Assembly (NCBI GenBank): GCA_027459705.1
Contig: DAIDHM010000140.1
Span: forward strand, 1-56,141
Direction of reading: 5' to 3'
From: Ktedonobacteria bacterium
Lineage (GTDB): Bacteria > Chloroflexota > Ktedonobacteria > Ktedonobacterales > JACDGC01
Length of the DNA: 56,141 bases
Program-made: the position numbers and the translations under genes
In this document: positions 1 to 56,141 of the stretch, in pieces
How the letters are laid out: each line of letters begins with the position of its first letter
How positions within the stretch are numbered: position 1 is the stretch's first letter
Notes under the pieces: generated by a model
Told to the model about the DNA's origin: nothing
Seen by the model: only the letters and a program-made list of their open reading frames with translations
Databases searched by the model: none

Positions 1-140
1 GGCACTCGGAAACGGGTCGTCGCAAGACGGCGCAAAGCTTAGGGACTGATGGCCTCCAGTCGGTGTCTGGCAACAGCTCCGATTGCGCTGACAGGCTGAA
101 CTAAGAATCCGCTATGGCTTTAGCCTATGCGGAGTGTCAA
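1..140 (+). mobile_element. Right end of an IS200/IS605-type element with the last codons of a tnpB-like gene
   Basis: An open frame enters from the window edge at base 3 and stops with TAA at 102-104. It is followed at once by GAATCC and an imperfect stem-loop at 109-132 (CCGC and GGC arms around a TTTA loop), then GGAGTGTCAA. The layout of stop codon, GAATCC, hairpin with a CTTTAG loop and GGAGTGTCAA is the one I know from the right ends of IS605-group elements carrying tnpB, where the end also templates the guide-RNA scaffold. Only about 33 C-terminal residues are visible and they carry no diagnostic motif. The call therefore rests on the end structure. The element may be intact to the left or a relic. 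Confidence 0.5.
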
Positions 141-232
141 CCATGGCTTCTCTTGCTATTGCCGCGATTATTGGTTGTGTAGTTTGGCTGAGGCGCGCTA
201 TCCGGAAAGTCTGAGAGCGTCCGGCGATCCCA

Positions 233-284
233 AGCAGCGAGCGTGGCGCGTCAATTCGCGGACTGACGTGCCACGCTCGTTGCT
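233..284. terminator. Long stem-loop, terminator-like, in the non-coding stretch 141-510
   Basis: Arms 233-253 and 264-284 pair over 21 bp with two G-T type differences, around a 10-base loop. No clean T run follows on the plus strand. It lies between the IS605-type end and the 3' end of the minus-strand gene at 511. I see no gene in 141-510. Confidence 0.55.
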
Positions 285-510
285 GAATACAAATACTCTT
301 TCGTCTCATGTGGTGAAAGCGATGATAACATAACGGTCCTCAATCCTACGCTCGGATCTGCCAACACTCTTCTACCCAGCAGGTGAGCCAGCAAGGTACG
401 CGCAGAGTTTCCTCGACAACTGCGCTATGGCGGCGCGGACAACGCCACCATCCCCGCCGACTGCCCATTCCCAGGCGGCGGGGCGACATGTCGCGATCTC
501 CCGCTGGTCT

Positions 511-2184
511 CTAAGTTCCCGGCAGGTACGCCGTGCACCCCTGGTAATCGGCCTGAGGATCGCTGGCGGGCGGGTGATTGGGGAGGGTCGAGGGGTCGCC
601 GTCGAAGTACAAGGAGAGGTTGCGCGCGGGGTCGCTGGCAACGAGGGTGAATTGCGTCGCGAAGGCGGGCGATGCGAGGTTCAATTGTTGCGAGATGGCG
701 TCGATCGGGGGACGAATGACGACCCAATGCACGGTGGTGGAGGGATGGGCGATCGCCAGGGCATAGAGATTGCCAGAGCCGGGTTGAATGACCTGGCGGG
801 GATCGACATTGGCGAGCGCGAGGTCCAGGCCGGTCGAGTCTGGGTCAATCAGCACGCGATCGCCGTCATAATGCGCGGCCAGGTACGTGACGACGGGAGA
901 TGGTCGGTAACAGGCCGCGCCGAGGCGGGCGTCTTGCAGGGTGGCGATGCCACCTGCGAAGAGCCAGGCCGATTGCGCCAACACGACCACGCCCAGGAAC
1001 AGCGCACCCAACGGCAAGCGGCGCACCAGCAAAGCCAGGCAGATGGCGATGGAGACGATGATGGGCGCCCCTGCGTCGAGGTTCAGGCTGGGGGCCGTGG
1101 CCAGTGTCGGCGTCGCTCCCGGCGCCCAGATCACCAGGAAGCCCAGGCAGATCGCCACCCCCAGCATCAGGATCGGCGAGACGAGGAATGCGATGGTCAG
1201 GAATCGCCGCGCATTGCCCGCGCGCAGCATGCCGAGGATCAGGCCGACCGCCGCCAGGGCCAGCACCAATGGCCCCGCCAGGTCCAATGCCAGCGCGCCC
1301 AACGTCCGCAACGCTTCCAGCGGCTGCAAATAGGCCGGAGCGAGGTGGGCCGCCACCAGCGCCTTGGTGGGGGTTAGCAAGGTATGATTATTCCGTAAGA
1401 AATAGATTGGATCGCCAAAGATCACCATATTCCAGACAATCCACAAGATTATCCCCGACGCACCCAGGAAGAGATACAGGAAAAGGTTGGCAAAGATGCG
1501 CGCCGGCCGCAATCGCTGTGCGATGCCCACCAGCAGAATTCCCCCCGCGACCAGCAGGCAGAGAAACCAACCCGCGTAGCCCGTCACCGATGCGATGGCC
1601 GTGGTGGTTGCCGCGCTTACGAGATATTGTGGCGCATCATTCTCGGCCCAGAGCACAAAAGCATAAGCCGTGGCGGCGCCCGCCGCCAGCACCAACATAT
1701 CGGGCTGGGGGATCGTCTGCAGATAGAGCATATTGGGATTCAATGTGAAGGCCAGTGTGCCAGCGAAACTCGCCGCGCTGTCGCCCGTCAACCGGCGGCC
1801 CGTCAGGAAGATCAGGGCGCTGGTGATGACAAACGCGGGCACGGTAAGCATTGATCCGGCGATCCCGCTATGCCAGAGACTGTCATTCCAGATGAAGAGT
1901 TGCATCAGGATGGGAAAGAGCGGCAGGCGCGTACTCCCCAGTTGAGCCAGACCAGGCGTCGCACTATCAAATGTCTGGCGCGCCACGCGCAGGTAGGCAT
2001 GCGACGCGCTCGTCAGCAACGTCAGATGCGCCGATTGCGCTAACCACCAGGCCACCATCGCCGCGATGACACTCAGGCCAATCGTCGTGACCAGCCAGGG
2101 GTCGACTGACCGCCAGGGCCGCCCGCGTCTCTCGCGCTCGGTGCGCGGGACGTGGACCTGGGGCAGGGCCGGGAGCGTGATCAT
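511..2184 (-). CDS. Polytopic membrane protein, probable GT39/ArnT-like (GT-C fold) glycosyltransferase
   Basis: A protein of 557 residues with a short cytoplasmic N-terminus, about ten or more hydrophobic segments between residues 30 and 410, and a soluble C-terminal domain of about 150 residues. The layout matches GT-C glycosyltransferases of the dolichyl-phosphate-mannose/ArnT type, which move a sugar from a lipid carrier onto an acceptor outside the membrane. The large first external loop after the first helix is present, but the Asp-Glu pair usual there is not obvious, so substrate and even activity are open. It lies 40 bases downstream of the GT2 gene on the same strand, which suggests a two-gene envelope polysaccharide operon. 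The start is an ATG preceded by a GGAG-type site 15 bases upstream. Confidence 0.6.
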   Translation of the reverse strand: MITLPALPQVHVPRTERERRGRPWRSVDPWLVTTIGLSVIAAMVAWWLAQSAHLTLLTSASHAYLRVARQTFDSATPGLAQLGSTRLPLFPILMQLFIWNDSLWHSGIAGSMLTVPAFVITSALIFLTGRRLTGDSAASFAGTLAFTLNPNMLYLQTIPQPDMLVLAAGAATAYAFVLWAENDAPQYLVSAATTTAIASVTGYAGWFLCLLVAGGILLVGIAQRLRPARIFANLFLYLFLGASGIILWIVWNMVIFGDPIYFLRNNHTLLTPTKALVAAHLAPAYLQPLEALRTLGALALDLAGPLVLALAAVGLILGMLRAGNARRFLTIAFLVSPILMLGVAICLGFLVIWAPGATPTLATAPSLNLDAGAPIIVSIAICLALLVRRLPLGALFLGVVVLAQSAWLFAGGIATLQDARLGAACYRPSPVVTYLAAHYDGDRVLIDPDSTGLDLALANVDPRQVIQPGSGNLYALAIAHPSTTVHWVVIRPPIDAISQQLNLASPAFATQFTLVASDPARNLSLYFDGDPSTLPNHPPASDPQADYQGCTAYLPGT

Positions 2185-2224
2185 CGTGACATGGACCGCC
2201 TTCTCCTGAAATACCCGCGCACCC

Positions 2225-3892
2225 TCAGGGGTGATTGGGCGATGATGGCCTGGCAGATTGGTGACTCGCGACCGCTCCTGGCGGCTGTTGGTTGGCGTAT
2301 TTCAAATGCAGACCATGTTGGGTCTTCTCCCAATAGAACGGCTTGAAGATCAACTGATAGACTGCGATCATCGCGGCAATACTCATCATGGCCCAATAGA
2401 TCGGAATCGTTAACGACCAGAGCATCAACCCATATTGCTCGCGCTTCATACAAGCGATGATATACATGTAGATATACAGGAAGTTGCCAAAAATCAAGCA
2501 GACCAGCCCGGCGTAAAATATCGGCGCCGGATAGAGCGTATGGTACACAGGCTCGACAATTGGTCGCAGGGTCGGACTGAGCGCGCTGAAAACATAGAGC
2601 GCCAGCAACAGCCACATCAGTGGATTGACGATGAAGGTCGCGGGCGTCCCCCCAATCACCACCTGTAAGCCTACCAGTTCGCGCAGACGTTTGGGATGGA
2701 GGAAGCGCCAGGGTCGGCGCATATGCACCAGATACGTCTGCATATAGCCCTTGATCCAGCGGGACCGCTGGCGGATCCAGTTTCGGGGTCGCGAATTGGC
2801 CTCTTCATAGGTTGTGGAGTCCAACATCGCCGTATGCAGACGCAGCGTTGAGAGCCGCAGACCCAGGTCGCAGTCCTCAGTCACATTGAAAGGATCCCAG
2901 GCGCCAAGTTTGCGAAGGATGGCCGCGCGGAAATGGTTCGAGGTCCCGCCCAGCGGCAAGCTTAACATCTCGGCTTGCAAGCCAGGAAGGATCAGATCGA
3001 ACCAGAGGGAATATTCCAAAGTAAACCAGCGCGTCAGGACATTCTGGCGCGGATTATAAAAATTGAGCTTGGCCTGCACACAGGCCAGGTCTGGCCCATG
3101 ATTGGCGAAGGTCAGGATCGCCTTCTTCAGTTGCTTGGGTTCCGGAATATCCTCAGCGTCATAGATTACCACATACTCGCCGGTCGAACGCAGCAGCCCA
3201 TAGTTACAAGCGCGCGGTTTGGTGCGCGGCTCACCATCAGGGATCGTGACGATCTCGAAATGCGGTGGCAAGCGCATTGCCTGGATGGCATCGCGGGTTG
3301 CATGGTCGTCCACCTCAGTCAGAAACATAATCTGCAACCGGTCGGCGGGATAGTCCAGCGCAACCATTGCCTGCACAAATTGCTTGACCACTTCTGGCTC
3401 TTTGTAGAGCGGACAGAGGACGGTATAGCGCGGCCAATTGCGATTGCCCAAGCGCGCGAGCACCTTATCCCCGATATGTTCTTCTGGCCGGGTGTTCAAG
3501 GCGCGCAACGTGAGTTGAAAGGTGTGGATCAGATTCGCCAGGTAAATGAACGTAATCGCGCCAATGGTGCTGACCAGCGTCTGGGCGGGGAAAAATAATA
3601 GCCCGGCCGTCCAGATCAGGACGATCGCCGTCATAGTGATCATCTGGCCGACGGTGACTGTCTGGACCGCGGAGTTTTCGCGACGCAATGGCGCAAATGG
3701 ATAGACCTGTTTGTGGTCAACGCTGATAGGTTGGGCCGCGCGTTCGGCGTATTGCTCGATCGCTTTCAAGTTGGCGCGCTCGTCCACCATGTCGGCTTCC
3801 TGATTGAGCCAGGTCGCGTAGTAATAGACCTCCTCGTCGAGCGCGGCGGCGGGAGTCAGCGTTTTATCCTTGCCCGGGGCGGATGATGCCAT
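2225..3892 (-). CDS. Membrane glycosyltransferase family 2 (cellulose/hyaluronan synthase-like)
   Basis: A protein of 555 residues. Two N-terminal helices (about 82-125) precede a cytoplasmic GT-A domain, and three or four helices follow to the C-terminus. The full processive GT2 motif set is visible: EVDD at 193-196, DAED at 245-248, TED at 338-340 and QRSRW at 375-379 (the QxxRW motif). Such enzymes polymerise a beta-glycan from a nucleotide sugar and often pass the chain through their own membrane helices. The polymer here is unknown. The ATG at 3892 has a GGAGGG site 9 bases upstream. A near-consensus promoter at 4048-4076 faces it, giving a leader of about 150 bases. The GT-C-type gene downstream is probably co-transcribed. 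Confidence 0.85.
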   Translation of the reverse strand: MASSAPGKDKTLTPAAALDEEVYYYATWLNQEADMVDERANLKAIEQYAERAAQPISVDHKQVYPFAPLRRENSAVQTVTVGQMITMTAIVLIWTAGLLFFPAQTLVSTIGAITFIYLANLIHTFQLTLRALNTRPEEHIGDKVLARLGNRNWPRYTVLCPLYKEPEVVKQFVQAMVALDYPADRLQIMFLTEVDDHATRDAIQAMRLPPHFEIVTIPDGEPRTKPRACNYGLLRSTGEYVVIYDAEDIPEPKQLKKAILTFANHGPDLACVQAKLNFYNPRQNVLTRWFTLEYSLWFDLILPGLQAEMLSLPLGGTSNHFRAAILRKLGAWDPFNVTEDCDLGLRLSTLRLHTAMLDSTTYEEANSRPRNWIRQRSRWIKGYMQTYLVHMRRPWRFLHPKRLRELVGLQVVIGGTPATFIVNPLMWLLLALYVFSALSPTLRPIVEPVYHTLYPAPIFYAGLVCLIFGNFLYIYMYIIACMKREQYGLMLWSLTIPIYWAMMSIAAMIAVYQLIFKPFYWEKTQHGLHLKYANQQPPGAVASHQSARPSSPNHP

Positions 3893-4047
3893 GCAGGTAC
3901 TCCCTCCAGCGGCCTTGCGTACTAAGGATTGAGATATGTGTGCGCCGCGTTGTCCTGGTGCTGAGGTCCAATCGCTCGTTATGCCGAACAGGCGGACCGT
4001 ATGGAGCCTGTTGAAGAAACCATGCTATCGCTTGTATGAATGGCAGC

Positions 4048-4076
4048 ATTGTACCTGAATTCGCGTGGAGAGTCAA
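4048..4076 (-). promoter_or_regulatory. Sigma70-type promoter for the glycosyltransferase pair
   Basis: On the minus strand TTGACT (4076-4071), a 17-base spacer and TACAAT (4053-4048). This is the strongest signal in the 488-base divergent gap 3893-4380. I found no equally good promoter for the plus-strand gene at 4381, only a TTGACC at 4178-4183 without a matching -10 box. Confidence 0.65.
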
Positions 4077-4380
4077 TCGCGGCTGACTTCCGCTCACCGC
4101 GATGGTCAGTGGCGCCCATTTCAGGGAACTCGACCATCTCGCTGAAAGAATCTGGGCTTTTGGCCATAGCCCGCGTGTTGACCCTCGCTTACCCTAATGT
4201 AGGCAGGGCAGCGAGATGCATCTCCTGGTGGGATCTGTATGGCCTTATGCTCAGATCATCGGCGCGCGCGCGATCCGCGAGCAGCCCACGAGGTGTGTTG
4301 ACGAAGGCATAAGTGGGCGGCGAACTGACCTTCGCTAGCCATTTCGCGCGGCGTGATCGCGCGTATTCTCAGGTGGAAAA

Positions 4381-6711
4381 ATGAATCCGAAGAATCCGAA
4401 CGATGGGTTGCCGCCTGGGCAACCACCCATTCCGGAGACACAAGCACACGATGCGGGTGGGCCGACCCAGCCATTCGATCGGCTCCATCGCGTCTCCCGG
4501 TCGCTGGCCGACGCGCAGGCGACAAAGCCCCTGGGATCGCCGCTGGCATCGCCTCCCCCAAAGCAAGCACGAGTAGCGATTGCCGCGGTCGTGGTGGTCG
4601 CGCTGGTTGTGGCAACAATCTGGGGCATCGGGCGCTTGAGCGGTGGTAATGGAGGGAACGGCCCGACGGGGGGCGCCACGACGCTTGGGATCACGGTGCC
4701 GACAGTCAAAACACCCCCGCCAGCGGCGCTCACGAATTGGCCAGGCTTTCTCTATAATCAACAGGGGTGGAACTACAATCCTCAGGAAACTATCCTCAGT
4801 CCGGCCGATGTGAGCCAGTTGCGTCTGGTGAGCACGTATAATACCGGTCAGGACGCGTTGGTCAAGGATGGCATCGCCTCCACCCCACTGATCATCGGGA
4901 ATCGGTTGGATTACGGGAGTTGGGATGGCTACTACTATAGTATCGACCTGCTTCACCACACGGTCATCTGGAAAGTCTTCATGGGTATCGTGGTGCCGAA
5001 ACCGAATAAAGGCTGCAATCCACCACTGGCTGGCGTCACCTCCAAAGCGACGGTGGTGAATGGCGTCCTCTATGTCGGTGGCGCTGATGGCAAGGTCTAT
5101 GCCGTGAATGCCGATACGGGCAAAGTCAACTGGGCGACGCAGGTCACGGCAGTGGTGCCAGCGCACGATGGCTATCCCGCGACGGATCTTCAGGACGAGT
5201 TTCTCTGGAGTTCACCGGCCATCGGCAACGGTAAGGTTTATATTGGCATTGGCTCTTATGGCGACTGTCCGCTCATCCCTGGCCATCTGATGGCGCTGGA
5301 TCAGACATCTGGGCAGATCCTGGCAACCCACTGGACTGAGAAAGTCAACGCTGGCGGCGTCACAATCTGGAATCGCCCGGTCATCGATCCCGCAGATCAA
5401 GCGGTGCTCTATGCCACCGGCAGCCTCAGCTCGGGCCCAGAGAGCGATGCAATCGTCGAGCTGGACTGGAATACACTGCAATATAAACAGGACGTCACAC
5501 ATAGTGTCTATCAGGTGCCACGCCCCGACCAGGGGGAAAACGACGCTTTTGGGGCATCTTGCATGCTGGTGCCCAATATTGGCGGCAGCCAGGGCATTGT
5601 CTGCCATAGCAAAGCCACGCGCCTCTATGGGGTGCAGATTACCCCTACCGGACTGGTGCCCGATTGGCGCATCGAGTTAGGGCAGACCGATGGACAAGCG
5701 CCTGAATATGATCAGGCCGATGTTGGCGAATATGCTTTCGATGGCAAGGATTTGTATGTCGGGACCACGCGCATCAAGGACGCCAATGGGACGGTCTATC
5801 CTGGCGGAGCGTACTGTATCGATCCTTCGACCGGTAAAGTCATCTGGACGCAGTATTTCACGCACGCGATGGGGTATCCGCTCACCGCGCCAACAGGAGC
5901 CAACGGCATTATTGCCTTCGGCCTGGGTCAACCGCAGTATAACGCGACCTATCCCAACGACAACTATATTGGGTCGCTGGCAGTTCTCGATGCCAGGACG
6001 GGCGCTATCCTGTATACACATCCGCTCTCGTTCCTGGTCTATGCCGCGCCGATCATCGTGAACGGGGAGATCTACGTGGCGACCATGGATGGGCACATCT
6101 ATACCTTCGGTTTACCGCAGGTGCCGACGGTCGATCTCTTCAATGCCAGCACCCTCGACCCCCACCAGTGGCAGTGGCTACATCCCGATACCAAGCACTG
6201 GCGGCTAATCAACCAAACCCTGCAGATCGACGCTTCAGGGGAGAGCGCGCTGGATGCCCGCAACCTGCTGGCAGAGCCTCTCTCGGCATCCAACGATGTT
6301 GACCTGACGACCACCCTGACCTTCAGTCCGCGGACGGTCTATGGTCAAGCGGGCATCGTCGCATACCAGGATAGCAACAATTACGTTAAGCTCGATTACA
6401 TCAAACTGCAGAACGCCAACGAGTATCGCTTTGAGTTGACAGCGGTGGTCAACGGGCAGGTACAGTCCAATCTCTCCGCCGATATCTATCCACCCGGCAC
6501 TGCCTATACCCTGGAGCTCGTGCGGCTGCAAGGCCATTATTTTGGCTATGTCAGCGCAGATGGTGGCCAGCATTGGCAAACAGTAGTCCCGTCGCCCCTG
6601 GGAGTCACGGCGAATATTCAGACGGTTTCCGCTGGTCTGTTTGCCTATTCCAGCGGCTCAAGCGTCGATACCGCGGCCTTCACCGACTTCATTGAGATGC
6701 CACTGAGTTAA
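4381..6711 (+). CDS. Membrane-anchored PQQ-like beta-propeller protein with C-terminal concanavalin-like domain
   Basis: A protein of 776 residues: a Pro-rich cytoplasmic head (1-60), one membrane helix (about 64-84), a PQQ/BamB-type beta-propeller (about 100-580), and a C-terminal beta-sandwich (about 585-776). The propeller shows repeated blades such as YAVNADTGKVNW, YCIDPSTGKVIW and LDARTGAI. The C-terminal part resembles the concanavalin-like domain found after GH43 xylosidases and in DUF1349 (LDPHQW..., QAGIVAYQDSNNYVKLDY). The catalytic residues of quinoprotein dehydrogenases are not evident, so this may be a scaffold or carbohydrate-binding surface protein. The ATG follows an AGGTGG site by four bases. 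It converges with the Vgb-like gene, 24 bases apart. Confidence 0.75.
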   Translation: MNPKNPNDGLPPGQPPIPETQAHDAGGPTQPFDRLHRVSRSLADAQATKPLGSPLASPPPKQARVAIAAVVVVALVVATIWGIGRLSGGNGGNGPTGGATTLGITVPTVKTPPPAALTNWPGFLYNQQGWNYNPQETILSPADVSQLRLVSTYNTGQDALVKDGIASTPLIIGNRLDYGSWDGYYYSIDLLHHTVIWKVFMGIVVPKPNKGCNPPLAGVTSKATVVNGVLYVGGADGKVYAVNADTGKVNWATQVTAVVPAHDGYPATDLQDEFLWSSPAIGNGKVYIGIGSYGDCPLIPGHLMALDQTSGQILATHWTEKVNAGGVTIWNRPVIDPADQAVLYATGSLSSGPESDAIVELDWNTLQYKQDVTHSVYQVPRPDQGENDAFGASCMLVPNIGGSQGIVCHSKATRLYGVQITPTGLVPDWRIELGQTDGQAPEYDQADVGEYAFDGKDLYVGTTRIKDANGTVYPGGAYCIDPSTGKVIWTQYFTHAMGYPLTAPTGANGIIAFGLGQPQYNATYPNDNYIGSLAVLDARTGAILYTHPLSFLVYAAPIIVNGEIYVATMDGHIYTFGLPQVPTVDLFNASTLDPHQWQWLHPDTKHWRLINQTLQIDASGESALDARNLLAEPLSASNDVDLTTTLTFSPRTVYGQAGIVAYQDSNNYVKLDYIKLQNANEYRFELTAVVNGQVQSNLSADIYPPGTAYTLELVRLQGHYFGYVSADGGQHWQTVVPSPLGVTANIQTVSAGLFAYSSGSSVDTAAFTDFIEMPLS

Positions 6712-6735
6712 TACCCGAACGGGCATCGCGGAGCG

Positions 6736-7755
6736 TCAAGCCACGATCTGGATTAACGCTTCGCCGTATTGCTCAGTGAACCAGATCTGGCCGTCAGGAG
6801 CGCGGTGCATCAAGCTGGGGGCGTCATTTGGCGAAGACAGCGGATACTCCGCCACATGGCCACCCGGCAGCAATACGCCGATCTGACCGCGAATGAGCTC
6901 GGTGAACCAGACGCGGCCCTGGGTATCGAGCGCGATGCCCAATGGTGAAGTGCCATAGGTTGGGACGGGATACTCCGTGATGATGCCGGTCACCGTATCC
7001 AGTCGTCCCAACCGGTCGCCGTTTTGTTCCGTAAACCATAGCGTATGGTCAGGGCCGGTGGCCAGGTAGCCGGGTGCTCCCTGGCGGGTGGGAATCGGAT
7101 ACAGGTGCGACGCACCGTTTGGAGAAATGCGGAGTATCGCGTTTTGATTTTGCTCGGCAACCCAGAGTGCGCCATCTTGCGCGACGATTCCCAACGGCCG
7201 TGGCAGGAGGCCGGTAGGGGTAAACTCCTGGATGGTTCCTTGTGGCGAGATGCGGCCGATCTTGCCGCACTCCAGTTCAGTGAACCAGATCGCGCCATCG
7301 GGCCCCAGAGTCAGATCGGTGGGGAGGCATTCCACCTCAGGGAGGGGAAAGGTGGTGAAGGTGCCATCCAGACCCAGTCGGCCAATGTTGTTGCCGAGTT
7401 GTTCGGTGAACCAGATCGCGCCATCGGCACCGATGACGATCCCCATCGGGCTGCTCGCGGGTGTCGGAACCGGATAAGTGGAGAGGACGCCCTGTGGGTC
7501 GATATGGCCGATGGAATTGCCGCCTGAATTCGTGAACCAGATGCCGCCATCCGCCGCGAAGGCTAACCCATACGGATGGGCCGGGGAATTCGCGCTGCCA
7601 GGAATGGGATATATCTTGAAAGTGACCTTTGGTGGCGGACGTGAAGGCGTGCCATGCTGGAGAATATGTGGCCAGGCGATGGCAGCAAGCAAAGCTACCA
7701 GGAGGCAGACGGCACCGATGATCCGACGCGGCGTACTGCGCATGACGGCGAGCAT
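6736..7755 (-). CDS. Vgb-like (streptogramin lyase family) secreted beta-propeller protein
   Basis: A protein of 339 residues from the ATG at 7755, which has a GAGG site 9 bases upstream. The open frame continues upstream to 7968 but that part looks non-coding. Residues 7-27 form a signal anchor or signal peptide. The rest is seven-fold repetitive, each blade carrying IWFTE...IGR...G...YPVP, the pattern of virginiamycin B lyase and related NHL-type propellers. Vgb proper linearises type B streptogramins in the cytoplasm. This protein carries an export signal, so a binding or sensing role outside the cell is at least as likely. I could not locate the catalytic His/Glu set with confidence. Confidence 0.75.
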   Translation of the reverse strand: MLAVMRSTPRRIIGAVCLLVALLAAIAWPHILQHGTPSRPPPKVTFKIYPIPGSANSPAHPYGLAFAADGGIWFTNSGGNSIGHIDPQGVLSTYPVPTPASSPMGIVIGADGAIWFTEQLGNNIGRLGLDGTFTTFPLPEVECLPTDLTLGPDGAIWFTELECGKIGRISPQGTIQEFTPTGLLPRPLGIVAQDGALWVAEQNQNAILRISPNGASHLYPIPTRQGAPGYLATGPDHTLWFTEQNGDRLGRLDTVTGIITEYPVPTYGTSPLGIALDTQGRVWFTELIRGQIGVLLPGGHVAEYPLSSPNDAPSLMHRAPDGQIWFTEQYGEALIQIVA

Positions 7756-7930
7756 AAGGCATCCTCGATTTTCTATAAAAAAATAAGTGGGACGAAAAGT
7801 CCTCCCAATTCGATACTGATCAGTCCGCGAAGAGGCGGACGAGCGAGTCTGTTGATTGCTGGTGAGGTGGCCGATAGGTCGACTGTGGTCTGAAAGATCT
7901 GTACCAGGAGGCCCCAATGGTGTAGGGGAT

Positions 7931-7961
7931 TTGACCTGGGTGGGGATGGAAGGAGTATACT
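7931..7961 (+). promoter_or_regulatory. Candidate upstream promoter of the cytochrome operon
   Basis: TTGACC (7931-7936), a 19-base spacer and TATACT (7956-7961). The spacer is long, so this is weaker than the site at 8097. The 467-base gap 7756-8222 holds these two sites and otherwise no recognised gene. Confidence 0.35.
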
Positions 7962-8096
7962 GAATCATGTGGAGCCATGAACATGGTAGCGGCAGTCACG
8001 CGCTCTCTCTCAGACGCCTCCAAGAAGTCCTGCCCTGACGCCAATCATAGAAGTCCTGACAGAGATTGCTGCTTCTGCCTGACCATGCAACGACAC

Positions 8097-8125
8097 TTGA
8101 CGACATACACTGAAGATCTGATACT
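8097..8125 (+). promoter_or_regulatory. Candidate proximal promoter of the cytochrome operon
   Basis: TTGACG (8097-8102), a 17-base spacer and GATACT (8120-8125). It would start transcription near 8132, about 90 bases before the first gene at 8223. Confidence 0.5.
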
Positions 8126-8222
8126 CTCGCATGTTCTCAATGCATCGTCTTCCTGGCGCGCATGTGACCAGAACAGCCGTCAAGCAGTCAGTGCTGACGA
8201 CACTTATCCCGGAGGAGCAACG

Positions 8223-9029
8223 TTGAGCACTACGTCGAAGCGGGGCCTGCTTGACCAGGCGGGGCAGGCGATGAAGAATACGCCAATCTGGCGATCGGTT
8301 TTTCGCCATGGCTACCCCGACACGCCACTCAACCAATCGCTGATTATGATGGGGAACGTCTTCTTGCACCTGCACCCCGTCAAAGTCAGCCGCCAGGCCA
8401 TGCGCATTACGTATACCTATTGCCTGGGTGGGATATCCTTTTTCCTGTTCCTGGTGCTGACCATCACAGGCGTCTTCCTGATGTTTTATTACATTCCGGC
8501 GGACCAACAAGCGTATGGGAATATTCAAGCGCTGGCAAGCACGGTTGCTTTTGGTGAGATCGTGCGTAATATGCATCGTTGGGCCGCGCATTTGATGGTC
8601 ATTTCGGTCTCGCTTCATATGATTCGGGTCTTCTATCATGGCGCATATAAAGCGCCGCGCGAATTCAACTGGGTCATTGGTACGGTGCTCTTCCTGCTGA
8701 CCTTGCTCTTAAGCTTCTCGGGATATTTGCTGCCGTGGGACCAGATCGGGGTGTTGGCCATCCAGGTCGGGACGAACATGGCGAACTACGCGCCCGTGGT
8801 CGGCGATGCTGTGCACCGTGTGCTGATTGGGGGACTGGATCAATATCCAACCCAGGCCACCCTCATCCGTTTTTATACGTTGCATGTCCTCTTCTTCCCT
8901 CTCGTTGCCGCCATTATGATGGCGGTGCATTTCTGGCGCATCCGCAAGGATGGTGGCGAAGCGGGGCCGCCGCCACCGAGTCGGCGCGAGGTTGTCGCCA
9001 AGCTCGCTGAGACCGCGAGCCATTCGTGA
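8223..9029 (+). CDS. Cytochrome b6-type subunit of a menaquinol:cytochrome c (bc) complex
   Basis: The start is a TTG preceded by GGAGG seven bases upstream, giving 268 residues. The open frame upstream of it does not look like protein. Four membrane helices are visible. The two haem-ligand pairs are HRWAAHLMVISVSLH (13 residues between ligands) and the later pair HV...VH, with 14 between. The 13/14 spacing is characteristic of cytochrome b6 and of split Firmicutes-type QcrB, not of mitochondrial cytochrome b. The protein carries both haems b and part of the quinone sites in the membrane. The subunit IV-type gene follows after 81 bases. The Rieske and c-type subunits come next in the same operon. 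Confidence 0.9.
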   Translation: MSTTSKRGLLDQAGQAMKNTPIWRSVFRHGYPDTPLNQSLIMMGNVFLHLHPVKVSRQAMRITYTYCLGGISFFLFLVLTITGVFLMFYYIPADQQAYGNIQALASTVAFGEIVRNMHRWAAHLMVISVSLHMIRVFYHGAYKAPREFNWVIGTVLFLLTLLLSFSGYLLPWDQIGVLAIQVGTNMANYAPVVGDAVHRVLIGGLDQYPTQATLIRFYTLHVLFFPLVAAIMMAVHFWRIRKDGGEAGPPPPSRREVVAKLAETASHS

Positions 9030-9110
9030 GTGCTTCGGCCCGGCGAGTGAGCCGGGCCACCATCATTGGGGTTGGGGCATTCAGCCCGCCTTTATGGGAA
9101 AGGATCTGCG

Positions 9111-9635
9111 ATGACGACAACCGTTCCACCAACATCGGCGCAGAAACGCTACCGCACACTCGCCGTCGTCAAACAGGAATCCGTGACACGTGTGGAGCGC
9201 CAGCTCGAAGACTCCGTCTTTGTCTGGCCGCACCTGCTGGTACGGGAATTCCTCTCGGCGGTCTTGATGACGGTGATGCTGACCTTGCTCAGCCTCTTTA
9301 TCGCGGCGCCGCTGGAAGTTCGCTTCAATCAAAATTTTCCGCCGCCGCCAGTGGCTAAAGCTCCCTGGTACTTCCTCGGGTTGCAGGAGTTGCTGCACTA
9401 CTTCCCGCCGACGCTGGCGGGTGTGCTGTTGCCGAGCTTTGTGCTCTTAGGCATGGCCGCACTCCCGTATATTGATCGCAATCCGAGCCGTTCGTATGAT
9501 GACCGCAAGCTTTCAATCGCGCTGTTTACGATGTTTGTCGCGTTCTTCGCGGTCATCACGGTTGTCGGTTCCTTCTTCCGCGGCAGCGGCTGGCTGTGGT
9601 TCTGGCCCTGGCAGGGAGAGTTTTTCAATCTTTGA
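9111..9635 (+). CDS. Cytochrome b6f subunit IV-type (cytochrome b C-terminal) subunit
   Basis: A protein of 174 residues from the ATG at 9111, preceded by GGAAAGGA. Three membrane helices. The quinol-site motif appears as KAPWYFLGLQELLHYF, in place of the classical PEWY but like the version seen in other menaquinol-oxidising bc complexes. PYIDRNPSR follows, as in cytochrome b C-terminal halves. Together with the preceding gene it makes the functional split cytochrome b. The Rieske gene begins 244 bases further on, and that space shows no convincing gene. Confidence 0.9.
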   Translation: MTTTVPPTSAQKRYRTLAVVKQESVTRVERQLEDSVFVWPHLLVREFLSAVLMTVMLTLLSLFIAAPLEVRFNQNFPPPPVAKAPWYFLGLQELLHYFPPTLAGVLLPSFVLLGMAALPYIDRNPSRSYDDRKLSIALFTMFVAFFAVITVVGSFFRGSGWLWFWPWQGEFFNL

Positions 9636-9878
9636 CGCGGTGGATGAGCAGGAAGCACATTCGTGATTTGGTTGTGCGCGCATGGCTATCACGCCGCCCA
9701 TCACGCCGCGAGGCGCTGGATGGGACCGAGCGGATGCCAGGCGACGTATCCGAAAAACCGGGCTGGGATTGCCCGTAGTCTGCATCTGGAGTGAGGCCGG
9801 AACTCCTCCACGCGGGCCGCTGGATGCCCGTCACCCTGGGTGAGGTATAGCCCCTTGCCCGCGAAGAAGGTCAATGAG

Positions 9879-10574
9879 ATGGCGAAAGAACCTACTCCTC
9901 GTACTCCCCAAGAGTATGAGATACTTTCAGGCGGCGGCGCGGAATCAGCGGAGTTGTCACGCCAGGGTATCAGTCGGCGTCAACTCCTGCGACGCGCAGT
10001 CGGCATTACGGCTGGTCTCGTCGGCCTCGAAGCGGTCGGCGGGGGACTCATCTTCATCTATCCGCAAATCACGGGTGGATTCGGCGGCAAAGTGACGCTG
10101 AAGAAGCTGGATCAATATCCGGCGGCCTTGCCCCAGAATTTCGATATTGAGAATGGCAAAGGGGTCTTCTACGAAGGCGAAGCCAAATCGTATATCGTGC
10201 ACCTGGACCCTAATACGCCGTGGCTGCTCAGTGGCACCGATCTGACGAATACTCTGGACTATGAATACATCGTCAAAGACGCAAAAGACGGTTCCTACTG
10301 GTTAGCCATCTATCAGCGTTGTGTCCATCTGGGCTGTAAGTTCGCCTTCCGTACGGATTGCCGAAGCTTCAAATGCCCATGTCATGGATCGCATTACAAT
10401 GTCGATGGCGAATATCTCAGTGGCCCGGCCCCGCGCAGTAACGATCGTTTCAAGATTGATGTCAGCAGTGGTTCTGTTATCGTAGACACCTCCAAGGTCT
10501 ATGACAAGGTGCAGCACCCCAGCGACACAAACCGCCTGCTCTCTGAACTTACCATTCAGAAGATCTGCGATTAA
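9879..10574 (+). CDS. Rieske [2Fe-2S] iron-sulfur protein of the bc complex
   Basis: A protein of 231 residues from the ATG at 9879 (GAAGG eight bases upstream). A twin-arginine signal SRRQLLRRAV (32-41) precedes the single membrane anchor at about 41-60. This is the usual Tat-exported, uncleaved Rieske layout. Cluster ligands are visible: C148 and H150 in CVHLGC, and C166 and H169 in CPCHGSHY, with C153/C168 placed for the stabilising disulfide. GPAPR follows, the proline loop that covers the cluster. It moves electrons from quinol to the c-type partner, which here is probably the fused cytochrome c–cupredoxin encoded 28 bases downstream. Confidence 0.93.
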   Translation: MAKEPTPRTPQEYEILSGGGAESAELSRQGISRRQLLRRAVGITAGLVGLEAVGGGLIFIYPQITGGFGGKVTLKKLDQYPAALPQNFDIENGKGVFYEGEAKSYIVHLDPNTPWLLSGTDLTNTLDYEYIVKDAKDGSYWLAIYQRCVHLGCKFAFRTDCRSFKCPCHGSHYNVDGEYLSGPAPRSNDRFKIDVSSGSVIVDTSKVYDKVQHPSDTNRLLSELTIQKICD

Positions 10575-10602
10575 CGAATTTCGACAGAAAGTGGACTGGA
10601 AT

Positions 10603-11652
10603 ATGGGATCCAACGTTCACCCAGTCGCCCGGTGGTCGCTGATCGCCGCGCTTGGCATCGCCGTATTGATGGTGGTGTATTACATCGCGACCCAGGGCAG
10701 CGGCAATAGCGGGCAGATTGCCTTTGGCATGGCTGTCGTTGCTTTGGCGACGGCCGCGTTCATCTACTTGTTTTACTCGCGGATGAATACGGTCCAGCGA
10801 ACTGGCAATATGGCGTTGTTTTTTGTCGTGCTGGTGGCGTTATTGCTGCCCTTTTTCTTCTTGAGCGCGTCCAAAACCAACGCTGATGCTGCCAAAGTGC
10901 AGTACGATAAGCAACTCAGCTATGCTGCGGGCAAGTACGTGACGTATTGTTCGACCTGCCATGGTTTGCTGGGACAGGGCCTCTCCGGACCAAAGTTGCA
11001 GGGCAACAAAGCTTTGGAGAAGCTCAACATCGCTGCCATCATCACCGGTGGCATACCCGACAATGCGGACCCGTCGCAATATTTGATGCCCGCCTGGAGC
11101 GATCAGAATGGTGGACCATTCAACGCGGACGATATCGCCGCGATGACCGCTTTCGTCGAATCGTGGGATCCGGTATTGCAGGTCAAGAACAATGTGCCCA
11201 CTACTACCAACGGCTTTGACTTGATCTTTGCTCAACTCGACCCAGCGACCCAGAAAACCTACCTCGCCCAGAAAGCTGCCGCCAATGGTCCCGCTGATGC
11301 GCCGATCGATCTGACCGCGCTGAAGACGGTGACGATCCCGATCGTCAAGGATCCGAATAGCACCAATGGCGTATCCTGGAATTTCTTATATCCCGTACCG
11401 AATGGCGCCCCAACCCGCGTCATCAAGGTGAAATCGGGCACCGTGGTCCAGTGGCAGAATGAGAGCGGCCTTGCTCACTCGGTCTATAGTGGCACGCCAG
11501 GCAGCAATACCAACTATTTCGCCATCCCAATCGTGAACGATGGGACGACGACGGTGGCGGTGACGATGCCAACGGTCACGAAAGAGACTGTCGTGAGTTA
11601 TTACTGCTCATTCCACCCCGCGATGGTGGCTGAGATTCTTGTTGAACCATAA
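10603..11652 (+). CDS. Membrane-anchored cytochrome c fused to a C-terminal cupredoxin
   Basis: A protein of 349 residues from the ATG at 10603. Three helices (about 12-30, 37-57, 68-88) anchor it. A class I cytochrome c domain follows, with CSTCH at 116-120 and a probable axial Met162 (YLMPAW). After a linker, a cupredoxin domain (about 240-349) carries a complete type 1 copper set: H292, then C335, H338 and M341 in CSFHPAM. Both redox centres therefore sit on one chain. In the operon it takes the place of cytochrome c1/f and could pass electrons from the Rieske protein through haem c to copper and on to an oxidase. The gene spacing on both sides is short (28 and 17 bases). Confidence 0.88.
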   Translation: MGSNVHPVARWSLIAALGIAVLMVVYYIATQGSGNSGQIAFGMAVVALATAAFIYLFYSRMNTVQRTGNMALFFVVLVALLLPFFFLSASKTNADAAKVQYDKQLSYAAGKYVTYCSTCHGLLGQGLSGPKLQGNKALEKLNIAAIITGGIPDNADPSQYLMPAWSDQNGGPFNADDIAAMTAFVESWDPVLQVKNNVPTTTNGFDLIFAQLDPATQKTYLAQKAAANGPADAPIDLTALKTVTIPIVKDPNSTNGVSWNFLYPVPNGAPTRVIKVKSGTVVQWQNESGLAHSVYSGTPGSNTNYFAIPIVNDGTTTVAVTMPTVTKETVVSYYCSFHPAMVAEILVEP

Positions 11653-11669
11653 GCAGAGGAAGTATGACC

Positions 11670-13544
11670 ATGCAACAGACTGTCGCGCGCGAACCCGGAG
11701 AGATGTCGTGGGCGCGGGCCATCGTGCTGGCCACGGGCTTCTTCTTCCTCTCCGCGATCTACCTTGGCCAGATTCCTGGTTTCTTTCAGCTAGCCTCGAC
11801 ACAGGCAACTTTGGGACTGTTCTCTCAGGTGCTGCTGACGTTGGGATTGCTGGCGTTGGGACTTGGTCTCATCGGCATCACCGCGGTGTTTCTGTACGAT
11901 CCCAAACCACTGACGCGACTGTTCGTCCCGCTCTTTGCGCTGTTGGGGTTGGTATTGCTGGTGGCTGGCGCTGGCTTGATGATCTTCACATTCGTGACCG
12001 GTCATCATTATCTGCCAGACCAGACAGTGATCCAGGGCAAACCGCCGCAGATCATCAACTGGCCAAATCCCAACCAGACCTATCTCTTTAATCCGATCTG
12101 GTTTCAACCCCAGAGCATTGATATCGGCGCGGTAGGCTTCGTTCTCCTTTTCACTGGCGGTGGCATCTTTGGCTTCGCCGCCCTGCAGCCTCTTCAGGTG
12201 TCGGGACGGCTCACCGGCGCGCTACGTAGCGGCATTATGCAATTCTGCATTGGTATCGCCGCCGCTATCTTGCTCGCCTACATAACGATGTATACCTTCT
12301 CGCCGGACATCACGACGAAGACGTACGCCAATGGGCTGGTCTACAACATCATCCTGGGCGGGGCTTTGGCACTGGTGCTCTTCGCGACCCAGGTCTGGCT
12401 GTTGCCGGTCATGACGGAGAAACGGAACCGCGAACGCTTTTTGCCTTCGCTGTACCTGCATTCGGTGATGTTGATCGGCAATGTCGCCGTGCCGTTGTTG
12501 GCGATCTTCTTGGTTCTTTTTCCAGTCGTCACCTGGATGTGGAACGTCAACCTGGGCAATGCGTACTTCGTCCAGTGCTCATCGAAGACCCAGATCCCGG
12601 CCAGTTGTACGTTCACCTCGTACGTGGGTTATATCATTGCCGCGATCGTCGCGGGCATGTTCTTCACGTTCATGCTCATCGCTGGCTATCTGTGGACCAA
12701 GAAAACCGCATTCGTGCGCCTGGGATCACTCTTTGGGTATATCTTCGCCGCCCTGGCAGTGGTTGCGACACATACGGGAAACAGCGCGAGCACGGTTTGG
12801 CCGCGCTCGATCCCCATGGCGCTGATGCTGGCGATTGGGGTCGCGATTCTGGGCTTTGTCTGGATGGTCTCGACGCAGCGAGAATTCGTCCCGGCCCAGT
12901 ATATGAATGCCAGTCTGGGGTGTATTGGGCAGTGGTTGGTGATGGGGACGACCCTCTTTATCTACATTGCGGCCTTCGCCTTCTTCTCTTACCCCAATTT
13001 CACCGAGACTGAAGGGAACCTGGTCATCGTCCAGGGCGCCAATTCGATCCACGACGCCTATTGGGTGCTGTTGATTGCCGGTGGCCTGGCGGCGCTCCAG
13101 TTTGCCTTTCTCATCTGGCGTCGGCCACTGGGACAGATACGCAAAGTGACCCTCTGGCTTGTTTTGATTGGTGCCACGCTGATGATTGGGTCGTCCATTC
13201 ACTTTAATCTGGGTGATTCGACCAATATGGCCAATCCCGCCTTCTGGGGAGGTCTGGCCGTGGAGGTGCTGGGCATTCTCGCGAGCGTCTGGGGCGCCTT
13301 CGGCAGCCGTGCTCAGCGCGGATTAACCTGGCTCATTCTCATGGCTTTCTCGGTACTGGTGGGCGGGGGTGGCATCATCGTCCTCTTCGCCAGCGGTTCT
13401 ACTATGTACGAATTGGTCGTCGCTTTCGCCATCCTGATGGCGTTTGGGTCACTGGTGTATGTCATCTTCGGGAGTGATCCTCCGGAGCGACTGCGACTGG
13501 ATACCGCCTTGACCATACCAACGACAAGTGTCCCTGAAGAATAG
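11670..13544 (+). CDS. Large polytopic membrane protein of unknown function, last gene of the bc operon
   Basis: A protein of 624 residues from the ATG at 11670 (AGAGGA nine bases upstream; another ATG lies at 11664). I count about 14-16 hydrophobic helices, with one external hydrophilic loop at about 120-150 and another at about 305-330 that holds two cysteines. I recognise no family. The haem-copper oxidase histidine pattern (paired HH and HxxxH) is missing. Several histidines lie at or near helix ends (LYLHSVML, ATHTGNSA, SIHDAYWV, SIHFNLGD). It starts 17 bases after the cytochrome c–cupredoxin gene and is followed by a strong terminator, so it belongs to the respiratory unit. Confidence 0.8.
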   Translation: MQQTVAREPGEMSWARAIVLATGFFFLSAIYLGQIPGFFQLASTQATLGLFSQVLLTLGLLALGLGLIGITAVFLYDPKPLTRLFVPLFALLGLVLLVAGAGLMIFTFVTGHHYLPDQTVIQGKPPQIINWPNPNQTYLFNPIWFQPQSIDIGAVGFVLLFTGGGIFGFAALQPLQVSGRLTGALRSGIMQFCIGIAAAILLAYITMYTFSPDITTKTYANGLVYNIILGGALALVLFATQVWLLPVMTEKRNRERFLPSLYLHSVMLIGNVAVPLLAIFLVLFPVVTWMWNVNLGNAYFVQCSSKTQIPASCTFTSYVGYIIAAIVAGMFFTFMLIAGYLWTKKTAFVRLGSLFGYIFAALAVVATHTGNSASTVWPRSIPMALMLAIGVAILGFVWMVSTQREFVPAQYMNASLGCIGQWLVMGTTLFIYIAAFAFFSYPNFTETEGNLVIVQGANSIHDAYWVLLIAGGLAALQFAFLIWRRPLGQIRKVTLWLVLIGATLMIGSSIHFNLGDSTNMANPAFWGGLAVEVLGILASVWGAFGSRAQRGLTWLILMAFSVLVGGGGIIVLFASGSTMYELVVAFAILMAFGSLVYVIFGSDPPERLRLDTALTIPTTSVPEE

Positions 13545-13560
13545 GCCGCTCAACAGGCAA

Positions 13561-13603
13561 CAAGAGCGGGGTCAACCCCTTGGTGGGGTTGGTCCCGTTC
13601 TTG
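13561..13603 (+). terminator. Terminator hairpin ending the cytochrome operon
   Basis: Arms 13561-13579 and 13585-13603 pair over 19 bp with three mismatched or wobble positions, around the five-base loop at 13580-13584. It starts 16 bases after the stop codon of the last operon gene. Confidence 0.7.
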
Positions 13604-13642
13604 CCATTTCTGAAGAGCGAACCTACACGCATTCGCTCGGAG

Positions 13643-13651
13643 TGCTATACT
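13643..13651 (+). promoter_or_regulatory. Extended -10 promoter element before glgA
   Basis: TGCTATACT, a TGn extended -10 box, lies 38 bases before the glycogen synthase start. No good -35 box precedes it at 17 bases. Confidence 0.4.
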
Positions 13652-13688
13652 TGGGGCAGATGCTCAATACAGAGGAGGGATGGAGTCC

Positions 13689-15200
13689 ATGGGTGCGCCA
13701 CTCAAGATTCTCATGCTTTCATCCGAAATGGTGCCATTTGTCAAGGTTGGTGGCCCGGCGGATGTCGTGGGTGCGTTGCCGAAGGCGCTCCGTCGCCTTG
13801 GGCATGATGTACGCGTGACGATGCCATGTTATCGTTCCATTCGATCGGATCAGTTTGGTTTGACCCTCGCGCTCGAATCTTTGGAAGTGCCTTTTCGCCA
13901 TGAGATACAGACGGTGACCATTCGTGAGACGACGGTCAGCAATGTGCCAATTTATTTTGTCGATGAGGAACATTTTTTTCGTCGCGAGAATATTTATGGC
14001 TACACCGATGATGGCGATCGCTTTATCCTCTTCTGCCGGGCCGCGTTGGAATTCTGCCGGGCCATTGATTGGCAACCGGATGTGATCCATGCCCATGAGT
14101 GGCATACAGCCATCGTACCAAACTGGATGCATACCATCTATCGGGATGATCCATTCTTCGCTTCTACCGCGACGGTCTTCACCGTACACAACCTCGCCTA
14201 TCAGGGGATATTTGGCAACCGTATCCTGGAAGTCGCAGGGATCGCCGATCAACAATTCGTCTTCCCCATAATGCCCGAGGCTGGCAATGTCGTGGATTTG
14301 ATGGGGCGCGGTGTGGCTTACGCGGATATCGTGACGACGGTGAGCGAGACCTACGCGCGCGAGATTCTGACGACTGAGTATGGTGAAGGGCTCGATACGT
14401 TGTTGCGATACCGTGCCGACCACCTCTACGGGGTCTTGAATGGCATTGACGATGATACCTACAATCCTGCCAGTGATCCCTATATCACGCAGAATTTTGA
14501 TGCTGATCATTTGGATGCGCGCCAGGCAAATAAAATCGCCCTTCAGGAAAAAGCAGGTCTCGAACCAGATCCCCAGCGACCAGTGATTGGTATGATCTCC
14601 CGCCTCGTCCGCCAGAAAGGGTGCGACCTTTTGGCCGCTGTCTTCGACCAGATTATGGATCTCGGGGCGCAGGTGATTATCGTCGGCACTGGCGACTCGT
14701 ATTACCATGAAATCTTTCAGGGGTTGGCGGCAAAATATCCACACCAGGCCGCAACGCACTTTAGCTTCAGTCTGGATTGGCTGCAACCGATCTACGCTGG
14801 CGCGGATATGTATTTGATGCCATCTCGGGTTGAACCATGCGGACTGAATCAGATGATCGCCATGCGCTACGGTGCCATCCCGATTGTGCGAGCTACAGGG
14901 GGGCTGGCCGATACGGTGATGGAGTACGATCCGCGCCAGGAGACGGGCACCGGGTTTACCTTCTTCCCGTATGACCCATGGCCGCTGTATGGTGCTGTGG
15001 CACGCGCGATCCAAACCTATCAATTCACCGAACATTGGCGCGAGTTGATGGCCCGCGCCATGCGCGCAGATCATTCCTGGGGTGCTTCGGCCATTCGTTA
15101 TGTTGAACTCTATGAGCGCGCGATCGACACGCATCTCGCGAATGCGGATCATATCCCACCCCCAGAATCGCCGTTAGCCACATCGGATCCCCCGCGCTAA
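13689..15200 (+). CDS. glgA: Glycogen synthase, GT5 family
   Basis: A protein of 503 residues from the ATG at 13689, with AGGAGGG eight bases upstream. The in-frame ATG at 13680 is part of that site and too close to it. GT5 features are plain: the N-terminal SSEMVPFVKVGGPADVVGALP nucleotide-sugar region, HAHEWHTAIVP, TVHNLAYQG, ISRLVRQKGCDL and the C-terminal MPSRVEPCGLNQM...ATGGLADTV block with the catalytic Glu. It transfers glucose from ADP- or UDP-glucose to the growing alpha-1,4-glucan. One oddity is proline in the usual KxGGL motif (KVGGP). No other glycogen genes adjoin it. Confidence 0.92.
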   Translation: MGAPLKILMLSSEMVPFVKVGGPADVVGALPKALRRLGHDVRVTMPCYRSIRSDQFGLTLALESLEVPFRHEIQTVTIRETTVSNVPIYFVDEEHFFRRENIYGYTDDGDRFILFCRAALEFCRAIDWQPDVIHAHEWHTAIVPNWMHTIYRDDPFFASTATVFTVHNLAYQGIFGNRILEVAGIADQQFVFPIMPEAGNVVDLMGRGVAYADIVTTVSETYAREILTTEYGEGLDTLLRYRADHLYGVLNGIDDDTYNPASDPYITQNFDADHLDARQANKIALQEKAGLEPDPQRPVIGMISRLVRQKGCDLLAAVFDQIMDLGAQVIIVGTGDSYYHEIFQGLAAKYPHQAATHFSFSLDWLQPIYAGADMYLMPSRVEPCGLNQMIAMRYGAIPIVRATGGLADTVMEYDPRQETGTGFTFFPYDPWPLYGAVARAIQTYQFTEHWRELMARAMRADHSWGASAIRYVELYERAIDTHLANADHIPPPESPLATSDPPR

Positions 15201-15344
15201 GCATGTGAAATACGAGACATTTCGTTCGTGAAAGGGGTCACTGCAGAATGGCGGCGTTGAGCGGTACGCTTAGCATGAGAGTACTCCCAGGCGCCGCCAC
15301 ATGGCGAATCGCCGCCTTTTTTCCGCGGAGGAATCGTATCCATC

Positions 15345-16319
15345 ATGCAGAATGATACCGGCTCTTACTACCCCTATCCAGCCGATCCTAATGATGACAC
15401 GAGCGCGATGACAGGGATGCCAGGAGCAGTGATGCCGCCCCCATCCTTTGGCCTCCCCCCCAATGCGTCTCCACCACCAGGAAATTCTTCGCGGGGTCGC
15501 ATGTTCGCCATCATTGGCGCGGTCGTCGCATTGATCCTGGTGAGCGGAGGTATCGCCTATGCGTTCATGCGCGGTGGCGTCTTCACTCCGGCCACCGCCA
15601 ACGACACAGTGAAGAGCTATTGCACCGATCTGACAACCCAACAATATTCCCAGGCCTATTCCCTCTTTAGCGCAGATACCCAGAAACTGTTGGCCCAGGC
15701 AGACTATGTCAGTGCCGCGCAAGCGCTCGATACCATCGGCGGCAAAGTTTCCGCCTGTGCCGCAAGCAGCAGTGTGCTCGCGAAGGATGGCAAATCGGCA
15801 ACCGTCACCGCGAGCTTGACGCGCTCGGGCAGCAAGACAGCCCAGACGGCGACATTCGCTCTGGCGCAGAGCGGCACCACCTGGCGGTTCACCCAACTTC
15901 CCGACGCGCAATTGTTGCCGCTGGCAACTTTTACGACCTATTGCACTGATCTGCGGCTGAACCAACTTCCCGCGGCTTTTGCTATGGAGTCGACCGCCTT
16001 GCAGCAATCCTATGGCGCTGTCGCGGATTTCGAGAGTGCCATGCAGCAGTCCGTCGGTATTACGGGGGCAATCTCGGCTTGCCATCCTCAGTCCGTGACG
16101 GTAGCGGCGGCTGGAGCTGCACTACAGTTCAGCATTGACTTCAGTAATTTCCAGAATGTGCCCGCAGAGGCGAAACTGGTGGCGGTTTCCGGTGGCACAT
16201 ATCAGGTCGATGAATTCGACATCAGTGTGGCTGGTAACAATGTTCCTTATCCTGTCCCTGGCAATTTGATCAACTCCATCCTGCAATTGCTCCAGGGTCT
16301 GTTGGGCAGCAATGGCTAG
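15345..16319 (+). CDS. Membrane-anchored protein with a duplicated extracellular domain
   Basis: A protein of 324 residues. Residues 1-52 are rich in Pro, Asp and Tyr, 53-76 form one membrane helix, and the rest is outside. The outer part is an internal duplication. Each copy begins with YCTDL (92-96 and 199-203) and carries a second cysteine about 45 residues later (C138, C246), probably one disulfide per copy. The size and helix-then-strand layout suggest NTF2-like or DUF4878-type domains, but I cannot name the family. A GGAGGA site lies 12 bases before the ATG, slightly far. It stands alone between glgA and azlC. Confidence 0.7.
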   Translation: MQNDTGSYYPYPADPNDDTSAMTGMPGAVMPPPSFGLPPNASPPPGNSSRGRMFAIIGAVVALILVSGGIAYAFMRGGVFTPATANDTVKSYCTDLTTQQYSQAYSLFSADTQKLLAQADYVSAAQALDTIGGKVSACAASSSVLAKDGKSATVTASLTRSGSKTAQTATFALAQSGTTWRFTQLPDAQLLPLATFTTYCTDLRLNQLPAAFAMESTALQQSYGAVADFESAMQQSVGITGAISACHPQSVTVAAAGAALQFSIDFSNFQNVPAEAKLVAVSGGTYQVDEFDISVAGNNVPYPVPGNLINSILQLLQGLLGSNG

Positions 16320-16612
16320 CTTGGTAGATCGTCGAGTGTAGTCCGTTCGCAAGCAGCAACATCCCCCGCGATGCGCGTGCGTCACTGTGGGTGTTACTGC
16401 TTGCGGCATTTTCGATGAGCACCAGGGTAATTGTCTGGCCTTGCCACAGGATCCTGGATCCTTTCAAGCAGAGATGCTTATTCAAAACCCGCATTCCCCA
16501 GTCCATCTCAGTCGTGACTACGATGTAGCAGGATGAAGATCCAGTCCGGCGATTACACGAATGCCAAAGAATCTGAAGCTTGCCAGGACTTCTAGATGAC
16601 GTATGAATCAGT
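16320..16612. other. Intergenic stretch, nothing recognised
   Basis: About 290 bases between the duplicated-domain gene and the azlC promoter. I see no gene and no strong hairpin. Confidence 0.5.
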
Positions 16613-16618
16613 TATACT
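16590..16618 (+). promoter_or_regulatory. Promoter that would give a leaderless azlC mRNA
   Basis: TATACT at 16613-16618 ends six bases before the second in-frame ATG (16625), and no Shine-Dalgarno site is present before either ATG. A poor -35 (TTCTAG, 16590-16595) lies at 17 bases. Transcription would start at or next to the A of the ATG. Confidence 0.4.
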
Positions 16619-16624
16619 ATGCCT

Positions 16625-17317
16625 ATGAACACGCGTACAGGTGAATTTTGGAGCGGGGTTCGCGCCGAGTTGCCGATCCTCGTTGGCACTATCCCCTTCG
16701 GTTTGATCTACGGCGTTTCCGCCCTGAGTCAGCGGATCAGCGCAGTGTTCGCCCAGGCGATGTCAGGCATCATCTTCGCGGGATCATCCCAATTTGTCGT
16801 TGCCCAATTAATCAACGCCACCGTACCCGTGGCGATCATTGTAGTCACTGGCGTCATCATTAACCTCCGCCACATCCTCTATAGCGCGTCGCTGGCGCCC
16901 TACACACGACACCTGCCGCGCCGCTGGAAGGTCGTGTTGGCGTACCTGTTGACAGACGAGGCCTATGCCGTGACGATTTTGCATTATCGGACACCCGGTG
17001 ATGCCACGCATCGCCATTGGTACTTCCTTGGAGCGGGATTGGCGCTCTGGATGACCTGGCAGTTGAGTACCGCGGCGGGCGTCTTTTTGGGCGCGAAGAT
17101 ACCCGCCGCATGGTCGTTGGATTTCACGCTCTCATTGACGTTTATCGCCTTTGTCATCCCGGTCCTCAAAGATCGCGCCAGCATCATCGCGGCGCTCGTT
17201 GCGGGCGTTGGAGCGGTCGCGGCATATCAGTTGCCGTTGCATCTGGGATTACTGGTGGCGACAGCGCTGGGGATCGTCGCCGGAGTCGGTATACAGCGGA
17301 TGAGGAAAGCAGAATGA
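16625..17317 (+). CDS. azlC: AzlC-family branched-chain amino acid exporter, large subunit
   Basis: A protein of 230 residues from the ATG at 16625. An in-frame ATG at 16619 overlaps the -10 box. The N-terminal block PILVGTIPFGLIYGVSAL and the motif MSGIIFAGSSQFV...INLRHILYSASL are typical of AzlC/YgaZ permeases. Seven to eight membrane helices are visible. With AzlD it forms a two-component exporter of branched-chain amino acids or analogues such as azaleucine. It overlaps azlD by four bases (ATGA), so the two are translationally coupled. No Lrp-like regulator is adjacent, unlike in Bacillus. Confidence 0.88.
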   Translation: MNTRTGEFWSGVRAELPILVGTIPFGLIYGVSALSQRISAVFAQAMSGIIFAGSSQFVVAQLINATVPVAIIVVTGVIINLRHILYSASLAPYTRHLPRRWKVVLAYLLTDEAYAVTILHYRTPGDATHRHWYFLGAGLALWMTWQLSTAAGVFLGAKIPAAWSLDFTLSLTFIAFVIPVLKDRASIIAALVAGVGAVAAYQLPLHLGLLVATALGIVAGVGIQRMRKAE

Positions 17318-17637
17318 ATCTCTGGATCACCATAAGTTTGATCGGCTTGATGACCTACGGCATCCGTCTCTCGTTCATTGCTCTGGCAGGGCGCTTGCAG
17401 CTGCCTTCCCAGGTGGAAGACGCCTTGCGCTATGTCCCGGTCGCTGTCCTCACCGCGATCGTGGTTCCGGATCTGGTCTATCACAACGGAGCACTGGATC
17501 TCTCGCCAGATAACGCCCGCCTGATCGCAGGGATCATCGCCATTGGGATCGCCTGGCGAAGCCGGAATATCCTTCTCACCCTTATCGGTGGCATGGGTAT
17601 TCTCTGGATCTTACGATTCGCGTTCCATTTGCCCTGA
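17314..17637 (+). CDS. azlD: AzlD-family small subunit of the branched-chain amino acid exporter
   Basis: A protein of 107 residues whose ATG overlaps the azlC stop codon. Four membrane helices. The N-terminal [12 protein letters not shown] and the central [17 protein letters not shown] are typical of AzlD/YgaH. It is the small partner that AzlC needs for export. The end of the gene is 83 bases before lepA. Confidence 0.88.
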
Positions 17638-17686
17638 CCTATGGTAGCACTGCGTATGCTCGCTGGCGATGTTGGCGGAGATCGCG

Positions 17687-17692
17687 TACAAT
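17687..17692 (+). promoter_or_regulatory. -10 box before lepA
   Basis: TACAAT lies 28 bases before the lepA ATG, so transcription would start about 20 bases before it. No -35 hexamer is convincing. Confidence 0.3.
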
Positions 17693-17720
17693 TGAGGCAG
17701 AGATTAAACTGGGATGGGCT

Positions 17721-19526
17721 ATGGATCAAACACACATCCGAAATTTTAGCATCATCGCGCATGTCGATCATGGCAAATCGACACTGGCCGATAGGCTGCT
17801 TGAATTTACCGGTACCCTGACGAAACGTGAAATGACCGCGCAAGTACTCGATCAGATGGATCTGGAACGCGAAAAGGGCATTACCATCAAAGCGCAAGCG
17901 GTGCGCATGCACTACACTGCCGATGATGGCCAAGAATATGAGTTGAATCTCATCGACACTCCCGGTCATGTCGACTTTAATTATGAAGTCTCGCGCAGCC
18001 TGGCAGCTTGCGAAGGGGCGCTGTTGGTGATCGATGCGGCGCAAGGGGTAGAGGCGCAGACCCTGGCAAATCTCTACCTGGCGGTCGAGGCGGATCTCGC
18101 GATCATTCCAGTCATCAATAAGATCGATCTCCCGAGCGCCCAGCCGGATAAAGTGAAAGAAGAGATCGAGACGATTATCGGTCTGCCCGCCGATGATGCC
18201 ATCCTGGCTTCCGCCAAAGAGGGCATTGGTACGCATGAGATCCTGGAAGCGATAGTGCGGCAGATTCCACCTCCCCGTGGCACGGAGACACACCCCACTC
18301 GCGCGCTCGTTTTCGATTCGAAGTATGACGCGTATAAAGGGGTTATCGCCTATGTTCGGCTGATGGATGGTGCGGTGGCGCAGGGCCAACGCATTCTGAT
18401 GCTGGCGACCGGTTCAACCGCTGAAGTGCTGGAAGTTGGCTATTTCAGTCCACAATTGATCGCTGTCCCCCAGCTGCAGACCGGGGAAGTTGGCTACATT
18501 GCGACCGGGCTGAAAAACGTGAAGGATTGCCGGGTTGGCGATACCATTACGCTTGCGGCGACGCCCGCTGAACAGGCCTTGCCCGGGTATCGGCCTGTAA
18601 AGCCGATGGTCTTCGCTGGATTGTATCCGGTGGAAGGCGAAGATTATCCATTGCTGCGCGATGCGCTTGATAGATTGCAACTCAACGACGCGGCGCTTGT
18701 CTATCAACCTGAAAGTTCAATCGCGCTTGGTTTTGGTTTTCGATGCGGTTTTCTCGGATTGCTGCATATGGAGATCATCCAGGAACGACTGGAACGAGAA
18801 TATGATCTGAATCTGTTGGCGACAGCGCCAAACGTGGAATATATCATTACACGGACCGATGGTAACCAGGTACACGTCGACAATCCAGCGGATCTGCCCC
18901 CGCCGACCGAGATCTCGCGCATCGAAGAGCCGGTGATGGATATCAGTATCTTCACCCCGAGCCGCTATATTGGCACCATCATGGAGCTCGTGATGGCACG
19001 ACGCGGGATATTTCAGGATATGAAACATATCGAGCAAGACCGTGTGCACCTTACCTACCGCATTCCACTGGCAGAGTTGATCATCGATTTCTATGATCAA
19101 CTGAAGTCGCGCACTCAGGGCTATGCCTCGCTGGACTACACCTTTGCAGAATATCAGGTAGCGGATCTGGTCAAGTTGGATATCCTCGTCAATGGCGATC
19201 CAGTTGACGCGCTCTCGCTTATTACCCACCGTGACAAAGCCTACAGCCAAGGACGGGCCCTGGCGGAACGGCTGAAAGAATTGATTCCTCGCCAGCTCTT
19301 CGAGGTGCCGATTCAAGCGGCCATTGGATCCAAAGTGGTGGCGCGCGAGACAGTCCGGGCAATGCGCAAGAATGTCCTCGCCAAGTGCTACGCTGGCGAC
19401 ATCACCCGCAAGATGAAGCTATTGAACAAGCAAAAGGAAGGCAAAAAACGCATGAAGCAGGTGGGATCGGTCGAGATTCCCCAGGAAGCCTTCATGGCAA
19501 TCTTGAGTCTGGATCGCAACGCGTAG
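17721..19526 (+). CDS. lepA: Elongation factor 4 (LepA), ribosome-associated GTPase
   Basis: A protein of 601 residues, the normal length. The G-domain motifs [23 protein letters not shown] and NKIDLPSA are followed by EF-G-like domains and the LepA-specific C-terminal domain ending [17 protein letters not shown]. LepA binds ribosomes, can back-translocate stalled complexes and helps initiation and ribosome assembly. The absence of EF-G domain IV and the presence of the C-terminal domain separate it from EF-G. A strong intrinsic terminator follows 11 bases after the stop. Confidence 0.96.
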
Positions 19527-19536
19527 GAAAAAGCGT

Positions 19537-19565
19537 ATGCGCGCGGCGCCATATGCCGCGCGCAT
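19537..19565 (+). terminator. Intrinsic terminator after lepA
   Basis: A perfect 11-bp GC-rich stem (19537-19547 and 19555-19565) with a seven-base loop, followed by a T-rich stretch. The rest of the gap up to 19785 shows nothing recognised. Confidence 0.8.
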
Positions 19566-19785
19566 TCTTCTGTATTATTCCAATCGCATCTGGTTGTCGC
19601 GGCACGTGCTCTGACAACTGGGTCCCGAGTTCACGACCATCAGTGAAAACACGTGGCCATGCATCGCCAATGTCCGATAAACAGCACTGATAAACGATCA
19701 GGCAATGATTGGCATCAGCTGTGCCATATCTGTCTGTTCAGTCCTCGTCTCATGTGTGAAATCACTCGCGTGCTATCAGGCCTTC

Positions 19786-19835
19786 TTGTCACTTGACAAA
19801 AAATCTGTTACACTTTGGCACACAAGCTGTTTCAC
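19786..19835 (+). promoter_or_regulatory. Operator-like region before the purine nucleoside phosphorylase gene
   Basis: A perfect palindrome TTGTCA-CT-TGACAA (19786-19799) contains a consensus -35 hexamer TTGACA (19793-19798). Downstream, CTGTTACAC (19805-19813) and CTGTTTCAC (19827-19835) are direct repeats 22 bases apart, about two helical turns. Together they look like binding sites for a regulator that covers the promoter. No clear -10 box falls at 17 bases. Confidence 0.4.
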
Positions 19836-19909
19836 AAAGAAGCAAGCAAGTAATTGAATTTGTCCGTTGCCAGCGAATTACAGGATGAGCGCCAATAGGA
19901 AGGGAGCAC

Positions 19910-20845
19910 ATGATGCAGAGGTTTGAAGCGCGGCGGTTACCGTCAGATGCTGCCCATCAAGCAGCGCGGTGGATACGTCAGACAGCGATGTATGCTGGCT
20001 CGCCGATGCCATGGCCCAAGGTCGGGATCATTCTGGGGTCCGGCCTCAATGATCTGTTACCAATGGTAGAGGTCGCGCAAACTATCGCTTATCAGGACAT
20101 CCCCCATTTTCCACCCACGACCGTCGCAGGGCATAGCGGTCAACTCGATATTGGCACCCTGCATGATGTGCCGGTCGCATTGCTCAGGGGGCGCTTTCAT
20201 CTCTATGAAGGCCACTCGCCAGAGCTTCTCGCGCTGCCGGTGCGAACGCTGCACGCGCTTGGCGTAGAGACGTTGATTGTCACGAACGCTGCCGGTGGAC
20301 TGAACCCCGCGTTCCATCAAGGCGACCTCATGGTAATGCGCGATCATATCGGGTTGCCGACGCTGGGTGGACAGAATCCCTTGATAGGGCCAAATGATGA
20401 AGCGGTTGGGCCACGTTTCGTTCCGATGGGCGCCGCATATGATGCCGAGATGATCGAATGGTTGCGGAACATTGCCAAGCAAGCGCATGTCAAATTACAT
20501 GAAGGGGTGTACATCATGGTGGCGGGACCCACGTATGAGACGCCTGCCGAATTGCGCGCATTGCGTTTCCTGGGGGCTGATGCGGTGGGCATGTCTACCG
20601 TGCCAGAGGTTATTGCCGCGCGCCACCTGGGGATGAAAGTGCTTGGCATCAGTTGTATTACGAACGCGGCCACGCCTGAGGAGGCGACTTCCGTCAACCA
20701 TGATGAAGTGCTTCAGGGTGCTCGCGCCACCCTGCCGCACCTCGATCGCCTCTTGAGCGACTTCTTTCGAGCGCTGTCCCAGAAAGAAATCGCTCAAGAT
20801 TCATTGGTGGATCATGGCCGATGGTGGGATGAGCACCAGGAATGA
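19910..20845 (+). CDS. Purine nucleoside phosphorylase, trimeric (NP-I class II) family
   Basis: A protein of 311 residues. Visible landmarks are GIILGSGL, the phosphate/ribose site VAGHSG, RGRFHLYEGH, VTNAAGGLN, the base-site MVAGPTYETPAELRALRFLGADAVGMSTVPEVI and the closing ISCITNAA. These place it with trimeric PNPs of the human/PunA type. It cleaves (deoxy)guanosine and inosine with phosphate in purine salvage. Two ATGs adjoin (19910, 19913). The AGGGAG site at 19901 fits the second slightly better. A complex operator-like region lies upstream. The gene converges with the MIP18-type gene. Confidence 0.92.
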   Translation: MMQRFEARRLPSDAAHQAARWIRQTAMYAGSPMPWPKVGIILGSGLNDLLPMVEVAQTIAYQDIPHFPPTTVAGHSGQLDIGTLHDVPVALLRGRFHLYEGHSPELLALPVRTLHALGVETLIVTNAAGGLNPAFHQGDLMVMRDHIGLPTLGGQNPLIGPNDEAVGPRFVPMGAAYDAEMIEWLRNIAKQAHVKLHEGVYIMVAGPTYETPAELRALRFLGADAVGMSTVPEVIAARHLGMKVLGISCITNAATPEEATSVNHDEVLQGARATLPHLDRLLSDFFRALSQKEIAQDSLVDHGRWWDEHQE

Positions 20846-20864
20846 CCCGAACAGCGCATCACCT

Positions 20865-21185
20865 TCAGGCGATGCCCAGCTCCCATCGCGCGTCCTCACT
20901 CATCTTGTCCGGCGTCCAAGGTGGATCAAACGTCAATTCAACCAGGCATTCACTGACCCCAGGAACGGACCGTACCTTTAGGGCGACATCTTCCATCACT
21001 TCTGGCGCGGCAGGACAGCCGATGGCAGTGAGCGTCATAGTCACCCTGACTTCGCCCCCATCCTTGACCTGGACCCCATAGACCAGGCCGAGGTCGACGA
21101 TGTTGACGGGAATCTCGGGATCATAGCACTCATGCAAGGCTTCATCGACCTGATCAAGATCGACACCGTGGACGATATTAGCCAT
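20865..21185 (-). CDS. MIP18/DUF59-family iron-sulfur cluster assembly protein
   Basis: A protein of 106 residues that is a single MIP18 (DUF59) domain: the conserved YDPEIPVNIVDLGLVYGV, then MTLTAIGCPAAPEVMEDVALKVRSVPGV with the one conserved Cys, and a C-terminal FDPPWTPDKMSEDARWELG. This C-terminal motif is typical of SufT/PaaD-type stand-alone proteins, which help mature Fe-S proteins. No suf genes are adjacent. An extended -10 element (TGT-TACAAT on the minus strand, 21265-21260) lies about 75 bases upstream. Confidence 0.9.
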   Translation of the reverse strand: MANIVHGVDLDQVDEALHECYDPEIPVNIVDLGLVYGVQVKDGGEVRVTMTLTAIGCPAAPEVMEDVALKVRSVPGVSECLVELTFDPPWTPDKMSEDARWELGIA

Positions 21186-21487
21186 TTAGTTACCTCTCTT
21201 GGTAGGCTGTAGGGGGACATGCGTATCATGGAGTTGGAGGATCATGATCGCCTCTTGGTATTGTAACAGATCCTTCATCGATGCGTTTATGTGTTGTATC
21301 TGGGCGATTTCACCCACCTGGCATTCTACATGCGAGTAAACGGTCGGATGGCTAGTGTGCCCTCAGTCACTAGTAGGCTGGCTGTCCTCATGTTACACTG
21401 ATCATGGAGATGCAAATGGCTTGTCCCGCAGGTAGCCATCTCGTTGGCGAAGAGCGCTGAGTGATCCATTTAAGATGCGGAGGTGCG
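21186..21487. other. Divergent intergenic region with two extended -10 elements
   Basis: For the minus-strand gene, TGTTACAAT (box 21265-21260). For the plus strand, TGTTACACT (box 21394-21399). Neither has a good -35. I see no gene in the region. Confidence 0.35.
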
Positions 21488-21862
21488 GTGATCGCTAAAC
21501 ACATACTTCTTGTTGATGATACAGAAGATCTGACTCGGTTGATGCGTACTATTTTGGAAGATGATCACCATAAGGTTTCCGTCCTGGATACCGGCCGTGG
21601 CGTTCTAGAATATGTCCGCCTCAATTCACCAGATCTCATCATTTTGGATCTGCGTTTAGGCGACGTCTCTGGCATTGCGGTGCTCAGTGAACTGAAGAGC
21701 GATCCTGAAACCGCGGGGATTCCGGTCGTGGTTTTTACCGCATCGCTCATCGATGCCGAGAAGGCTCAGCGGATGATCGCAGAAACTCCGCGGATGTATG
21801 AAGGCACCCGCGTATTACAGAAACCGTTCGATCTTGATCAACTCCTGAACTTGATCAGTTAG
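21488..21862 (+). CDS. Single-domain response regulator (CheY-like receiver)
   Basis: A protein of 124 residues from the GTG at 21488, which has GGAGG four bases upstream. An in-frame GTG at 21461 has no such site. The receiver fold is complete: the acidic pair in LLVDDTED, the phospho-acceptor Asp in LIILDLRLGDVSG, the Thr in VVVFTAS and the Lys in VLQKPF. No output domain and no adjacent histidine kinase, so it acts as a stand-alone receiver for a distant kinase or as a phosphate sink. Confidence 0.88.
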   Translation: MIAKHILLVDDTEDLTRLMRTILEDDHHKVSVLDTGRGVLEYVRLNSPDLIILDLRLGDVSGIAVLSELKSDPETAGIPVVVFTASLIDAEKAQRMIAETPRMYEGTRVLQKPFDLDQLLNLIS

Positions 21863-21925
21863 CAGGCTTGCGAGACAACCCTGTTGGTAAGACACGTGGT
21901 TGGGTAGGAGTGGAGGAGCAACGAC

Positions 21926-22171
21926 ATGGCGAAAGATGGGAAGCGAGGCGGGTCCTCGCTGGGTTTCATCCTGGGCATTCTGTTTGGAATCGCTGTGGGC
22001 ATTTTGCTAGCGATTCTGTTCGCGCCCCAATCGGGCGAAGAGACACGCGGCAAGCTAAATGCTCAGAGCGACGAGATGCGCAAACGCTATCAGGAAGCGC
22101 TCGACCAGGGCCGCGAAGCTTATGGTCGCGCGCGCGAAGAAGTGATGACGCGCATGAAGCAACAAGGCTAG
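21926..22171 (+). CDS. YtxH-family small membrane protein
   Basis: A protein of 81 residues: a charged N-terminus, a Gly-rich helix (about 11-33) ending in FAPQSGEETR, then an amphipathic charged helix with Arg/Glu repeats. This is the YtxH (general stress/gas-vesicle-protein-like) signature, PxSGxETR after the membrane helix. Function is not established in general; members are often stress induced. GAGGAG precedes the ATG by seven bases. It may share a transcript with the receiver gene 63 bases upstream. A hairpin follows. Confidence 0.85.
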   Translation: MAKDGKRGGSSLGFILGILFGIAVGILLAILFAPQSGEETRGKLNAQSDEMRKRYQEALDQGREAYGRAREEVMTRMKQQG

Positions 22172-22203
22172 TTGGACTGAGTAGGTCGAAATATATCTCG
22201 CAG

Positions 22204-22234
22204 GCGAGGAGATCGATGAAAGTCGACTCCTCGC
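22204..22234 (+). terminator. Terminator-like hairpin after the YtxH gene
   Basis: Arms 22204-22216 and 22223-22234 pair over 12 bp with one bulged A, six-base loop. Confidence 0.55.
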
Positions 22235-22346
22235 TATGGTCATATGCGATACTTGCAGAGGGGGAGTGCCTCTATCTTGCGCTCGTCCCTGGCAACGTAT
22301 TCGTGCCCCCCAACATCGCTCATTGTGGAAACGGGAGACGCTTCGC

Positions 22347-23225
22347 ATGTCACTGGACTTTGGCTGGGTTATCCAGCCCGTACCCTTGGCAGAGATGACC
22401 CTGCCTGATCTTATGGCATATAACCGTGCATCACTCGACATGTTGGCCGATCGCTTCACGACCATATGGATGGAGGATCATTTCCAATGGGATGATCGCG
22501 CTGTCCTGGAAGCTTGGACAGCCTTGACGTACTTCGCGGCACTCTATCCCCGCATGCGAGTTGGTCACATTGTTCTGGGTCAGAGTTATCGCAATCCGGC
22601 ATTGACCGCGAAGATGGCGGCTACACTGCAGTATCTTACCGGTGGACGCTGCATCCTTGGCCTTGGTGCCGGTTGGAAAGAGGATGAGTACCGCGCCTAT
22701 GGATATGCCTATCCTGAGCCGAAGGTGCGGGTGGAACAACTGGCGGATACCATCGAAATCTGTCGCGCACTCTGGACAGACGCACCGGCAACGTACCATG
22801 GGAAACAATACTCCATTGAAAAAGCCTATTGTAGTCCGCGACCAGACCCCATGATTCCGATTCATATCGGTGGTGGCGGTGAACAATTGACGTTGCGCGT
22901 CGTTGCAAGGACCGCCGATGCCTGGAATGGTAACTTCATTACACCTGAAGCCTATGCACATAAAGTGGAGGTCCTACGGAGACATTGCCAAGCAATTGGG
23001 CGAGATCCGCAGGAGATCGCTCTGACCTATTACACTGCGATTGATCTGCCTGATGATCCCATGCAAGCGACGCCGCGTAACTTTTTCACCTTTGGGCCAA
23101 CACCAGCGGAGGCTATCGCACAGATTGGCCAATTCTCCGCGCTGGGGGTAAGCCATATTCTCTTGCGCACGACAAACCTGCAGACCCTGCGACGCTTCCA
23201 GGATGATGTATTACCGCATATCTGA
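22347..23225 (+). CDS. LLM-class (luciferase-like) probable F420-dependent oxidoreductase
   Basis: A protein of 292 residues from the ATG at 22347 with GGGAGA eight bases upstream. The luciferase-like TIM barrel shows MWMEDHFQW-type N-terminal binding residues, the conserved GRCILGLGAGWKEDEYRAYGY, then PIHIGGGGEQLTLRVVARTADAWNG. The members with this GAGW...E/GGGG pattern mostly use F420, and a Ddn-like F420 protein lies at 34793, so F420 use is likely. Substrate unknown. The last codons and the stop lie inside a hairpin (23214-23234). Confidence 0.88.
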   Translation: MSLDFGWVIQPVPLAEMTLPDLMAYNRASLDMLADRFTTIWMEDHFQWDDRAVLEAWTALTYFAALYPRMRVGHIVLGQSYRNPALTAKMAATLQYLTGGRCILGLGAGWKEDEYRAYGYAYPEPKVRVEQLADTIEICRALWTDAPATYHGKQYSIEKAYCSPRPDPMIPIHIGGGGEQLTLRVVARTADAWNGNFITPEAYAHKVEVLRRHCQAIGRDPQEIALTYYTAIDLPDDPMQATPRNFFTFGPTPAEAIAQIGQFSALGVSHILLRTTNLQTLRRFQDDVLPHI

Positions 23226-23234
23226 GATATGCGG
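23214..23234. terminator. Hairpin with the stop codon in its loop
   Basis: A perfect 9-bp stem (23214-23222 and 23226-23234) whose three-base loop is the TGA stop of the LLM gene. It lies between convergent genes and could end both transcripts. Confidence 0.45.
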
Positions 23235-23271
23235 ATGCTACTGGCACTGCGTGCGAGCAGGGCGGTTCCTT

Positions 23272-23844
23272 TTACACGCTGGCATGTTCCGCGAGGTCGG
23301 CGGCGATCCGCTCGAGCGCGTCGCCGGGTGAGGTGCTTTGCCACGGCATTGGCGTGGCCTCTGGATGAATAAAATCATGCTCGATCATATGCGTCAGCAA
23401 ATGTAGGAAAGGCGCGTAATAGTCATTGGGATCCAGCAACACGATTGGCTTGGCATGCTGATGGAGTTGGCGGGTTGTCATGACGGTGATCAATTCATCC
23501 AGGGTGCCCAATCCGCCTGGCAGGACGATGAACGCATCAGCGTTTAGCTCCATCCAGGCCTTGCGATCATGCATGGATGTGGTAATGATCGTTTCGGTCA
23601 CAGTCGGACTCCCCCAACCCCAGGCATGCATGAATTCTGGCAAGACCCCGATGACATGACCACCCGCGGACAATGCTCCCTCGCGAACCGCGCCCATCAG
23701 GCCACGTTGCCCTGCGCCATAAATCAATCGCGCGCCACTGTTGGCGATAGCTATACCTGTAGCCTGACCAAGTGCACGATCTGCTGGTGACCCTTCGCGA
23801 GATGCACAGAATACCGCTATTGCGCGCCCATCTAACACTGTCAT
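23272..23844 (-). CDS. LOG-family (TIGR00730) phosphoribohydrolase-like protein
   Basis: A protein of 190 residues. The Rossmann-like fold shows VFCASREGS at the N-terminus, YGAGQRGLMGAV, and the signature PGGLGTLDE at 109-117, with the catalytic Arg/Glu arrangement KAWMEL...PGGLGTLDEL. LOG proteins release the base from cytokinin nucleoside monophosphates or similar nucleotides. Bacterial members also act on AMP-like substrates. AGGTGG lies six bases before the ATG. It converges with the LLM gene. Confidence 0.9.
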   Translation of the reverse strand: MTVLDGRAIAVFCASREGSPADRALGQATGIAIANSGARLIYGAGQRGLMGAVREGALSAGGHVIGVLPEFMHAWGWGSPTVTETIITTSMHDRKAWMELNADAFIVLPGGLGTLDELITVMTTRQLHQHAKPIVLLDPNDYYAPFLHLLTHMIEHDFIHPEATPMPWQSTSPGDALERIAADLAEHASV

Positions 23845-24260
23845 ACATGACCACCTTTTCTACAACTTCCTTCCCCATCATACAGCATGTTGCCTATATC
23901 CCTTTTGGCGTTCCAGACCGCACTGATGAACGAATGCAGAGGATAATCATGATAAATACACAAGTGGCACACAGCTAATAGCAACTCCTGGCCTCACTTT
24001 TGCACATAGGGCATGTCGCCCAGGAACTCTGGCTTGGGAGAACCTCTAGCCACTGCAAGCTAGAATCTGACAGGTATGGAACTGATAAACCTGGCGATGT
24101 GCGGCTAAGAACTGTGCAAAGCGCGCCAATTGGGCAGGAAGTTCGTTCTACATAGCAGAGAGGGTCGGCGAGGTGTGTTGAACATCGTCATTCTACGCGA
24201 GTGACGAGCCAACGAGATGAGAGTACGCTGTGATATGCGTCACGATTGCCCTCGCTATTC

Positions 24261-24290
24261 CTGACACCAACGGCAACGCTGATGTATAAT
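24261..24290 (+). promoter_or_regulatory. Strong sigma70-type promoter
   Basis: CTGACA (24261-24266), an 18-base spacer and a consensus TATAAT (24285-24290). It serves the small gene at 24346 and perhaps htpX. The gap 23845-24260 shows no other recognised feature. Confidence 0.7.
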
Positions 24291-24345
24291 TCAGAGAGGG
24301 TGACGTGCGAACCCATACGTGACCCGGTGGAAAAAGGAGCGCGTT

Positions 24346-24696
24346 GTGAACGCTTACGAACAACTGCTGGTCATCCGCGATCGGCTCGAACATAACGGCG
24401 CGAGTGAAGATTCTATCGATCTGGTAGATAAATTTATCGCACGAGCATCAACCGAACGTGATAGTTCCACGAGTGTGCCGATGGCGATGATGGTGCGTCA
24501 TTTGCTGCGTCAGCGCGAGTCGCTCGACAACTATGCAATCTATAATGACCTGCAAGAGTTGCTCGAGACCGCGCATGGCACGCGTGTGGAGCGCGATGAC
24601 GACGATGCGCCGTATGCGTATGAAGAGGAACACAAACCCCGTCCCCACTCATACTACAAACAACAGAAAACGAAAGAGCACGACCAAAAAAAGTAG
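24346..24696 (+). CDS. Small hypothetical charged protein
   Basis: A protein of 116 residues from the GTG at 24346 with AAGGAG six bases upstream. Residues 1-85 are predicted helical and soluble. The tail (about 86-116) is very rich in Asp, Glu, Lys and Tyr and likely disordered. I recognise no family. A consensus promoter precedes it and a hairpin overlaps its stop codon. htpX follows 102 bases later. Confidence 0.6.
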   Translation: MNAYEQLLVIRDRLEHNGASEDSIDLVDKFIARASTERDSSTSVPMAMMVRHLLRQRESLDNYAIYNDLQELLETAHGTRVERDDDDAPYAYEEEHKPRPHSYYKQQKTKEHDQKK

Positions 24697-24703
24697 TCGT
24701 GCT
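24677..24703 (+). terminator. Hairpin overlapping the stop codon
   Basis: A perfect 8-bp stem, 24677-24684 with 24696-24703. The loop is A-rich and the TAG stop spans 24694-24696. It may reduce read-through into htpX. Confidence 0.4.
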
Positions 24704-24798
24704 GTGCTGAGAGCTCAAAACTGCGTACAATCCAGCAATGGGTTATGCGCCAGGTTGCATTGAACTCTCAGTTGCGCCCCCGAAAGGAGGGCAATCTG

Positions 24799-25746
24799 AT
24801 GCGTCGTCCAACGTGGTATCGCCCGGATACGGGCCTGACCATTCGCATGATCATGACGATGGTCTTTCTCTTAGCATTGTATGCCGCCTTCATCCTGGTG
24901 CTGGGATCGGTCACCCACAGTTTTATCATCTTCGTGTTAATCGCGTTGGTCCTCGCGGGCCTGCAGTTGTTCTATGCTGATAAGATCGCGCTGTTTTCCA
25001 TGAACGCGCGTGAAGTGTCGCCACAACAAGCACCTGATCTGTATGCGATGGTGGAGCGCCTGGCACAGCAAGCTAATCTGCCGATGCCGAAGATCTATAT
25101 TGCCGACACCTCCGTCCCCAATGCGTTTGCGACAGGTCGCAATGAGCGCAACGCCGTGATCTGTGTGACGACCGGTATTATGAACCGGCTCAACAACGCG
25201 GAGATGGAAGCTGTGCTGGCCCACGAGATGACCCATATCCTGAACCGCGATATCCTGATTATGACGATCGCGACTTTCTTCGCGATGATGGTGCAGTTGA
25301 TCTTGCGGTCGCTCTATTGGACAGGTCTGTTTGGTGGGTTCGGGGGCGGCTATGGTGGCCGACGCGGCCGCAATGACAATGGCGCTGGCGCTTTCCTGAT
25401 CATTTTCTTGGTAACGGCGATTGTTTCGGTGGTCAGTTTCATCATGACCCGCACGCTCTCACGGTATCGTGAGTATGCCGCTGACCGAGGTTCCGCGCTC
25501 TTGACCGGCTCGCCAGGCAACCTGGCTTCGGCGCTGATGAAGATCAGCGATTCGATATCCGGTGGACGCATTCCCAATAAAGACTTGCGCGACGCGCAAC
25601 CTGCCAGTGCGTTGATGATTGCGCCGCTGGCCGTGAATGGTGATGACCTGGGTGAGTTGTTCTCGACGCATCCTTCGACCCAGCACCGCATCGAGAAGTT
25701 GATGGCGATGCAGGCGCAGATGGAAGCGGCACCGCGCACCCATTGA
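24799..25746 (+). CDS. htpX: Membrane zinc metalloprotease HtpX (M48B)
   Basis: A protein of 315 residues from the ATG at 24799 with AAGGAGG eight bases upstream. Two N-terminal helices (about 17-60) and a further pair around 155-215 flank the active site. The zinc motif HEMTH is at 142-146, with the third ligand Glu in YREYAADRGSALLTG. HtpX degrades misfolded membrane proteins. A Gly/Arg-rich loop GGFGGGYGGRRGRND lies between the later helices. The PspAB-like gene follows after about 100 bases, as in many actinobacteria, pointing to membrane-stress quality control. Confidence 0.94.
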   Translation: MRRPTWYRPDTGLTIRMIMTMVFLLALYAAFILVLGSVTHSFIIFVLIALVLAGLQLFYADKIALFSMNAREVSPQQAPDLYAMVERLAQQANLPMPKIYIADTSVPNAFATGRNERNAVICVTTGIMNRLNNAEMEAVLAHEMTHILNRDILIMTIATFFAMMVQLILRSLYWTGLFGGFGGGYGGRRGRNDNGAGAFLIIFLVTAIVSVVSFIMTRTLSRYREYAADRGSALLTGSPGNLASALMKISDSISGGRIPNKDLRDAQPASALMIAPLAVNGDDLGELFSTHPSTQHRIEKLMAMQAQMEAAPRTH

Positions 25747-25774
25747 TCCATAGCGAGACAAAACGCGGATTGGA

Positions 25775-25807
25775 CCGACAGTCAGGGAGTTTCTCCTTGA
25801 CTGTCGG
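25775..25807 (+). terminator. Terminator-like hairpin between htpX and the PspAB-like gene
   Basis: A 15-bp stem with one wobble (25775-25789 and 25793-25807) and a TTT loop. No U run follows, so partial termination or mRNA protection is possible. Confidence 0.6.
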
Positions 25808-25848
25808 TGGCGCAATTCTCCTCCAGGGTGAGGTGAAAGGAACCGCAC

Positions 25849-26430
25849 GTGGGCTTTTTTGACGCGCTCTTCGGTCGCACTAAGCCAGTTTCTCCAGCGA
25901 AGAATGAGCGTCTCTTCGCGATTTCGACCGCGGAAGATACGCTACGCACTGAGGAAGAGATGCAGTCCGCCAATACTTCGGGTATCTGCTTCCGGGGTAT
26001 CGCATCCACGCCTTTCCGTCAGATTCAGCAGGAACTCGAAGACCTGCTGAAGGTCGCAGCCAAAGATACGCCGATGACCGTCCGACCATTCGAGGATACG
26101 CTGGGCTATAAATGGATGATCTTTGATAGCACTGATTTTCAAGAACTCGTCACTATCATTCATATGGTCAGTCAGCAATTGATCGATGAAGGGTATGGCG
26201 AACAACTCCTTTCCGCAGTCTTCCGCTTCAACGACGTGAATAGCAAGCCGGTCTATTTCATCTATAACTATAAACGCGGGATGTTCTATCCTTTCGTACC
26301 CCGTCCCGACAGCCATAGCCGCAATCGTAACAATCCGGATGAATTGCGCCTGGCGACGGTCCTGGGGAAAGATCTGCCGATGGAGCGCGAATACGAGCGC
26401 TGGTATGCGATGTGGGATCTGCCTTTCTGA
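25849..26430 (+). CDS. PspAB-like protein (PspA-associated)
   Basis: A protein of 193 residues from the GTG at 25849 with AAAGGA seven bases upstream. The N-terminus MGFFDALFGRTKPV closely follows the actinobacterial PspAB N-terminus as I remember it, and the body (SGICFRG..., YKWMIFDSTDFQELVTIIHMVSQQL, FYPFVP, RWYAMWDLPF) fits this soluble family. PspAB is encoded with PspA/PspAA or HtpX and is presumed to act in the envelope-stress response. Its biochemical role is unknown. Here the partner is HtpX, with no pspA nearby. Confidence 0.8.
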   Translation: MGFFDALFGRTKPVSPAKNERLFAISTAEDTLRTEEEMQSANTSGICFRGIASTPFRQIQQELEDLLKVAAKDTPMTVRPFEDTLGYKWMIFDSTDFQELVTIIHMVSQQLIDEGYGEQLLSAVFRFNDVNSKPVYFIYNYKRGMFYPFVPRPDSHSRNRNNPDELRLATVLGKDLPMEREYERWYAMWDLPF

Positions 26431-26749
26431 TTGCCGCATAGCTCCTTCTCCGCTACACTGCTGCCCTGCCACCCTGTGGTGATGGTACATTTTACGTGTT
26501 TGCCCGCGGTGGAGGTGTACCACGCGCTGTTTCTGGAGTCAGCGAGCAATGATCACCTCTACGCGTGACGCAATATCGACTCTTCAGCAAGCTTCCCTTT
26601 AACTTCTGAGCGGAAAGCGGAATCTCGTTGCAGTCCCATATGCACTGGCTGGTCGGAGAGACGACCCGCAGATATTGAAACACACAACAATCTGATGGGC
26701 ATGCCTGAGCCAACAACTCATCAGCCTGCTCAGCGAGGAGATGCCTGCG
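26431..26749. other. Intergenic stretch, nothing recognised
   Basis: About 320 bases between the PspAB-like and Nudix genes. I see no gene, promoter of good quality or hairpin. Confidence 0.5.
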
Positions 26750-27508
26750 GTGGAGCGGGATCTGATAGCCGCGGATCGGCAGCGCGTACAGGATCTGCGT
26801 GATGAATTAGGCGCTGGCGATACAGTGACGTCGGCTCGCTGGCACGCGCTGAGAGCGGACCAGGCATATTTTGCCGAGCGGCTGGGAGTGTCGCTGGCGG
26901 CGGAACGATTTCGTTTGATCCGCGATGTCGCGGATGATCCTCCCCTGGATGCGCCACGCTGGTGGTTTCACCTGCTAGGGTTGCGCCATGCTGCTGTGCA
27001 CCTCGTCCTCTTCGCACCCCAGGGCTGGCTGATTACCCAGCGCCGTAGCTTTGCGAAAGACAGTTCCCCCGGCGCGATTGATCTGGCGGTGACCGGCCAC
27101 TGTGGAACCCAGGATCCGATTCCGGCGATGTATCGCGAGCTCGCTGAGGAAATTGGCCTGGTCATCCCTTCCGGAGATCAGCCATCAGCATTGCTCGATG
27201 AAGATCTCTTGCCGCTCTTCACCTATGATGCTCTACATCACACTCCAGATAGGGATCTCTTTCTCGATCGTGAACGCTACTGGGTCTTTGGCGCGACCTT
27301 AACGGCGGCCGGCTTTGCCCGGCTGAATTTCAGCGATGGCGAAGTGACGGCGTTGATGCTTCTGGGCGCTCACGATCAGGCGGCATTGACGGAACGTTGC
27401 CACCGTCAGGCGCGTCAGGTGGCTGGTGAAATCGACCTGGCCGCAGGCATCATGCATACCTGGCCACGCTGGCTAGCCTGGCAATCCACGCGCATTACCG
27501 ACCGCTGA
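26750..27508 (+). CDS. Nudix-fold protein with a degenerate Nudix box
   Basis: A protein of 252 residues from the GTG at 26750, nine bases after GAGGAG. The in-frame ATG at 26741 touches that site. An N-terminal helical part (1-80) precedes a Nudix fold. The box reads GHCGTQDPIPAMYRELAEEIGL: the REL.EEIG core is intact, but the upstream Glu is replaced and the loop is one residue short. The arrangement (AVTGH..., RYWVFGATL) is closest to IPP isomerase-type or YfcD-type Nudix proteins. Substrate unknown. It ends 70 bases before queC. Confidence 0.75.
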   Translation: MERDLIAADRQRVQDLRDELGAGDTVTSARWHALRADQAYFAERLGVSLAAERFRLIRDVADDPPLDAPRWWFHLLGLRHAAVHLVLFAPQGWLITQRRSFAKDSSPGAIDLAVTGHCGTQDPIPAMYRELAEEIGLVIPSGDQPSALLDEDLLPLFTYDALHHTPDRDLFLDRERYWVFGATLTAAGFARLNFSDGEVTALMLLGAHDQAALTERCHRQARQVAGEIDLAAGIMHTWPRWLAWQSTRITDR

Positions 27509-27578
27509 CATCTGCCGCGCCACGTGGTACACTAAGCTGTCACGAGTCATATCTTGCCCGACTGTGAGGTTTCCCCCC

Positions 27579-28277
27579 ATGTCTGAACCACGCCGCGCTG
27601 TAGTTCTGCTCTCTGGCGGCCTCGATTCCGCGACCACCGCCGCGATAGCGCTGCACCAGGGCTTCGAGCTGGCGACCCTGGCTTTCGATTACGGACAACG
27701 CCATCGCCGCGAACTGGACGCGAGCGCGGCTGTCTCGCAGGCACTGGGAGGCAGAGATCATCGCGTCGTGCGCTTCGATCTGCGTGCTTTCGGCGGCAGT
27801 GCCCTCACCGATGCCATCGCTGTGCCACATGGGCGCGCCATCACTGAGATGGGCCACGACATTCCAGTCACGTATGTGCCAGGCCGCAATCTGATATTCC
27901 TCAGCTTCGCTACCGCCTACGCGGAGGTCATTGGGGCGGATGATATTTTTCTGGGGATCAATCAGCAGGACTATAGCGGCTATCCTGATTGCCGCCAGGA
28001 ATTTCTGGATGCGTTCATTCAGACCGCCAATCTGGCAACCAAGGCGGGAACCCAGGATGGACGCCGATTGCGGATCCATGCACCGCTCATTCAGATGACG
28101 AAAGCTGATATCATTCGCAAAGGGCTGGAACTGCACGTCCCGTATGCCATGACCTGGAGCTGCTATGAAGGCGGCGAGATTGCCTGTGGCACCTGCGATA
28201 GCTGTCTCTTGCGCCTCAAGGGCTTCGCCGAGGCCGGTATCTCCGATCCTATCCCCTACGCGAACGCGACGCATTGA
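27579..28277 (+). CDS. queC: 7-cyano-7-deazaguanine synthase
   Basis: A protein of 232 residues from the ATG at 27579. The PP-loop SGGLDSATT lies near the N-terminus and the zinc site WSCYEGGEIACGTCDSC near the C-terminus. LGINQQDYSGYPDCRQEFLDAF is the typical QueC block. It converts 7-carboxy-7-deazaguanine to preQ0 with ATP and ammonia, in the queuosine pathway. queE follows 42 bases later. queD and queF are not in the window. Confidence 0.96.
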   Translation: MSEPRRAVVLLSGGLDSATTAAIALHQGFELATLAFDYGQRHRRELDASAAVSQALGGRDHRVVRFDLRAFGGSALTDAIAVPHGRAITEMGHDIPVTYVPGRNLIFLSFATAYAEVIGADDIFLGINQQDYSGYPDCRQEFLDAFIQTANLATKAGTQDGRRLRIHAPLIQMTKADIIRKGLELHVPYAMTWSCYEGGEIACGTCDSCLLRLKGFAEAGISDPIPYANATH

Positions 28278-28319
28278 TTGCACCTGGCGCGACGCGGAAA
28301 GAACTGTAGAGAAAGATCC

Positions 28320-29102
28320 ATGCGGAATGTGACCAGTACCGATGCCAGCGTGTATCAACCGACGCGCAATACACTCCTGCGTGTCAGCGAATGCTTCACC
28401 TCCATCCAGGGTGAGGGGCTGGATATTGGTCGCCCTTTTAGTTTCATCCGTCTCTTTGGGTGTAATTATTACTGTGCCTGGTGCGACACAAAATATGCCG
28501 TTCAACATTGGAGCGATACCTATGTGGAGCGGACTCCTGCTGAATTGGCCGAATGGGCGGCGAGCCAGGGCAATTCAGCCGTCTGCTTGACCGGGGGGGA
28601 ACCACTGGTGGCTCCCCCGACGCTCTTCCTGGACCTCGTGCGGCGACTTAAAGCCAATGGGCACTATCTCGATATCCAAAGCAATGGCACGATCTTTCGG
28701 CCTAACCTCGCCCCGCTGATCGATTCCTGGTCAATCAGTCCCAAACTCGGGAGCAGTGGGATGGTCGAGCGCCCCGCTATCTTGCGGCACTATCTCGACG
28801 CGCGCCGCGAGGGGACGCTCCACGGGCGATTATTACTGAAATTCGTGATCGCCAATCCGCGCGATCTGGAATTGACGCGGGAATTGCTGATGCGTATCCC
28901 AGCGATTGCGGTGGACCGGGTCCCTGTAATCCTTCAGCCGGAAGGACTGGAGCACGCCAGTGTGGAAGACTATGCCGCGGCGTTACGCTGGCTGACCGAG
29001 CAGGTAGCAATGGGCGAGGGTGCCGCCGCGTGGCACGCGTATGATCTGCGCGTCCTGCCGCAGGTGCATCGCATTCTCTGGGGTGGAAAACGTGGCATCT
29101 GA
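28320..29102 (+). CDS. queE: 7-carboxy-7-deazaguanine synthase (radical SAM)
   Basis: A protein of 260 residues. The radical-SAM cysteines are C48, C52 and C55 in CNYYCAWC, preceded by the QueE motif TSIQGEGLDIGRPFSFIRLFG. SGGEP appears as TGGEPL further on. It rearranges 6-carboxytetrahydropterin into 7-carboxy-7-deazaguanine, the substrate of QueC upstream. The start at 28320 is chosen because GAGAAAGA precedes it. The 3' end overlaps the APH-like gene by 11 bases. Confidence 0.94.
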   Translation: MRNVTSTDASVYQPTRNTLLRVSECFTSIQGEGLDIGRPFSFIRLFGCNYYCAWCDTKYAVQHWSDTYVERTPAELAEWAASQGNSAVCLTGGEPLVAPPTLFLDLVRRLKANGHYLDIQSNGTIFRPNLAPLIDSWSISPKLGSSGMVERPAILRHYLDARREGTLHGRLLLKFVIANPRDLELTRELLMRIPAIAVDRVPVILQPEGLEHASVEDYAAALRWLTEQVAMGEGAAAWHAYDLRVLPQVHRILWGGKRGI

Positions 29103-29889
29103 TCAGCCCTGGATACCTCCCGCGTTCTGGAATCTTGTCGCGGGGGCACGCTGGTTGCCCGTCGCGATCGGTATGTCGGGTACAGCGGTCTGGCAAGGGG
29201 CGTTGCCAGCTGGGGAGGCCGTCTATCTCAAACTTGCTGAGGGTGAGCCAATGGCAAGTGAGCTGCGCTCCGAAGTGGAACGACTGCGCTGGCTGGCGGG
29301 GAAGCTCCCCGTGCCGCAGGTGATGGGGTATGTCGAAGATCAAGGCAAACATGCCCTCCTGCTGAGCACTGTTCCTGGGATGATGAGCTGCGCTAAGCAG
29401 GCTCTCCAGCGGCCCGACGCGGTAGTGCGCGCGCTGGCGGCGGGTCTGCACACCATCCACGCCCTTCCCATCGCCACCTGCCCTTTCGATGAGCGCGACG
29501 AGGTCAAACTGGCCCGCGCGCGCGCCTATAGGGCGGCGGGCTGGTGGGATCCCGTTGATCTCGATGCCGATCATCAGGGGCTCTCGTGGGATGAACTCAT
29601 GCAAAACATTGCGGCAACGCGACCGACCACCGCCGATCTGGTCTTCACCCATGGAGACTATTGCTTGCCGAACGTCTTGATCGATGTCACGACGTTCGCC
29701 GTGACAGGCTTCATCGACTGGGGCCGCGCGGGCATTGCCGACCGCGCGCAAGATCTCGCGCTGGCCGCACGGTCCATCGCGTATAACCTGGGTGAGGCAT
29801 GGGTCGCGCCATTCTTTCGGGCCTATGGCCCGTCAGCACCTGCTGAGGCGCGCTTAGCTTTTTATCGATTGCTGGACGAGTTTTTCTAG
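29092..29889 (+). CDS. APH(3')-like aminoglycoside O-phosphotransferase
   Basis: A protein of 265 residues from the GTG at 29092, which overlaps the queE stop region by 11 bases. The kinase motifs are complete: Lys47 in VYLKL, HGDYCLPNVLID (187-198) with catalytic Asp189, and GFIDWGRAGIADRAQDLA with the metal Asp209. The last residues, AFYRLLDEFF, and ATCPFD, LDADHQGL follow the APH(3')-II type remarkably closely. Length matches that family (264). It would phosphorylate kanamycin-like aminoglycosides. Its location inside a queuosine operon is unexpected. Confidence 0.85.
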   Translation: MASDQPWIPPAFWNLVAGARWLPVAIGMSGTAVWQGALPAGEAVYLKLAEGEPMASELRSEVERLRWLAGKLPVPQVMGYVEDQGKHALLLSTVPGMMSCAKQALQRPDAVVRALAAGLHTIHALPIATCPFDERDEVKLARARAYRAAGWWDPVDLDADHQGLSWDELMQNIAATRPTTADLVFTHGDYCLPNVLIDVTTFAVTGFIDWGRAGIADRAQDLALAARSIAYNLGEAWVAPFFRAYGPSAPAEARLAFYRLLDEFF

Positions 29890-29957
29890 GTGACCTGATA
29901 ACTTCCGCTCGAGTCACGGCACGAAAGAATGTTCTTCTGTAGACGACATCCTACGAA

Positions 29958-29986
29958 TTGACAGGCCACGACACGGCATGTAGAAT
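29958..29986 (+). promoter_or_regulatory. Consensus-like sigma70 promoter
   Basis: TTGACA (29958-29963), a 17-base spacer and TAGAAT (29981-29986). Transcription would begin about 50 bases before the gene at 30044. Confidence 0.75.
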
Positions 29987-30043
29987 TGTGGGGATGTAAT
30001 AGAACAAAATTACTATAAATTGCGCAACGAGAGGAGTACCACG

Positions 30044-30829
30044 ATGTCGATGGCAACCGTGAACAAAGAATACCCCCCCTCCTGGGTGAACGACAACGAG
30101 TTTAAACCCGCGGATCAGCTCATCAAGCTGCGTGGTCACAACTATCTGCCAGTCCACGCGCGTCTGCGCTGGTTCTTGCGAGATCAACGCGAGATGATCG
30201 CTTCGGGGGCCGCGCGCCAGCCGTACCAGATTGAGATCGTCGGTCATATGATCGACCGTGAACAAGGTTGGTCGCGCCACCATGTACGCGTCACCGATGT
30301 ACTGGGCAACATGGTGGAGAGCACAGGCAGTGAGAGTCGCAGTGATTTCATTGATTATGATGAGAAATCCTATACGAAGGCGCTAGGACGCTCTTTAGCG
30401 TTGCTCGGCTACGCGACGGGTGATGCGCTTGATTTCGATGAAGGGCCACGTGTCGTTGATGCGCCTCTGGATCAGCGGCCCAGCATGGCCGCCAACAGTG
30501 CGCCGCGCCCCGTTGCGCCGTCTGCTCGTTCGGCGCCTATGCCTGCGCCTCCTCGCCCGGCGCCCGTGGCACCCGCGACGGAGCCGCAACCCGCCATGTC
30601 GATCGCCGAGCAACCGGCACCAGAATACACCAATATCGCACCTTCCCAGCCAATCGTGAATACGGGTAGCGAGACGCTTGCCAATGAGCGACAGGTCGCC
30701 AGCATTCGAAAGCTCTGTGCGGCGTTACACCGCACAGAACCTGATTTCGCGCTCCTGACGTTTAGCGATGCCCGTACGATGCTCTCAGAATTGAGTCGCG
30801 CCTACAGCGAAGCACGGCGCGCGGGTTAA
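30044..30829 (+). CDS. Unrecognised protein, possible Rad52/ERF-like single-strand annealing protein
   Basis: A protein of 261 residues from the ATG at 30044 with GAGGAG nine bases upstream. Residues 1-130 form a compact domain: LIKLRGHNYLPVHARLRWFLRD, a beta-rich stretch, then DEKSYTKALGRSLALLGYATG. The last pattern resembles the end of the Rad52/ERF/Sak-type annealing core. A Pro/Ala-rich linker (about 140-205) leads to a C-terminal helical tail ANERQVASIRKLCAAL..., like the tails of phage annealing proteins. No phage genes surround it. It has a strong promoter of its own. I treat the annealing role as a hypothesis. Confidence 0.5.
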   Translation: MSMATVNKEYPPSWVNDNEFKPADQLIKLRGHNYLPVHARLRWFLRDQREMIASGAARQPYQIEIVGHMIDREQGWSRHHVRVTDVLGNMVESTGSESRSDFIDYDEKSYTKALGRSLALLGYATGDALDFDEGPRVVDAPLDQRPSMAANSAPRPVAPSARSAPMPAPPRPAPVAPATEPQPAMSIAEQPAPEYTNIAPSQPIVNTGSETLANERQVASIRKLCAALHRTEPDFALLTFSDARTMLSELSRAYSEARRAG

Positions 30830-30901
30830 CGGCCAAACCATACCAGGCGCCAGCGGATCTCTCCGACCGTTGGCGCATTCTCTCCTCAGGAGGTGTTCAT
30901 T

Positions 30902-31087
30902 ATGGAAGATCAAGCAGATCTTGAACGCGCCGTCGCTGCTGCCTGGTTTGCGCTGATTGCCGCTGAACGCGCTGGTGCCGAGACCGCCGTCTGTGATGCC
31001 TGTTGCCGTGAGTACCTCGCCGCGGTCGAAGCCCTCAATGCCTACTGTGCGCGCCAGACAACGGCGGCCATGCCGCGCGGCGCATGA
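30902..31087 (+). CDS. Small hypothetical helical protein
   Basis: A protein of 61 residues with an ideal start: AGGAGG eight bases before the ATG. It is Ala-rich and helical, with a CDACC cysteine cluster near the middle and another Cys near the end. I recognise no family. It starts 72 bases after the possible annealing protein and could share its transcript. Confidence 0.55.
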   Translation: MEDQADLERAVAAAWFALIAAERAGAETAVCDACCREYLAAVEALNAYCARQTTAAMPRGA

Positions 31088-31207
31088 GTTCCACCTGACA
31101 GAGGCGCAGACAGAACCGACGCCTGGTGTATTGCAGGCAGACCCCACTCCGTCTGAATACATTATGTGTACCAATACACGCCACCATGGCATGGTGAATG
31201 GCGCATT

Positions 31208-31972
31208 TTACGGCGCGCGTCGCCTGAATCGATGATTGTAAGGGGCAGGACCACGGTCTGGCAATTCTTCCCATCCTTGTTGGTAAAGCCATAGCCGCAA
31301 TTGTTCCAGGGTTGGTGATTGCTGCGGAGCCATGCCGCCTGAATACCCAACCTGAAAATTCTCGCGGAGACCAACGCGTTGTTTATGAATTGATTGATTC
31401 GTCCCTTCCAACACCGCTTCCCAGTAAGCAGACTCCCACTGTTTACCCTCGACAAAAACGATCATGCAGATATCGTATCGTTGCTGTTGTTGCGCGTGCA
31501 TTGGTGGCGGTGATAAAGGAGGCTGAGTGCCAGCAGGCGCTGAGTGAGGTAATGGCGTGGGAGCAGCCATCACTTGTGGTGGAATAGCACGGATAGCTTG
31601 CACAATCGTATACGCAGCGGGCAGCGCCTCCATCCCAACTACCGGAAACATCTGATAATTGGCGATGAATCCCTGGATCTCCGTTGGTCGGTGAATGACG
31701 CCGATGATACGCTTCCGCTGCACCAGTGCCATAGAAATTTCTTCCTGGACCCACGGCGACGCCATCGAGTCGGGGGAGATGATCAGAAGGAAGATTTCAC
31801 GTTGCCGCAGTTCAGTTTCAATTTCCTTCACCCATTGCGCCCCGATATAGAGTCCTTGACGGTCATACCAGACATTCATTCCTTGCCTGGTTAGCTCGGA
31901 CGCAAAGGCATCACACCACGTATTATCGCAATGACTGTGGCTCATGAAGACGCGATAACTCACTGCTTGCAT
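31208..31972 (-). CDS. TIR-domain protein with a small C-terminal domain
   Basis: A protein of 254 residues from the ATG at 31972, with GGAGGAG eight bases upstream. Residues 4-130 are a bacterial TIR domain: YRVFMSHSHCDNTWCDAFASEL, VWYDRQGL, LLIISPDSMASPWVQEE, the Glu77/78 being the probable NADase residue. A Pro/Gln-rich linker follows. The C-terminal part (about 165-254) ends LEQLRLWLYQQGWEELP...HRFRRR, which resembles DUF4177-like small domains. TIR enzymes consume NAD+ or make signalling cyclic ADP-ribose, often in anti-phage defence. No defence partner is adjacent. Confidence 0.82.
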   Translation of the reverse strand: MQAVSYRVFMSHSHCDNTWCDAFASELTRQGMNVWYDRQGLYIGAQWVKEIETELRQREIFLLIISPDSMASPWVQEEISMALVQRKRIIGVIHRPTEIQGFIANYQMFPVVGMEALPAAYTIVQAIRAIPPQVMAAPTPLPHSAPAGTQPPLSPPPMHAQQQQRYDICMIVFVEGKQWESAYWEAVLEGTNQSIHKQRVGLRENFQVGYSGGMAPQQSPTLEQLRLWLYQQGWEELPDRGPAPYNHRFRRRAP

Positions 31973-32012
31973 CCATACTCCTCCTCTATGCAGAACCATA
32001 CTGAACACTTAT

Positions 32013-32022
32013 GTTATAACAC
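32013..32022 (-). promoter_or_regulatory. Extended -10 element and palindrome before the TIR gene
   Basis: TGTTATAACA is a perfect 10-base palindrome. Read on the minus strand it supplies TG-T-TATAAC, an extended -10 box about 40 bases before the TIR start. No good -35. Confidence 0.4.
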
Positions 32023-32124
32023 ACCTCTTTTGGTTGCTCGCGGCGGATCATAGTGGGATAGAAGGCGGTGCGGAGAACCTTCAGCATTTTTGACAATATT
32101 GGCAGTACAGGATCGGCTTTCGCC

Positions 32125-32164
32125 TTGACATGCGAGCGATTCGATGTTAAAATAACACTGTTAT
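32125..32164 (+). promoter_or_regulatory. TetR gene promoter with overlapping operator
   Basis: TTGACA (32125-32130), a 17-base spacer and TAAAAT (32148-32153), with a TG before the box. A perfect palindrome ATAACA-C-TGTTAT (32152-32164) overlaps the end of the -10 box and the start site. A closely related site precedes the CrtI-like gene, so autoregulation by the TetR protein is likely. Confidence 0.6.
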
Positions 32165-32183
32165 CTTTAGTAGAGGAGTAAAT

Positions 32184-32831
32184 ATGAATGCCGCCAGTAA
32201 GCCAACTCGCGTTCAGCGCCTCAGCCAGGCTAGCCGACAACGGCGTGAGAGCGAAAAGCAAGAATTGCGGCACGCCATCCTCCAGGCTGCCAGCGATCTT
32301 TTTGTGGAACGCGGCTATGAGGGTTTCTCACTACGACAAGTAGCGGAACGGATCGGCTATTCACCGACGACGATCTATTTATATTTCGCCGACAAAGATT
32401 CGCTGATCTTCGCATTGCTGGACGATGCCTTCGATCAATTTGGCACCGCGCTCCGTCAGGCGACGGACCCCATCACCGACCCGCTGGCGAAATTGGAGGC
32501 GCTGGGTCGGGCCTACGTCCGGTTCGGGCTGACCCATCCTCTGCATTACCAGGTGATGTTCGTGATGCGCGGTGATTTTCTGCAGCAGGCGCGTGCCGCA
32601 GAGACAGAGCCACGCATCGCGAGCTTCCGCGTGCTGCGCGATACGGTGGCGTATGCGATCGCATCGGGATCACTGCGACCTGGTGATGTTGATGCGATCA
32701 GCTTGCTGCTCTGGGCAATCATGCATGGCATCGTCAGTCTGGCGATCAGTATGCCACTGATAGTCACCCCAGAACGCGTCGCAGAAGTAGAGCAGGATGC
32801 GCTGATGCTGATCTGGCGAGGTCTGACGTAA
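32184..32831 (+). CDS. TetR-family transcriptional regulator
   Basis: A protein of 215 residues. The N-terminal HTH is typical: ILQAASDLFVERGYEGFSLRQVAERIGYSPTTIYLYFADKDSLI (about 32-75). The C-terminal half is the usual helical ligand-binding domain of the WHG/TetR_C_33 kind. The start ATG has AGAGGAG eight bases upstream. Its promoter carries a palindromic operator. The CrtI-like oxidoreductase gene 125 bases downstream has the same core sequence before it and is the most likely target. Confidence 0.9.
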   Translation: MNAASKPTRVQRLSQASRQRRESEKQELRHAILQAASDLFVERGYEGFSLRQVAERIGYSPTTIYLYFADKDSLIFALLDDAFDQFGTALRQATDPITDPLAKLEALGRAYVRFGLTHPLHYQVMFVMRGDFLQQARAAETEPRIASFRVLRDTVAYAIASGSLRPGDVDAISLLLWAIMHGIVSLAISMPLIVTPERVAEVEQDALMLIWRGLT

Positions 32832-32846
32832 CCCACCGCGCGAGCG

Positions 32847-32863
32847 AAAGCCACCGAGGCTTT
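32847..32863 (+). terminator. Weak terminator-like hairpin after the TetR gene
   Basis: AAAGCC and GGCTTT (6 bp) with a five-base loop, followed by a short T-containing stretch. Confidence 0.3.
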
Positions 32864-32923
32864 ATAGGTTTGCAAGTTAACAGGGCGTAGAAACCATCAA
32901 CTGCGTGACTTTTTCATCAATAC

Positions 32924-32936
32924 TTAACAGTGTTCA
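32924..32936 (+). promoter_or_regulatory. TetR operator-like site before the CrtI-like gene
   Basis: TTAACAGTGTTCA shares the ten-base core TAACAGTGTT with the reverse complement of the palindrome at 32152-32164. It sits 20 bases before the ATG. Confidence 0.5.
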
Positions 32937-32956
32937 GTGAAAGATTGGAGTAAAGT

Positions 32957-34573
32957 ATGGAGACCTACGACGCGATTGTCATCGGATCAGGCATGGGGGG
33001 ATTAACCACCGCCAGCCTGCTGGCGCAAGTGCAAGGGAAACGTGTGCTGGTCCTGGAGCGACATTTCACTTTCGGTGGCTTCACACATGTTTTCTCGCGT
33101 AAAGGCTTCACCTGGGATGTGGGTATCCATTACGTGGGCAATATGGGGGCTGGACGGTCCAGTCGGCAGATGATGGATCTGGTGACCGGCCATGGGGTAG
33201 ATTGGCAACCCTTACCAGACCGCTTCGACCGGTTCATCTATCCCGAGATGACCTTTGAAGTGCCCTCAGATGTCAACCAATATATGGCAGAACTGACCGA
33301 GCGTTTTCCTGCGGAACGCGCGGGGATCGCCCGCTACTTCCGAGATATACGGCGAATCGCTCGCTGGTTGGGAATGGAGGTGTGGAGTTGGGGTGCGCCA
33401 GGGTATATACGTGTGCCACTGCGGCTGGCGACCATCAACATGCGCACGCTGGGCGCGCTGACGACACAGGCCTATCTGGACCAGACTTTCCATGATGCAC
33501 GATTAAAGGCGCTTCTGACTTCCCAATGGGGCGACTATGGACTCACGCCGTCTGCCAGTGCGTTTGGCTACCACGCGATGGTGGTGGCGAGCTATTTCCA
33601 TGGGGCATGGTACCCCGTTGGCGGTGGCGAAGCTCTGGCAGCGGCGATTGTACCAATCATCACACGTGCGGGTGGGGCGTGCCTGGTTGACCATACCGTG
33701 ACGGAAATCCTTGTCGAGGATGGACGGGCGGTCGGGGTCCGTGCGGAACAACATCAGGGCAAGAAAGTTATCCCACATGAATTTCGCGCGCCTCTCGTCA
33801 TCTCAGATGCTGGAGCAGCGATCACTTATGGTTCATTGCTACCCGCGCACCATCGTGGGACTTTAGCTGCGCGAGCCCAGGCAGAAGAAGCACCCTGGTC
33901 CATGGTTTCGCTCTATCTCGGTCTACGTGAATCCCCGGCTACGCTGGGTAGCAATGGCGCGAATCTTTGGATATTTCCCGGGTACGATCATGACGCGCTC
34001 GTAGATACAGTGGAGAAGTCAACGTTATACGTCTCCTTCCCGTCGCTCAAAGACCCCAGGGCCACGGCGCATACGATGGAGGTCCTGATGCCTGTACGCT
34101 ATGCGGACTTCGCCAAATGGCGCGCGACGACCTGGAAGCGACGCGGCGCGGAGTATGAGGCGTACAAAGCGGAATTGGCGGAGGGCATGATCTCACGCGT
34201 GGAAGCGATCTTGCCAGGCTTACGCAATCTCATCGTGTATCAAGAAGTGGCGACCCCCTTGACCGTTGAAGAATTTACCGGGAACGCGGGAGGAGCTATC
34301 TATGGGATGCCCGTCTCACCCCATCGTCTGCGAGCCCATATCGGGGCGGCGAACACCCCGGTCAAAGGATTACTACTGACTGGAGCGGATGCCTGTATGC
34401 TGGGTATCGAGGGAGCGATGATGGGCGGCGTCTTCGCGGCGGCCGCCACAATGGGGCCACAAGGTCTGACTCGCCTGACCCGTATGGCGGCAGATGCCGC
34501 CGTGCAACCTGCCAGGCCGATCGACAAAAATCCAGTCGATACCACAATTCCGGTCGGAGTGACGAATAGCTAA
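32957..34573 (+). CDS. CrtI/RetSat-like FAD-dependent oxidoreductase
   Basis: A protein of 538 residues. The N-terminal dinucleotide motif is IVIGSGMGGLTTASLLA (7-23), followed by VLERHFTFGGFTHVFSRKGFTWDVGIHYVG. The C-terminal flavin motif appears as GLLLTGADACMLGIEGAMMGG. The HYVG segment and length are closer to the retinol saturase/13,14-reductase branch than to phytoene desaturase proper. It reduces or desaturates an isoprenoid or similar lipid. The substrate is unknown. Expression is probably under the upstream TetR protein. Confidence 0.85.
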   Translation: METYDAIVIGSGMGGLTTASLLAQVQGKRVLVLERHFTFGGFTHVFSRKGFTWDVGIHYVGNMGAGRSSRQMMDLVTGHGVDWQPLPDRFDRFIYPEMTFEVPSDVNQYMAELTERFPAERAGIARYFRDIRRIARWLGMEVWSWGAPGYIRVPLRLATINMRTLGALTTQAYLDQTFHDARLKALLTSQWGDYGLTPSASAFGYHAMVVASYFHGAWYPVGGGEALAAAIVPIITRAGGACLVDHTVTEILVEDGRAVGVRAEQHQGKKVIPHEFRAPLVISDAGAAITYGSLLPAHHRGTLAARAQAEEAPWSMVSLYLGLRESPATLGSNGANLWIFPGYDHDALVDTVEKSTLYVSFPSLKDPRATAHTMEVLMPVRYADFAKWRATTWKRRGAEYEAYKAELAEGMISRVEAILPGLRNLIVYQEVATPLTVEEFTGNAGGAIYGMPVSPHRLRAHIGAANTPVKGLLLTGADACMLGIEGAMMGGVFAAAATMGPQGLTRLTRMAADAAVQPARPIDKNPVDTTIPVGVTNS

Positions 34574-34639
34574 TTGCCTCTTCTCGTCGTCCCAACCAGA
34601 TCCGGCCAGAGAATCTGTCAGCGCGAAATCATGCAAGAA

Positions 34640-34693
34640 CACCAGGCGTCCTGGGGAAGACTCCGCTTTTGATCTGCCCCAGGACGCCTGGTG
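34640..34693. terminator. Perfect 17-bp hairpin between convergent genes
   Basis: Arms 34640-34656 and 34677-34693 pair perfectly with a 20-base loop. No U run on either side. It probably separates the CrtI-like and Ddn-like transcripts. Confidence 0.6.
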
Positions 34694-34792
34694 GGTATAC
34701 GTACCTGGTTGGGTTCTGCTATACCGCAGAACAGATGTATGCTTCGCTCAAGCGGAAATTGCAGGCTCACTTCGCTGTGTTGGACGTGATGG

Positions 34793-35278
34793 TTAGCCTG
34801 GTTTTTCACCTGTAGCCCTATCGACCAATGGGCGAAGAACGACCAGCGGAATGGCGCGCGCAGTCTGTTGCTGATAGCGTTGAAAGGTAGGATTGAGTCG
34901 CATGGCAATGGTTGCCAATCGCTCGCGCTCAGTGCCGCCAGCTTCTTCAGCATCAATGGTCATGATGCGCGCCTTCACCTGTATCGTGGTCCGGGGATGC
35001 CGGCGGAGATTGCGCAGCCAGATCGGATCTGTTGCGGCACCGTAGTTCGATGCGACAAGGATGTAGGCTTCGCCATCGGCAAAATAGGAGATGGGGGTCG
35101 TGCGTTGCTGGCCCGATTTAAAGCCAATCGTGGTCAACAAGAGTATGCGCGCTGGGCCGAGGCGATGCCCCACCATGCCACGCGTGAGTCGATAGAGCGC
35201 GATATGGATCCGCGCGAAGATCCGTTTGCCGCTGCGCGACAGGCGTCGCCGTAGTGGGATTCCTGAAGCTGTGGCCAT
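34793..35278 (-). CDS. Ddn-like deazaflavin (F420)-dependent nitroreductase-family protein
   Basis: A protein of 161 residues from the ATG at 35278. The open frame continues upstream to 35764 but that part does not look like the family. The core LLLTTIGFKSGQQRTTPISYFADGEAYILVASNYGAATDPIWLRNLRRHP is the F420-binding split-barrel signature of Ddn/FDOR-A proteins. These reduce quinones, nitroaromatics or unsaturated lipids with F420H2. Together with the LLM protein at 22347 it argues for F420 in this organism. Confidence 0.87.
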   Translation of the reverse strand: MATASGIPLRRRLSRSGKRIFARIHIALYRLTRGMVGHRLGPARILLLTTIGFKSGQQRTTPISYFADGEAYILVASNYGAATDPIWLRNLRRHPRTTIQVKARIMTIDAEEAGGTERERLATIAMRLNPTFQRYQQQTARAIPLVVLRPLVDRATGEKPG

Positions 35279-35380
35279 GATACATCGACCTCGTAGAAAA
35301 CGGTAGAATCCTTGAAACTGGCTGTTTCTCTGCCAAAGTAGCAGTGTCATATCTCCAGGAGATAGCCTGCTGGACTTTGT

Positions 35381-35746
35381 GTGCTCCCCAACGCATGCGT
35401 GGCAAGGTCGGTGACGGTTTGCGATCCTCATTATCGCATCGAAACGGGCATCGCGTTGCGGCACTATGGGGAAGAAAGCAAGAGCCTCATCCCGTTGTTG
35501 CGACACCCCCGCGACATCCCGCATGCTTCGAAATGCGTGCAACATATAGATTTCATGGAGTAGCCGGTCACTTATGCCGCCAGGCAGGCAGATCTGCTGG
35601 TGGTAATTGGATATCCCAAACCGTTGGCACGATTTTTGTCCCCCCATGGCCGCAATAACCTTCCCTGGCGGTCGGGGTCGATAGAGATGTCCCCACGAAG
35701 CACCTCTTGTGCGATGGCGATGTGTGCACGCTACAACACAACTTGA
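35381..35746 (+). pseudogene. Possible decayed gene with an in-frame amber stop
   Basis: In the 485-base gap 35279-35763 one plus-strand frame reads through 35381-35746 apart from a TAG at 35561-35563. Both halves have protein-like stretches (SVTVCDPHYRIETGIALRHYG; ADLLVVIGYPKPLARFL). I recognise no family, see no ribosome site, and cannot exclude chance. Confidence 0.2.
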
Positions 35747-35763
35747 TGATTCCTTCGCTCCCA

Positions 35764-36954
35764 TTATGGCAGCGTGTTGGTATCGATGACATTTAAAATG
35801 AACTGATTGGAATGATGTGGATCGGCTGCCGCCCAGGTGAGATAATGCCCTACCACACCTGGATCTGACGGGATATACACGGAGTCGTTATTAGAGATCA
35901 GCACATCGCGTTGTAGCTTGCGATCGAAGACCAGTAGCCGGTAAGGATCCACGCCTAACCATTCCACCAGGCGATCATTGAGTCCGATTCCACCCACACG
36001 ATCATTCTGCGATGTCGACTGATCCAACAAGATCCCGGTCTTGGTCATATCAGGAACAATCGCAGGGTAGTACCATACGGTGTTCCCATCGGAGGGGGTC
36101 ACAAGCACCTCGCCGTCGTTCATCTCCACTTCCCATGGGGTCACTTTCAGCGTCACCTGCTGTTGGGTTTGCAGATTCTTGAAGACGAGACCTGGGATGG
36201 AGGGGTCGCCCCAACACAGCCATGGCCAGGCAAGAATGGGGTTGGAAGAGTGCAAGCCCAGCCCGGTTTTGACCTGAGTCTGCAAGTTGTCGACGATGGC
36301 ACCCGCGCCACCATTGTTATCCAGGAAGCTCATGTACGCTACCTGCCCGTTGCTCGCTGAAGGAAACGAAAACTGGGGATTTTTCGGTGGCTGGCCATTG
36401 GGCATCTTGCCATCGTCCAGCAAGCGCAGTTCACCGGTCTGCATGTTGAGCGCGTAGATCTGCCAGTTTGAGGTGAGCGTCTCAAAGGTGATGCCATAGC
36501 CCTGTGCCCAAATAATCCACGGGTCCGTAAACGAGCAACCAACCATTTGATAATTGGAGGGTAAGGCGCGGAGTATGGTTATCTGGCCGGTACGTAAACT
36601 CATGAGAGCCAGCGACTGTTGTATAGGACCAGCAGGAATAGGAGTCTTCGGACTCGTGAAAGTGCCAATCTTGCCGCAAACTTGGTCGTCAGTGGTTAGA
36701 CCACCGGATGGTTGTTGAGCTGAGTAAAGAAATGTTTGATTGCCAAATTGCAGCGAGAATTGCCTGATGGATACATTCCCCCAGGCTTGCGACATCGAGA
36801 GCGGGGGGAGCGCGGGCGTCGCGCTGGGAGCCGGGGTATAGGTAGGGAGATACATGGGGGCTGGCGCGGTGACCCCAATAGGATGGGGGGTGGACGATTG
36901 CGAGCAGCCCACCAGGACGATGACAAGCGCCAGGACGGTGAGGCGAGTTTTCAT
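35764..36954 (-). CDS. Secreted lipoprotein, probably a beta-propeller
   Basis: A protein of 396 residues from the ATG at 36954. The signal peptide MKTRLTVLALVIVLVGC ends in a lipobox (LVGC, Cys17). A Pro/Thr/Ala-rich linker (about 25-55) follows. The rest shows repeats with WIIWAQGYG, IYALNMQTGEL, WPWLCWGDPS, RLVEWLG and YLTWAAAD at regular spacing, resembling the blades of TolB-like propellers. No enzyme motif. The start is preceded by an unusual hairpin in the ribosome-site spacer (36962-36996). The C39-like peptidase lies just upstream on the same strand. Confidence 0.75.
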   Translation of the reverse strand: MKTRLTVLALVIVLVGCSQSSTPHPIGVTAPAPMYLPTYTPAPSATPALPPLSMSQAWGNVSIRQFSLQFGNQTFLYSAQQPSGGLTTDDQVCGKIGTFTSPKTPIPAGPIQQSLALMSLRTGQITILRALPSNYQMVGCSFTDPWIIWAQGYGITFETLTSNWQIYALNMQTGELRLLDDGKMPNGQPPKNPQFSFPSASNGQVAYMSFLDNNGGAGAIVDNLQTQVKTGLGLHSSNPILAWPWLCWGDPSIPGLVFKNLQTQQQVTLKVTPWEVEMNDGEVLVTPSDGNTVWYYPAIVPDMTKTGILLDQSTSQNDRVGGIGLNDRLVEWLGVDPYRLLVFDRKLQRDVLISNNDSVYIPSDPGVVGHYLTWAAADPHHSNQFILNVIDTNTLP

Positions 36955-36961
36955 GTGTATC

Positions 36962-37001
36962 CGTACAGCTCGCCACACGGCGTGGCGAGCTGTACGCTCC
37001 T
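36962..37001 (-). promoter_or_regulatory. Ribosome-binding site with a hairpin in the spacer
   Basis: On the minus strand AAAGGAG ends at 36997. Next come a perfect 15-bp stem (36996-36982 and 36976-36962) with a five-base loop, then seven bases, then the ATG at 36954. When the stem forms, the gap from GGAG to ATG shrinks from 42 to 7 bases, an ideal spacing. No other ribosome site is close to the ATG. Confidence 0.55.
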
Positions 37002-37030
37002 TTCACAGGCAAGAGCACAACCGCGGGGTA

Positions 37031-38128
37031 TTACCAGATGAAAACAAAGGAATAACTCATCAGCGTGCTGGTCGAGATCGACGCGTAGGGTCCGTTCGGA
37101 TTCCAACCGGAAGCCGAGGAGTAGTCTGGTGAGTTGTAGACTGGGTCCGCGTAATAAGTCGTCGTCCCGCCGTTGGTGTCGTAGGTAATGGGGAGCCAGT
37201 GGGCGATTGTCACACCTGCTGGATAGTGAAAGATTCGAGAAGCACTGGCATCCACATATAACGAGATACCGTCGTTCAGATCCCATCCTGTGCCGATATC
37301 AGCGACGATATCGTTTTGAAAGTTACCGAAATTCGTTTCTTCGTTGTACCACCCCCCTTTGCCGCCGATGAACATGTTCAGTACCGTCGTCATAGGGCCT
37401 GGATCGGCACCCTGATTCGATGGATTGTTGAAATAGTTCGGACCGGCCAGGAGGTGTTCGTCTTGGTACGCATAGGCGTAAGGTTGTGAAGTGATGTATG
37501 GATCGTATGACAGCGTATCACTGCCATGCATGTTTGTTCCTGGCCATGCAAAACTATCCTCAACTAAGATGGTCGCGGCTGACGCGTTTCCACACCAGTT
37601 GGATTGTTCCTCAGGAAACTGTGCGGCATAGGTTGGGTTCTGGCATGTCGCTTGGACGCCTTTGCTTGTAATTGAGATACAAGAGGGTGACATGCCATTC
37701 TTCAACATACTTTGACTAACATAGGCGGCTTTTCGCTGATTGCCTTGAGCCAAGACCTTCGAGAGAATGGCAGTATTTCCCATGTGATGAGCCAGCATGA
37801 AATTCGTCATATGTTGCTCGTACACGCGCATCGTCTCAGCACCATGTACCATAGCGACATACTCATTGGCCAACTGCTGTTTCTCTTTGTTGAATGCTTG
37901 CTGGGTGTCTGTCAACTGAATTGGAGCGGTCGAGAAATCATTCAACGTCGAGATGGGCATGGGTGAAGGAGCCGGATTGGTCGCGGCAAAGGCGACTGCC
38001 TGTGGAAGAGCAAGCTGAGGTATGAACAGCGCTATCGCCAAAATGCCACCAGCCAGAAAGACGCGCCAGCGTTTGAAGAGGTGGGGTGTTGCACAAAAAA
38101 AACGGCATGGAGCCCTCCATTGAAACAA
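37031..38128 (-). CDS. Secreted C39-like (papain-fold) peptidase; start or frame uncertain
   Basis: Up to 365 residues. A signal peptide (about 20-48) ends near AFAAT. A helical segment (70-140) precedes a papain-like domain with Q175 and C179 in QSNWCGNASAATI, H310 in TIAHWLPITY and D328 in YYADPVY, the set of bacteriocin-type C39-like peptidases. The 5' end is odd. In this frame only a poor TTG (38128) is available. An ATG at 38108 with GGAGGG four bases upstream is in the next frame, separated by a run of eight A (38095-38102). With seven A that ATG would start this protein. An indel, slippage or sequencing error is possible. Confidence 0.7.
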   Translation of the reverse strand: MFQWRAPCRFFCATPHLFKRWRVFLAGGILAIALFIPQLALPQAVAFAATNPAPSPMPISTLNDFSTAPIQLTDTQQAFNKEKQQLANEYVAMVHGAETMRVYEQHMTNFMLAHHMGNTAILSKVLAQGNQRKAAYVSQSMLKNGMSPSCISITSKGVQATCQNPTYAAQFPEEQSNWCGNASAATILVEDSFAWPGTNMHGSDTLSYDPYITSQPYAYAYQDEHLLAGPNYFNNPSNQGADPGPMTTVLNMFIGGKGGWYNEETNFGNFQNDIVADIGTGWDLNDGISLYVDASASRIFHYPAGVTIAHWLPITYDTNGGTTTYYADPVYNSPDYSSASGWNPNGPYASISTSTLMSYSFVFIW

Positions 38129-38298
38129 AACAAACCGTACACAAACGAATCACCGCACGACGCGAACCATGATGCGAAGTATGTTCGACCAGATCCCACA
38201 CGTGTCAATGCCTAATGCGGCTCACATTCGTCATTTCACTGAATGAGTAAAATTCGCAGACGTGTTGAATAGCTGGCCAACAGTGCTTCGTGCTAGCG

Positions 38299-38327
38299 AT
38301 TGTAACATATCTTTTTATATTTATCAA
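38299..38327 (-). promoter_or_regulatory. Strong promoter for the peptidase–lipoprotein pair
   Basis: On the minus strand TTGATA (38327-38322), a 17-base spacer and TACAAT (38304-38299) with an extended TG. A second candidate, TTGACA (38208-38203) with CATACT after 19 bases, is closer to the gene. The AT-rich remainder of 38129-38475 shows nothing else. Confidence 0.65.
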
Positions 38328-38475
38328 GAGTTTGCCGAGTTATTTGTAATAACTTATTGAGGATGCGGAAATGTGCTGCGAGAGCGGATAATCCACTTTC
38401 AGCCATCTGAGAGTTTGCGATAGCAATAATTGCGATCAATACACATATCAGCTTCTAAGCCAAGCAGATGTAGGG

Positions 38476-38571
38476 CAGAGGCGTATGGGAGTCGAACCCA
38501 TCGGCGAACGCGCGCAGCGCCCGCCCAACCGTTTTGAAGACGGCGAAGGCCACCCGGCCCCAGACACCTCC
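38476..38571 (-). tRNA. selC: tRNA-Sec (UCA anticodon)
   Basis: On the minus strand, 96 bases. The acceptor stem has 8 bp (GGAGGTGT with ACGCCTCT, two wobbles), then two bases, then a 6-bp D stem GGGGCC/GGCCTT with a four-base GGGT loop. The 5-bp anticodon stem holds the loop CTTCAAA with anticodon TCA (38537-38535). A long variable arm and a T arm ATGGG-TTCGACT-CCCAT follow. The 8+5 acceptor/T helix and 6-bp D stem are diagnostic of bacterial tRNA-Sec. The discriminator is G and CCA is not encoded. It provides selenocysteine for UGA, and a candidate selenoprotein gene lies at 42183-42746. Confidence 0.95.
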
Positions 38572-38681
38572 ACGGCAATCATACCCTGTGCGATTGCTGG
38601 GCGTCAATCAGATCTCGCTCCATATGCTATCATGGTGAAGAGTTGTACGTAGTCCTCACTACCGTGGACGGAGAGTGGCAG

Positions 38682-39530
38682 ATGGCCATCCAGCACGTCG
38701 AAATCGTCTACCGCGACCATCATCCGCAAGCTGCTGAGCTTGCCCAGACACTGATCCGCGATATTGAGCGCCTTGGTGTGGCTGCGCGAGCAGAGTCTGC
38801 CACGACGTGGCAGAGCCCCGAGATGCATGAGGCAGAGAGCTTGATCATCGTCCTCGGTGGCGATGGGACGATCCTCGCGACCGCTCGCCAATGCGCGCGG
38901 CACGGGACGCCGATCCTGGGGGTCAATTTTGGTCATGTCGGGTTTCTGACGGAATTGCAGCCGGACGAAGTCGCCGCGCAACTGCCATATTATCTGCGGG
39001 GTGAATGTTGGGTGGACGAACGCATGATGCTCAACGCGAGCATCAGTGGCGTGACTGATGGTTCGCCGATACCGGCCCTCAACGATATCGTGGTGGTACG
39101 CGGCGATCAACCACGCATCATCCGGTTACGTGTCTGGATCAACAACGAATTTTATTCGAGCTTTACCGCTGACGGGGTCATCGTCGCGACCGCTACTGGT
39201 TCCACGGCATATAATCTTGCGGCTGGCGGACCAATTCTCCACCCTACCGTGCGTGGCAGTGTCCTCACGGCGATCGCGCCGCACCTCGCCGTTGACCGTC
39301 CGCTCGTGTTGGAGCCGGACGCGACCGTGCGTCTGGAATTGACCGAGGCCACCGGCGCGGCGATCATCTCCGCCGATGGGCAGATCACCATGGACCTACC
39401 CTCTGGTGCGAGCGTCACGATCACGCGGAGTCCGCATACCACGCGTTTCCTGCGTCGGCGATCGCAGAATCACTTCTTCCGCATCCTCAGTGAAAAATTG
39501 AGCGGCAATAGCGAACACGGTGGTGTTTGA
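38682..39530 (+). CDS. nadK: NAD kinase
   Basis: A protein of 282 residues from the ATG at 38682, which has GGAGA seven bases upstream. The frame is open upstream to 38643 but without a good start. The GGDGT motif (LGGDGTILATAR), the NFGHVGFLTE segment and the later FTADGVIVATATGSTAYNLAAGGPI are the NadK/PpnK signatures. It makes NADP+ from NAD+ with ATP or polyphosphate. A strong terminator begins on the base after the stop. It is divergent from the tRNA-Sec gene. Confidence 0.95.
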   Translation: MAIQHVEIVYRDHHPQAAELAQTLIRDIERLGVAARAESATTWQSPEMHEAESLIIVLGGDGTILATARQCARHGTPILGVNFGHVGFLTELQPDEVAAQLPYYLRGECWVDERMMLNASISGVTDGSPIPALNDIVVVRGDQPRIIRLRVWINNEFYSSFTADGVIVATATGSTAYNLAAGGPILHPTVRGSVLTAIAPHLAVDRPLVLEPDATVRLELTEATGAAIISADGQITMDLPSGASVTITRSPHTTRFLRRRSQNHFFRILSEKLSGNSEHGGV

Positions 39531-39581
39531 CATCGTCCCGGTATCGCCTCTCACTGTCTGCTAGGTGATACCGGGACGATG
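39531..39581 (+). terminator. Terminator hairpin directly after nadK
   Basis: A perfect 15-bp stem (39531-39545 and 39567-39581), extended by three inner pairs, starting on the base after the stop codon. Confidence 0.75.
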
Positions 39582-39647
39582 AACACGAGGAGGCTGCGTC
39601 TGCTCCATCTGGCAGAATTACCTGGGAGAAACTTGTTTACACGCTAC

Positions 39648-40184
39648 TTATGCAGTCGTCTGGGAGGCAGCCGACGACACTAATGGTTCGCCTTCTTCGT
39701 CTTCGCTCACTTCTTTGAGGTCTTTTGGATTGTCCAGGCGATCGATATAGAGAATGCCATCAAGATGGTCGATCTCATGCTGTAAAATACGCGCGTACCA
39801 GCCTTCAGCGGTGACCTTTACCGGTTCGCCTTTCTCATTGCGCCCTTTCACAACAATCTTGAGGGCGCGACGAATATTCTCGCCAATATAGCCGGGAATG
39901 CTCAGGCACCCTTCCTCGCCGCGTTCTTCCTCTTCGGACTTTTTGAGGATCTCTGGATTGACGAGGACAGCCTTCTGGCCTTCATATTCCGCGACAAGGA
40001 CCCGCAACGGGATGGCTACCTGTGGCGCGGCGAGGCCAACGCCCGGCGCATCTCGCATGGTCTCCCACATATCCGCGACCAACTTCTCCAGGAAGGCATC
40101 ATAGCGCGTCACTTTCTTGGCTTTTTCGCGTAAGATGTGCCCGTGTCGTCGATCATCCAGGGTTATGATTTTGCGGATGGCCAT
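39648..40184 (-). CDS. def: Peptide deformylase
   Basis: A protein of 178 residues from the ATG at 40184 with GGGAGA seven bases upstream. The three motifs are present: GVGLAAPQ (48-55), EGCLS (91-95) and HEIDH (136-140), which supply the metal ligands Cys93, His136 and His140 and the catalytic Glu137. It removes the formyl group from nascent proteins. The C-terminal tail is acidic (SEDEEGEP). The yggS-type and gpsA genes lie upstream on the same strand, about 130 bases away. Confidence 0.95.
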   Translation of the reverse strand: MAIRKIITLDDRRHGHILREKAKKVTRYDAFLEKLVADMWETMRDAPGVGLAAPQVAIPLRVLVAEYEGQKAVLVNPEILKKSEEEERGEEGCLSIPGYIGENIRRALKIVVKGRNEKGEPVKVTAEGWYARILQHEIDHLDGILYIDRLDNPKDLKEVSEDEEGEPLVSSAASQTTA

Positions 40185-40317
40185 CGCTTCGTCTCCCTCA
40201 CTCACTTTACGGCATCTCAAATGAAGTATATGATGCCTACATTGCTTTGACAACCATTGTTCAGCTTGCTGCTTATTTGCCAGCTTTTTGATCAACTCAC
40301 TCTGAACTATTGGCACC

Positions 40318-41025
40318 CTACCTCACCGTTGCTGGCGGGCGTTCGCCGAAGATCGCACGACCGACGCGCACATGCGTCGCGCCTTCCTGAATCGCCACCT
40401 CGAAATCATCGGTCATACCCATCGAGAGATCCTGCCAGTCGGGACCAACCATCGTACGCAGACGATCGCGCAATGCCCTGAGCGCCGCGAAGTAGGGGCG
40501 TGCCGCTTCTGGCGTGGCGACCTGTGGGGCAACGGCCATCAGCCCCTCACCACGCACATGCGGCAACGCGGCAATCTCTTCCGCAAGCCGCGGCGCATCC
40601 ACGAGCGCGACCCCGTGTTTTTGCTCTTCGTTGCCGATGTTGACCTGAAGCAGCACAGGCACAACCATTTCACGTTCTGCCGCGACACGCTCGATTGCGA
40701 GGGCGATCTCGTGGCTCTCGATGGTCTGAATGCGGTCGAATATCTCGAGTGCGGCGCGTACTTTATTGCGTTGCAACGGACCGATCATCTCCCACCGCAG
40801 CCCGGGTTCGACCGCGGCGAACTTCGCGCGCGCCTCCTGGACGCGGTTCTCGCCCACCACGCGCACTCCAAGCCGTGCTACCTCCGCGATCCGTTCAGGC
40901 GGGATCGTCTTCGTGACTGCTATCAATGTCACTTCCGTGGGGTGACGCTCAACCCGGGCACAGGCGGCGGCGATGCGCGCGCGTACCCTCGCCACATTGG
41001 TGGCCAGGTCTGCTAATTCGTTCAT
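40318..41025 (-). CDS. YggS-family pyridoxal phosphate homeostasis protein
   Basis: A protein of 235 residues. The PLP lysine lies in TLIAVTKTIPPERI, followed by VGENRVQEARAKF, WEMIGPLQRNK, LLQVNIGNEEQKHG and the C-terminal LSMGMTDDFEVAIQEGATHVRVGRAIFG, all typical of YggS/PLPBP. It holds PLP and keeps the free cofactor low, with effects on amino acid metabolism. Its ATG overlaps the gpsA stop by four bases, so translation is coupled. Confidence 0.94.
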   Translation of the reverse strand: MNELADLATNVARVRARIAAACARVERHPTEVTLIAVTKTIPPERIAEVARLGVRVVGENRVQEARAKFAAVEPGLRWEMIGPLQRNKVRAALEIFDRIQTIESHEIALAIERVAAEREMVVPVLLQVNIGNEEQKHGVALVDAPRLAEEIAALPHVRGEGLMAVAPQVATPEAARPYFAALRALRDRLRTMVGPDWQDLSMGMTDDFEVAIQEGATHVRVGRAIFGERPPATVR

Positions 41026-42038
41026 TGGGGGAGCCGATCCTGTTCTGGACGCGGATCGCGTTGCATCAATGCCGCCACCAGTGTCCGCGCGTCTTCGCCC
41101 TCGAAGAGCCGCGCGAGGATGCGCGTGATTGGCATCTCAATCGCATGTTTTGCCGCGATACGGAGAGCCGAATCTGCCGTCAAGACGCCCTCTGTTACGC
41201 TATGCCGCCCGGCTAACAATTCCGCCAAAGGTTTGCCCGTCGTGGTGAGTTCATAGCCCAACGAGTAATTGCGGCTGAGTCGACTGGAACAGGTGGCGAT
41301 CAAGTCGCCCAGCCCCGCCAACCCGGCCAGAGTCAGAGGCTGCCCCCCTTCGGCAATCGCCAGGCGCACGATCTCCGCCAGACCACGGGTCATCAGCGAC
41401 GCTTTGGCATTATCGCCGAACCCCAGGCCATCCGAGGCGCCGATTGCGATGGCGATAATATTCTTCAGCGCGCCTCCCAACTCCGTTCCGATAACATCCG
41501 ATGAGGTATAGACACGGAGATTGGCGGTCGTCAGACAGGTTTGCGCCAACTGGGCGGTCAACGGATGGGTGGACGCGATAACACTCGCGGCCGGTTTTCC
41601 TTCGACGATTTCGCGAGCCAGATTCGGACCAGAGAGGACGGCCAGGCGATCGCGTGGTCCTGCGGGCAATTCATCTGAGAGCACCTGTGTCATGCGCGCC
41701 AGGGTGTGTTGCTCGAAGCCTTTGCTGGCCGTGATGACCAGAGCATTCGATGCGATAAACGGCGCGGCGGCGCGAGCATTTAGGCGCATGTGTTGGGAAG
41801 GGACAACGAAGATGACGATCTCCGCTGACGCGAGGGCGACAGCCAGTTCCGCTGTAATCATCAGCTCAGTCGGGAGCGCGACACCAGGTAATAAATCGCG
41901 ATTTTCACGCGTAGTCCGCATCTCGCGCGCCCGTCGCGCATCATGTTCCCATAGTGTGACCGGTAGGCCTTTGTTGGTCAGCAAGACCGCAAGTGTGGTT
42001 CCCCAGGCGCCAGACCCCAAGATTGCGACGGTTGGCAT
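41022..42038 (-). CDS. gpsA: Glycerol-3-phosphate dehydrogenase [NAD(P)+]
   Basis: A protein of 338 residues. The N-terminal Rossmann motif ILGSGAWGTTLAVLLT, the central VLSGPNLAREI, the substrate block ELGGALKNIIAIAIGASDGLGFGDNAKASLMTRGLAEI and GLAGLGDLIATCSS are typical. It makes sn-glycerol-3-phosphate for phospholipids. GGAGAGGAGGG precedes the ATG. It heads an operon with the yggS-type gene and perhaps def. Confidence 0.96.
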   Translation of the reverse strand: MPTVAILGSGAWGTTLAVLLTNKGLPVTLWEHDARRAREMRTTRENRDLLPGVALPTELMITAELAVALASAEIVIFVVPSQHMRLNARAAAPFIASNALVITASKGFEQHTLARMTQVLSDELPAGPRDRLAVLSGPNLAREIVEGKPAASVIASTHPLTAQLAQTCLTTANLRVYTSSDVIGTELGGALKNIIAIAIGASDGLGFGDNAKASLMTRGLAEIVRLAIAEGGQPLTLAGLAGLGDLIATCSSRLSRNYSLGYELTTTGKPLAELLAGRHSVTEGVLTADSALRIAAKHAIEMPITRILARLFEGEDARTLVAALMQRDPRPEQDRLPQ

Positions 42039-42063
42039 GGCCGTCCCTCCTCTCCGCGAGCAT

Positions 42064-42072
42064 AGTATAGCA
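42064..42072 (-). promoter_or_regulatory. Extended -10 promoter of gpsA
   Basis: TGCTATACT on the minus strand (42072-42064), 25 bases before the ATG. No clear -35. Confidence 0.45.
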
Positions 42073-42136
42073 TGAGGAGATCGAGTGTTTCACCACCGTG
42101 CCGGCCTCGTGTGACTGCCTATGACGCTGACCGCGT

Positions 42137-42171
42137 GGAGACCGTGCGTCCATGCTGGATGCACGGTCTCC
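42137..42171 (-). terminator. Terminator hairpin after the AhpD-like selenoprotein gene
   Basis: A 15-bp stem with one wobble (42137-42151 and 42157-42171) and a five-base loop, 11 bases past the stop codon. Confidence 0.65.
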
Positions 42172-42182
42172 ACTCGAGGATC

Positions 42183-42746
42183 TCAATCCAGTTCGATGCG
42201 CAGTTCACAGACCTCGGGACTGAGCTTCCAGGTATCGATCAACTTGTCGAATCCATTGCAAACTGCGATTAACACGCCGATCTCAACAATCTCCCCTTCG
42301 CTCAGGTACTGGCGTAATTGCGTATAATACTCTGCCGACACCTGTTTCTCATCGCGAGTGACCTGTTCGGCGTAGCGCAACGCAGCTTGCTCTTGCGCGC
42401 TGAATGCGTCGGTCTCATAGTCCACCAGCATCTGTTGAATGCGGTCTTCAGTTAATCCAGCCTGCCTCGCCGAGGCAGATCGTACGTTCCCTCAATATCC
42501 ACAACCATACATGGCCGCGATTTTGATGCGTACCAATTCTTTCAATTGTTTGTCCAACGTGCCACCATCGACACAGGCATTCCAGAGAGCAAAGAAGCCC
42601 TTGAGAATATCTGGGCGATGCCCAAGAATGCGGATCAGGTTGGAATTCGGGGCGCCATTTGCGTCGGCCTGCTGAATGAGCAGCTGGCAATCTGCATCCA
42701 TCGTGGTGATGTCGACAAACTCGATCTCCGAATTGATCTTGGCCAT
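42183..42746 (-). CDS. AhpD/carboxymuconolactone decarboxylase-like selenoprotein with in-frame UGA (CxxU)
   Basis: The frame runs from the ATG at 42746 (GGGAGG four bases upstream) to 42183, interrupted only by TGA at 42494-42492. Read as selenocysteine it gives 187 residues with Sec85 in CGYU, then GNVRSASARQAGLTEDRI. The first half ends LKELVRIKIAAMYGCGY, the standard helix before the AhpD CxxC. The UGA thus sits exactly at the second, redox-active cysteine. The rest continues the family fold without a break (DAFSAQEQAALRYAEQVT, GEIVEIGVLIAVCNGFDKL). Family members are thiol peroxidases or disulfide-linked reductases. A hairpin (42462-42478) follows the UGA at a SECIS-like distance and a tRNA-Sec gene lies 4 kb away. 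A nonsense pseudogene is the alternative. Confidence 0.85.
42462..42478 (-). promoter_or_regulatory. Candidate bacterial SECIS element
   Basis: On the minus strand a perfect 7-bp stem CTGCCTC/GAGGCAG closes a GGC loop. The loop begins 21 bases after the UGA. Bacterial SECIS elements lie inside the coding region just after UGA, with a G at the start of the apical loop at a similar distance, for SelB binding. Confidence 0.6.
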
Positions 42747-42902
42747 GTGACCTCCCGCGGCAACTCAAGTAGGGCACCACCCATGTTGTGTGGTACGGCC
42801 CACTCATCAGTGTACCTGAGAAATTGTCGCACCGATCTGTCGAGGTCTCTGAAAAATGGCAGTGGTCATTGTGCGCCAGCACCACTCACCTGCCATGCAA
42901 CC

Positions 42903-44342
42903 TCAGTGTGCGCCAACACTGCTTGCTGATGGCGATGTGGAGCGTGGTGGCCCAAAATGGACCCCGATCACTTCGTGGTAGCTTCTGAAGCGGTCGGCAT
43001 AGCGCGATTCACGCCCGGGTGGGACGAGCACGAGATACGCGTTATAGCCAATAATGCGCCGTAATGGTCGCGCGCTCACCATTGAGATGACATATTGCGC
43101 ATTACGAATGGTGACTCCGGGAGCAAAAGTCACGACCATGCGGCCTGGTCCGATCAAGACATGTTGCATTGGGGGCGCCGCACCCATACTCGCATCGATA
43201 CGATCTATCAACCGTTGGGCAGCGCGCTCCGCCCGTGAATGCAGCTTGACGAGCGCTGGCAAAGCGGCATCGTGTGCCTCTGAACCAAGCTCTCGCGCGG
43301 TCGAGGATCGTCGCGATGGAGCGGATGGCGCGTCTTCGTCAAGTGATTTAAGCGAGATAGCGGGCATCTGTGCTGAAGTCTGTGACGTCGTAGAACGAAC
43401 GCCGCGCACACCAGCACGGTGCGATCGCCCCAGGACACGATCGAGACCCGGTTTGATGGATCGCCAGAAGTCGCGGAGATGGGTGGTGAATGCCGTGACA
43501 TGGGGCTCATTATCGGGAGTCGGCAGCCGATGGGAGAGTCGTTGTTCGCGCAATCGCGCAAAATCACCCGCAGGATCCGCGACATGTTGCCCATGCTGAA
43601 CGCTACTCGGATTGAAGGGCTGGGGCACGCGCGGCCATGACGTACCAGACGACGCGCGATCCTTGAGTGGTGAGGTCGCGGGAAGCGCGGGTTTCGGTCG
43701 CGAATTCGGTGATACGGGTGAGGGTGGGTGCGTAGGTCGTCGTGGTTCAGGATGGTAGCTTACGTCAGGCTGTGGTGGGCGTGGCGGAGCGCTGGGAATG
43801 GGTGGGGTAGCCATCAGTGTATGAATATCCAGCACGATCGTCGGCGCGTCAGCCTCGCTGGCGTAGGGATTATCCGGGAGATCGCGCGCGGTTGGCGTCG
43901 GGCGCTCCTGCGTATCCTCCGCCCATGCGTCAGGGGGAATAAGCCCAGGTGCATCTGGCTGAGCGGCGCTCAACTGAGCGATCTGCTCGACGGTGAGTAC
44001 AATCGTCGGCGCATCAATGACCCTGTCGCTCGCTCGCGGCTCAAGGTCCGCGGGGCCGACGAGATAGGCCGGTGGAGCGGCAGAGCTAAAGTCATCGATC
44101 TCGGCAAATGGACTTACCAGGGTATCTGTATGTGTTGGTTCTGCCAGCGGAGGAACGGGTATTTGCGCATTCGTCGCAATATCATCTTCACTTGATTCTG
44201 TCGCCCCCATAGTCGCCGCAGGGATCCGCGGGATGTCCGCACGTGTCTCTGCCGCGGGGTCGGCACCGGATGCACGATAGGCTGGAGCAACGCGATAATG
44301 TGGCCGCCGTGCCTTGCGCGGCTTTTTGGGGACATAGTTCAT
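42903..44342 (-). CDS. Mostly disordered protein with a C-terminal protease-propeptide-like domain
   Basis: A protein of 479 residues from the ATG at 44342 (GGGAG six bases upstream). Residues 1-300 are rich in Pro, Ala, Thr, Asp and Arg and probably disordered, with a twice-used motif DAPTIVL (near 115 and 175). The final part (about 400-470) is ordered: RMVVTFAPGVTIRNAQYVIS, IIGYNAYLVLVPPG, then ADRFRSYHEVIGVHFGP. This resembles the I9-like N-terminal prodomain of subtilases such as fervidolysin, but no protease domain is attached. No signal peptide. Function unknown. Confidence 0.6.
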   Translation of the reverse strand: MNYVPKKPRKARRPHYRVAPAYRASGADPAAETRADIPRIPAATMGATESSEDDIATNAQIPVPPLAEPTHTDTLVSPFAEIDDFSSAAPPAYLVGPADLEPRASDRVIDAPTIVLTVEQIAQLSAAQPDAPGLIPPDAWAEDTQERPTPTARDLPDNPYASEADAPTIVLDIHTLMATPPIPSAPPRPPQPDVSYHPEPRRPTHPPSPVSPNSRPKPALPATSPLKDRASSGTSWPRVPQPFNPSSVQHGQHVADPAGDFARLREQRLSHRLPTPDNEPHVTAFTTHLRDFWRSIKPGLDRVLGRSHRAGVRGVRSTTSQTSAQMPAISLKSLDEDAPSAPSRRSSTARELGSEAHDAALPALVKLHSRAERAAQRLIDRIDASMGAAPPMQHVLIGPGRMVVTFAPGVTIRNAQYVISMVSARPLRRIIGYNAYLVLVPPGRESRYADRFRSYHEVIGVHFGPPRSTSPSASSVGAH

Positions 44343-44519
44343 GGCGCACTCCCAAAACACAAGCTAGGTTGATGAGATAGTACCATATTGGTTTATGTCT
44401 TGTGAACAGACCCGGCCACAAGGTCCCATGCCCTCTAGGAGTACCATTGGGATGTCGCCGTGTGATGGATAAGGTGTAGTGCGTAGCGGGGCAACACGTG
44501 GTACGTCTGACGATGGAAA

Positions 44520-44579
44520 ACGGCCAGCATAGGCCAATCGCTCTACGCTCTGTGAGAGGTCTTGCCCTATGCTGGTCGT
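44520..44579 (-). terminator. Long-loop hairpin after the SDR gene
   Basis: A 14-bp stem with one wobble (44520-44533 and 44566-44579) and a 32-base loop, between the SDR stop and the next gene. Confidence 0.45.
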
Positions 44580-44608
44580 GTTTGATCATGCACGCAAGTT
44601 GGCTCGGT

Positions 44609-45505
44609 TCAGCCGACTGCCGCGCCGCTCTCCGCTGGAAGTCCCACGATACGCGCGGTCTCTTCCCAGAGACGTTGGGCGGTTGCGATATCGTAGCTGG
44701 CTTTGTTTGAATCAACCGCACGGCGGTTAGAGAAATATTTGCCGGTCACGCCTTCGACATCAGGCGAAGAAGCCAGATAGATGGAGGTTTGGGCCCCCTT
44801 CACGGCGCTGATTTGAAATGGTCGCATCAAGGCGATGCCTGCTTTCATCAGCGGCGAATCATTCTTGCCAAAACCGGAAGCGACGAAGCCGGGATGCAGG
44901 CAGTTGGCGGTCACTCCCGTTCCGCTGAGCCGACGGGATAACTCGTAGGTAAAGAGAATGTTCATCAATTTGGAATCCCCATAAGCGCTGAACCCGCTGT
45001 AGGAACGGGCATGCTGGAGGTCATCAAATTTGATCTTCCCCATTGTATGGGCAGCGGATGCCACATTAACGATGCGCGCTGGTGCACTTGCCTTCAGCCG
45101 ATCGAGTAAGAGGTTGGTGAGCAGGAAATAGTTCATATGGTTGAGCGCGAAGGTCATCTCGAGTCCATCAACCGTTTCTTTCCGCGAAGAAAAGACCGCT
45201 CCAGCATTATTGACCAGGACATCGATGCGCGGACATCGATCCAGAATCTCACCCGCTACTCGCCGCACATCCGCCTGTACGCTCAGGTCGGCCTGCAATG
45301 TTTCCACGGCGGTGTTTCCTGTCGCCGTGCGGATCACCGCCGCCTGTTCTTCCGTGCGTCGCGCGTCGCGGCTGATCATGACAACACGAGCGCCCAAAGC
45401 CGCCAGGCCACGGGTAGTCTCAAACCCAATGCCACGGGTCGCGCCGGTGACTACTACAGTCTTACCTTGCATCGAAACGCTCTGCGAAGTCGGTTGTTGT
45501 GCCAT
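44609..45505 (-). CDS. Short-chain dehydrogenase/reductase (retinol dehydrogenase-like)
   Basis: A protein of 298 residues. TGATRGIG (20-27) binds the dinucleotide, NNAG follows in VLVNNAGAVF, and the catalytic Ser and Tyr-x3-Lys are in VNVASAAH and AYGDSKLMN. ALNHMNYFLLTNLLL and CLHPGFV place it with the RDH/WW-domain-oxidoreductase-like SDRs. Substrate unknown, possibly a lipid or retinoid-like aldehyde. GGAGG lies ten bases before the ATG. It may follow the HMG-CoA lyase gene in one transcript. Confidence 0.9.
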   Translation of the reverse strand: MAQQPTSQSVSMQGKTVVVTGATRGIGFETTRGLAALGARVVMISRDARRTEEQAAVIRTATGNTAVETLQADLSVQADVRRVAGEILDRCPRIDVLVNNAGAVFSSRKETVDGLEMTFALNHMNYFLLTNLLLDRLKASAPARIVNVASAAHTMGKIKFDDLQHARSYSGFSAYGDSKLMNILFTYELSRRLSGTGVTANCLHPGFVASGFGKNDSPLMKAGIALMRPFQISAVKGAQTSIYLASSPDVEGVTGKYFSNRRAVDSNKASYDIATAQRLWEETARIVGLPAESGAAVG

Positions 45506-45615
45506 GGTACCCTATCCTCCAAACAGCACTCGATGGTCATGGATCGAGTGCGCTCAAACACCTACGTTCTCCTTGGAACCGTAGCGCGGAGCGGGCAATC
45601 GCATCAAGATCCACC

Positions 45616-46527
45616 CTAGTGCGTGGCGGAAACGGCACGGAGATATTTGCTGGTGAGCGGTCGGCTTAAGTGGGGAGCCAGATAGCGACTTGCCGCCACC
45701 ACGGCATCCAGGTCGATCCCCGTCGCGATCCCCATGCCGTGCAACATGTACAGCAGATCCTCAGTGGCAAGATTACCGGCAGCCCCAGGCGCGTAAGGGC
45801 AACCGCCCGCGCCACCCGCGGCACTGTCAAAGATGGTAATACCTTGCTCTAAACCAGCCAGCACATTGGCAAGCGCCGTACCGCGCGTATCGTGGAAATG
45901 GAGCGCGAGGCGATCAAGATCGGCGATGGAGGCCAGTCGTGGTACGAGGTCCATCACCTGATTCGGTGTCGCGACACCGATGGTATCACCAATGGAGAGT
46001 TCATCCACACCGAGATCCAGGAGCTGTTGGGCGACGTCAACCACGGATTCCGGCGCGACAACTCCCTGGTATGGGCAACCAAAAGCCGTCGAGATGTACC
46101 CTCGCACCGACACCCCTTCAGCGCGCGCCATCTCCATGACCGGAGTAAAGGCGGCAATCGATTCAGCTATAGTCATGTGAATATTTGCCTGGGTGAAAGC
46201 CTCTGAAGCGGCCGTGAAGACGGCGATCGCGCGTACGCCTGCCGCCAGCGCTCGCTCCATACCCTGGCGATTCGGGACCAGGACAGGATAGGTAGTACCT
46301 GGACGACGTGTGACCGCGCTATAGACTTGCGCGGCATCCGCGAGTTGCGGAATTGCGCGGGGGCTGACGAAGGAGGTCACTTCAATGGTCGCGAACCCCG
46401 CCTGGTTCAGTAATTCGATAAACTGGATTTTCGCCGCGGTGGCGATAATCTCTGATTCATTCTGTAATCCGTCGCGTGGGCCGACTTCGACCACGCGTAC
46501 TTTGCGCGGCAGAACATTCGACGACAT
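45616..46527 (-). CDS. Hydroxymethylglutaryl-CoA lyase
   Basis: A protein of 303 residues from the ATG at 46527 with GGGAGG seven bases upstream. The DRE-TIM barrel opens with VEVGPRDGLQNE. LHFHDTRGTALAN gives the metal-binding histidines. The loop GGAGGCPYAPGAAGNLATEDLLYML carries the catalytic Cys that marks HMG-CoA lyases. It splits HMG-CoA to acetoacetate and acetyl-CoA, the last step of leucine breakdown. No other leucine-degradation genes are in the window. Confidence 0.94.
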   Translation of the reverse strand: MSSNVLPRKVRVVEVGPRDGLQNESEIIATAAKIQFIELLNQAGFATIEVTSFVSPRAIPQLADAAQVYSAVTRRPGTTYPVLVPNRQGMERALAAGVRAIAVFTAASEAFTQANIHMTIAESIAAFTPVMEMARAEGVSVRGYISTAFGCPYQGVVAPESVVDVAQQLLDLGVDELSIGDTIGVATPNQVMDLVPRLASIADLDRLALHFHDTRGTALANVLAGLEQGITIFDSAAGGAGGCPYAPGAAGNLATEDLLYMLHGMGIATGIDLDAVVAASRYLAPHLSRPLTSKYLRAVSATH

Positions 46528-46692
46528 TGTCTCACCTCCCAGATAGGGCCAAATGCGTCTGATTTGGCGCACTGGCGACTTGCGTCATTGCCCGCATACT
46601 GGTATCATATCTCACGGCGCCTCTGGGCATCCTCCGGTGTGGCACGCGGGCGTGCCGCACGGGGATCTTTCGCGTAGAGATGGACATCCGCT

Positions 46693-47730
46693 ATGTCTGC
46701 TGCTGAACAAACTGATGACTTCAGCGCTCCAACCATGACCGATGCGCTGGATGCGGAATTCCTTAAGTCCGCACCACCGGAGCCCGAGCGGTCATTGGCC
46801 AACGCCACTCGCCTGGTCGACCCACTCCGACTCAATAATCTGATGGCGACGGAGATCACCCCGCGCTACCTGCGTCGCGCTGCACGGGAAGTGCGTCGAT
46901 CGAAGTCGGCCTATGCTCTGTTGCGGCGCCAAAATGAGAGAGTGGCGTTGGCTGCCAGGCAATTTGCACAGCAAGGTCAAATATTGGCGCGCAATGCACC
47001 CGGCCAACAAAAGGCTCGTCAGGTACAACGCGCGCTCCGCCATGCCCTGGAGATCGAAGCGCATTTCGACGCCTTAGACACCGAGCGCGCGCGCTTCGCC
47101 CGACGGACGGCCGCAGCTACGGATCTCCTGGCCGCCTGGACGGGCATCCATCCCGCGATGCGCGGGCGTGGCCGTCAATCTGCGTTACGATTACGCCAGG
47201 TGATCCTCAATGCTGAACGGCAAGAGCGAGTGACGCGCGAACGGCTTGATGAGACGCGCTCCCTGCTGATCCACCTGCGCGCCGCGGTTGAGGCAATGCG
47301 CCGCAATGGCGAAGAGATCCGCTTAGACCCCGTTACCTTTACTCGATTTGCTGGCCGCACGCGTTGGAGTGTGCGACTCGGTGTGCTCGCTTTGATCCTC
47401 GTGATCGTCGCTGCCATCTATCCCCCCTGGTCCCCGCCGCGCTTGCGCATGACCTGCGCTGGGCAACAATCCGCTTGTTCCCACCTCAGTGTGGGTGGGG
47501 CGTTGCAGATGCATAATCAAGGCGATGGTGTGCTCTTTGGGTGGGTGACGGTGACCTTGCACGATGGCCAGCACGCCACAACACAACTCATCCCCTTCGT
47601 CCTGGTGCCACGCGCCGATCGCACCCTCACCTGCGCGGATCTGGCGACCTGCTCCCTCACACTGCAACAACAGGTCTCGGTAGCGATCTTCTCATCGGGC
47701 GGCGGGTCCAATGTGACCATTGCACCATAA
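46693..47730 (+). CDS. Coiled-coil membrane protein of unknown function
   Basis: A protein of 345 residues: residues 55-205 are a long charged helical/coiled-coil stretch rich in Arg, Ala and Gln, one membrane helix at about 226-243, then an external domain of about 100 residues with four cysteines in two pairs (MTCAGQQSACSH; LTCADLATCS). I recognise no family. The topology suggests cytoplasmic coiled coil and outer beta-rich domain. The ribosome site is weak. The next gene begins 70 bases later. Confidence 0.65.
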   Translation: MSAAEQTDDFSAPTMTDALDAEFLKSAPPEPERSLANATRLVDPLRLNNLMATEITPRYLRRAAREVRRSKSAYALLRRQNERVALAARQFAQQGQILARNAPGQQKARQVQRALRHALEIEAHFDALDTERARFARRTAAATDLLAAWTGIHPAMRGRGRQSALRLRQVILNAERQERVTRERLDETRSLLIHLRAAVEAMRRNGEEIRLDPVTFTRFAGRTRWSVRLGVLALILVIVAAIYPPWSPPRLRMTCAGQQSACSHLSVGGALQMHNQGDGVLFGWVTVTLHDGQHATTQLIPFVLVPRADRTLTCADLATCSLTLQQQVSVAIFSSGGGSNVTIAP

Positions 47731-47800
47731 TCCTCCAGCAATCCGGGTCATGTGATAGGATGCGGTGGGAAAGGCACATATCCAGTAACAGAGAGACAGG

Positions 47801-48199
47801 ATGAAGAAGCCAGCTACCGACTCACCGCCGCAAACTGATCGCGCTATCACGTGGGTGGAAGCAATCTTGTCATCCATCCCCTATGTCTTGTTTGCCTATG
47901 ATCTCTTCTTGCTCGCGGTAGAGTGGCATCCGATCGTCGTCCTCTTGCTCGCAGGAGGATTGATAACCTGGGTCTTACTCCCCCAGTCGCGATCGAGTTG
48001 GCGATTACTGGCGACGTATCTTGGGGATCTGGAGTCCACGCGTCGGGCGGCATTGTTCATGAGCGGCGCGTTAATCTCCTGGACCTTCTGGTACTTGACC
48101 CACCTCGGATTGTTCTCTTTCCTCGCGATTCTCACGCTCATAGCCTCACTGGCCCTGATCGTTCAGGCCCAGCACGTAGGCGAACGGAAGCCATCATGA
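47801..48199 (+). CDS. Small four-helix membrane protein of unknown function
   Basis: A protein of 132 residues with four predicted membrane helices (about 26-42, 44-60, 82-98, 102-120). No family recognised. Its stop overlaps the ATG of the methyltransferase gene by four bases (ATGA), so translation is coupled. Confidence 0.65.
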   Translation: MKKPATDSPPQTDRAITWVEAILSSIPYVLFAYDLFLLAVEWHPIVVLLLAGGLITWVLLPQSRSSWRLLATYLGDLESTRRAALFMSGALISWTFWYLTHLGLFSFLAILTLIASLALIVQAQHVGERKPS

Positions 48200-49392
48200 A
48201 TCCACCCAGTCTATCCCTGAAAGCCCACCGTGAGGAAGCGGTCGTACGCGGTCATCCATGGATATTCTCCGGGGCGTTACAGGCGCCAGTGCCTTCCCTC
48301 ACAGCCGGATCCATCGTCGATGTCTATGATGTGGACGATCACTTTTTGGGCCGAGGCTACTATCATCCCGATACGGATATTGCCATCCGCATCCTGACCC
48401 ATGATCCTGAAGAAGCCATAGACGCGGCTTTTTTCGCGCGGCGCATCCGTGCTGCGCTGGCTTTGCGTTCTCCCATTATAGGGACTGAAACAGATTGCTA
48501 TCGGCTCATCAACGCCGAAGGGGATTTTTTGCCCGGGGTGATCGTCGATCGCTATGCGGAGACGTTGGTGGTGCAGATCTCGACCGCTGGGATGGATCGT
48601 CTGCAGACGGAACTCATCATGGCGCTGGTCAATGTCGCACGGCCTCAGGGAATTGTCATGCGCAATGACGTCAGCGTGCGCGCGCGCGAAGGCTTGCCGC
48701 GTGAGCGGGCTCGGATCGCCTGGGGACAGGCCTCACCGTTGGTCGAAGTACATGAACAGGGCATGCGCTTCATGGTGGATGTCATGAATGGCCAGAAAAC
48801 GGGCTTTTTCCTCGATCAGCGTGATAAGCGGGCGGCCCTGAGAAAATATGCCCCGGGCAAACGCGTCCTTAATGCATTCAGTTACACCGGTGGTTTTGGC
48901 ATTGCCGCGCTCTTAGCTGGAGCCGAGCAGGTGACGAGCATCGACCAGTCTGCTCCCATTATTGCCCAGGCGCGCGAACAGTTTGCCATCAATGGCTTTG
49001 ATCCTGATGCCCATGTCTTTGCGGTGGGCGATGCTTTCGCCTACCTCGAAGAGCAAGCGAATGCCGGCACGCAATATGACATCGTCGTGCTGGATCCGCC
49101 GGCATTTTCAAAGACCCAGCACCAGCGACCGCAGGCGCTCCGCGCCTATCGTCGTTTGAATGGACTCGGATTGCGCGTCCTGGCACCTGGTGGGCTGCTC
49201 GTTACGTGTTCGTGCTCTGGGAGTGTCACTCTGGCCGATTTTCAGTCGGCGATTGTTGAAGCGGCGGTGCAGCATGGCCGTGCTTTGCAGAGCGCAGAGA
49301 TCTTCACCCATGGCTTGGATCATCCCACACTCATGGCTATGTCAGAGAGTGGCTACCTCAAGGTCCTCTTCTGCCGCAATGGGTCGGCATAG
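48196..49392 (+). CDS. RlmI-like 23S rRNA (cytosine) methyltransferase
   Basis: A protein of 398 residues, the length of E. coli RlmI. The N-terminal PUA part begins LKAHREEAVVRGHPWIFSGAL. The Rossmann domain shows FFLDQRDKRAALR, VLNAFSYTGGFGIAALLAGA, and the motif IV LDPPAFSK. It methylates a cytosine C5 in 23S rRNA with SAM; the exact position is inferred from the family. GGAAG lies five bases before the ATG, inside the preceding gene. Confidence 0.9.
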   Translation: MNPPSLSLKAHREEAVVRGHPWIFSGALQAPVPSLTAGSIVDVYDVDDHFLGRGYYHPDTDIAIRILTHDPEEAIDAAFFARRIRAALALRSPIIGTETDCYRLINAEGDFLPGVIVDRYAETLVVQISTAGMDRLQTELIMALVNVARPQGIVMRNDVSVRAREGLPRERARIAWGQASPLVEVHEQGMRFMVDVMNGQKTGFFLDQRDKRAALRKYAPGKRVLNAFSYTGGFGIAALLAGAEQVTSIDQSAPIIAQAREQFAINGFDPDAHVFAVGDAFAYLEEQANAGTQYDIVVLDPPAFSKTQHQRPQALRAYRRLNGLGLRVLAPGGLLVTCSCSGSVTLADFQSAIVEAAVQHGRALQSAEIFTHGLDHPTLMAMSESGYLKVLFCRNGSA

Positions 49393-49479
49393 AATGTGCG
49401 CTATACCCTGGCTTAACTGGCCATTGGTCATTCAGGGGCACCAAAATCAAGGGGCGACCATCGTCATTCCGAGGTGGTT

Positions 49480-50463
49480 GTGAGCATATTCTTTGTCGTC
49501 GTCGTCGAGCCGAATGCCTTCGTTGCCAACGTCTTACGTACCCATTTGCGACAATTGGGGTGCGAAGCGCGCATCTGTGATGCGCCATCATTTCCGAGCG
49601 CACTGGCGGGCGCCTCAATGGTGGCGGTCAATGTTGAAGCCATGACACGCGATCATGAGGGAAGAGATCGGCCGCTCTGGCACACTCTCACCCAAGGTCC
49701 CCAGCTTGCGGTACCAACCATCTGCTATAGTGGTGGGCCGCATGCCGCCGTAGATACCCCGCTCTTTACAGCACCACCTGGCACTATGCATGTTGGTTCA
49801 CCACAAGATTTTCTCGCACTGGCCGAAGTGATTCATGAACACTGCCTGCTCTTCGCTCGCCACAGCGGGCTGAGCGATGCACTGGCAGATCGTGGCCTCC
49901 CCGCGCTGGATGGCACATTCGCCGAGTTCAGCTTCGATGCTGTCCTCAAGTTAATCGAATTGGGGGGACATAATGGTGTCCTGCTCATCCGAGTCGGTCC
50001 GCATACTGGCCTCATCGCCGTGGAGAAAGGCGAAGTAGTTCATGCGATGGTTGGCTCTCTGACTGGTATCGATGCGTTCTGCGAGCTGTTTCGCTGGAAC
50101 ACCGCGCGCTTCACTTTCTTACGTGGAATGTTTCTGGGGATCCGCAGTATCACGCAGGAAATTGGGCCATTGCTCATCGAAGCGATGAGCTCGGATGATG
50201 AAGCGCATGACCTATTGACCACCATCACCCCGCAGAGCTACGTCCGCTGTGTGCGGGGATTTACGGATCAACTGCCAGGAATGTCGCTTAAACCAATGGA
50301 GCGCCGCCTCCTGGCGCTCGTTGAGCATCATCCAATCGTCAATGATCTGATCAGTTCCGTCGGCATGGGGAGCGTGATGGCGTTAAAATCGTTACGCAAC
50401 CTCATCCATCTACGCCTGATTGAGGTTGTAGGGGTCCATCAACCCACCCCCCCACGCCGGTAA
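49480..50463 (+). CDS. DUF4388-domain protein with receiver-like N-terminus
   Basis: A protein of 327 residues from the GTG at 49480 (GAGG five bases upstream; another GTG at 49474). Residues 1-125 look like a degenerate response-regulator receiver (FFVVVVEPNAFVANVLRTHLRQLG). Residues 145-240 are DUF4388: LDGTFAEFSFDAVLKLIELGGHNGVL, VGPHTGLIAVEKGEVVHA. The tail is winged-helix-like. DUF4388 proteins are linked to signalling and motility in several phyla. It ends eight bases before the convergent propeller lipoprotein. Confidence 0.78.
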   Translation: MSIFFVVVVEPNAFVANVLRTHLRQLGCEARICDAPSFPSALAGASMVAVNVEAMTRDHEGRDRPLWHTLTQGPQLAVPTICYSGGPHAAVDTPLFTAPPGTMHVGSPQDFLALAEVIHEHCLLFARHSGLSDALADRGLPALDGTFAEFSFDAVLKLIELGGHNGVLLIRVGPHTGLIAVEKGEVVHAMVGSLTGIDAFCELFRWNTARFTFLRGMFLGIRSITQEIGPLLIEAMSSDDEAHDLLTTITPQSYVRCVRGFTDQLPGMSLKPMERRLLALVEHHPIVNDLISSVGMGSVMALKSLRNLIHLRLIEVVGVHQPTPPRR

Positions 50464-50471
50464 CCCCGCGC

Positions 50472-51566
50472 TTATGGACCTCCCACCGCCGGTGTCGTCT
50501 GAATGCTGTCGCCTGTCGTTTGTTGCCACAACTCCTGGCCATTGGAGGCATTAATAGCATAGAGATTGTGGTCGTTTGAACCCACAAAGATGACATTATT
50601 GAAGATCGCAGCCGAAGCGCTGATGCCCGTTCGAGCTTTGAAGCGCCAGACGCGCTTCCCAGTTTGACTATCAAGGGCATAGAGCGATCCACTGTAGGTT
50701 CCGACTAATACCAGGTTGCCATCCACAACGGGGGCTGAACCCAACGCGGCATCATCCAGTTTGAACTGCCACAGCAAGGTCCCGGTCTCGGCAAACAGCG
50801 CATAGACCGTATGGTCATCCCCAGCTATGTAAACTATCCCATTCGCGATGGTAGGGGTTGCTTCAATGGGTCCACGGGTTTTATAACTCCAGACGACGCT
50901 ACCGTGTACGGGCTCGAGCGCGGTCACCGTGCCATCGGCAGTCGCCCGATAGATGAAATGCCCATCAAAGGCCGGTGCAGCCAGGATGGCGTGTATGCTG
51001 AAAGTCTGCCAGACTATCTTGCCGGTCACCGCATCGAGCGCATAGAGCGTACCGCTATGCGTGCCGACATAAATAGTACCTGGCGACGCCGCCGCCCCAC
51101 CATAAATCGCACCATCCAAATGCGTCATCCAGCGAAGTTTACCAGTTTTTTCGTCGAATGCGAAAAAATCACCACTATCGGTACCCGCATAGACGATATC
51201 GTTGACGACAATCGGCGAGGCATCAGCCGGGCTGGTCGTATTATAGCTCCAGATGAGGATGCCTGTCGCAGCTTCCAACGCGTAGATGCGACCATTGAGC
51301 GACCCAAATATCACCATACCATCCGTCACAGTGGGCGAGGTATAGATCGCGCCGCCAGTCTGATACGTCCAGCGAATCGCACCGGTCGTGGCGTCCAGCG
51401 CGTAGGCGGATCCATCAGTGGAAGTGGTGTACACTGTAGCGCCGGTTGAACTGGCGACCACGGAATGCACCGGGGGAGGTGAACCGCAGGCGCTCATCAA
51501 CCATCCGAGTAGCAACATACCAACCGTGCAAACCAGTCTACTAGCACGTAAAGGTTGGGATCGCAT
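50472..51566 (-). CDS. PQQ/BamB-like beta-propeller lipoprotein
   Basis: A protein of 364 residues from the ATG at 51566 (AAGGA nine bases upstream). The signal peptide ends in a lipobox LMSAC. The rest is a regular eight-bladed propeller with repeats such as YALDATTGAIRW, YALEAATGILIW, FAFDEKTGKLRW, YALDSQTGKRVW. This is the PQQ-binding-like or BamB type. Quinoprotein dehydrogenase active-site residues are not apparent, so a scaffold role is more likely. It is related to the larger propeller protein at 4381. Confidence 0.85.
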   Translation of the reverse strand: MRSQPLRASRLVCTVGMLLLGWLMSACGSPPPVHSVVASSTGATVYTTSTDGSAYALDATTGAIRWTYQTGGAIYTSPTVTDGMVIFGSLNGRIYALEAATGILIWSYNTTSPADASPIVVNDIVYAGTDSGDFFAFDEKTGKLRWMTHLDGAIYGGAAASPGTIYVGTHSGTLYALDAVTGKIVWQTFSIHAILAAPAFDGHFIYRATADGTVTALEPVHGSVVWSYKTRGPIEATPTIANGIVYIAGDDHTVYALFAETGTLLWQFKLDDAALGSAPVVDGNLVLVGTYSGSLYALDSQTGKRVWRFKARTGISASAAIFNNVIFVGSNDHNLYAINASNGQELWQQTTGDSIQTTPAVGGP

Positions 51567-51707
51567 TGTGCCATATCCTTCTTTCAGTGCTGCTGGAAAC
51601 ATCCTGTCCAAGAATACCCATCATATGGAAAACATCATTGTTAGTCCCTTTACAGTATAGCAAACGTCGAATAGGGCAATCCAGTCACAATTCCTAAAAC
51701 AGGCACA

Positions 51708-52940
51708 TTAGCCTGGTAGCTCTTCCACGCCCGGTCCAGCGGCTGGAGTAACGACGTGCATGACTGGAGTAAGGCCGGTACGAAGTGGATATTCAATTCG
51801 CAAGCGTTCCATGAGCGGTTCAAGCGCCGCATTATGCGCCACAATCAATGCGCTACCCCCGAAGCCCGCACCGACCAAACGTGCCCCCAATACGCCAGGT
51901 ACGCTGGTGGCGATGGCCACCACGGCGTCCAACTCTGGGCAACTGACGGCATAATCATCGCGCAGACTGGCATGTGACTCCAGGATATATCCGCCAAACG
52001 CGGTGGAATCGCCTCTCTCAAGTGCCGCGACTGCTGCCAGAGTTCGTGCATTCTCGCTGATGACATGCCTGGCACGTTGACGCGCCAGCCCAGGGACCGA
52101 ACCCGCCAGCCGCAGAAAGGTGTGCCAATCAATATCCCGCAATGATCGCACCATTCGCCCGTTCCCCTCCGCCCGCAATGACGCGGCGAATGCGTCACTG
52201 GCGATCCCACATTCAGCGACCCGTTGATTGTAAGCCGAAGTGGTGAGTGAGCGTTCGACCCCGGTCTCACAGATCAGCAAGCCGATCTCAGGTAGTTGAA
52301 GTGGTATGGGGCGATATGTCAGATCGCGGCAATCGATCAGTGTCGCGTGATCACGCTGACCAAGAATCGATGCGGCCTGGTCGAGAATGCCAACGCGCAC
52401 GCCTGAACCACGCGTCTCGGCAGCCTGCCCGATGCGCGCCAGCGCCAGAGGGGCTTCCTCACTGGCGTCAAAGGCAGCCCTGATCCACGTCAACGCCGCA
52501 ACAATCAGCGCCGCCGACGAACTCATACCAGCGCCCAGCGGCACATCTCCGGCGATGGCGGCGCTGAAACCTCCGATCGGCAACCCGTGATCGCGCAGTT
52601 CGCCGACGACTCCGGCGACATATCGCGCCCACAGCGGCGTATCACCAGGTTGGCTGGCGTCTGGCACCTGGTCCAGGGCGAAGGCAGCGATCTCGTCGTG
52701 GTGGACGGAGTAAAGGGTGATTGTCCGATCATCAGGTTGATGACGTTGCCCCACCATGGCCACGACGCGTTCGATGGCCATGGGAAGAACAAACCCCTCG
52801 TTATAGTCGGTATGTTCACCAATCAAGTTGACACGTCCTGGCGCCCAGCCAGCGAGCAGTGCGTCGGTGAGGCACAACGGCCCACGCGCACCGGCATTGG
52901 CAGCCGCGATGGGATGGGGGAGGGATGGAATCATCATCAC
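51708..52940 (-). CDS. galK: Galactokinase
   Basis: A protein of 410 residues. PGRVNLIGEHTDYNEG is the galactokinase signature, PLGAGMSSSAAL is the GHMP ATP loop, and LVGAGFGGSAL closes the fold. The segment GVRVGILDQAASILG supplies the catalytic Asp; the usual Met of xMDQ is Leu here. It phosphorylates galactose at C1 in the Leloir pathway. No galT or galE adjoins. Three ATG codons adjoin at the start. AAGGA lies nine bases before the first. Confidence 0.93.
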   Translation of the reverse strand: MMMIPSLPHPIAAANAGARGPLCLTDALLAGWAPGRVNLIGEHTDYNEGFVLPMAIERVVAMVGQRHQPDDRTITLYSVHHDEIAAFALDQVPDASQPGDTPLWARYVAGVVGELRDHGLPIGGFSAAIAGDVPLGAGMSSSAALIVAALTWIRAAFDASEEAPLALARIGQAAETRGSGVRVGILDQAASILGQRDHATLIDCRDLTYRPIPLQLPEIGLLICETGVERSLTTSAYNQRVAECGIASDAFAASLRAEGNGRMVRSLRDIDWHTFLRLAGSVPGLARQRARHVISENARTLAAVAALERGDSTAFGGYILESHASLRDDYAVSCPELDAVVAIATSVPGVLGARLVGAGFGGSALIVAHNAALEPLMERLRIEYPLRTGLTPVMHVVTPAAGPGVEELPG

Positions 52941-53013
52941 AGATCGTCCTTCTCGTTGCTGTGTGAGGATAAAGCACAGAAGTGCTGGGAGGTAGTGGTG
53001 CCAAGGCGCATCG

Positions 53014-54417
53014 CTATTGAGTCATTGCCGTTCGAACGGCGACGCGAAGCTGGGCGATCTCGTGCCGTATGGCGTCATCATGGCGTAAGGCTTCCACGAC
53101 CTGTTCACAACCATGCATGATCGTCGTATGATCACGCCCCCCCAGTGCCGTACCAATCTGAGCAAGGGAAGCCGGCGTCTCCTCGCGAAGAACGTACATC
53201 GCCACCTGCCGTGGCCACGTCAGAGCGCGATTCCGCCCCTTCCCCGTCAGCCCTTCGACATCGAGATGAAAGTGCTGCGCTACGAGTTCGACCACGACGT
53301 TCGGGTCGATCTCCACTCGATAGGCATCTCCTAAATAGTCGCGGAGTGTGGATGCCGCCAACGAGATCGTTGGTGTGGTTCCAAGACACGTTGCGGTGCT
53401 GATGATGCGGTGTAACGCGCCTTCTAACGTGCGAATATTCATGCCATCTGGTCGCGCGATGTATTCTAGCACATTCGAGGGAATCGTGAACGGTGCTGTG
53501 GCCGCCTTCGCCATCAAGATCGCCAGTCGGTGCGCATAATCGGGAGCATGGATATCCGCCATAAGACCCCACTCGAAGCGCGTACGCAAGCGTTCATGGA
53601 GAATAGGGATCGCGCGCGGCGGCCGATCACTTGTTAGCACGATCTGTTTTCCCGCCATATGGAGTTCATTGAAAATGTGAAAAAACGCTTCTTCCGTACT
53701 TTCACGGCCACTAATGAACTGAATATCATCGACCAGTAATATATCGAGAGCTTGATAAGCGGCACGGAACGCGTCCATAGCGTGCAGTTGAATCGCGCGG
53801 ACCATCTCACCGGCAAAGTGCTCTGCCGTCATAAAGGCAGCACGCAGCCCTTGGTTGATCGCCTGATGCCCAATCGCGACGAGCAGGTGAGTCTTGCCCA
53901 GACCGACATTCCCGTAGAGAAATAACGGATTATAGGATGCACCAGGCGCTGTCACCACTTGCTTGGCGGCGGTGAAGGCCAAGCGGTTAGATTCTACACA
54001 GATAAAGGAATCAAACGTGTAACGTGGGTTGAGGGTAGTGGGGGCCGAAAAATCAGGTCGATTATTTGCTGACAACACTCCAGACGAGGTGCGCTCGAGT
54101 CGACCGGCTGTGCCACCAACCTCGCTGGCCGTCATGAAGCGGATTCCTAATCGTCGTCGTACTAATTCTATGGCAACCTCTTCCAGGACGGGAGCGAAGC
54201 GATGGCGCAGCACATCGCGCGCCGTCGTGGTGGGAGCCGTCACGGTCAACGTACCGTCAGAGAGGCTCACTGCGGTGGTGCCAACAAAGCAGGTCCGGTA
54301 AAGAGCAGGTGACGTACGCGACCGCATGGCACGGCAAAGCCGCCGCCACACTTCACGTTCGTGGGGCATCGAACTCTTACTCTTATACCCCTCGCGGGGT
54401 GGATTTTCGAGCACCAT
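53014..54417 (-). CDS. dnaA: Chromosomal replication initiator DnaA
   Basis: A protein of 467 residues from the ATG at 54417 (AGGAGG only two bases upstream; a GTG follows at once). Domain I is short and variable. The AAA+ core has YTFDSFICVESNRLAFTAA, Walker A GNVGLGKTH (about 169-177) and Walker B ILLVDDIQF. Domain IV ends with the DNA-binding signature LGGRDHTTIMHGCEQV, where the common sequence is GGRDHTTVxHA. It opens the origin. I saw no dnaN nearby and no cluster of DnaA boxes, so oriC may lie elsewhere. A DnaC-like loader gene is 85 bases upstream. Confidence 0.93.
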   Translation of the reverse strand: MVLENPPREGYKSKSSMPHEREVWRRLCRAMRSRTSPALYRTCFVGTTAVSLSDGTLTVTAPTTTARDVLRHRFAPVLEEVAIELVRRRLGIRFMTASEVGGTAGRLERTSSGVLSANNRPDFSAPTTLNPRYTFDSFICVESNRLAFTAAKQVVTAPGASYNPLFLYGNVGLGKTHLLVAIGHQAINQGLRAAFMTAEHFAGEMVRAIQLHAMDAFRAAYQALDILLVDDIQFISGRESTEEAFFHIFNELHMAGKQIVLTSDRPPRAIPILHERLRTRFEWGLMADIHAPDYAHRLAILMAKAATAPFTIPSNVLEYIARPDGMNIRTLEGALHRIISTATCLGTTPTISLAASTLRDYLGDAYRVEIDPNVVVELVAQHFHLDVEGLTGKGRNRALTWPRQVAMYVLREETPASLAQIGTALGGRDHTTIMHGCEQVVEALRHDDAIRHEIAQLRVAVRTAMTQ

Positions 54418-54502
54418 GACCTCCTGCTCCGGTTGGATCCTCACCATCTACAGCCCGATATTTCAACAGCGTCGGACGCAATTCATATGCCTGATTGCTG
54501 GA

Positions 54503-55768
54503 TTACCAACGTGGTGTATCCCACCGTCCCCTGGTCGTGGCATTGCGCGGGCGAAAATCATCGGCGGTGATGGCGACATGGCGCACGAGACGAATATCGC
54601 TCAAGCGCGACCGAATGCGATCATCCATCATCCCTAAGGGTTGATTGGTGGTAATCACGGTTGGTAAGCTGTGCATGTATCGATGATTGATGATCTGGAA
54701 TAGCTTCTCCTGGGCCCACGGTGTGGAGTATTCCGCACCGAGGTCGTCCAGAATGAGCAGACCCGCCTCACGCACTTTCTCGAACAGGGTGTCATAGGTC
54801 GACTCGCTATTGGGAGCAAAAGTCGCGCGCAGATGATCCAACAACTGCGGTACGACCGTAAAAAGGACCAGGTCACCCTGCACGAACCGCGCATTTGCGA
54901 TTGCCGCCGCCAGGTGCGTCTTACCACAACCGCACTTGCCGCTGAACAGCAGCCAGGGCGGGATCATTTCTTCGGCATAGACGCGGGCGACTTCATAAGC
55001 CTCTTGCGTGCCTGGCCAGGCGTGATTGAATGCTTCGAAAGTCATCTCAGAAAACGCCTCAAGCCGCGAGATGCGCCAGAGTTCTTCGCGCCGACGACGC
55101 TCTAACTCGCGCTTCCGACATGCGCAGACGATGGTTTTTCCGAACGATGGGTGCCCCAGCGGGACATCGACGCGCAGGAACCCCGCGCCCCCACAAATCT
55201 GGCAAACCTGCGGCGTTGGCGCTTGCGCCGCTGTAGCAGGAGCATGGTCATTCGACTTGTCGGCGACCAGGGCAGCATCTTCTTGCTGGGCAGTTTCTTT
55301 CACCGCATAGTGCGTCGGCAATTCCAGGATCACTTCAGCGGTTCCCCCGCGCATGGAGGCAACCGGAGGTGGCGCGGTTGTGCCGTGTAGCATTGTAGGG
55401 CGAGGAGTCCGTCGATCGGGAACGAGCGACCCATCTGGCCGTTGATAGAGTCGGCCACTCCGTCGTGGCAACGCTTTATTCGGAGATGGCTGGCCCTGGA
55501 CAGCGCGCGGCATGGGTTGGGCAGGAGGCGTGGGCTGTCGTGTCGACGGTTGGGTGGGCGTCATAACCGTTTGCGTCGGCCGTTGCGTCGGCGTCGCGCC
55601 TGACCGTGTTGCGGTCGACTGTGGCCCTCGTATGATCAAGTCACGCGCTTTCTTCAAGGTATCGGACTCACCTGGCAAAGGCGGCATCGGTGGCGGTTGT
55701 GTTGCCTGGCGTTGCGGTTTCGCGGCACTGCTCTCACCGCGCCCGGGATGTTCGTTGTCCTGTTTCAA
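54503..55768 (-). CDS. DnaC/DnaI-like replicative helicase loader ATPase
   Basis: About 421 residues from the TTG at 55768, which has GGAGG nine bases upstream. It overlaps the DnaD-like gene by 35 bases. The N-terminal 180 residues are Pro/Thr/Gln/Arg-rich and disordered. A zinc finger follows (Cys 189, 192, 215, 217; CQICGGAG...CAC). The AAA+ domain has Walker A GKCGCGKTH (about 277-285), Walker B LLILDDLGAE and sensor TTNQP. It would load DnaB-type helicase, working with DnaA and the DnaD-like protein. The long disordered head is unusual for the family. Confidence 0.9.
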   Translation of the reverse strand: MKQDNEHPGRGESSAAKPQRQATQPPPMPPLPGESDTLKKARDLIIRGPQSTATRSGATPTQRPTQTVMTPTQPSTRQPTPPAQPMPRAVQGQPSPNKALPRRSGRLYQRPDGSLVPDRRTPRPTMLHGTTAPPPVASMRGGTAEVILELPTHYAVKETAQQEDAALVADKSNDHAPATAAQAPTPQVCQICGGAGFLRVDVPLGHPSFGKTIVCACRKRELERRRREELWRISRLEAFSEMTFEAFNHAWPGTQEAYEVARVYAEEMIPPWLLFSGKCGCGKTHLAAAIANARFVQGDLVLFTVVPQLLDHLRATFAPNSESTYDTLFEKVREAGLLILDDLGAEYSTPWAQEKLFQIINHRYMHSLPTVITTNQPLGMMDDRIRSRLSDIRLVRHVAITADDFRPRNATTRGRWDTPRW

Positions 55769-56141
55769 AAGTCCGTCCCTCCTTTCCGTCCTGTTCCCAT
55801 CGTTTGAGTATCGCGCGAATATAGCTCCAACTGCGTTTGTTTTGTTCGACAGCCTCACGAAACGCGGCTTCGATCCACTCAGGTGGATAATGGTCGGCGG
55901 CATCAGTTAATTGCTCCGCTACCAACGGCACAAGCAATCCGATATTCTGCTCATACAGCGTAAAGATCGTTGGCCGTTCCATTGCCACGATGATCGCGGG
56001 CGACCCTGATGTATATCCCTCCAGATCCAACAAGCGTTGGGGCGAAAGATCCCCTTGCAGTAAACGCTCCACGGCGCGGCGATTGCGATCGGTATTGAAA
56101 AAGTACCAGGTCACGATCTCGCCATCCACGCGCACGCGCAC
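55734..56141 (-). CDS. DnaD-like replication protein, 5' end cut by the window
   Basis: The visible 135 C-terminal residues contain the DnaD/DnaB C-terminal domain: IFTLYEQNIGLLVPLVAEQL, YPPEWIEAAFREAVEQNKRSWSYIRAILKRWEQDG. The YxxxIxxxI and the conserved W/RS.YI segment mark the ssDNA- and DnaA-interacting domain of primosomal DnaD. The N-terminal winged-helix part lies beyond the window. It overlaps the loader gene, suggesting coupled synthesis of DnaD and DnaC-like proteins. Confidence 0.9.
   Translation of the reverse strand: MRVRVDGEIVTWYFFNTDRNRRAVERLLQGDLSPQRLLDLEGYTSGSPAIIVAMERPTIFTLYEQNIGLLVPLVAEQLTDAADHYPPEWIEAAFREAVEQNKRSWSYIRAILKRWEQDGKEGRTFETGQRTSRAR

Follow-up and report, generated by a model that had tools for sequence, protein, structure and literature searches.

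The question raised by this locus is whether two short open reading frames on the minus strand, separated by a stop codon, are to be read as they stand or as a single gene coding for a selenoprotein. The window, i.e., the whole stretch of 56,141 nucleotides that was analysed, comes from a Ktedonobacteria bacterium, and an earlier note on it had described the two ORFs as lying in one frame with nothing but a TGA between them. This was borne out. The ORFs 42492–42746 and 42183–42431 share the frame, a single TGA (42494–42492) separates them, and when this codon is read through the minus strand from 42746 to 42183 gives one CMD/AhpD-like protein of 187 residues (MAKINSEIEF...MYGCGY-TGA-GNVRSASARQAGL...CELRIELD-TGA), in which the TGA is codon 85 of 187, within the motif C82-G-Y-U85 (Table 1).

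The gene stands alone. Its neighbors, named from their translations, are a sepF-like gene upstream and gpsA downstream, each 140–160 bp away, and none of the nearest neighbor genes hints at the substrate of the AhpD-like protein. The inverted repeat found directly after the final stop is a possible terminator, without a T run; as read on the minus strand (42137–42171), this 11-bp repeat obtained no terminator score.

Table 1. Coordinates of the putative selenoprotein gene and of associated features in the window.
Feature	Position	Strand	Basis
Putative AhpD/CMD-like selenoprotein gene, 187 codons + stop	42183..42746	-	ATG 42746-42744; final TGA stop 42185-42183; PF02627 CMD E 2.3e-16; homology across TGA
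In-frame TGA, codon 85, probably read as selenocysteine (CGYU)	42492..42494	-	Homologue column U (56) or C (43) only
Cys82 codon, CxxU partner of putative Sec85	42501..42503	-	Cys in 95/99 homologues
Shine-Dalgarno-like GGGAGG, few bases 5' of ATG	42751..42756	-	Sequence reading
Candidate SECIS-like hairpin: stem CUGCCUC / GAGGCAG, GGC loop, one outer U-G pair	42461..42479	-	Position + covariation in 30 sequences
Perfect 11-bp inverted repeat GGAGACCGTGC...GCACGGTCTCC directly 3' of stop	42137..42171	-	Sequence reading
tRNA-Sec gene, anticodon TCA	38474..38571	-	ARAGORN; Rfam RF01852, 60.2 bits

Coding sequence on both sides of the TGA

The homology of the family continues past the UGA, as had been claimed from the sequence alone. 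Using a profile made only from the 43 homologues that carry Cys, residues 1–84 by themselves scored 63.9 bits (E 8e-22) and residues 86–187 by themselves 103.9 bits (E 5e-34), and the two other frames past the TGA gave no match to the same profile. The GC3 was similar in both halves, 0.62 and 0.63. We compared the column of residue 85 among 99 homologues, drawn from Chloroflexota, Acidobacteriota, Actinomycetota, Bacillota and Pseudomonadota plus one Myxococcota record, and found Sec (counted as an in-frame TGA) in 56 and Cys in 43, with no other residue. This is the answer that the earlier note had anticipated for a selenoprotein. The in-frame UGA stands where homologues have Cys, as in bacterial UGA-Sec selenoproteins, and it takes the second position of the CxxC of a CMD/AhpD-like domain (CGYU), as in the CxxU proteins of COG2128; both the PF02627 match and the alignment agree with this placement. 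Judging from the sequence comparisons, the TGA at codon 85 is very probably decoded as selenocysteine and the two ORFs would be one gene, not two. That the product is a CMD/AhpD-like selenoprotein with Sec at residue 85 we regard, on computational grounds, as highly probable, a confidence that concerns the identity of the protein and excludes its substrate. We also went through the window from end to end for further ORFs that continue across a TGA and have a hairpin; this gave 22 additional candidates, all judged by eye to be due to chance.

The hairpin after the UGA and the selenocysteine machinery

In the mRNA the UGA is followed by GGGAACGUACGAU and then by CUGCCUC-GGC-GAGGCAG, a hairpin that begins 13 nt past the UGA, with a 7-bp stem and a loop starting at +21. 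The relatives have the stem at +14 to +20 and +24 to +30 and the loop at +21, with a few of them in which a simple hairpin scan preferred other, longer hairpins. Over 30 sequences, 97.1% of the pair cells were standard pairs and 39 cells were altered on both sides, with compensatory changes at six of the seven stem pairs. The covariation score was 0.558 against 0.225 (sd 0.024) in shuffles, none of 500 shuffles being as high, and it did not exceed 0.199 when the pairing partners were slid, a comparison that somewhat favors the unslid version because the window sequence and its relatives had themselves served to define the structure. When the 12 codons past the UGA were resampled synonymously, a stem of at least seven Watson–Crick pairs at the right distance and with a G in the loop appeared in 50 of 200,000 trials (0.025%); in the window itself such a stem follows 9 of the 1,957 TGA triplets. 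The folding energy of the 56 nt around the UGA was no better than that of shuffles (z -0.12), and Rfam gave no meaningful match at the hairpin. The case for a SECIS is thus made by position and covariation, and not by folding energy. With its place soon after the UGA and a G in the apical loop, as in known selenoprotein mRNAs, this hairpin is a candidate SECIS.

The genome (4.6 Mb, 95% complete, a draft of 245 contigs) contains the rest of what a selenoprotein requires. The tRNA-Sec gene lies about 3.6 kb from the selenoprotein gene, which agrees with its earlier description as nearby in a Chloroflexota-like genome. The presence of selA, selB and selD, proposed there as a check, was confirmed, all of them above cut-off: selA on contig C37 (513 bits), selB on contig C122 (306 bits, 682 aa) and selD on contig C147 (342 bits).

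Some other genes of this genome also carry an in-frame TGA. SelD (L040, contig C147) has its own within SCAGUAAK and is probably itself a selenoprotein. A second CMD/AhpD-like selenoprotein (L002, positions 8–514 of the minus strand of contig C240) has the motif CRYU and, equally far from its TGA, a hairpin with a GGC loop; it is 28% identical to the window protein and belongs to a different branch of the tree. On the minus strand of contig C142 (L133, 1282–1884) there is a peroxiredoxin-like protein of 200 residues with the in-frame TGA in FGUMHC (UxxC), likely a further redox selenoprotein. In all, four genes or more of this genome probably make use of selenocysteine. Seven AhpC-TSA proteins of the genome score above cut-off. 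On contig C37 an AhpC-TSA gene is found less than 1 kb from selA on the opposite strand (1507–1962, plus, and 2922–4253, minus; L132 and L039).

Two explanations that do without selenocysteine have to be weighed against these data. The TGA is one base away from TGT and TGC and the genome is a draft in 245 contigs, a situation in which a broken gene or a sequencing error could have turned a Cys codon into a nonsense codon, with the second half decaying. However, many relatives have TGA at the identical codon, the hairpin covaries, the conservation of the family and a similar GC3 are kept in both halves and the full Sec machinery is present in the genome, so that we consider this explanation extremely improbable. 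Since the frame is open however the TGA is read, decoding as Trp or Cys, through an altered code or leaky read-through, would give a full-length protein too, but this is even less probable. The neighboring gpsA, nadK and sepF genes end in TGA, and therefore TGA is a normal stop here. Moreover, the Sec tRNA with its TCA anticodon and the sel genes are present, a SECIS-like hairpin follows the TGA, and the homologues have Cys at this position, never Trp. We retain selenocysteine insertion as the explanation, in which SelB with Sec-tRNA-Sec would bind the hairpin just past the UGA of codon 85 in the mRNA and insert Sec, and translation would go on instead of ending.

Fold, active site and probable role

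The protein belongs to the CMD family PF02627 (60 bits against a cut-off of 23, E 2.3e-16) and is just above the cut-off of the AhpD core domain TIGR00778 (30 against 27.8 bits). The best curated NCBIfam model was NF053654 GroundWater_YciW, "YciW-related (seleno)protein," matched over residues 8–168 with 89.4 bits (E 2e-25), far under its cut-off of 310; the peroxidase-related enzyme model TIGR01926 gave 62.8 bits, also under its cut-off of 81.8. The gene scores under the cut-offs of these best full-length naming models, and annotation will therefore probably split or drop it, as had been suspected. The sequence matches in the PDB were PA0269, Atu0492 and the debrominase Bmp8. An AlphaFold2 model, built with Cys at residue 85 from a 60-row alignment, had a mean pLDDT of 92.1 and a pTM of 0.87 and predicts an AhpD-like helical bundle, with matches to the AhpD-like structures 2prr, 6ohj, 2ijc and others (E about 1e-6 to 1e-5). 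PA0269 is a good fold match as well, and the AhpD of M. tuberculosis a weak one over its whole length.

PA0269 is a weak H2O2 reductase in which the AhpD-like relay is formed by Glu36, Cys48, Tyr50, Cys51 and His55 (PMC3141380). The aligned positions in the window protein are Glu70, Cys82, Tyr84, Sec85 and Arg89. It shares with PA0269 and M. tuberculosis AhpD the active-site helix pair and the positions of Glu, the first Cys, Tyr/His and the second Cys, but both of them have Cys for Sec, and their His55 and His137 correspond to Arg89. The five-residue relay (Glu, Cys, Tyr/His, Cys, His) is therefore incomplete, with R89 replacing the His, and AhpD-type peroxidase activity is not assured. Arg89 is the mark of a large sub-group and not a defect, because 46 of the 99 homologues have Arg in this column (about half have His).

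The UGA position had been called that of the resolving cysteine, a name that probably does not fit. The residue that bonds with AhpC in M. tuberculosis AhpD is the second Cys, Cys133, with Cys130 partly buried (PMC6626918), and Sec85 would therefore be at the attacking position. In Burkholderia thailandensis the first Cys matters more, indicating that the roles are not fixed (PMC6626918). In the mechanism that we propose, Sec85 probably attacks a peroxide or an oxidised protein partner, e.g., a peroxiredoxin, and Cys82 would then resolve the selenenyl-sulfide; according to the alignment, Glu70 and Tyr84 would occupy the AhpD proton-relay places. A role in thiol-dependent peroxide defence or peroxiredoxin reduction is the one that we favor, with modest confidence.

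A different view would place the selenoprotein outside peroxide defence, in reductive dehalogenation, the model being Bmp8, a debrominase of the CMD fold. The Bmp8 structures (6ohi/6ohj) come out near the top by fold (TM 0.81, the fold being shared over the whole length), Bmp8 is also among the best matches by sequence (E 8.7e-10), and deiodinases use Sec in similar chemistry. On the other hand, the identity of Bmp8 to the window protein is just 18–20%, it has Cys only and is named for a different chemistry, PA0269 is closer by sequence and other AhpD-like proteins are about equal by fold, and no halogen-related genes were seen by eye among the nearest neighbors. All this makes the dehalogenase very unlikely. 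Only slightly less doubtful is a broader version, a deep and separate branch of CMD selenoproteins, with Arg for the relay His and a C-terminal Cys-acidic motif, that would catalyze a non-AhpD reaction, e.g., selenol-driven reductive dehalogenation. Peroxide defence or peroxiredoxin reduction stays as our preferred role.

Relatives and place within a known family

The earlier note had supposed that few CxxU members were known, which does not hold. AhpD-like CxxU selenoproteins were first described in 2005 from 27 Sargasso Sea sequences (PMC1088965), AhpD-like (COG2128) was among the bacterial selenoprotein families of 2006 (PMC1794560), 299 AhpD-like selenoproteins were found in the Global Ocean Sampling data in 2008 (PMC2398784) and a listing of 2026 again includes the family, with TIGR01926 and CxxU (PMC13188914). 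They are also abundant in the same order of Chloroflexota, where the best match carried an in-frame TGA in 39 of 41 genomes. In the open-access literature we found no paper on the AhpD-like selenoprotein family in Ktedonobacteria. Like the members of this family (COG2128/YciW; TIGR01926), the window protein has a CMD/AhpD-like domain with Sec second in the CxxC and a SECIS-like hairpin right past the UGA, and Cys homologues are widespread; it differs by being under the TIGR01926 cut-off, by its identity of 39% or less and by the Arg where about half have His. To NF053654, a (seleno)protein model by name, it is a distant relative and not a member. The window protein adds a genuine though unremarkable member to a selenoprotein family that has been known since 2005, and the new part is small: a diverged branch (39% identity at most), with Arg for the relay His and scores under the two best full-length naming models.

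An alignment-based scan for relatives gave 80 loci; a scan of genome contigs for the single protein, by strict peptide patterns, had retrieved none. The closest one found is a Cys form from Amorphus (L054, 39% identity), all others being at or below this value, and from its own family only distant matches of 26–27% were found. Screening 400 Chloroflexota genomes, and 396 from the phylum to which another relative (L062) belongs, yielded no orthologue nearer than these. The homologue tree needs 10 switches between Sec and Cys, at least eight of them forced by well-supported branches, indicating that both residues have been swapped for each other repeatedly. The window protein sits in it on a long branch with weak support (81/70). 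By eye, the window protein, L054 and L062 all have, near the C-terminus, a Cys with an acidic residue directly after it (EVCEL, QACDV and EACDL), and L062 also has the N-terminal GAPNS stretch of the window protein. On these motifs the three are perhaps one small sub-family.

Both this order and other Chloroflexota are very rich in CMD selenoproteins (L010–L035, L043–L046 and others). All eight relatives that were scanned score too low for the curated full-length (seleno)protein and peroxidase-related models. The significance of the finding is mainly for annotation: members with an in-frame TGA are the rule in this Chloroflexota order, and many CMD selenoproteins of Chloroflexota may be mis-annotated. 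Automatic calling of such selenoproteins would be aided by the hairpin pattern that the order shares, with its stem at +14 and its loop at +21.
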